Shown here piece by piece: positions 1 through 33,350 of a DNA stretch of 33,350 bases. Both the position numbers and the translations under genes were made by a program. The notes below the pieces were generated by a model that saw only the letters and a list, made by a program, of their open reading frames with translations, did no database searches and had not been told where the DNA came from. Positions within the stretch are counted from its first letter, which is position 1; every line of letters begins with the position of its first letter. This DNA comes from Treponema sp. (GTDB lineage: Bacteria; Spirochaetota; Spirochaetia; Treponematales; Breznakiellaceae). The stretch lies in the NCBI GenBank assembly GCA_031258505.1, contig JAIRMT010000038.1, positions 1 to 33,350 of the forward strand, in the 5' to 3' direction.

Positions 1-38
1 CCGTTGTTCCGCGCCCATTCGTTTAGGTCTTCTTCCAT
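1..38 (-). CDS. 5' end of a CDS running off the left edge (MEEDLNEWARNNG...)
   Basis: ATG at 36-38 (minus strand), preceded by AAGGGGAAG Shine-Dalgarno-like sequence; open to the window edge; too short to identify. Confidence 0.4.
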   Translation of the reverse strand, partial: MEEDLNEWARNN

Positions 39-54
39 TTGTTCTTCCCCTTAC

Positions 55-99
55 AAAAAAGCCGACCGACAAGCTGGGGGATGGCGCTCGCCGGTCGGC
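55..99 (-). terminator. Rho-independent terminator of the candidate ncRNA
   Basis: 8-bp GC-rich stem (61-68/92-99) followed by six Ts on the minus strand (55-60). Confidence 0.8.
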
Positions 100-358
100 T
101 GGAATCCGCGACGTATACCAGCATCCCCTCCGGGATACGTCGTGTTGAGAGTGTCCACTCATACGAGCAGGTCTCTCATATATCTAGGCGGTTACCCGCC
201 GTTGATACCTATAGAACCCGCAGTGCGTGGCCGGGACGAATCACCGTATCCAACGCCGCTGCGGGTGATAAGCCCCGTGGCGCTGGAAGTCGCCTTGGGG
301 CAGCTGGTGCTAAACCGGCTATGAGGTCTTCCAGGCCCTCATAGCCGCTCTTTACTCT
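55..358 (-). ncRNA. Candidate structured non-coding RNA of unknown family, ~300 nt
   Basis: Consensus-like promoter TTGACA-N17-GACAAT upstream (365-393, minus); at least six perfect or near-perfect stems (e.g. CGGCTATGAGG/CCTCATAGCCG, CCCGCAG/CTGCGGG, TGAGAG/CTCTCA, CGACGTAT/ATACGTCG); terminal hairpin GCCGACCG...CGGTCGGC followed by TTTTTT. Confidence 0.65.
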
Positions 359-364
359 ACTTAT

Positions 365-393
365 ATTGTCGGATATTTCAAACAATATGTCAA
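365..393 (-). promoter_or_regulatory. Sigma70-like promoter, minus strand
   Basis: TTGACA (388-393) - 17 bp - GACAAT (365-370), reading on the minus strand. Confidence 0.65.
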
Positions 394-418
394 GTAAAAA
401 GTTTGAATTTTCCGACAA
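366..418. promoter_or_regulatory. Long inverted repeat operator candidate
   Basis: TTGTCGGATATTTCAAAC (366-383) and GTTTGAATTTTCCGACAA (401-418): 16/18 complementary; covers the -35/-10 region of the minus promoter, next to a HTH gene. Confidence 0.6.
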
Positions 419-457
419 AATTTAATAATTTTTTGATATGATCCGATAACTAAGGAG

Positions 458-661
458 ATGGAAGGATTGACCCTAACTGAAATGTCTAAAATCTTAGACC
501 TCCCCCCCAAAACAGTTGAAAGACGTATCCAGCGGGCTGGATTCAAGCCGATAACACGGGAGGCTATGTACGCCCCTGAAGTCCTAGAAGCCATCCGCAA
601 CGTGCCGGGAAAGGGGAGGCCGCCTAAGAAGTCGAAGGCGCCTGAAAAACCGGATGTCTGA
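458..661 (+). CDS. Small helix-turn-helix (MerR-like) DNA-binding protein
   Basis: LTLTEMSKILDLPPKTVERRIQRAGFKPI reads as a HTH; the start codon overlaps the SD (AAGGAG), so the exact start is uncertain. Confidence 0.6.
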   Translation: MEGLTLTEMSKILDLPPKTVERRIQRAGFKPITREAMYAPEVLEAIRNVPGKGRPPKKSKAPEKPDV

Positions 662-899
662 CAAATTGCCTGTTGAACTAAATCCACATATGCCTTATAA
701 TCTTTATATGAACGATTTTTTAAGAGGAATGACCTCAGTCGGGCAGCTTTTTCCTGTTCCGACCCCTTATTTAAGCTATCCGTCTCAAAGTTCCGCATGG
801 CAAGGGGTGGCGAATTCGTTTTACCAGACAGGGAACAACCTTCGGGACGCAATAAAAGAGTTTTCTGATGCCCAGCGGAAAAGCAAGCAAACGCCTTAG
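654..899 (+). CDS. Hypothetical protein, 81 aa
   Basis: Overlaps the end of the HTH ORF by 8 bp and is directly followed by the DUF2335-like gene; operon-like packing. Confidence 0.5.
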   Translation: MSDKLPVELNPHMPYNLYMNDFLRGMTSVGQLFPVPTPYLSYPSQSSAWQGVANSFYQTGNNLRDAIKEFSDAQRKSKQTP

Positions 900-909
900 A
901 AGAGAACTC

Positions 910-1296
910 ATGACAAACCAGCCCCCGGCAACACAGCATCCCCAGCAAGTAGTCCAAGCTGTCCAGACCAGCGAACTTTATTCGGGGCCTCTGCCAGACC
1001 CGGAAACGCTGGAAAGGTACAAAAACGCCGATCCTTCCTTTCCCGAACGGATTATGCGTATGGCAGAAGCTCACAACGCTGCCGATATAAAGACCAAAAA
1101 CAGAATCTCGCTTTCCAACTTGATCATTCCGGTCATTGGACAGGTGTTTACGCTCATTCTTGGTGGAGGTGGTATTATGGCGTGTGTGTATCTTGCCAAA
1201 GCCGGTTTTACCGGTGGTGCTATAGCCGCCATTGTAAGCAGTTTTTCTCCAATGGTTATAAACGCCTTCAAAGGACTTCGGGAAGGGAAAAGGTAA
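910..1296 (+). CDS. DUF2335-like predicted membrane protein
   Basis: GPLPDPETLERYKNADPSFPERIMRMAEAHNA followed by two hydrophobic segments (LIIPVIGQVFTLILGGGGIMACVYLA; GGAIAAIVSSFSPMVINAF), the layout of DUF2335 (COG5346) proteins; family recalled from motif, not searched. Confidence 0.65.
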   Translation: MTNQPPATQHPQQVVQAVQTSELYSGPLPDPETLERYKNADPSFPERIMRMAEAHNAADIKTKNRISLSNLIIPVIGQVFTLILGGGGIMACVYLAKAGFTGGAIAAIVSSFSPMVINAFKGLREGKR

Positions 1297-1349
1297 TTTT
1301 TCCTTCCGCAACGTCCTCGGCAAAGGCGGCACCCAAGCTCAAGCCCGCC

Positions 1350-1399
1350 CCATGAAGCCCGCGCCCTGTGCCGCCGCTCGAAACAGGCTGGCAGAGGGT
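1350..1399. repeat. 50-bp dispersed direct repeat, copy 1
   Basis: CCATGAAGCCCGCGCCCTGTGCCGCCGCTCGAAACAGGCTGGCAGAGGGT; 49/50 identical to 2120-2169; enclosed by a 9-bp inverted repeat CAAGCTCAA (1334-1342)/TTGAGCTTG (1399-1407). Confidence 0.9.
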
Positions 1400-1496
1400 T
1401 GAGCTTGCCTTTCTGACAAGCTCTTGAGTTGACGGACTATATCGTTTGTCGCTCAAAACTCTGGGCAAAAGACGGTTTGTAGCCGCTTTGCCAACA

Positions 1497-1566
1497 CAAA
1501 AAGGGATTTGCCTCCAGTCTCGCGGCTGTGCAGGAGTGCCGGCTCCTGCTGAAGCAAATCCCTTTT
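1497..1566. other. Large intergenic stem-loop
   Basis: AAAAGGGATTTGC ... GCAAATCCCTTTT (13-bp perfect outer stem) with inner hairpin GCAGGAG/CTCCTGC. Confidence 0.7.
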
Positions 1567-1614
1567 CTACCCTGCCGGCACAAGGTTAATCACCATTTCT
1601 AAAAATCAGCCCAA

Positions 1615-1770
1615 CTAAGGCTTTTTACTGTCGCCCGCATTGGTCGGCGACCTCACGATCTCAAGATCCAAGCCCCCCTCGTATTTTTCGCTGGGCTTGT
1701 GCTCAAAAATCACGTACCCAAGTTCAGCCAGAGCCTCAATGATCCGTTTCAAGTCGTCCATGCTCTTCAT
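1615..1770 (-). CDS. Small hypothetical protein (MKSMDDLKRIIEALAELGYVIFEHKPSEKYEGGLDLEIVRS...)
   Basis: ORF divergent from the RHH gene; the longer start in the track (1818) would place the palindrome 1781-1801 inside the coding region, so the downstream start is preferred. Confidence 0.45.
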   Translation of the reverse strand: MKSMDDLKRIIEALAELGYVIFEHKPSEKYEGGLDLEIVRSPTNAGDSKKP

Positions 1771-1780
1771 CCATCTGCTC

Positions 1781-1801
1781 ATGTGATTTATTGTATCACA
1801 T
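1781..1801. promoter_or_regulatory. Palindromic operator candidate
   Basis: ATGTGAT-TTATTGT-ATCACAT, perfect 7-bp arms, in the intergenic region between divergent small genes. Confidence 0.5.
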
Positions 1802-1868
1802 ACAATCTTTTTGGTCAAGCACTTTCAATCACATTCAACCTTTTTTTGCTTCTGCCGATAATATTTTT

Positions 1869-2036
1869 ATGGGTAAAGAACAGATCAGCATCAGGCTTAT
1901 GCCTGAAACTCTTAAAAAAGTTGACGAGATTGCCGTCAGCGAAACGCGGACCAGGAACAACATGATCGAGGTCCTCATCGCCGAAGCCATTGCCATTCGG
2001 GAGAGCTCTAAAAAACCACCCCAACCAGCCCCATAA
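1869..2036 (+). CDS. Ribbon-helix-helix (CopG-like) DNA-binding protein
   Basis: MGKEQISIRLMPETLKKVDEIAVSETRTRNNMIEVLIAEAI: typical RHH pattern. Confidence 0.7.
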   Translation: MGKEQISIRLMPETLKKVDEIAVSETRTRNNMIEVLIAEAIAIRESSKKPPQPAP

Positions 2037-2056
2037 GTAAGGCAGGAGGTAAAACC

Positions 2057-2104
2057 GTGTCAAAAGACAAGCCGTACAAGGTGGTCTCATTTGAGACCTT
2101 GTGA
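2057..2104 (+). CDS. Possible 15-aa peptide (M)SKDKPYKVVSFETL
   Basis: AGGAGG at ideal spacing (7 nt) from GTG; short ORF ending TGA. Confidence 0.3.
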   Translation: MSKDKPYKVVSFETL

Positions 2105-2119
2105 TTCCAAAAGCCTTCT

Positions 2120-2169
2120 CCATGAAGCCCGCGCCCTGTGCCGCCGCACGAAACAGGCTGGCAGAGGGT
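2120..2169. repeat. 50-bp dispersed direct repeat, copy 2
   Basis: 49/50 identical to 1350-1399. Confidence 0.9.
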
Positions 2170-2180
2170 GGGCGGGCGAT

Positions 2181-2372
2181 AAAAAAGCCCTAAGAACGGT
2201 TACGGGCGTTCAAAGGGCAAGAGAGCCAACATCGGCGATACGCGCCGTAACTCGCGTACCGGTTCCCGCCGCCGCGCAAGTCCGCCAAGACACACGGCGT
2301 GGGGTAGTACCCTGTACCCGCTGGGAGGTTTCTGGATCGGCGGGTGAGAGTACGTACGATTTCTCGTACACT
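2181..2372 (-). ncRNA. Second candidate non-coding RNA, ~190 nt
   Basis: Minus promoter TTGACG-N17-TACTAT; no convincing ORF in the transcript; ends GCCCT...AGGGC-TTTTTT (2181-2218). Confidence 0.5.
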
Positions 2373-2430
2373 GCCCTTATAGTAATACTATATTTCGGAT
2401 TCGTCAACAGAATTCGTACGAGATTTCGTA
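2355..2430. promoter_or_regulatory. Paired operator candidate: TACGA-N4-TCGTA twice
   Basis: TACGA TTTC TCGTA (2355-2368) and TACGA GATT TCGTA (2417-2430), flanking the minus promoter, next to an XRE gene. Confidence 0.6.
2379..2407 (-). promoter_or_regulatory. Sigma70-like promoter, minus strand
   Basis: TTGACG (2402-2407) - 17 bp - TACTAT (2379-2384). Confidence 0.6.
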
Positions 2431-2454
2431 ATTTTTTTTGACGATAAGATATAG

Positions 2455-2805
2455 ATGAACATCAATGGACATGATATAGTTAAACGTATTGATAATCGCT
2501 TAGTGGCTTTAGGTTTTGGGCGGAAAGTGCTTGCGATTGATTTGGGTATACCCAAGACAACCATATCATCGTGGAGTATCAAGAGCATTGTTCCAAGGGC
2601 AGATGATCTATACCGTGTAGCGCAATTTTTGAAGGTCCCTGTTGTATGGCTACTTACTGGCGAGGATGAGACTGGTCTTACCCCGGAGGAGCGCGAGCTT
2701 GTGGACTGCTACAGGCGGCTTGATGACCGGGATAGGGCGGAGGTGGTAGGCATCATAGCGCTCAAGCTGGAGCGCTACGGGCAGGGGGGAAAAGCTCTGG
2801 CGTGA
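2455..2805 (+). CDS. XRE/Cro-CI-type HTH transcriptional regulator
   Basis: IVKRIDNRLVALGFGRKVLAIDLGIPKTTISSWSIKSIVPRADDLYRVAQFLKVPVVWLLTGED: canonical phage-repressor-like HTH. Confidence 0.85.
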   Translation: MNINGHDIVKRIDNRLVALGFGRKVLAIDLGIPKTTISSWSIKSIVPRADDLYRVAQFLKVPVVWLLTGEDETGLTPEERELVDCYRRLDDRDRAEVVGIIALKLERYGQGGKALA

Positions 2806-2903
2806 AGGCCGAGAGCGATAACATAGTAACGTTTGACCCCAGGCAATCAGGCCGTTGGCGCTGGCCGTGGGGCTGCGAAGTGATACCGTTTAGGAGGGAT
2901 TGA
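2802..2903 (+). CDS. Possible translationally coupled 33-aa protein (M)KAESDNIVTFDPRQSGRWRWPWGCEVIPFRRD
   Basis: GTGA start/stop overlap with the XRE stop; ends 2 bp before the next gene's ATG. Confidence 0.4.
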   Translation: MKAESDNIVTFDPRQSGRWRWPWGCEVIPFRRD

Positions 2904-2905
2904 GT

Positions 2906-3733
2906 ATGATGGCTATGCCTGCAAAGTTTGTAAAGCGTGTTCAGGATTCGCTTAAAAAGTACCAGGGCGTTATTACGCAGATCAAGAAGAAGGATGCAAA
3001 CGAGTCAGATACCGTAACGGTTATTACTGATATTTTGCAAGATGTTTTCGGGTATGACAAATACTCTGAAATCACCTCCGAGTACGCTATTCGCGGTACG
3101 TATTGCGACCTTGCGATAGTTGACCAAAACAAGAAGATACGTTTCCTGATTGAGGTTAAGGCCGTTTCGGTTTCACTTAGCGACAATCATATTAAGCAGG
3201 CGATAGACTATGGCTCAAACGCGGGTGTTAATTGGGTCATACTCACCAACTCAGAGCGCTGGCTTGTATATAAGATTCGGTTTGGCCAGCCGATTGACAA
3301 AGAGCTTATCGCAGAATTTAATCTGCTTACAGTCAATCCTAAGTCAGAGAAAGACATTGAACCGCTTTTCATTATAAGCAAGGATGGGCAGGATAGGTCT
3401 GTCATAGATGAATTTTATGTCAACATTCAGGTTAAGAACAAATTTATCGTGGGAGCGATTCTGAATAGCGAAGAAGTCCATTCTCTTATTCGTCGCAACC
3501 TGAGAAAACTCTACAGCGATGTACAAATCTCTGTTGAAGAGATAGCTGACATCATGGCAAACGATATTATCAAGCGTGAGATAATTGACAGCGAAGAATC
3601 GAAGAAGGCGAAGAAGGACATTGAAAAAATGTACAAGAAGCTGGAACGTAAAAAAGAGAAGCTAAAGTCAGAGGAAGGGGCTAAACACGCTAAGTCAGAC
3701 GGTAAACCTGACGAGCAAGGGGAGAGTCAGTGA
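2906..3733 (+). CDS. Stand-alone HsdR N-terminal-like (PD-(D/E)XK) nuclease-domain protein
   Basis: VITDILQDVFGYDKYSEITSEYAIRGTYCDLAIVDQNKKIRFLIEVKA...QAIDYGSNAGVNWVILTNSERWLVYKI matches the HSDR_N pattern with D...EVK; SD TAGGAGG upstream; no helicase domain. Confidence 0.75.
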   Translation: MMAMPAKFVKRVQDSLKKYQGVITQIKKKDANESDTVTVITDILQDVFGYDKYSEITSEYAIRGTYCDLAIVDQNKKIRFLIEVKAVSVSLSDNHIKQAIDYGSNAGVNWVILTNSERWLVYKIRFGQPIDKELIAEFNLLTVNPKSEKDIEPLFIISKDGQDRSVIDEFYVNIQVKNKFIVGAILNSEEVHSLIRRNLRKLYSDVQISVEEIADIMANDIIKREIIDSEESKKAKKDIEKMYKKLERKKEKLKSEEGAKHAKSDGKPDEQGESQ

Positions 3734-3859
3734 GCTGACTTGAGGCTTTGTGCAAACTCCGGTTGCTTAAGGTTGGGAGTGGCTGGTGAAGGAGTGGATA
3801 TAGATACGGCGGTGTCAAGAGTTGTATCCGATTGCCGATAAAAGAGGGGAGGTATAACA

Positions 3860-4045
3860 ATGGCATTAACATTTGGCGATGAAGACAAGCGCAAAGAGGC
3901 GATGGAAATGTTTATTAGGGCTTTACAGGCCGCTCCTGATTCCTTTATTAAAGCCCTCACTGGGAAAAGCTACGCTAAAGAACTGATAGACGGTGCGACC
4001 GAGTTCAAGGGATATCTTTTCCCGGAAGGGGAGAGAAAGAAATAA
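3860..4045 (+). CDS. Hypothetical protein, 61 aa
   Basis: Good SD (GGGGAGGT) before ATG; coding-like composition. Confidence 0.5.
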   Translation: MALTFGDEDKRKEAMEMFIRALQAAPDSFIKALTGKSYAKELIDGATEFKGYLFPEGERKK

Positions 4046-5087
4046 TTTCTATTTCGGGAAGGGCATTGACAGCATTCATTCGCAGTTTGTCTGTTACTTT
4101 GGCATATTTCGCAACACTCGAAATGCTGGTATGGCCGAGTAGTCTGGCTACGGTGTAAATATCCGCGCCATTCTCCAAGGCCATTGTCGCAAATGTACGC
4201 CGGGCCGTATGCCAGCCTATGGTCTTTTTGAGACCTGCTTTCTTTGCCCAGTCCTTGAGATAGTTATAACTCGTGCGCCGGTTGTGGCCGGATAAGTTAA
4301 AAACATTCTCATCCGTCGTATGGGATTTGCCATCAACAATAATGGCCTGTACTGTTTTGTTCAATGGAATACACACGGGATTTTTTGTTTTTTCCTGGCT
4401 CTTTATTATTTGCATCGGATTGGAGTCTATCTTCCCCCATGTGAGAGTTTCAAGGTCGGAGACGCGAAGGCCAGTATAACAGGCGAAAAGAAAAGCGCGG
4501 CGCACCTCCGCTCCATACGGCTCATCAATAACCGTTTTCGCGAGGGCTTTCACTTCATCTACATTCAAGAATAACATTTCAGGCTCTGGGGCTGATATTT
4601 TTTGCACGACATCAGCCGGATTTTTTAGAATCATTTCATTGGATACTGCCCGCTTTAACGCTGAGCGCAATATTCTGGCATAGAAGGCCGCGCTGCCTCG
4701 TGACAGGTTATCTTTTTTCAACAGAAAATTTTGAAAATCGTCTACCCATTTTGGAGTTACTTGAATTAGCTGGATACTGCTACTGTGAAATTCTTTTATA
4801 TATTTTATGCAGCAATTAACAGCATTGGGGTTTTTATAATTCTTGGAATATTTCTCCATGTAGCCAATTAAAGAGATTTTACCGGCAATCGGATCGTTAA
4901 TATTCCACGCGCCAGTGAGCAGTTGCGTCTCTCGTTTTGACCGGCATATCTCAGCGAGCCGCCGTATTTCTTTATCCTGCGTTTTGTCCTTTGTAAGTTC
5001 AAGATGCAGGGCTTCCCATGTCCGCTTGCCGCTCTGGTATATATCCAGATACAGCTTACTACGCTTTTCGCGAACCTTTACACTCAT
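4005..5087 (-). CDS. Tyrosine recombinase / phage-type integrase
   Basis: C-terminal catalytic motifs: TGLRVSDLETLTW, HTARRTFATMALENGADIYTVARLLGHTSISSVAKYAKV; start at 5087 with SD GGAGG. Confidence 0.9.
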   Translation of the reverse strand: MSVKVREKRSKLYLDIYQSGKRTWEALHLELTKDKTQDKEIRRLAEICRSKRETQLLTGAWNINDPIAGKISLIGYMEKYSKNYKNPNAVNCCIKYIKEFHSSSIQLIQVTPKWVDDFQNFLLKKDNLSRGSAAFYARILRSALKRAVSNEMILKNPADVVQKISAPEPEMLFLNVDEVKALAKTVIDEPYGAEVRRAFLFACYTGLRVSDLETLTWGKIDSNPMQIIKSQEKTKNPVCIPLNKTVQAIIVDGKSHTTDENVFNLSGHNRRTSYNYLKDWAKKAGLKKTIGWHTARRTFATMALENGADIYTVARLLGHTSISSVAKYAKVTDKLRMNAVNALPEIEIISFSPLPGKDIP

Positions 5088-5263
5088 ATAAACCTCCATT
5101 GTCTACAATACGTCTACGTAAAGTGTAAGATAAAAGAAAAGTATTGTCAAGTTCTATTACAAATGAGACAATGCCAACGGCTTACAACTTGTTATATAGC
5201 AAAGAATTAGAAACAAATGGAAAAGGAAAGTCAAAAATGGTTGATAATGAGACATTTAACTTC

Positions 5264-5438
5264 GCATAACAGGACTGTATATGCTGCGCCCGCAGTAGCG
5301 CCCTCGGGCTACGAAAAACCGCAGCCGGGCTAACGCCCTTTGTGCGGTTTTTCTCCGCCACATTTTTGCGGTTGCTGGAATGCTTCGCATTCCTTTATCG
5401 CAACCGCCAAACCGTCGCATACAGCCGGAACGTTATGC
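5264..5438 (+). other. attC-like integron recombination site
   Basis: CGCATAAC ... GTTATGCG outer arms, CTGTAT/ATACAG inner arms with extrahelical bases, ~175-bp imperfect palindrome with internal hairpins. Confidence 0.55.
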
Positions 5439-5493
5439 GCAAGTTTTTTGAGGCCAATGGTGTATAAAATATTATACATACCCATAAAAATAA

Positions 5494-5637
5494 TATTTGT
5501 CCTATCAGGCATATCAGCGGTTGGAAAATCCCCGAAAGTCTAACCCTACCATTAAGACTCTGGAAAGAATCGCTCATGCCTTTGGGCGGGAACTGAATGT
5601 CCAGATAGGGGCATCTACTCAGGAAGAGGGGCAGTGA
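5494..5637 (+). pseudogene. 3' remnant of a HicB/HigA-type HTH antitoxin
   Basis: YLSYQAYQRLENPRKSNPTIKTLERIAHAFGRELNVQIG...: typical antitoxin C-terminal HTH; in-frame TAA at 5491 and no start or N-terminal domain upstream. Confidence 0.65.
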
Positions 5638-5682
5638 GGACAAGCGGGAGTAGCGAACGCCGGTCGCCCCCCGCTTGTCCTC
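5636..5682. other. 13-bp perfect stem-loop at the end of the antitoxin remnant
   Basis: GAGGACAAGCGGG (5636-5648) / CCCGCTTGTCCTC (5670-5682); no T-tract. Confidence 0.6.
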
Positions 5683-5755
5683 CCGCGCTCTGCCTCTGGC
5701 GCTGCAACGCTCTATTACATGGAAGGAAGTTGTAACCATTACGCTTATTGCACTA

Positions 5756-5783
5756 TTGACATTATGGCGAGATAACCGATACT
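5756..5783 (+). promoter_or_regulatory. Sigma70-like promoter upstream of the CRISPR repeat and toxin-antitoxin genes
   Basis: TTGACA (5756-5761) - 16 bp - GATACT (5778-5783). Confidence 0.4.
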
Positions 5784-5796
5784 TTGAGGTATCGGT
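5775..5796. promoter_or_regulatory. Palindromic operator candidate overlapping the -10
   Basis: ACCGATAC-tttgag-GTATCGGT, perfect 8-bp arms, abutting the CRISPR-like repeat. Confidence 0.5.
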
Positions 5797-5828
5797 GTCG
5801 CGCCTCCGTGTGGCGCGTGGATTGAAAC
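5797..5828 (+). CRISPR. Solitary type I-C-like CRISPR repeat (single copy, no array)
   Basis: GTCGCGCCTCCGTGTGGCGCGTGGATTGAAAC: 32 nt, 5' GTCGC, CGCGCC/GGCGCG stem and the 3' GCGTGGATTGAAAC end typical of type I-C repeats; no second copy or cas gene in the window. Confidence 0.7.
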
Positions 5829-5932
5829 GGTTGATTTCCGGTCTAAGAGCGCTACCCACAAAGGGGGCGTCAAGGCTGGGAGCGGCTGGCTGAGGCTGGT
5901 GAAGTAGATTATACCAAAGTAAGGAGTGAATT

Positions 5933-6109
5933 ATGATAGTTATGGATAGAGTTGCGGACAGAGAAAAATCAACACTGAAAGAAGACGATGTGCGTGCGGC
6001 GATAGAATCGTTGAAAAGAAGCGCCCCGTCTTCGCTAACATTCACCCCAGAGGAACTGGACGCTTATTCGGACAGGCTGGTAAATATCATTGATGAATAT
6101 CAAGTTTAG
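5933..6109 (+). CDS. Antitoxin-like protein, 58 aa (YefM/Phd-position partner)
   Basis: ATGATAGTTATGGATAG... encodes MIVMDRVADREKSTLKEDDVRAAIESLKRSAPSSLTFTPEELDAYSDRLVNIIDEYQV; SD AAGGAG; overlaps the toxin start. Too short for the supplied ORF track. Confidence 0.6.
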   Translation: MIVMDRVADREKSTLKEDDVRAAIESLKRSAPSSLTFTPEELDAYSDRLVNIIDEYQV

Positions 6110-6353
6110 CAATAAGGCGTTTGATGGTTACAATGACTGGGCGCTGGAAAACAGGAAGGCGTTCTACAAGATAAGAGACTTGCTCAAAGAGATTCAGAGA
6201 ACGCCATTTGAGGGAACTGGAAAGCCGGAGCCGCTGAAAGGCAACTTGTCAGGATATTGGTCCCGACGAATAACAGATGAACACCGCATGGTTTATAAAA
6301 TTGAGAACGATACGGTTTTTGTTGAAGACTGCAAAGGTCATTACGAAGATTAG
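6093..6353 (+). CDS. yoeB: Txe/YoeB family mRNA interferase toxin
   Basis: PFEGTGKPEPLKGNLSGYWSRRITDEHRMVYKIENDTVFVEDCKGHYED: diagnostic YoeB C-terminal block. Confidence 0.9.
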   Translation: MNIKFSNKAFDGYNDWALENRKAFYKIRDLLKEIQRTPFEGTGKPEPLKGNLSGYWSRRITDEHRMVYKIENDTVFVEDCKGHYED

Positions 6354-6556
6354 CGCCCCGTCCCTGGTGCCGCGCTTCCCGCGCCTCACACTGTACCTCA
6401 CCGCGCCTGAGACGCTCTCATGGCAAGGTACTTTTTATCGTGCAGATATATTGCAATCTCTATCATTGTATGCTATAGTTGTACTCGTTACAGTCTTGTT
6501 AAGAGTGTAACGAGCGTAACTTACGCCGTATTAAGAGTTAGCTGAGAGTTTATAGG

Positions 6557-6600
6557 AGCTTCCCAAGCTTGTAACGCGGGTTCGACTCCCGTCGTCCGCT
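6557..6600 (+). pseudogene. 3' fragment of a tRNA-Gly (TCC anticodon); attachment-site scar
   Basis: AGCTTCCCAAGCTTGTAACGCGGGTTCGACTCCCGTCGTCCGCT = anticodon arm, variable loop, T-arm and 3' acceptor; no complementary 5' acceptor or proper D-arm upstream. Confidence 0.75.
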
Positions 6601-6613
6601 TCTTTCCCCTATC

Positions 6614-8056
6614 TTACAAATCCCCCTGATATGTTCTGATAAGCTCCAGCTTGAGCCTACGTAAGCGCTCTGTAATCGAAATCTTGTAAATATGCGGATT
6701 AAGAAGTCGTTTATAGCTGTTGTCAAAGGCTTCAAGGCTGCTTTGTGTATGCGCCCGGATCGCCTCAAGCGAAGGGCTGGGCGATACGAGCTTGCCATGC
6801 TCCAAACGCGGGCTGAGTAAAGGCTCGGCGTTTCCTTCAATAGTATGAGAAAAGTGCCGGTAATCTGTGGAGGTATGCCAGAAGGTGTAGCTGCGACCCG
6901 GCTCAATGGTGTCAGCGGAGGACGGGTCATCAATGCTGAGTACGTCCGCAACTGTCATGCCTTGGGTATCGGTGATGCGCCATACCTGCTTGACTGCGGG
7001 GTTGGTGGTTTTTTCCGGCGTGTTGGAAAACTTTATGGTCGGAATGAGCTTGCCCACGCCGTTGTCATAGGCCGTAAGCTTATAGACACCGGTAAAGGCC
7101 GCCTCGGTTCCACCAGTAACCATCTGCGTACCCACGCCCCATGTGTTAATGGGTGCGTGAGCGTTGGTGAGGTTCTGGATGATGGCTTCGTCAAGGTCAT
7201 TTGAGACTGAGATGGTCGCCTCTGGAAGTCCCGCCGCATCAAGCATCTTCCGCGCTTCAACCGACAGGTAATGGATGTCCCCGGAATCAAGGCGCACGCC
7301 GAAGTTTTTGCCCTGAGCGACCAGCGTTTTACCTACTTTGATGGCATTGGGGAGGCCGCTTTTCAGCGTGTCGTAGGTATCAACGAGGAAGGTTGTGTTA
7401 TCAGGGTAGATACTGGCGTAGGCCCGAAATGCCACTTCTTCACTTTCATGCGCCATGACCCACGAATGAGCCATGGTTCCCAGCGCGGGAATCTTGTATT
7501 CCTTAGCGGCCAGTACGTTGGAAGTGCCTGCGGCCCCGCCGATGAAAGCAGCGCGTGATGCAGACATGGCCCCGTCCCTGCCCTGGGCGCGGCGAAGCCC
7601 GAACTCCATGATCGAGCCTTTGCCGGAAGCCAGCCAGACCCGTGCGGTTTTAGTGGCAATCAGGCTTTGGAAGTTAATGGTGTTGAGGATCAGGCTTTCG
7701 AGTATCTGACACTCAATGAGCCCGCTGTCGATCCTGATAAGCGGTTCCTGTGGAAAGATTACGGTTCCCTCGTCCATAGCCCAGAGACTGCCGGTGAAGC
7801 GGAATGTTTTGAGGTAATCAAGAAAGCCGTCCTCAAAGCAACGCAGGCTTCGCAGGTAGGCAATATCGTCATCCGAGAAACCCAGGGTCTGGATTTTTTC
7901 CAGCAGGGTTTCCAGCCCGGCGAAAAGCGAAAAGCCGCCGTTAAAGGGCTGGCGGCGGAAGAACATCTCGAACACAGCCCGTCCGTTCATGCCCTGCTTC
8001 CAATAGCCCTGAGCCATGGTCAGGGAATAGAAGTCCGTGAATAACGCTGAGGTCAT
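6614..8056 (-). CDS. pncB: Nicotinate phosphoribosyltransferase
   Basis: LFTDFYSLTMAQGYWKQGM...FEMFFRR, GFSLFAGLETLLE, FGLRRAQGRDGAMSASRAAFIGGAAGTSNVLAA. Confidence 0.93.
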   Translation of the reverse strand: MTSALFTDFYSLTMAQGYWKQGMNGRAVFEMFFRRQPFNGGFSLFAGLETLLEKIQTLGFSDDDIAYLRSLRCFEDGFLDYLKTFRFTGSLWAMDEGTVIFPQEPLIRIDSGLIECQILESLILNTINFQSLIATKTARVWLASGKGSIMEFGLRRAQGRDGAMSASRAAFIGGAAGTSNVLAAKEYKIPALGTMAHSWVMAHESEEVAFRAYASIYPDNTTFLVDTYDTLKSGLPNAIKVGKTLVAQGKNFGVRLDSGDIHYLSVEARKMLDAAGLPEATISVSNDLDEAIIQNLTNAHAPINTWGVGTQMVTGGTEAAFTGVYKLTAYDNGVGKLIPTIKFSNTPEKTTNPAVKQVWRITDTQGMTVADVLSIDDPSSADTIEPGRSYTFWHTSTDYRHFSHTIEGNAEPLLSPRLEHGKLVSPSPSLEAIRAHTQSSLEAFDNSYKRLLNPHIYKISITERLRRLKLELIRTYQGDL

Positions 8057-8694
8057 AGTATAAATTCCTTTGTTTCAGCAAGCGCGATACCTGCCTCACG
8101 CATGGCGGCAAACGCTGCCTGCTCTGACCCTGCCGGCATATTCACTGCTTGCACCGCATCAATAAGTACGGTAACCCGATAACCCAGACGCACAGCGTCA
8201 AGGACGCTGTAAAGTACGCAGTAATCAGTAGCAAGCCCACCGATTAGCAGGGTAGTAACGCCAAGCGCCTTGAGATAACCGTCAAGACCAGTTGGTGTGG
8301 TCCGGTCATTCTCAAAGAAGGCGGAGTATGAATCAAGGTTTGGTCTGAATCCTTTTCTGATGATGAGTTGCACTGGGTTCAGGTTCAGGCTTTTGTGAAA
8401 CTGAGCGCCATTGCTTCCCTGTACGCAGTGGTCGGGCCAGAGCGCCTGGCCGCTGTTGCTGACAGCGTCTGAAGCCGCGGCATTATGTGCCGAAACGAAG
8501 GACACATGGCCGCGTGGATGCCAGTCAGCGGTGGCAATGACCCTGCCGCCGTGGTCTACGCAGTATTCCGCCAGCGCGTTGAGCGGGGCGACGACGGTTT
8601 CGCCGTCCCTGACCTCCAAGGCGCCGCCCTTGCAAAAATCGTTCTGTACGTCAATGATGAGCAGCGCTGTTTCAATAGCATTGATTCCTTCCAT
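8053..8694 (-). CDS. pncA: Nicotinamidase
   Basis: ALLIIDVQNDFCKGGALEV, ATADWHPRGHVSF, GLATDYCVLYSVLDA; overlaps pncB by 4 bp. Confidence 0.93.
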   Translation of the reverse strand: MEGINAIETALLIIDVQNDFCKGGALEVRDGETVVAPLNALAEYCVDHGGRVIATADWHPRGHVSFVSAHNAAASDAVSNSGQALWPDHCVQGSNGAQFHKSLNLNPVQLIIRKGFRPNLDSYSAFFENDRTTPTGLDGYLKALGVTTLLIGGLATDYCVLYSVLDAVRLGYRVTVLIDAVQAVNMPAGSEQAAFAAMREAGIALAETKEFIL

Positions 8695-8698
8695 AAAA

Positions 8699-8748
8699 AT
8701 ATGCTCCTTTCGGTGAGTTTAACTTGTTTGCCTGTGCAGGGAGCATAT
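8699..8748 (-). promoter_or_regulatory. Putative RBS-sequestering leader hairpin of pncA
   Basis: ATATGCTCC (8699-8707)/GGAGCATAT (8740-8748) perfect 9-bp inverted repeat; the 3' arm on the minus strand contains the pncA Shine-Dalgarno. Confidence 0.4.
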
Positions 8749-8809
8749 CGCTTTTTTGGCGCGTTTACAAGTTCGCTCTCGGTGTCTGACACCCTGAGTA
8801 CATTCCTCG

Positions 8810-9451
8810 CTAGTCCCGATTTCCCCTAAGACTGAGCGCGAGCTCTTTCCAGACCAGCTTGTCCTTTTGGTCAAGTTTGGCAAACTCTTCCTGCCGGCCA
8901 TAAGCGGAAAGCTCAATAAACTGGCTGGTGCGCGTGAACAGGGTCTGGAACTTGCGCTCGTGAAACTCGGTGAGCCACGCAGGAATACGCCTGGCAAGGG
9001 AGAGGAGACGCGCATAATGCGGGATGCAGAGGCCATCAGAAGCAGTGAAGTATGCCTGCACTTCCTGCCCATTTTCGTCATGATCCGACTGGATAAGAAA
9101 CGTGAGGTATTCCTTTTCGATGCTGTCCTGCTCCACGCATACAGGACAGCGCTCGACGGGACGCCAGGGCTTGCGTTTCTTGAAGGCGATTAGCCGGTCT
9201 TCAAGAATGTCCCGCCCCAGAATGGCAACGGCAAGTCCGTCCCGAAAAGATTCAAGACCCCGCGAATGAAACGCGCAGAAGCCGCCAGCCAGCCGATACG
9301 CCTTGCGGAAACTCCGGTCTGAGACATGCTCAAAGAGCGTGTTGTCAATGTACTGTTCTGCCCGCCGCGATACAATACGGCAGAGCGGACAGCCTGATTC
9401 GGCGCAGGCGTCCCGTAATTCAAAGAAGTTGATGTGCTTGGCGACTGCCAT
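8810..9451 (-). CDS. DUF6062-like cysteine-containing protein
   Basis: CxxC motifs (CPLC, CPVC) and GGFCAFHSRGL; family assignment from memory. Confidence 0.55.
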   Translation of the reverse strand: MAVAKHINFFELRDACAESGCPLCRIVSRRAEQYIDNTLFEHVSDRSFRKAYRLAGGFCAFHSRGLESFRDGLAVAILGRDILEDRLIAFKKRKPWRPVERCPVCVEQDSIEKEYLTFLIQSDHDENGQEVQAYFTASDGLCIPHYARLLSLARRIPAWLTEFHERKFQTLFTRTSQFIELSAYGRQEEFAKLDQKDKLVWKELALSLRGNRD

Positions 9452-10152
9452 TATGGTTTGACCTCCACACTGCCATTGCTGCGGCCAATGAAAACTGTGG
9501 GACGCAGTTTCGTGAAAAAGCCGTTCTCCACAACTCCGGCAATCAGCTTGAGCCTTTCCTCAAAAGCGCGCGGGTCAACCGGCGTCTTGAAACGAATGTC
9601 TAGCAGGAGATTTCCGTGTTCCGTGATGATTGGCCCAGCCTTGCCAACCGCGCTTCTCAGTGTAACCAGAGCGCCCAGGCGTTCAAGGGTTTGGCAGATG
9701 GGAATCCTCGCCTCAGCGATGATTTCAAGCGGAACCGCGAAATCTATCCCCAGATTATCCACCCGCTTGGACTCGTCGATTACAATGGCGTAGGCGTCCG
9801 AACTGTAGGCTACGATTTTTTCCAGAAGTAACGCGCCGCCGCCGCCCTTTACACAGAGGTTCTCATTGTCAACCTCATCCGCACCGTCAATCGTGAGGTC
9901 GAGTCGTCCCGCGATTTCAGGCGAATTGAGCGAATACAGGGGAATCCCCAGTTCCTCACAGGCGATCATAGTCTGGAAGCTAGTGGGAACCACGCGAATA
10001 TCCCGTAAAACGCCCTGTTTCAGCATTGCCCCCACATGATAGACCGCATGAATGGCTGTGGAACCAGTTCCTAGCCCCAGTTTCATGCCGCTCTTTACCC
10101 GCGCTTCAACTACCGCCTTCCCGGTAAGCGCCTTGATTTCTGACTGTTCCAT
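9451..10152 (-). CDS. rpiA: Ribose-5-phosphate isomerase A
   Basis: GLGTGSTA, DLTIDGADEVD, KGGGGALLLEKI, FGVPLE-like region. Confidence 0.95.
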   Translation of the reverse strand: MEQSEIKALTGKAVVEARVKSGMKLGLGTGSTAIHAVYHVGAMLKQGVLRDIRVVPTSFQTMIACEELGIPLYSLNSPEIAGRLDLTIDGADEVDNENLCVKGGGGALLLEKIVAYSSDAYAIVIDESKRVDNLGIDFAVPLEIIAEARIPICQTLERLGALVTLRSAVGKAGPIITEHGNLLLDIRFKTPVDPRAFEERLKLIAGVVENGFFTKLRPTVFIGRSNGSVEVKP

Positions 10153-10170
10153 ATTTCCTTATACCTTAAG

Positions 10171-11679
10171 TTAAAGTTGCATACGGGACATGAGATGGTA
10201 GGGGAAGTCCACGCCCAAAAAATGTCCGTATTGCAGTTGAGCCTGTCTGATGAGCATATCGAAGCCATTAAGCACACGACAGCCCGCTTCTGAAGCGCGT
10301 CTTAACAAAATGGTGCGCTCAGGCTTGTAGACAAGGTCCATAACCACCTCGAAGCCGCTGAATCGGTAAAACTCAAGTGGATCGTACTCTTCATAGCCTG
10401 TCATGCCGACTGAAGTGGTCTGGATGATAATGTCCGCGTATTTTTTTATGAGGTCAATGCCCTTGCTGTCGAGGTGGTTCCACGCGAAGTTGTACTGCTC
10501 GGCCAAATCCCGCGCCCTGACTTCAGTACGATTAAGAATAAGCGCCTTGCCGCCCAGCCTGAATACCTCTGAGGCGACTGAACGCGCCGCGCCACCCGCC
10601 CCAACAATGGTGATCCGCTTCCCTCTAAAGTTTTTCTTGCCAATGAAGTCCAGCAGTGAGCCTGAAAAGCCCTGGGCATCTGTGTTGAAACCATCCCAAC
10701 CCTTTGACGAGCGTATGATAGTGTTGCAAGCCCCGATGGATTTTACCTCTTCTGTAACAGAGGACAGATAGGGTAACACAGCTTCCTTATGCGGAATCGT
10801 TACTGACACGCCTTCCACGCCAAGTTCCTCGGCCAGTTTCAGGAACGCTTTGATAGAATCGGTCTGAAATGGTACATACACCGCGTCGAGGTTTTCAAAT
10901 TTGAAAGCAGCGTTAAAAAACGAGGGGCTCAGGGTGGTTTTCAGGGGGAAACCTGTAATTCCGAAGATGCGGGTTTGGGGGCTTATAGAATGGAATCTGA
11001 AGAATTCAGCCAGTTCCTGCGGATCAAACTGACCCGGAGCCGCGATTGGAGAATCAGGCTCGCCCTTTGCCGAAGTATATGATATTTGAGAACCAAACTG
11101 TTCTGCAAGTATACGGCTTGGCGCGCCAAACGGGCCCATGCACACAAGAATCTTGTCTATATCAGCGGTTTGCCTTGCAGCAATAAGTACCCTAAGCGTA
11201 TCTTCGATGGAATGAGGCATAACCGCGAGTTTTACCAGCTCATCACCCACCCGGCGCAGACCCCGTATCTGCGAGACCAAATCCTCGTCAACACCGTTGA
11301 TATTATGCTTTGAGCGAATGATTCGCGTACCAAAGCTCCTGACCGCCTCCTCAATGTTTGGCACATCAAGGTAGTCCTCAAGATCGACAAAGGCAAAGTT
11401 ATGCCGGCGATCCGCCTGAGCAAAGGCAAGCGCGCGGGAGAAGAGACCAATCCGGCTTCCCTCGCCGCTCGTGAAGTGGCCGCCATCCTCCTCACGCCGA
11501 ATCGTCAGGATAAGCGGCAGCCCAGCCATTGTCGGAAAGCGTCTGACATGCAGGCGCTCATCAGCCTCAAGACAATCGACCCGCAGTTCAGCGAGGTCCA
11601 CATACTTACGATACTTGTCAAGAATCTCTAAATCCCGCGCAAGGGTCTTGCCGGTTAAACAAATACATAGTTTCGCCAT
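10171..11679 (-). CDS. aroDE: Bifunctional 3-dehydroquinate dehydratase / shikimate dehydrogenase
   Basis: N-terminal type I DHQase (RIIRSKHNI, VKLAVMPHS) fused to a C-terminal AroE (GVSVTIPHKEAVLPYL, GAGGAARSVA). Confidence 0.9.
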   Translation of the reverse strand: MAKLCICLTGKTLARDLEILDKYRKYVDLAELRVDCLEADERLHVRRFPTMAGLPLILTIRREEDGGHFTSGEGSRIGLFSRALAFAQADRRHNFAFVDLEDYLDVPNIEEAVRSFGTRIIRSKHNINGVDEDLVSQIRGLRRVGDELVKLAVMPHSIEDTLRVLIAARQTADIDKILVCMGPFGAPSRILAEQFGSQISYTSAKGEPDSPIAAPGQFDPQELAEFFRFHSISPQTRIFGITGFPLKTTLSPSFFNAAFKFENLDAVYVPFQTDSIKAFLKLAEELGVEGVSVTIPHKEAVLPYLSSVTEEVKSIGACNTIIRSSKGWDGFNTDAQGFSGSLLDFIGKKNFRGKRITIVGAGGAARSVASEVFRLGGKALILNRTEVRARDLAEQYNFAWNHLDSKGIDLIKKYADIIIQTTSVGMTGYEEYDPLEFYRFSGFEVVMDLVYKPERTILLRRASEAGCRVLNGFDMLIRQAQLQYGHFLGVDFPYHLMSRMQL

Positions 11680-11698
11680 CAGGGTACTCCAAAATAAG

Positions 11699-12184
11699 CT
11701 AAAAGTCAGACCTATAGATACGGATCACTGACACCAGTGAATCAATGAAATCAAGACGCAACACAAGGGGCCAGCCCCGGCTTGGCAACGAATAGAGCGT
11801 ACAGTTGTCATAGTTCTCTACAGGCCAGCGGAGTATTGCCGCGCTTGAAGAACGGCTGTCCCCGATCTTAATCCCGTAAGCGCTCTGTAGAGAGATTTGC
11901 CACACACGATCCTTGTACACATAGAAGTTAAGGCCGTTGTTATACATGAAGATGACATCATCCTGCCAATCTTCTAGTCCCCGTTCAGGGTATACAGCCA
12001 CAGGAACGCCAAAAAGGGAAAATAACTCAGCCAAAGTCAGCCCAATGAACGAAGATGGGTCGTTAGTATCAATGGTGTTCAACTGAACCTCAGATGCGGT
12101 CCATTGCGGCGTGTTTGAACTCTGCGGCGAGAGCGTGGTACACGCGGCAAACGTAAAAAACAAAAGCCATTGGATATGTCGCAT
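11699..12184 (-). CDS. Hypothetical lipoprotein
   Basis: Signal sequence ending FTFAAC (lipobox-like). Confidence 0.6.
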   Translation of the reverse strand: MRHIQWLLFFTFAACTTLSPQSSNTPQWTASEVQLNTIDTNDPSSFIGLTLAELFSLFGVPVAVYPERGLEDWQDDVIFMYNNGLNFYVYKDRVWQISLQSAYGIKIGDSRSSSAAILRWPVENYDNCTLYSLPSRGWPLVLRLDFIDSLVSVIRIYRSDF

Positions 12185-12266
12185 GGTTTATTCTAACCGC
12201 AAACAGTGAAAACAACAAGACGGTGTGGGGCTTTATACGCGCCGTTGGTATTTGATACGATGAGCC

Positions 12267-12902
12267 ATGAAGTTGTTCTGTTTTCTTTGGATACCGCTCT
12301 TCTATCTCTTCTGGTCATCAATATCATCGGACGAGCGGCTGGGTTCCGGCGGACTCTGGGCGTTACTGCTTGGGAGCATCTACGCGGTAGCGGTATTCTT
12401 TTTCGGCCCTTTTATCGAGGAAGGAGGAGGCTTTGGCTATTCCCGCTGGCTCAGTGTCAGCGTTGACTTGGTGAGCGTACCTGCGCTGGCGCCCTTCGTG
12501 GTCTTTGCGCTCTTCCTGCCATTCCGTGTATGCCGCGACTTCACCCGCTTTACCCTCCTGTGGCTCATTCCCGATATGCTTATCAGGATTATCGCGTGGA
12601 ACGTCCGAAATGATCCCGCCCAGCTCATCCTGGTGCCTATACTGCGAACCGCTATTGTTATGGGTATATCCGGCTGTATCCAGCTTATCATGCGCGGCAA
12701 AGTTCCGGGCATAATCAGCGCGAGTCTGGTTCTGCTTGCCCTGCCCTTTGGAGCCTCAAGCTGCTACTGGTTCTTCTTTTGCCAGCGCCCGCGTGAAGGT
12801 TTTATTCTGCTTGCCATAACCCTGATTCCTATGCTGCTTTATTGTGTGTTCCAGCTTATCAAAACGGGGGATAAAGGCGACAGCGTGGAGAAGATAGTTT
12901 AG
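12267..12902 (+). CDS. Hypothetical multi-TM membrane protein
   Basis: Multiple hydrophobic segments over 211 aa. Confidence 0.65.
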   Translation: MKLFCFLWIPLFYLFWSSISSDERLGSGGLWALLLGSIYAVAVFFFGPFIEEGGGFGYSRWLSVSVDLVSVPALAPFVVFALFLPFRVCRDFTRFTLLWLIPDMLIRIIAWNVRNDPAQLILVPILRTAIVMGISGCIQLIMRGKVPGIISASLVLLALPFGASSCYWFFFCQRPREGFILLAITLIPMLLYCVFQLIKTGDKGDSVEKIV

Positions 12903-13139
12903 ACTAAACTCATAAAGAACAGAGAGCTTTCAAATCGTTAAAAAACGACCGCGTAAAGGATGGCGGCTCACCAAAGACAGGGTCGGCTCTTATGCTTTCC
13001 CTGGCGAGGATTTTCGCCGCACTGCTGCAAACCGTTCTCGGACCTTTCTACAGAACCTTCGTAGAACTCTACTAAAGTTTCGTAGAACATCGCCTAAAAG
13101 ACTGGATTCTACAAAATCCAAAGAAAAAGGGGTAAGATT

Positions 13140-13481
13140 ATGGCTGGAGATTTCATTCCTCATCAGGACGGGGTTTTTGGGGAGTGGGCGAAGACGCTTT
13201 TGGCGTATATACCGCCCAAATTGACGGTTTTTAACATTCCGCAGACGGCGGGAATGTGGTTAGATTTGGGCGGGCAGACGCAATTTGATATGATAAACCT
13301 TGATGCGGGAAATTGGACTGATTATCCTAAAAAGTATAAAGTTAGTGTATCAAATGACGGTGTCAGTTTTACAGATATAGAAACTGACACCTCAGACATC
13401 GGGTTTGGACAGAAAGTTATCTTATACCCTGTAAGCTGTTCCAGTAATTCCCGGTACGGCTCCCTTCTGCCAGCGCGATGA
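13140..13481 (+). pseudogene. Chimeric remnant: surface-family N-terminus plus discoidin-like fragment
   Basis: DFIPHQDGVFGEWAKTLLAYIPPKLTVFNIPQ resembles the N-terminus of 30908-31564; then LDLGGQTQFDMINLDAGNWTDYPKKYKVSVSNDGVSFTDI resembles F5/8 type C; ends in an out-of-family tail. Confidence 0.5.
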
Positions 13482-13519
13482 GTTTTTCCGTCCACAGTGT
13501 ATACTTCGACGCCTCTCCC

Positions 13520-15529
13520 TCAATATATATTTGTTTCTGAACGCAGAACTTTTACCTCAAAAGGCTCAAGGCTGATTTCGGGTTTGCCGGATTCCGCCTG
13601 AACCTGTCTTTTCTCGTTGGTAAAATTCGTAAGAAAGACAAAATTCTTTTTGCCGTCACTGCGGACTTGGGCAGTAACACCCTCCGGTAAGTCCTCAAAC
13701 AACGGCCGGATACCCGCCTCCATTGTCAGATGGCGGTAAAAGACATCAAGAAAATCCTCCCCAGTTCGCGCCGCGATGAAGTAAGCCTGTCCTTTCCCCC
13801 GTCGATGCACTGTCAATGCGGGACTTCCAGCATAAAAATCACTGCCATAAACCCCAAGAACCTCTGCGCCCTCTCCATGGACAAGTTCACAAAGATCAAA
13901 CGCCCGGTACGTTCTGCCATCCCACTTGATGGAGTTTGTTTCTCCAGGATACAGAGCGTCAATTTCCTCACACCAGATACCCAATGTCTTTTTAAGGGGT
14001 CCGGGAAAACCATCCAGAAAAGTCAGGGCGCTCTCGTTTACATAGCCGGTAACGTAGGTGGCAACGAAGATGCCGCCATTCTGGACAAACTCATCAATTC
14101 GTTCTGCTGTTCCTTCCCGTAACAAGTACAGCATTGGAGCAATCACCAGACGGTATTTTTCCAAGCTCTGCCGGGAATCAATAACATCCAGGGGAATACC
14201 CCGTTTCCAAAACGCGCGATAATGCTCAATCAGGGTTTCTCCATAGCCGGTTTTTTTCTGCAAAAAGCCCTTAGCGTCTTCCAAGGCCCAACGTACCTGA
14301 TAATCGTGGATTAACGCCGTTTCTACCGGCGTGTCCATCCCCACCAGATCATCAAGGTCCTTCAAACATTCCCCCAGCTCGGCGACTTCGCGGAAAACCC
14401 GGGTGTTTTCGCCGCCATAGTGATCGACTACCGCGCCGTGGTATTGCTCCGGTCCTCCACGGCTCTTGCGGAACTGGAAATACTGAACCGTGTCCGCGCC
14501 ATGGGCCAGGGCATGGAGGGACTGGAGCTTATGGAGTCCTGGCCGATGGAGCTTGGCTATGGGACGCCAGTTAGTAGCGGACGGGCAGGACTCTATCAAC
14601 ATGAAGGGTTTTCGTTTAAGGCCCCGCATCAGATCGTGGTAATATGAGGTTTCGAGGCCGATCTTGCTGTTGCCCTCCGCGCTGGTCCATTGGGGGTAGG
14701 AATCCCAGGAGGCCACATCAAGGACTTCGGCAAGACGGGCGTAATCTATTCCCGTATAAGCGGCCATAAGGTTCGTAGTACAGGGAATCTCTGGGGTAAT
14801 TTCTTTGAGGGGCGCCGTTTCATTCAGATAAAAATCAACAAACTGTTCGGTAGTAAAACGGCGCCAGTCCAGCCTAAGCCCGTTGTGGCCTGCGTTGCCA
14901 AGGCTGCTGGGACTTTCAACCTGATCCCAATCCGTGATCGTGGCGCTCCAAAAGGTAGCCCACCATGCTTCGTTCAGGGCGTCTAGGGTCTTGTACCTAT
15001 TTTTCAGATATGTACGAAATTCGGCCTGGCAGAGAGGACAATGACATTCCCCGGAATACTCGTTGGAGATGTGCCAAACCGCCAAGGCAGGATGATCCTT
15101 ATAACGTCGCGCTAACTGCTCGTTAATAGCCCTTGTTTTTTCCCGATAGACTGGGGAGGAAAGGCAATGGTTATGCCGTTCCCCGTGAACATTCCGTAAG
15201 CGGGACTCGTTTACCCGCAGCACCTCAGGATACTTCCTGCTCATCCATGCAGGCCGGGCGCCGGATGGCGTACCCATGACGGCGGCAATACCGTTCTCGG
15301 CCAGCATGTCCATCAGCTCATCAAGCCATGCAAAGTTGTACTGCCCTTCCTCTGGCTCAAGAGCCGTCCATGAGAACATCCCCAGGGTCAGGGTATTGAT
15401 TCCCGCTAGTTTGGCGAGCCGCATATCCTCCTTCCAGATCGTATCTTTCCACTTTATCCATTGGTCAGGGTTGTAATCGCCTCCATGCAAGATATGAGGC
15501 ATTTTTTTTACTATTGGCGGATACCGCAT
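13520..15529 (-). CDS. GH42 beta-galactosidase
   Basis: HGGDYNPDQW, AGINTLTLGMFSWTALEPEEGQYNFAWLDELMD, WHISNEYSGECHCPLC, catalytic E region MLIESCPSATNW. Confidence 0.93.
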   Translation of the reverse strand: MRYPPIVKKMPHILHGGDYNPDQWIKWKDTIWKEDMRLAKLAGINTLTLGMFSWTALEPEEGQYNFAWLDELMDMLAENGIAAVMGTPSGARPAWMSRKYPEVLRVNESRLRNVHGERHNHCLSSPVYREKTRAINEQLARRYKDHPALAVWHISNEYSGECHCPLCQAEFRTYLKNRYKTLDALNEAWWATFWSATITDWDQVESPSSLGNAGHNGLRLDWRRFTTEQFVDFYLNETAPLKEITPEIPCTTNLMAAYTGIDYARLAEVLDVASWDSYPQWTSAEGNSKIGLETSYYHDLMRGLKRKPFMLIESCPSATNWRPIAKLHRPGLHKLQSLHALAHGADTVQYFQFRKSRGGPEQYHGAVVDHYGGENTRVFREVAELGECLKDLDDLVGMDTPVETALIHDYQVRWALEDAKGFLQKKTGYGETLIEHYRAFWKRGIPLDVIDSRQSLEKYRLVIAPMLYLLREGTAERIDEFVQNGGIFVATYVTGYVNESALTFLDGFPGPLKKTLGIWCEEIDALYPGETNSIKWDGRTYRAFDLCELVHGEGAEVLGVYGSDFYAGSPALTVHRRGKGQAYFIAARTGEDFLDVFYRHLTMEAGIRPLFEDLPEGVTAQVRSDGKKNFVFLTNFTNEKRQVQAESGKPEISLEPFEVKVLRSETNIY

Positions 15530-15554
15530 AGTACACTCCTTTTTAGGTTAAGGT

Positions 15555-15570
15555 ATGTTGTTACCAACAT
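15555..15570. promoter_or_regulatory. Palindrome in the GH42/AraC divergent intergenic region
   Basis: ATGTTG-TTAC-CAACAT; nearby direct repeats TCCATGCAAG/TCCATGACTT. Confidence 0.35.
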
Positions 15571-15691
15571 TCGTTTAAGATAAGAATGAATTCCGTTTCC
15601 ATGCAAGTCCATGACTTTTTACATAAAAATCTAGGACTATTCCATAACTTTCTTGTTTCCTTTGTACTTGAAAGATGGTATCATCCCTAGC

Positions 15692-16582
15692 ATGAAGGTG
15701 CTAGATGTCTTTTTGGAAGAAAAGGCTAAGAAGCTGATAAGCAGTTTTTCCCATTGTTTTAAGGTATGTATCTCTATCTTCTCTGCGGATGTACAGAAAA
15801 ACTTGACTCTGGGATTCAATCCGCTCTGTAATTATTGCACACTTGTCAGGGGAAAACTTCATTATGATCATTGTTGTATCCAGATGGACCATGAGATGTG
15901 TCTTCGTTCTACAAATAGTTTGGTTCCTTTGGTTTATCCCTGCCATGCTGGTCTTGTAGACGTGGCATTCCCCATTAAGCTCAATGATGAAGTCGTTGGG
16001 TATGCCATGATAGGTCAATTCAGAACTCGAAATACTATTCCTCCCACAATACTCCATGACTGGGGGAAAAACGGATTTGATCCGGCTGTTTTGAACAACG
16101 CCTTTACTGAACAACCGCTTCTTAATAAAACCTCACAGGATGGCATGATTAATCTTTTTTCCATGCTTTGTGATTATATTATTTGTAAGGGATATATCAG
16201 AACCTATCAACGTCAATTAGATATTACTGAGGAAGTCTTACGCTGGATTGAAAACCATATCTCAGCCCCTATGTTGTTCCGAGAACTAGCAGACCATTTA
16301 GGTTTTAGCCAATCAACAATATTAAACGCCCTTAATACAAAGCTGCATATAAGTTTCAAACAGCTTTGTATACTTAAAAAGATTGAACGATTTGAAAGTA
16401 TCGTAACCACAGACCCGCTCATCTCCATTGAAGAAGCGGCATTAAAAGTCGGTTATCATGATGTCTCATATTTTTCCCGCTTATATAAAAAGGTCCGTTC
16501 TACAACACCATCCTTATTTATCAAATCTATCAGTAGTGATGGAAAGCCCGCTCATATCAATGCGGTCAGCGTCCAGATATGA
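15692..16582 (+). CDS. AraC-family regulator with PocR-type sensory domain
   Basis: CNYCTLVRG...CxxxDHEMC...YPCHAGLVDVAFPI...GYAMIGQF, then AraC HTH (LADHLGFSQSTILNALNTKLHISFKQL; ALKVGYHDVSYFSRLYKKVRSTTPSLF). Confidence 0.85.
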   Translation: MKVLDVFLEEKAKKLISSFSHCFKVCISIFSADVQKNLTLGFNPLCNYCTLVRGKLHYDHCCIQMDHEMCLRSTNSLVPLVYPCHAGLVDVAFPIKLNDEVVGYAMIGQFRTRNTIPPTILHDWGKNGFDPAVLNNAFTEQPLLNKTSQDGMINLFSMLCDYIICKGYIRTYQRQLDITEEVLRWIENHISAPMLFRELADHLGFSQSTILNALNTKLHISFKQLCILKKIERFESIVTTDPLISIEEAALKVGYHDVSYFSRLYKKVRSTTPSLFIKSISSDGKPAHINAVSVQI

Positions 16583-16628
16583 TTTCGATGTTCCCGACGG
16601 AATCCCTCTTGTCAAAGTCAGCTTTCAT
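16566..16628 (-). CDS. Possible 20-aa ORF (MKADFDKRDSVGNIEIISGR), maybe a 5' gene remnant
   Basis: Strong SD AAAGGAGATAGGTCT-ATG on the minus strand; short. Confidence 0.3.
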   Translation of the reverse strand: MKADFDKRDSVGNIEIISGR

Positions 16629-16701
16629 AGACCTATCTCCTTTTCTTTGGTGGTGTGCTTAATGGTAATGGCGGCTTGAGCGCCCCATGCCGGATGAAAC
16701 G

Positions 16702-16752
16702 CTTGTTCGGAACCTTTGCCAGCGACTTGCTTTAGCGCGGTTTCCGAACAAG
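16702..16752. other. 11-bp perfect inverted repeat downstream of oadB
   Basis: CTTGTTCGGAA (16702-16712)/TTCCGAACAAG (16742-16752); no T-tract. Confidence 0.5.
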
Positions 16753-16765
16753 GCTATTTTAGCAA

Positions 16766-18139
16766 TCAGCCATAGACGGCAATCATCACGCCTGCGGCAA
16801 TGGCAGTGCCAATGACGCCGGCCACGTTGGGACCCATTGCGTGCATCAGCAGGAAGTTGCCCGGATCGAACTCAAGGCCAACGCGATTCGAGACACGCGC
16901 CGCCATTGGAACTGCGGACACGCCGGCGGAACCAATGAGCGGGTTGATCTTTTCCTTGAGGAAGAGATTCATCAGCTTGGCAACGCAGACGCCCGTAGCG
17001 GTCGCTACACAAAAGGCGATAAGGCCGGTTGCCACAATGAGGAGCGACGAGGGGTTCAGGAACTTCTCCGGCGTCATCTGGCTGCCAACGCCCAGAGACA
17101 GCATGATCGACACGATGTTCATCAGCTCGTTCTGCACTGTCTTGGAAAGCCGCTCAACTATGCCGATTTCCTTGATGAAGTTACCAAACATGAGGCAGCC
17201 AATGAGCGGCGCTGATGGCGGTAATAACAAAATTGACAGCGCAAATACCACAAGCGGGAAGAACATCTTCTCGACCTTAGACACATTCCGCAACTGGCGC
17301 ATCTTGATCAGGCGCTCTTCCTGTGTTGTGAGCAGCTTCATGATAGGCGGCTGAATCAGCGGTACCAGCGCCATGTAGGAATAGGCCGCCACTGCCACAG
17401 TCGCCAGAAGGTGCGGAGCAAGTTTTGCCGCGATGTAGATCGTGGTGGGACCGTCGGCGCCGCCGATGATGGCAACCGCGCAAGCCTCTTTAAGGTTAAA
17501 GTTGACGCCGGGAATCGCGTTCATAGCGGTCAAGGCAAAGAGAGTGCCAAAGACGCCGAACTGGGATGCCGCGCCTAAAAGCGCTGTCTTAGGATTGGCG
17601 ATGAGCGGCCCGAAGTCGGTCATTGCTCCAATGCCCATGAAGATAAGCAGTGGGAAGAACTCGTTACCCACACCGCCGTCATAGATAATCTTGAGGAAAC
17701 CTGGGATGCCGTCTTCAGACTGCCACATGTGCGCCATGGGGATATTGACGAAGATCGTGCCAAAGCCAATGGGAATGAGCAAGATTGGCTCAAAGCCCTT
17801 GACCGCGCCCAAATACACGATGAGGAAACCCACCGCCAGCATGAGGAATTCCTGCCAGCCATACACAACGGTCGTGCCGCCGCCGGGGGTTTCCATTTCA
17901 TGGGCATCGGTGAAGAACGCGGCAAGACCAGTGGTCTCCGCGATGTTACGGGCAAAACTGCCAAAGGATATGGGCTTGATGTTCTCACTGCCCGGAATAA
18001 TCCCTTCGTTTGAAGTGGATGTTGCCGACGGCGCTACTTGCGCCACTACTCTCGGCATGAAGGTAAACACAAACGCTCCGATCAGAATAGCGAAGCATAT
18101 TTTCGTTACCCACACCGTGTCTCGTTTCTTGTTAAACAT
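16766..18139 (-). CDS. oadB: Na+-translocating oxaloacetate decarboxylase beta subunit
   Basis: [27 protein letters not shown]-like, [56 protein letters not shown]. Confidence 0.95.
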
Positions 18140-18214
18140 GGAATTGTCCTGTTGTTAATGAAAAAGGTTGCCATTTTGTTTTACTACAAAACGAAACAGC
18201 AACCTTCTCGACCG

Positions 18215-20014
18215 CTAGTTGATTTCAGCGATCGGCTGTTGGGCCGCGATCTGCGTACCGGTGGGGACGAGGAAGCGCACCTTACCAGCAACAGTAGCTT
18301 TGATTTCCAGTTCCATCTTCATTGATTCGATAATGATGATGGTATCGCCGGAGACGACCTGGGCGCCTTCGCTGACTTGATGTTTAAGCAGGGTGCCGGC
18401 GACTGGCGCGGGAATGACCGTGCCGCCTGTGGGCGCGGCGGGCGCTGGAGCGGCGGGAGCCGGAGCAGCGGGAGCCGGAGCGACTGGCGCGGCTGATACC
18501 GTGAACTCGCCAGTGGCGGGTTTCACAATAACGTTATAGTCAGAGCCATTTACGTTCACCACATACTTTGCCGGTTCATTAGACGGCGCGGGTTTGGGAG
18601 CCGCAGGTGAAGCTGGCGGCGGTGAAGCTGGCGGCGCGGGAGGCTTCACTGCAAAGGAGGCGGAATCCACCGGCCCCTTTGCGCGATCCCTGAAAAAGTT
18701 CGGCGCAACCTTGGGGAACATCGCATAGGTAAGGACATCCTCAACGCTATTTGCGCCAACTGCCTTTGCCTCAGCCTCGATTTTGGCGAATTCGTTGGGG
18801 ATTGAGTCAGCCGGGCGCGCCGTAAGTACCGCGTCGTACTTGTTCTGGATAAGCGCCTTCTTCACCAGCTCAGGATTTGCGGGCGCGGCAAGCGCTCCGT
18901 AACGGCCGGTTACCAAGTCGGCAGTTTCCGACGTGATTTTCTCGTAGCGTCCGAACAGCACGTTAAACACGGCCTGAGTGCCTACGATTTGGCTGGTCGG
19001 GGTAACAAGTGGGATATAGCCACAGTCTTTCTGAACAGCCTGAATCTCCTTGAGTACCGCATCGATCTTGTCAGCAGCGCCCTGTTCCTTGAGCTGGTTT
19101 TCGAGGTTTGACAGCATACCGCCGGGAACCTGCGACGCGAGAATACGGGTATCAGCGCCGAGAAAGCTGGACTCGAACTTTGCGTAGTTCTTGCGGACAT
19201 TGCGGAAGTAGGCGGCGATTTCGAGCAGGGCGATAATATCAAGGCCCGTATCGTATTCCGTGCCTTTGAACGCCTCAACAATGGTTTCAGTGGGGCTGTG
19301 GCTGGTTCCCATGGACATTGACGAGATAGTCGTATCCAGCAGCTCTGCTCCGGCTTCAGCCGATTTCACCAGGCTTGCAACTGAAAGGCCGGTGGTCGCG
19401 TGGGTATGAATCTCTACTGGAATGTCAACTTCCGCCTTGATCGCCTTGACCAGGTCATAGGCTTCATAGGGCTTGAGCAAGCCGGACATATCCTTGATGC
19501 AGATGGAGTCCGCGCCAAAGTCGGCGTAGGACTTGGCAAGCTTGGCATAGATTTCCTTGGTGTGGTACGGCGTAGTCGCGTAGGAAATGGCCATCTGCAC
19601 GTGCTTACCAGTTTTTTTGGCAGCGTCAGCGGCGCGTTTGAGGTTACGCGGGTCATTACAGGCATCGAAGATGCGGAAGACGCCAACGCCGTTTTCAGCC
19701 GCCTTTTCAACGAATTTGTCTACGACATCGTCGGCATAGTGGCGATAGCCTAGCAGATTCTGCCCCCGCAGCAACATCATGATTGGGGTATGAGGCAGAG
19801 CAGCCTTGAGCTTCCGCAGGCGCTCCCACGGGTCTTCGTTGAGGAAGCGGATACACGAGTCAAAGGTTGCCCCGCCCCATGCTTCCAGCGCCCAGTACCC
19901 GATTTTGTCGAGCTTGTCGGCAATCGGGAGCATATCCGCCGTAACCATACGGGTAGCGAACAGTGATTGGTGCGCGTCCCGCAACACCAGATCGGTAAGT
20001 TGAACTTTAGCCAT
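18215..20014 (-). CDS. oadA: Oxaloacetate decarboxylase alpha subunit with biotinyl domain
   Basis: LTDLVLRDAHQSLFATRM, EAWGGATFDSCIRFLNEDPWERLR, C-terminal ESMKMELE biotin site after an Ala/Pro linker. Confidence 0.95.
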   Translation of the reverse strand: MAKVQLTDLVLRDAHQSLFATRMVTADMLPIADKLDKIGYWALEAWGGATFDSCIRFLNEDPWERLRKLKAALPHTPIMMLLRGQNLLGYRHYADDVVDKFVEKAAENGVGVFRIFDACNDPRNLKRAADAAKKTGKHVQMAISYATTPYHTKEIYAKLAKSYADFGADSICIKDMSGLLKPYEAYDLVKAIKAEVDIPVEIHTHATTGLSVASLVKSAEAGAELLDTTISSMSMGTSHSPTETIVEAFKGTEYDTGLDIIALLEIAAYFRNVRKNYAKFESSFLGADTRILASQVPGGMLSNLENQLKEQGAADKIDAVLKEIQAVQKDCGYIPLVTPTSQIVGTQAVFNVLFGRYEKITSETADLVTGRYGALAAPANPELVKKALIQNKYDAVLTARPADSIPNEFAKIEAEAKAVGANSVEDVLTYAMFPKVAPNFFRDRAKGPVDSASFAVKPPAPPASPPPASPAAPKPAPSNEPAKYVVNVNGSDYNVIVKPATGEFTVSAAPVAPAPAAPAPAAPAPAAPTGGTVIPAPVAGTLLKHQVSEGAQVVSGDTIIIIESMKMELEIKATVAGKVRFLVPTGTQIAAQQPIAEIN

Positions 20015-20033
20015 GTTTATCTCCTTAATAATG

Positions 20034-20309
20034 TTAGTTATGATTTTTTCGATAAGTGCTAACCGCAGCGCTGATAGCGGCGATTATTGCAGAATCTTGG
20101 TTGGCGACGACACTCGCCCCCACGACAGCAGGCACAGGCAGCGGCGCTTTCGGCTTTGCCGCTTCCGGTTCTTTATCCCAGCCTATAGCGTGCACAACCT
20201 TCCCCAAGCAAGTGATTGCCGCAATAAGAATGATCAGAAACCCGAATACCACGCCCATTCCCAGCAGGGTAAGCACCGTGCTCTGCTCAAACATCTCAGT
20301 AATGTTCAT
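20034..20309 (-). CDS. oadG: Oxaloacetate decarboxylase gamma subunit
   Basis: Short single-TM protein MNITEMFEQSTVLTLLGMGVVFGFLIILI directly upstream of oadA. Confidence 0.8.
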   Translation of the reverse strand: MNITEMFEQSTVLTLLGMGVVFGFLIILIAAITCLGKVVHAIGWDKEPEAAKPKAPLPVPAVVGASVVANQDSAIIAAISAAVSTYRKNHN

Positions 20310-20527
20310 AGATCCCCCTAAATAAGTAATTAAATGAAGTATGCAGAATCAATGGTTTTTTATCAAGCGCCATATTGAACAGCAGCAATTCAAAGTATCA
20401 CCTGTCAGGCTCATCTCCCAGACAAAAAGGATAAAAGCCTCCCCATTTTCATGGAGAAACCGGCACAAGGCGTACTTCAGCGCCATATAGAAATTGTCCC
20501 GCCGCCCGGCGCGTATACGGACTTTAA

Positions 20528-20760
20528 CCATAGTTAAGAGATTCTCTTAACTATGGCTTAGAGACCATCTTAACTACGCTTAAGAGATGCTCTTAACTAC
20601 GCTTAAGAGACCATCTTAACTATGCTTAAGAGACGCTCTTAACTATGGTTAAGAGACGCTCTTAACTACGCTTAAGAAACAATCTTAACTATGGCTTAGA
20701 AAGAATCTTAACTATGGCTTAGAGAGAATCTTAAGAGATGCTCTTAACTATGCTTAACCT
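20528..20760. repeat. 23-bp palindromic tandem repeat array
   Basis: About eight full 23-bp units from 20546 (consensus CTTAACTAYGCTTAAGAGAYSMT) plus partial units; led by a perfect 13-bp inverted repeat CCATAGTTAAGAG/CTCTTAACTATGG. Confidence 0.9.
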
Positions 20761-21132
20761 ACCGACGGCAGCGCCGTGAGCCTAAACACGGTTTCAGGTT
20801 GTTCCTCCCGTGTTGGTAATCCAGCATCGACTGGCGCTGAAAGAAAATACGCCGAAGGCGCTTTTCACGACAGCGGCGATGCTGCAGCGTTCATTGCGTC
20901 CGGGTCGCCTTGGAATCAGGCATTTGTTCGCGCTCCCGGCTAAACGTCTCTATGAGTCTCTTAAAGATTCCCTGTCCCATGCCTCTGGTTAGCATGAAAT
21001 CTCGATACTTTGAATTGCTGGTTGAACAGTCTGAAGGTTTTGCCGCGCTTGATTTGGGCGTTTGGGTCTGTTGAAAGGAGCGCGCGTAGCTTGTATGATA
21101 ACAAGAATACTTTTATAAGGAGAGCTTATTTC

Positions 21133-24100
21133 ATGGAACACGCGGAGGGGGCTGACCAACGCGCCCCACAGGGCTTATATCGAGCGGCTGATGAGCATGA
21201 TTCCTGCGGCATTGGGTTTGTCGCTGACATCAAGGGCAGGGCTTCTCACGACATTCTTCGGCGGGGACTTGAGGTTCTGGAGCGAATGGAACACCGGGGC
21301 GCGGAAAGCGCGGATAACAAAACTGGTGATGGGTCAGGGGTTCTCTTGCAGATACCCCATGATTTTTATAAAAAGCTGTGTGTGCAGCTTTCTGAACCCG
21401 GAACGTATGGAACCGGCCTTCTCTTTTTCCCCAAAGTAGAGGAACAACAGACCTTAATTATGGATAAAGTCGCGGCGCTGGCAAAAGACAACGGCTTCAC
21501 ACCGCTTTGGCGCGATGTATCCACCAATCGGGACGCGCTCGGTTCTATTGCCGCCAGCGTGGAGCCGCTGATTCGGCAGCTTTTTTTGATACCAGCCGCG
21601 CCCGCGCCAGAAAAGGCGGATAGAGCCGGCCTTGAGTTCAGGCTTTATGCGTTCAGAAAGAAGTTTGAACGCTTTGTTATGGAGAATGAAGCGCTCAAAG
21701 CTGCGCGGGTCTACTTCCCTTCGCTTTCATCGCGGACCATCGTCTATAAGGGAATGTTAATGCCAGCGCAACTGCGGCTCTTTTACCCGGAACTGGAAGA
21801 TAAGACGCTCAAAACAGCGGTAGCGCTGATTCATTCGCGCTTCTCAACCAACACCTTCCCAAACTGGCCCCTTGCCCAGCCCTTCCGCATGATTGCCCAC
21901 AATGGCGAAATAAACACGATCAAGGGAAACCGTTTCTGGATGACGGCGCGTTCAGCGCTGTTTCCCGCTGAATGGCAGGAACTCCTGCCTATCATTGAAC
22001 CGGAAAAGAGCGATTCAGCCAGCTTTGATAATGCGCTGGAACTGCTCGTTATGGCCGGACGAAGCCTGCCTCACGCGCTGATGATGCTGATTCCAGAGTC
22101 GTGGAATGAGAAGAACAATATTCCGGCTGAACTAAAGGAATTTTTCCAGTACCACGCCTGTATGATGGAGCCGTGGGATGGTCCCGCGTCTATGGTGTTC
22201 TGCGATGGCCGCTATGTGGGCGGAACCCTCGACCGTAACGGACTGAGGCCGTCGCGGTACACCATCACAAGGGATAACCTGATTGTCATGGCGTCTGAAA
22301 CCGGCGTACAGGACTTTAAGCCGGAAGAAGTGGTTTACAAGGGGCGCCTCCTGCCCGGAAAACTCCTGCTAGTGGATATGCTTGAGGGCCGTATCATCCC
22401 TGACCTTGAGGCAAAGCGCTCGGTGTACCAGAGTAAGCCCTTTGCTGAATGGACTAAGCGTATTATCACGCTGAAGCAGGAGCTTGATATGTCTGACCCT
22501 ACCAGTGAAGCAACCGTAACGCCGGATACCGCGCTCTCAGCGCCGGCAACCCTGTTCATGGAACGCGCCGCTGGCTATACGCGGGAAGACCGGGAGCGGC
22601 TTCTGATACCCATGATCGAGACCGGTCAGGAACCAACTAGTTCTATGGGAACCGATACCCCGCTTGCCGTGTTCTCTGACAAGAGCCAGCGGGTCTACGC
22701 TTATTTCAAGCAGGTGTTTGCTCAGGTTACCAATCCGCCGATTGACTCAATCCGTGAAGACCTGGTTATGACGCTGACGAGTTTCGTGGGGACTCAAGGC
22801 GATCTGCTGGAGGAAACGCCTGAACACTGTCGCAGAATAAAAGTGTTACACCCGATTATGACGCGGGAAGACCTGCTGACCCTGCAAAACATCGCGCCGC
22901 GCGAATTTAAGTCCCATACGCTGGACGCCACGTTCTATGTGCCGCTCGTGGGAGGCGCGGATACTGCCGCCACATCCGCGCTGGAGCAGACACTCGACCG
23001 CTTGCTTACCGAGGCGAAGAAAGCCATTAACGATGGCGCGTCGCTGATCACCCTGTCTGATCGCGCGTGTCTGTCGCCAGAGGCTGGGCGCTGCGCAGTT
23101 CCGGCGCTATTGGCTGTGGGCGCGGTTCATCACGGGCTGATTAAAGCCGGACTGCGGATGAAGGCGTCGCTCATCGTGGAATCAGCCGAGCCTCGTGAGA
23201 TTATGCACTTTGCCCTGCTCTTTGGGTATGGCGCTGATCTGATTGTGCCTTATGGAGCGCTGGCTTCCATCAGGGCGCTCTGTCAGAGTCCAGACGCCGG
23301 ACGGGTCGGGGATTTTGCCCACGCGAGAAAGTCGTATCTCAAAGGGCTTTCTAAGGCAATGCTCAAAGTTATGTCCAAGATGGGGACAAGTACGCTCCGC
23401 TCGTATCGGGGAGCGCAGGTGTTTGAGGCCATTGGCTTGGGCCGCGCGGTTATAGACAAGTGTTTCATTGGAACCCTGAGCCGTATTGGCGGCGCAGGGT
23501 TCGCGGAACTTGAGGCAGAGGCGCTTACTGATTACCGCGCCGCACGGAATGCTTGGGCGCGTATGAGCGAGACACTGAACGCGCCGGACCTTCTGCTCCC
23601 CGGTATAGGGCAGTACCGCTGGCGAAAGCTAGGCGAAAAACACGCATGGAACCCGGAAACCATACACCTGCTGCAATGGGCAGCCCGCGACGGCAATTAT
23701 GCGCGTTTCAAGCAGTTCTCCGCCGCTGCCAACAGCCTTAACCAAAGCCCCCATGTCATTCGCGGCTTGCTGGACTTTGCCCCAGCTACTCCGATTCCCA
23801 TTGAAGAAGTGGAGCCTGTTGAGGAAATCATGAGACGCTTCACCACTGGCGCAATGTCCTTTGGCTCCATCTCACGGGAGGCGCATGAAACCATCGCTAC
23901 AGCAATGAACTCCATCAAAGGCCGTTCCAATTCTGGCGAGGGTGGCGAAAATCCAGAGCGTTTCCACCCGCGAGTCGACGGAACCTGGACACGGAGCGCC
24001 ATCAAGCAGGTGGCGTCAGGGCGCTTCGGCGTAACCAGTGAATATCTGGCTAACGCCATTGAGTTACAGATAAAGATTGCTCAGGGCGCAAAGCCTGGCG

Positions 24101-25773
24101 AGGGCGGTCAGTTGCCCGGGCATAAGGTTGATGTAAACATTGCCCGCACACGCTATTCAACGCCCGGAGTAACGCTCATCAGCCCGCCGCCGCACCACGA
24201 CATCTATTCTATAGAAGACTTAGCCGAGCTTATCTTTGACCTCAAGAACGCCAACCCACAGGCGCGGATCAGCGTGAAGCTGGTGTCAGAGAACGGCGTT
24301 GGCACTGTGGCCGCAGGCGTGGCTAAGGCTCATGCGGACAACATCCTCATCTCTGGCTATGACGGCGGCACGGGCGCAAGTCCGCAGTCGAGTATACGAC
24401 ACGCGGGGCTGCCCTGGGAAATCGGCCTTGCCGAGACTCATCAGGTGCTGGTGCAAAACGGACTGCGAGGGCGCGTCCGCCTTATGACTGACGGCCAACT
24501 GAAAACTGGCCGCGATATTGTGATAGCCGGTATGCTCGGCGCTGAGGAGTTTGGTTTTGGCACCTCAATACTCATCGTGCTTGGCTGTGTGATGATGCGA
24601 AAGTGCCACGAAAACACCTGCCCTATGGGTGTCGCTACTCAAGACCCCACGCTCCGAACCCGCTTCACTGGCAAAAGCGAGTACCTGATCAACTTTTTCA
24701 GGTTTATAGCCCAAGAAACGCGGGAGATCATGGCGTCCCTTGGGTTCCGCCATTTCGATGAACTCATCGGCAGGGCAGATATGCTGGTTCAGCGCAAGAG
24801 CGATAAGCCAAAGTCAGCCCATATCGACCTGAGTCCCCTACTCTTCAAGGCGGAATGTTCGCCGAATATCCCTAATGGGCAAAGCCTGCACTGTACTCAT
24901 GATCAGATTCACAAGATACACAATGTGCTTGATCGCACTCTCATTGATAAGTGTCTGCCTGCTATGGATAAAAAGATTCCGCTGGCGCTCAACCTCCCGA
25001 TTCACAACACTGACCGCGCTGTTGGCGCAATGCTCTCCTACGAGGTGAGCAAGCGCTATGGCAGTCAGGGCTTGCCGGAAAACTTCATCACCGTTGACTT
25101 CACCGGTTCCGCTGGTCAGAGCTTTGGCGCGTTCCTTGCAAAGGGCATTACCTTCCGCCTTGCCGGAGACACCAATGACTATCTGGGTAAAGGACTTTCC
25201 GGCGGGCGCATAGTGGTTTCGCCGCCGCGCGGCTCCAAGTTCAAGAGCAATGAGAACATCATTGTGGGTAACACTGTGTTGTATGGCGCAACCTCTGGCG
25301 AACTCTATGCAGCAGGTGTTGCGGGCGAGCGTTTCTGTGTGCGGAACTCTGGCGCGATTGCTGTTGTTGAAGGCGCTGGCGATCACTGCGCCGAGTACAT
25401 GACTGGCGGCAGTCTCATTGTGCTGGGCAAGGTTGGCCGCAACTTCGCCGCTGGTATGTCTGGCGGCATTGCATACACCCTTGACCTCGACGGTAACTTC
25501 ACTTTCTTCCTTAATAAAGGCATGGTGGAGCTATCCGGCCTTGATAATGAGGAAGACGCAAGCTTTGTCAAAAACACACTGGCGCGGCACCTGTACTGGA
25601 CAGGTTCAGCGTATGCCCAAGCCATCTATGACGCTTGGGATACTTACCGGCCTAAGTTTATTAAGGTACTGCCGGTGGAATACAAACGGGCGCTTCAGCA
25701 GATGAAGCTGGCGGAACTGGACCGGAAGCTCTATGAGATCCGGGAAAAACAAGAATTAACGGAGAAGAACTAA
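21133..25773 (+). CDS. gltB: Glutamate synthase large subunit
   Basis: [14 protein letters not shown] (Ntn Cys), [57 protein letters not shown]; start chosen after SD AAGGAG. Confidence 0.95.
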   Translation: [1546 protein letters not shown]

Positions 25774-27230
25774 TGGGTTCGCCAAGAGGATTTTTGGAAA
25801 TACCACGGCAGCTTGCGGATTATCGCCCCGTGGAAGAACGGCTTAATGATTACAGTGAGGTAGAGCTCACGCTGACTGACGAAGAGCGCCGCGCTCAGGC
25901 GGCGCGGTGTATGGACTGCGGTGTTCCTTTCTGCCACTGGGCCTGTCCTGTCTCAAACATCATGCCCGAATGGCAGGATCGGGTCTATCGGGGTGATTGG
26001 GCAGGCGCTTGGGCGCTTCTGGAAGAATGTAACCCCTTCCCGGAGTTCACGGGGCGGGTCTGTCCCGCGCTCTGCGAGGCGTCCTGCGTACTCGGCGTGC
26101 ATGACGAGCCTGTTACCATCAGGCAAAACGAGCTTGCGGTTATTGAAAAGGCGTTTGAGCTGGGCATTGTAAAACCGCGCCCGCCCAAAACGCGCAACGG
26201 GAAGAAAGTCGCCATCGTGGGCGCTGGACCTGCCGGCCTTTCAGCCGCCTACTTCCTTAACCGCGCTGGTTTTGGGGTAACAGTCTATGAGGCAGACCGC
26301 AAACTCGGCGGCTACCTTCGCTACGGCATCCCTGACTTCAAGTTTGACAAGAGCTTTTTAGACCGCCGTATTGCACTCATGGGCGAAGAGGGCGTCATCT
26401 TCAAGACCAACGCTCGTGTTGGCGCGGCTCGTTACAGTTTTGGCGTGGTGGATAATACTGACACGGAACTTATCGACGCCAAGCAACTAGAGTCTGCGTT
26501 TGACCTTGTGTTATTAACGATTGGCGCGCGCGAACCCCGGGACATAAACATTCCGGGACGCGAAAACGCCGGCATTGTACAGGCGCTTGATTACCTTGCC
26601 CGGCAGAACCGCGTTCTTGCTGGTGAAACCCACCGTTCAGCCGAAGGCGGCATCACCGCCTTTGGCAAGCGTGTAGTAGTCATTGGCGGCGGCGATACTG
26701 GCTCAGACTGCGTTGGCACTGCCAATCGCCAGGGCGCTTTGCGGGTATCGCAAATCGAGGTCTTACCCAAACCGCCGCTCCACCGCCCGCCCGAAGAACC
26801 CTGGCCGCTCTGGCCTAAAGTCTTGAAAACCTCAAGTTCACACCTTGAAGGGGGCGAGCGGTTCTGGTCTATCAACACCAAAGCCTTTATTGGCCGCAAT
26901 GGAAACGTGGAAGCTATCCATGCCTGCCGTGTTGAGTGGACCCAGAAAGATGGCCGCTGGTTAATGAGCGAAGTTCCCGGTTCTGATTTTGAGATTGGCG
27001 CTGACCTCGTGCTGCTGGCAATGGGCTTTACCCACGTTGTGCAGGACGGCATTGTCGCCGACCTCATGCTTGAAACCGACGAGCGCGGCAACATCCGCAC
27101 TCGTGGCAGTTTTCACACCTCGAACCCCAAGGTCTGGGCTGCCGGCGACTCCCGCAATGGCGCTAGTCTGGTAGTTCGCGCTATTACCGACGGACGCAAC
27201 GCTGCGGAAGCGATCATCAAAACACTGTAA
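25773..27230 (+). CDS. gltD: Glutamate synthase small subunit
   Basis: RCMDCGVPFCHWACPVSNIMPEW, VAIVGAGPAGLSAAYFLNRAG, VVIGGGDTGSDCVGTANRQGA; start overlaps the gltB stop. Confidence 0.95.
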   Translation: MGSPRGFLEIPRQLADYRPVEERLNDYSEVELTLTDEERRAQAARCMDCGVPFCHWACPVSNIMPEWQDRVYRGDWAGAWALLEECNPFPEFTGRVCPALCEASCVLGVHDEPVTIRQNELAVIEKAFELGIVKPRPPKTRNGKKVAIVGAGPAGLSAAYFLNRAGFGVTVYEADRKLGGYLRYGIPDFKFDKSFLDRRIALMGEEGVIFKTNARVGAARYSFGVVDNTDTELIDAKQLESAFDLVLLTIGAREPRDINIPGRENAGIVQALDYLARQNRVLAGETHRSAEGGITAFGKRVVVIGGGDTGSDCVGTANRQGALRVSQIEVLPKPPLHRPPEEPWPLWPKVLKTSSSHLEGGERFWSINTKAFIGRNGNVEAIHACRVEWTQKDGRWLMSEVPGSDFEIGADLVLLAMGFTHVVQDGIVADLMLETDERGNIRTRGSFHTSNPKVWAAGDSRNGASLVVRAITDGRNAAEAIIKTL

Positions 27231-27238
27231 TTTTTAGG

Positions 27239-27273
27239 CACAGGGAAGCGCGTCCAAAGGCGCGTTTCCTGTG
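27239..27273. terminator. Hairpin between convergent gltD and surface gene (terminator-like)
   Basis: CACAGGGAAGCGCG...CGCGTTTCCTGTG stem; weak or absent T-tract. Confidence 0.45.
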
Positions 27274-27326
27274 TTCATTAGGTCCCTCCTTGTTGAGCCA
27301 TAATGATAACGCTGGCAGCGCCTGTA

Positions 27327-28073
27327 TCAGTAGCAACAGGCGCTGCCAACTCGTAGGTTCCCGATTCCCGCGCATTGGGGTATAGCCTGACGAAGTTCGC
27401 CCTCTATTGCCGCTCCATCCCAATACCATACGTAAGCGTTGTACCGCTGCCAATGGAGAACACTGCCGCCTTGGTTCACGAGTAGGAGCGCGCTGGAAAG
27501 CGGGAGCTTGTCCCATGCGGGCTGCAGGCTTACTTGAACGGAATCCTCGACTATCCATTTGGCGTATACCGTTATATTCGCGCTTACCGTGCTTGCCGCA
27601 GTAAACGCTGTGCCGCCGCCGTTCCGCTCCGTATACCGGCCGTCAAAGGTGTAGCCGCTCCTGGTCGGCGCAGGCGGGATTATGAAACTGCCCGCGTCAG
27701 CGCTTGATACCTTAAACCACGCGCAATCCGAGCCTGAGCTTATCGAGGCGTTCTTCTGATACCCTATCTCGACAAAATGATCGCCCGCCGTTGGAACAGG
27801 TATCGTTACGCTTACTGATTCCGTGCCGGATACTTTGCTGTTGGTATAATAACCGCTCTCGTATGTGGCGGAATCGTTGTCCAGCGTGCTGACAAAGGCA
27901 TAGTCCAACCCTGATTCCGAAGACACATCAAGCTGTATGCTTATGGAGGCGCTATCCGCCGCGCTAGTAAAGTCGATCCGCGACTTGGTTATGCCGCGGT
28001 GGGCAATGGCGGGAGATTTGCGTCTGCCGTCGTTTTCTAAGGCCCACGCGCTGCCTGAAACAGAGCTATACAC
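27327..28073 (-). CDS. Surface protein fragment with Listeria-Bacteroides-type repeat (probable 3' part of the upstream gene)
   Basis: PTRSGYTFDGRYTERNGGGTAFTAASTVSANITVYAKW; overlaps the upstream ORF in another frame at 28066-28073. Confidence 0.6.
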   Translation of the reverse strand: MYSSVSGSAWALENDGRRKSPAIAHRGITKSRIDFTSAADSASISIQLDVSSESGLDYAFVSTLDNDSATYESGYYTNSKVSGTESVSVTIPVPTAGDHFVEIGYQKNASISSGSDCAWFKVSSADAGSFIIPPAPTRSGYTFDGRYTERNGGGTAFTAASTVSANITVYAKWIVEDSVQVSLQPAWDKLPLSSALLLVNQGGSVLHWQRYNAYVWYWDGAAIEGELRQAIPQCAGIGNLRVGSACCY

Positions 28074-29559
28074 GGATATTGCGGATTACGCCGCTGTTCA
28101 CCGTCAAGGTACGCGTGGCAGGCGTTCCCCCGTCCGCGTCAAACGTTACGGTGTATTGATCCACCCAGCCGCCCTCAGCTTCGCCTAAAGAGCTGTTCAG
28201 GGTAACGCCGGGTCCAGCCGTGCTGTTGCGCTTCTTGCCTCCAGACTCGACATAGACCGCGTGGCCGCGAGCATCGCTGCTGGCGGTGTTTTTCAGCGCG
28301 CCGCTTGCATCCGACCCGTAAATGGTTCCGCCCGACTCCTTGGTAAACGTCCCGTCCACATACGCCCCGTTGATATACGTTCTGCCCACATACACCCCGC
28401 CGCCGGAGTAGCCGGTGTTTCCGCTGATTGTCCCGCCGCTCATCGTAAACGTCCCGTTACCTATATACATCCCGCCGCCGGAGTTGCCGGTGTTTCCGCT
28501 GATTGCCCCGCCGCTCATCGTAAACGTCCCATTACCCACATACATCCCGCCGCCGGAGTAGCCGGTATTTCCGCTGATTACTCCGCCGCTCATCGTAAAC
28601 CTCCCGTAATTCACATACACCCCGCCGCCGGAGTAGAAGGAGGATGCGGATGCGGTGTTTCCGCTGATTGCTCCGCCGTTCATCGTAAACGTCCCGTTAT
28701 ATACATACACCCCGCCGCCGGAGTAGGAGGAAGATGCGGATGCGGTGTTGCCGCTGATTGCCCCGCCGTTCATCGTAAACGTCCCGCCATACACAAACAC
28801 CCCGCCGCTGGAGGAGGAGGAGGAGCCGGAGTACTGGTAGTCCCAGACGGTGTTAGTGTTGCCGGTAATCTTCGATCCGCTCTCCATGATCAGAGTTCCC
28901 CCACTGTTCACCCGTACAAGCGACTTCGTATTGTCGCTCCGGCCCAGCAAGGTAACATTGTTTCCGAGCGTCAGGGTTACGCCGCTTTCTACGGTGAAGA
29001 GCGAGCCACTCGAATTCAAGCGGACGCTCCGTTCCGCCGCGTCGCCTTTAATGGTCAGGCTAAACGCTCTTCCCCCATAAAGCGACTTAGGTCCAAAGGA
29101 CTCATCCGCGCTTACGGTAATGGTATAGTCCCCGCCTTCCGCCGCGTGTGAAGCAAGCCAGGTGAGTGATTCCTCAAGCGATAGGTTGGAAGGCAAAGGC
29201 TCCACCCACCTGGCGTACACCGTTATATTCGCGTTTACCGTCGTATCCGCAGTAAACCGTGAGCCGCCGCCATTCCGCGAAGTCCACCAGCTACCGAAGG
29301 CGTAGCCGCTCTTGGTCGGAACCGTCGGCATATTTGACCCCAGCGAAGCGCCCCTGTTCACAGTCTTGGTCTGTGCAGCAGGCGTTCCCCCGTCCGCGTC
29401 AAACGTTACGGTATACTGCTTAACCGTGCCATCCGGGTTGTTCTCAGTCGAGCCTTCCGGGTGAAACAAGTCCTTGCACCCGACAAGCATGACCGCGCAC
29501 ACGCACAGAACCATTCCAAATAACGCCGCCATGAGCGCGGCGCGTGTTGGCTTACTCAT
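28066..29559 (-). CDS. Lipoprotein with Listeria-Bacteroides repeat and tandem GGxISGNT repeats
   Basis: Lipobox AVMLVGC; VTFDADGGTPAAQTKTVNRGA...GYAFGSWWTSRNGGGSRFTADTTVNANITVYARW; multiple copies of GTFTMxGGAISGNTxxxxGGGVYV. Confidence 0.75.
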   Translation of the reverse strand: MSKPTRAALMAALFGMVLCVCAVMLVGCKDLFHPEGSTENNPDGTVKQYTVTFDADGGTPAAQTKTVNRGASLGSNMPTVPTKSGYAFGSWWTSRNGGGSRFTADTTVNANITVYARWVEPLPSNLSLEESLTWLASHAAEGGDYTITVSADESFGPKSLYGGRAFSLTIKGDAAERSVRLNSSGSLFTVESGVTLTLGNNVTLLGRSDNTKSLVRVNSGGTLIMESGSKITGNTNTVWDYQYSGSSSSSSGGVFVYGGTFTMNGGAISGNTASASSSYSGGGVYVYNGTFTMNGGAISGNTASASSFYSGGGVYVNYGRFTMSGGVISGNTGYSGGGMYVGNGTFTMSGGAISGNTGNSGGGMYIGNGTFTMSGGTISGNTGYSGGGVYVGRTYINGAYVDGTFTKESGGTIYGSDASGALKNTASSDARGHAVYVESGGKKRNSTAGPGVTLNSSLGEAEGGWVDQYTVTFDADGGTPATRTLTVNSGVIRNIRV

Positions 29560-29570
29560 TTCCCGCCTCC

Positions 29571-30866
29571 TTAAAACTTCAGCGTATACGACAGGCGTAT
29601 CGCTGCTCCGCCCTGTTCCGCAGGCGCAACCGCCACTCGCGCCCCGTCCATCAGGTCCGCCAGGGCGCGGTTACTGTTAAACACCACCGGACGGATAAAC
29701 CCGTACAACACCGCGAAGCTCGCCGCGCCAATGCCCAGCGCGCCCGGAATCCCAGCCATCTCGCGGTCATCAAGCGACAGCTCCCAGAGGACAAGCCCGG
29801 CTGCCGCGCCATAAGACAACAGCGTCAGCACCCCGCCGCCAATATCCCCTTGAATAAACGAGCCAAGCCCAAGCGCCAGGTTCAACATCCCGTAGTTAAA
29901 CACTGCGCCGTCTGAGCTCCGCGCTGGTTTAGCTGCAGGTTCCGGTGCGGCGCGTATCTCCGGCACGGCGCTTGTATCCGGGGCGCTTCCGGTGGATACG
30001 CCAGTCAGCTCCCGCGCCAGACTCTCCATCACTGTTATCCCGTCGTCCAGCGTGTCATAATTCACCGACAGCCCAAGCAGCTGCGCGCCAGACTCTAGGT
30101 TGATAAGCGACGCGTTAAACATATTCCGGGTTCCCAGCCGCTGCGCCGCCACTGACAGCACCATGCGCGGGTTATCAACCCTGCTCATGTCAACCACGTT
30201 TTCGTCCGCCACCGCGCCACTCAACTGGGTGTCATATTCCGCCTGCACCTGTTCCAGCGTTGCCGTGCGCGGATACACCGCGTATTTCCCGCTCCTTATG
30301 ATGTTTATGGAAAGTATCTGCGCCAGCGTGTCCGCCATGCGGGAGTCGATATTCCCACCGCTCAACGCGACCGGCAGCACCGCCAGTTTTTCAAATCCTG
30401 ACGAATCTATCTCTACCGCGTTGATGATATTCCGCACCATATCCGGCAGCTTGTCCTGTATCTCCTCGACTCTGGCATACGTCTGAATATCGCCGGCGAT
30501 CTGTCGCAAGTCGTCTATCTTGAGTATTGAGATAATCAAGAGATTGCGGTTGCCCAGCTGCGCGATATTGCCCGCGACCACGTATTTCGCGCCCAGCTGT
30601 TTGCCGATAGCCGCGATAGTGTCCGGGTCAGTCATACCCGCGCTGGTCTGAAACTTTTGCTCGTTACTGATAGCCCGCGAAATACTGGTGCGCGGAATCG
30701 GCACGAACACCTCGTTTAACTCTCTGCTGAAAGAGAAGAGTTCCGCTATGGTTTCTCCTTCTTCGCCCAGTCCGCCGCTAAACGGCAAGACAGCAAGCGT
30801 GTCCTTAGCCGCAAGCGCGGCGCTGAATACCACAGCGCATACTATCGCGGCGCTGATTCGTTTCAT
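29571..30866 (-). CDS. P13-like C-terminal domain protein with CsgG/LpoB-like N-terminus
   Basis: N-terminal LAVLPFSGG and GKQLGAKYVVAGNIAQLGNRNLLIISILKIDD; C-terminal LGLGSFIQGDIGGGVLTLLSYGAAAGLVLWEL. Confidence 0.65.
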   Translation of the reverse strand: MKRISAAIVCAVVFSAALAAKDTLAVLPFSGGLGEEGETIAELFSFSRELNEVFVPIPRTSISRAISNEQKFQTSAGMTDPDTIAAIGKQLGAKYVVAGNIAQLGNRNLLIISILKIDDLRQIAGDIQTYARVEEIQDKLPDMVRNIINAVEIDSSGFEKLAVLPVALSGGNIDSRMADTLAQILSINIIRSGKYAVYPRTATLEQVQAEYDTQLSGAVADENVVDMSRVDNPRMVLSVAAQRLGTRNMFNASLINLESGAQLLGLSVNYDTLDDGITVMESLARELTGVSTGSAPDTSAVPEIRAAPEPAAKPARSSDGAVFNYGMLNLALGLGSFIQGDIGGGVLTLLSYGAAAGLVLWELSLDDREMAGIPGALGIGAASFAVLYGFIRPVVFNSNRALADLMDGARVAVAPAEQGGAAIRLSYTLKF

Positions 30867-30907
30867 ACAATCATTCCTTAAAAAATAGAAGGACTTTGCC
30901 CCTCTGA

Positions 30908-31564
30908 TTACGGCACGACCGCGCTCACAAGCGCGCCCCAGGGACCCTTCTCCCCCTTGTTATTCTCCCAGCGCAGGCAGAAGTACACTCTTTTTCCCTG
31001 TTTATCCCCGGTAAACACGAAGACATGAGGCGTCCGGGTAGCGAATTCCGAATTGAGCAAGTCCTCAGCCTTTGCCGGCGCGTCCTCTCGCAGTTCCCAG
31101 CGAATCTCCGCGCCGTGTACGCCTTTAGGCTTTCCCCGCTGCTTGGTTCCCGCATCCCAGAACTGCAGGGATAGCTGATTAGGAACCGGCGTATCAATGT
31201 GATACTCCGGGAACGTACTGGGCGGCGGCACGGGCGTGGGCTTCCTGTCATGAATTGGCAGCTGCATCTCATTCCGTTCCTTGTCGCTGACGAACGGGCT
31301 GTATAGCAGAAACGCCTTGATGAAGGCGCGCAGCGCCTTTTCCAGCGCCTCCCTCGCGCGGTTTTTCTCCGCGATGTCCACCGGACCCCTATTGGGGTTC
31401 AGGGCTTTGGCGTAGGCTGCTTCCCAGTCCGCGTTCAACGCCAGAATTGGTTGAAAAACCGCGTCTTGAATGTTAAACGCCGTAAGATGAACTTGCACAT
31501 AAGCGAGCAAGCTCTTGACCCATGCCGCGAATGCGGCATCCTTTGTAGGCACGTAAGCCATCAA
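30908..31564 (-). CDS. Surface/Fn3-like hypothetical protein of a spirochaete-type paralogous family
   Basis: MAYVPTKDAAFAAWVKSLLAYVQVHLTAFNIQ...ADWEAAYAKALNP...AREALEKALRAFIKAFLLYSPFVSDKERNEMQLP; N-terminus shared with 13140-13481. Confidence 0.6.
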   Translation of the reverse strand: MMAYVPTKDAAFAAWVKSLLAYVQVHLTAFNIQDAVFQPILALNADWEAAYAKALNPNRGPVDIAEKNRAREALEKALRAFIKAFLLYSPFVSDKERNEMQLPIHDRKPTPVPPPSTFPEYHIDTPVPNQLSLQFWDAGTKQRGKPKGVHGAEIRWELREDAPAKAEDLLNSEFATRTPHVFVFTGDKQGKRVYFCLRWENNKGEKGPWGALVSAVVP

Positions 31565-31620
31565 ATACCTCCTTGGTAATAAGTTGTGCTATTATGCTCA
31601 TAGTGAGAGCCGCTCCGGTT

Positions 31621-32208
31621 GTAGCGGGTAAGGCTCTCACTGTAGTAGCAGCCGTTCTGGTTGTAGCGGGAACCTTTCCCGCTGTAGTGGGAGAGTCTCC
31701 CGCTGTAGTAGGAGCTGCTCTGGCTGTAGCGGGAACCTTTCCCGCTGTAGTAGGAGAGTCTCCGGTTGTAGCGGGAACCTTTCCCGCTGTAGTAGGAGAG
31801 TCTCCCGCTGTAGTAGGGACCGCTCCGGCTGTAGCTGGAACCTTTCCCGCTGTAGTAGGAGAGTCTCCGGTTGTAGCGGGAACCTTTCCCGCTGTGGCAG
31901 GAGCCGCTCCCGCTGTAGTGGGAGAGTCTCCCACTGTAGTAGGGACCGCTCCGGCTGTAGCTGGAACCTTTCCCGCTGTAGTAGGAGAGTCTCCCTCTGT
32001 AGTAGGAGCCGCTCCGGTTGTAGTAGGAGAGTCTCTGGTTGTAGCGGGAACCTTTCCCGCTGTAGTAGGAGCCGCTCCTGTTGTAGCGGGAACCTTTCCC
32101 GCTGTGGTGGGAAACTCTAGCGCTATCGTGAGGAAGTTTCTCGCTATTGTAGTAAGAAAGGCTCCAGCCATAGCGAGGAATTTGCTGGCTATGGCGCGAA
32201 AATTGTGG
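31621..32208. repeat. 21-bp tandem hairpin array (~28 units)
   Basis: Units such as GTAGCGGGAACCTTTCCCGCT and GTAGTAGGAGAGTCTCCCGCT; degenerates toward 32208; both strands remain open (31573-32244 +; 31473-32345 -). Confidence 0.9.
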
Positions 32209-32349
32209 AACAGAGCGCCCATATACAAAACATTTCTTGAATAGACCGGTTCTTTTTCCACCAAGTAATTCATCCAGCTTTGCATCAACGCGTTTATTGA
32301 GAAAAAATATGCTATCGAGGGAAAAACAGCGATTAAATCCGCCATTATA

Positions 32350-32361
32350 GGGGGGGGGGGG
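32350..32361. repeat. Homopolymeric G12 (C12 on the minus strand) tract
   Basis: Twelve consecutive G, 4 bp upstream of the minus-strand ATG at 32343-32345. Confidence 0.9.
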
Positions 32362-32816
32362 CGTTAGGAATATAATGATTACAGTACGAGAGGAGATTAG
32401 CTCTAAAAAAATGTTTCATCCCCCTTACTAAAGGCATAGACCCTCCCTTCAGACTGAATAGCGCACCGAAACACAGCCGCCAAAACCTGCCAAGCGCTTC
32501 ATCCCGCGAGCAATTCGCCGCCCGCCAACCTTCTTGGGGAGTCAGAGTGTACACTAGCCTATAACATTCTTCACTATTCATCGAAGCATCCTAGCAGAAC
32601 TAAAAAACCCCTGTCAAGTGATGAGGCGTTTTATTGTAGTGTCTGGCGCCATGACGAACCGGTGTCAGAACCGCAAACCAGTGGTGTCTGGCGCCGATAG
32701 CCGTATGCGGCAAACCTGTGATGTCTGACACCAGCTATGGTGAACGCCACAGTGGTTAGGCATGAGGAATTGTTACTACCTCATGTTACGCAGGAAGAAA
32801 AAACGGTAAGAATTTG

Positions 32817-32893
32817 TCATCGAAGGGACGCTAAGATACGCGAATATTTCATTTCTCTAAAGAAGATTCGCGTTCATTCGCGTAATTCGATGA
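32817..32893. repeat. Bipartite inverted repeat with ATTCGCGT motifs
   Basis: TCATCGAA (32817) ... TACGCGAAT (32837) ... ATTCGCGTA (32876) - TTCGATGA (32886). Confidence 0.65.
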
Positions 32894-32921
32894 TCTTTTT
32901 CTTTCCGGCGCGTAAGGCGAG

Positions 32922-33350
32922 TTACTGCTTGCTTTGCCGCCAGTTCTCAATGCGGTCGTAGGCGGCGTTGATGCGGGCTGACTTCGCGGTTGCTTTGCGC
33001 ATATTCTCCGCGTGTCCAGCGTGACGGTCAGGGTGGTGTATCTTGAGCAGTTTCTTGTAAGCTGCCTTACATTCATCAGCGCTGGCGCCAAAAGGAAGCC
33101 CCAGTTCCGCGAAGTCCTGGCGCAGGTCTTCGGGAATGTTGGCGCTACGCTTGCTGCCATAGGCGCGAGAACTTTGGCTACGCGCCTCATAGTCAAACGA
33201 AGCTCGAGACTGCGTGCTTGTCTTGTCGTTCAGGTACTCGTTAAGTTCCTTGTACGCTGCTTCATAATCGGGATCGCTACGCCGTCGGGTCTTGCCAAAG
33301 GGCGCTTCATCTTCATCGTTAAGATAACTTTTGATTACATCCTCAATCCG
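32922..33350 (-). CDS. DnaJ-domain protein (5' end beyond the window)
   Basis: C-terminal J-domain: FAELGLPFGASADECKAAYKKLLKIHHPDRHAGHAENMRKATAKSARINAAYDRIENWRQSKQ*; open to the window edge. Confidence 0.85.
   Translation of the reverse strand, partial: RIEDVIKSYLNDEDEAPFGKTRRRSDPDYEAAYKELNEYLNDKTSTQSRASFDYEARSQSSRAYGSKRSANIPEDLRQDFAELGLPFGASADECKAAYKKLLKIHHPDRHAGHAENMRKATAKSARINAAYDRIENWRQSKQ

Follow-up and report, generated by a model that had tools for sequence, protein, structure and literature searches.

Terminator-type hairpins with loops complementary to those of the preceding hairpins in a candidate prophage leader RNA from an uncultured spirochaete lineage

The window analysed here, a 33,350-nt stretch of the Treponema sp. 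assembly GCA_031258505.1 (contig JAIRMT010000038.1), carries close to its first base a strongly structured RNA element (358–55, minus strand) in which a terminator-type hairpin has a loop complementary to the loop of the preceding hairpin, an arrangement found twice in the same RNA. The reading we favour, with slightly better than even confidence, is that of a modular prophage leader RNA setting read-through into the following early genes in cis, as an attenuator, an antiterminator or both. A preliminary description had presented the element as an orphan non-coding RNA with a promoter and a terminator of its own. The structured, covarying and Rfam-unmatched element stands, whereas the terms orphan and stand-alone had to be given up: parts of it are found again as independent modules at numerous loci of the family (Breznakiellaceae), and it has a probably repressible promoter on one side and a downstream ORF on the other. 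A leader controlling read-through in a prophage early region fits these data better than an isolated non-coding RNA gene, and the element is probably an RNA switch that decides the reading of the next viral genes. RNA-based control of early transcription is documented in few model phages (put, P4/P1 immunity RNA and IsrK). To these the present case would add a diversified natural family, found in an uncultured lineage of spirochaetes, whose terminators are locked loop to loop with the preceding hairpin; it would also provide at least 16 natural heptamer pairs for studying the kissing-loop tuning of transcription termination, as well as a recognisable signature for early promoters of spirochaete prophages.

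A promoter scan located the sigma70-like promoter TTGACA-N17-GACAAT on the minus strand at 393–365, as previously proposed, overlapped by an imperfect palindrome, TATTGTTTGAAATATCCGACAATA (387–364), which is the presumed operator. The identical promoter and palindrome are present in a related locus (L006), but with a different RNA behind them. Transcription presumably starts at about 358. The minus strand folds at -147.8 kcal/mol, compared to -111.2 ± 5.1 kcal/mol in dinucleotide shuffles (z = -7.16, 0/100), while the plus strand of the region gave z = -4.65, and about seven hairpins are found in the RNA, in line with the earlier count of stem-loops. Nothing suggests that the ORFs overlapping it are genes, in keeping with their incidental look in the preliminary description.

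The hairpins are organised in modules, namely A (H1–H2), H3 and C (H4–H7). H1 (347–316) consists of the previously noticed 11-bp stem, CGGCTATGAGG/CCTCATAGCCG (347–337/326–316), and a 10-nt loop, GC-CUGGAAG-A. H2 (301–272) has outer GCCCC/GGGGC and inner GGCG/CGCC pairings and an 8-nt loop, A-CUUCCAG; it is a terminator in relatives (followed by a T-tract in L005 and L010), of which the window copy has lost the T-tract (GGGGCTTATCA). The H3 module (269–211; TATCACCC..GTTGGATACGG..CCGGCCACGC..GGGTTCTAT) has similar sequences 3' of terminators in L011, L012, L013, L054 and L057. H4 and H5 (210–143; GGTATC..GGCGG-GTAA-CCGCC..GATAT and TGAGAG..CTCGTATGAG..CTCTCA) open the 3' module, and their region shares 76–89% identity with L002, L003 and L004. 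H6 (142–109) is formed by the 8-bp stem already reported, CGACGTAT/ATACGTCG (142–135/116–109), with an inner CCGG/CUGG pairing and an 8-nt loop, A-GGGGAUG. The intrinsic-terminator-like H7 (99–55), the GC-rich final hairpin of the preliminary description, spans 99–61 with the loop GC-CAUCCCC-CA and is followed by T6 (60–55); it is absent from a simple terminator scan, the loop limit of which is 8 nt.

Complementarity between adjacent loops joins CUGGAAG of H1 (334–328) to CUUCCAG of H2 (289–283), and GGGGAUG of H6 (128–122) to CAUCCCC of H7 (83–77). The loop geometry also recurs, in that a 10- or 11-nt loop (two bases, the heptamer, and one or two bases) is matched with one of 8 nt (an A and the heptamer), the order of long and short loops in module C being reversed relative to module A. 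For these loop sizes such complementarity is expected by chance at about 5e-4 and 6e-4 (placements/4^7). Another kissing-terminator module is present in the window at 2261–2187 on the minus strand (GUUACGG:CCGUAAC), behind a promoter, TTGACG-17-TACTAT (2407–2379, minus), that diverges from a CI-like repressor gene (2455–2805, plus); this second kissing RNA (2407–2187) likely occupies the PR-like position of the element.

The same feature was found across related loci. From 63 unique HTH loci, 27 terminators were selected on stem and T-tract alone, and the partner was sought in the 75 nt upstream; 17 display perfect loop complementarity of at least 7 nt, compared to 8.0% with loops swapped between loci and 5.3% with loops shuffled. 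The 27 include related terminators and hence amount to fewer independent events. Across loci, 16 distinct heptamers are all perfectly complementary to their partners, a set that was gathered because the loops kiss and that measures diversity, not frequency. In alignment A4, which comprises only seven sequences, three of them with one common heptamer, every cell of the kissing helix (100%) is paired and double compensatory changes are seen in five of its seven pairs. Over the whole A4 structure 36 cells are doubly changed, versus 13.3 in shuffles and 2–5 with the partners slid, and this covariation bears out the earlier view of a genuine RNA element. The loops are thus complementary and covarying, and would be expected to pair in three dimensions. 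Strict kissing terminators numbered 16 in 149 kb of related loci (some of them not credible by eye) versus 3 in 299 kb of shuffles, and the 28 kb of host sequence in the window has none.

A covariance model, R1, in which the loops were set unpaired and which is thus blind to kissing, gave 16 matches at E < 1e-7 in 14 genomes of the family; its match to the window (353–267) concerns a sequence that is part of the R1 alignment. Nine new family matches were inspected in total. Loop complementarity reaches 9 nt in L101 and L108, 7 nt in L099 and the first match of L107, and 6 nt in L104 and L119, while seven pairs, one of them G-U, were recognised by inspection in L103. The second match of L107 retains 5 nt only, and L105 has lost the T-tract and displays no loop complementarity. 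When R1 was run on 395 genomes of the phylum, only weak matches (E 1.6e-5 to 4e-4) were obtained beyond the family, and the seven inspected ones are without 7-nt loop complementarity and look like chance.

The first 5.2 kb of the window also encodes a tyrosine-recombinase integrase (4005–5099, minus; Pfam Phage_integrase 8.2e-26, PHROG integrase 4.9e-52), an HSDR_N-like protein (2900–3733), the CI-like repressor, a ribbon-helix-helix protein (1791–2036, plus), a phage-type membrane protein and the small HTH protein next to the RNA, and the accessory island of the preliminary description is accordingly a prophage-like element. One related locus (L055) encodes an integrase, an HSDR_N-like protein and a small repressor-like protein in the order of the window, and another (L093), with the 3' module in common with the window, is a prophage with an integrase, repressors, RecT, an SSB-like protein and a replication initiator. 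A position after a promoter flanked by a repressor and before genes of an element with integrase and replication/recombination genes marks a prophage early-operon leader, and such contexts were found for the window and L093, the downstream gene of the window being seen as a fragment at the contig end. Many related loci are likewise interrupted by MAG contig ends. The window itself is one contig of a 2.06-Mb MAG (69% complete), whose named relatives in GTDB comprise Treponema sp. MAGs and a single Spirochaetia bacterium record; judging from isolate names and lineage, the host is probably a termite-gut spirochaete.

The small HTH protein (67 aa; 458–661, plus), which had been mentioned as the neighbour of the RNA, is divergent from it and gave a weak match to the Sigma70_r4_2 HTH, just under the cut-off. 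Homologues are encoded in 41 of 202 family genomes, many of them divergent to a TTGACA promoter and several with a palindrome between -35 and -10, while tblastn revealed none in phages; the protein is presumed to repress the RNA promoter. On the other side, a downstream ORF starts behind the T-tract (38–1, minus), with an SD (AAGGGGAAG) and an ATG at 38–36 followed by MEEDLNEWARNN, and runs to contig base 1. This ORF start has no second copy in the 202 family genomes and occurs in the window only. The SD-preceded ATG lies 16 nt from the T-tract in the window, and an SD-ATG is found 3' of most T-tracts, 13–36 nt behind the hairpin or T-tract in L006, L010, L019, L021, L037, L069, L075, L002, L003 and L004. 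The gene directly behind the leader encodes an AntA/AntB antirepressor in L069 and an excisionase-like protein in L003. Because the gap between the stop of the RNA and the start codon is too short for a promoter, expression of the downstream gene would have to come from read-through.

A BLAST search of the RNA against 200 family genomes returned different stretches in different loci, with partial homologues covering the 5' third alone, the middle alone or the 3' half alone. The homologues are thus mosaic, and the RNA is an assembly of modules that recur separately in many loci of the family. Module A lies between two genes in L007, without a promoter of its own; behind the T-tract of L012 and L057 comes H3 or another module instead. 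Tandem HTH-promoter-RNA units in L010, L012 and L021, in which the next unit replaces the gene expected behind the first RNA, suggest insertion unit by unit; some leaders in these arrays precede the antisense of the next HTH gene, not a recognisable gene. Heptamers mostly differ among the tandem units of one locus, and one genome (G003) has several copies with the same heptamer, GGTTACGG.

Sister leaders carry another conserved element. The motif GTTCTCCC occupies a hairpin loop in 12 of 13 sister leaders, with stem arms that vary yet remain complementary, and in 11 of them the stem begins 25–30 nt after the -10 box; in L038 and L040 a kissing terminator comes after this hairpin, which is possibly an antitermination signal or a protein-binding hairpin. 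Its resemblance to a promoter-proximal signal supports an antitermination reading of the whole system. Loci with the hairpin include L018, L034, L038, L040, L044, L046, L059, L064 and L073, the motif often being followed by AAGAA.

Taken as a prophage leader, the element may function as follows. The divergent small HTH protein would repress the promoter via the palindrome between -35 and -10. Once the promoter fires, the leader would be transcribed and each terminator-type hairpin locked to the preceding one (H2 to H1, and H7 to H6) by a 7-bp loop-loop helix. From the anatomy, most transcripts would by default end at T6 (60–55) to give a compact RNA of about 300 nt, and the next gene, with its own SD and start codon, would be expressed only when the polymerase reads through. 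The released RNA, carrying the same free loop, might speculatively act in trans too, which would explain heptamers that diversify yet stay complementary. Integrase, CI-like repressor, RecT, SSB-like and replication proteins near the modules provide the context for this leader reading; counting against it, kissing is compatible with the terminator stem and some array leaders are without a recognisable gene behind them. No alternative pairing of the terminator stem was found in the MFE or centroid fold, and the loop-loop helix can form alongside that stem, so that the structure shows no clear switch between two states.

Trans action is central to an unlikely alternative, RNA immunity, in which the terminated RNA of a resident prophage, through its free loop, pairs with the growing leader transcript of an invading phage that has the same loop type, and this causes termination, in a manner likened to P4 CI RNA and P1 C4 RNA. 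This would agree with a divergence of the heptamers that greatly exceeds that of their stems (49% versus 11% for H1 stems, in five related modules) and with the different heptamers in most tandem units of one locus. It would also suit the AntA antirepressor gene behind one leader, an antirepressor gene being the kind of gene that P1 C4 RNA controls. However, the two loops lie a few tens of nucleotides apart in one RNA, so cis pairing should dominate, and the same heptamer is kept in several copies in some genomes such as G003. The heptamer divergence may reflect diversifying selection for specificity or a relaxed constraint under which complementarity alone must persist. Similarly doubtful is the proposal of a new class of RNA regulators, self-kissing terminators whose heptamer serves as an interchangeable code in trans for RNA-only immunity typing; if true, the leader of a resident prophage would silence or activate the early genes of phages with the same heptamer code. 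A put-like antiterminator, with the kissing hairpin pair binding the elongating RNA polymerase to let it pass downstream terminators, is very unlikely: two adjacent hairpins right after a prophage promoter recall HK022 putL (PMC9378689) and the L007 module lies between genes, but the second hairpin is a terminator in relatives, kissing is not described for putRNA (PMC9378689), and the conserved-loop GTTCTCCC hairpin is a better candidate for the antiterminator role. Less probable still is an independent small RNA with targets elsewhere, the downstream gene being expressed by leak-through only and kissing just stabilising the RNA, as the strong promoter, compact fold and terminator would allow, against which stand the SD-ATG shortly behind the T-tract in most loci, the leader types kept while downstream genes change, and the promoterless intergenic copy in L007.

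By analogy, the leader most likely works like HK022 put, P4/P1 immunity RNA, pT181 attenuators and IsrK, but it is not assigned to any of them, as it has no Rfam match and the published accounts consulted do not describe kissing by a terminator loop for these systems. P4 CI and P1/P7 C4 are leader RNAs of an operon of a temperate element that use short complementary loops for early or antirepressor gene control. The present RNA shares the leader position and the short complementary loops, but here these are adjacent in one RNA, one of them on a terminator hairpin, and no Rfam match was obtained. HK022 putL forms two stem-loops of about 70 nt just downstream of PL (PMC9378689). It is characteristic of put RNA that it binds the beta' zinc-binding domain of RNA polymerase and suppresses terminators. 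The likeness lies in a hairpin pair at an early prophage promoter, in an RNA presumed to affect termination; unlike put, which is not a terminator and has no kissing loops described (PMC9378689), every pair here closes with a terminator-type hairpin, and its heptamers are variable and complementary, in a comparison of architecture. The pT181-type attenuators likewise combine a 5' leader, a hairpin loop in a kissing interaction and an intrinsic terminator before the gene (PMC4878617). In pT181, however, the loop kisses an antisense RNA made separately, and the terminator stem is sequestered by an anti-terminator sequence; in the present leader the terminator loop itself serves as the partner, and no clear anti-terminator was found. 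The Gifsy-1 IsrK small/messenger RNA, also from a prophage, stops at a terminator and has a functional isoform made by read-through (PMC4825925); its genes and host are different, and the abstract of that paper makes no mention of a kissing terminator.

Searches for a known family agreed with the earlier impression that the RNA is unlike RNase P, tmRNA, 6S and SRP RNA. In the window no Rfam family reached the gathering score, the best sub-threshold minus-strand match being Hrs13 (15.3 bits versus a cut-off of 52); on the plus strand the best relaxed match, sRNA162, was rejected as mostly the inverted repeat around the promoter. Rfam searches of 15 related loci returned tRNAs and one cobalamin riboswitch only, with no C4 antisense RNA match, and BLASTN of the RNA gave one 27-nt chance match in phages and none in plasmids. 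A type III toxin-antitoxin RNA, which would consist of tandem copies of a short antitoxin unit followed by a terminator and a ToxN-like gene, was dismissed, as 55–358 contains no direct-repeat family of at least 25 nt and no ToxN was seen behind the sister RNAs, where genes include excisionase and AntA; integron attC-like DNA hairpins, raised by the mosaic, were dropped, since the complementary loops, the promoter, the T-tract and the SD-ATG indicate RNA. A literature search, with most subscription journals outside its coverage, found no paper on self-kissing terminators.

Several minor observations were also made. A recurrent leader sequence, GTTATCGGC, followed by AC/TA and then GGC, sits in hairpins after the promoter or after terminators in L003, L004, L035, L045, L055 and L057, that of L045 being a variant. 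In L008 (minus, about 1100–1700), the loop of the first hairpin is perfectly complementary to the terminator over 16 nt, AGGTCCTAAACAGGGC/GCCCTGTTTAGGACCT, and this leader appears more like a classical attenuator. Within the window, an apparently non-coding 59-nt direct repeat (1341–1399 and 2111–2169, 93% identity) has its copies 770 nt apart, and an inverted repeat at 1501–1570, GGGATTTGC..GCAAATCCC, with an A run 5' and a T run 3', resembles a bidirectional terminator. At 1615–2036 the ribbon-helix-helix gene is divergent from a promoter-like site (1818–1790, minus) with a small ORF behind it, a unit that has the repressor/promoter layout of the RNA locus without a leader RNA.
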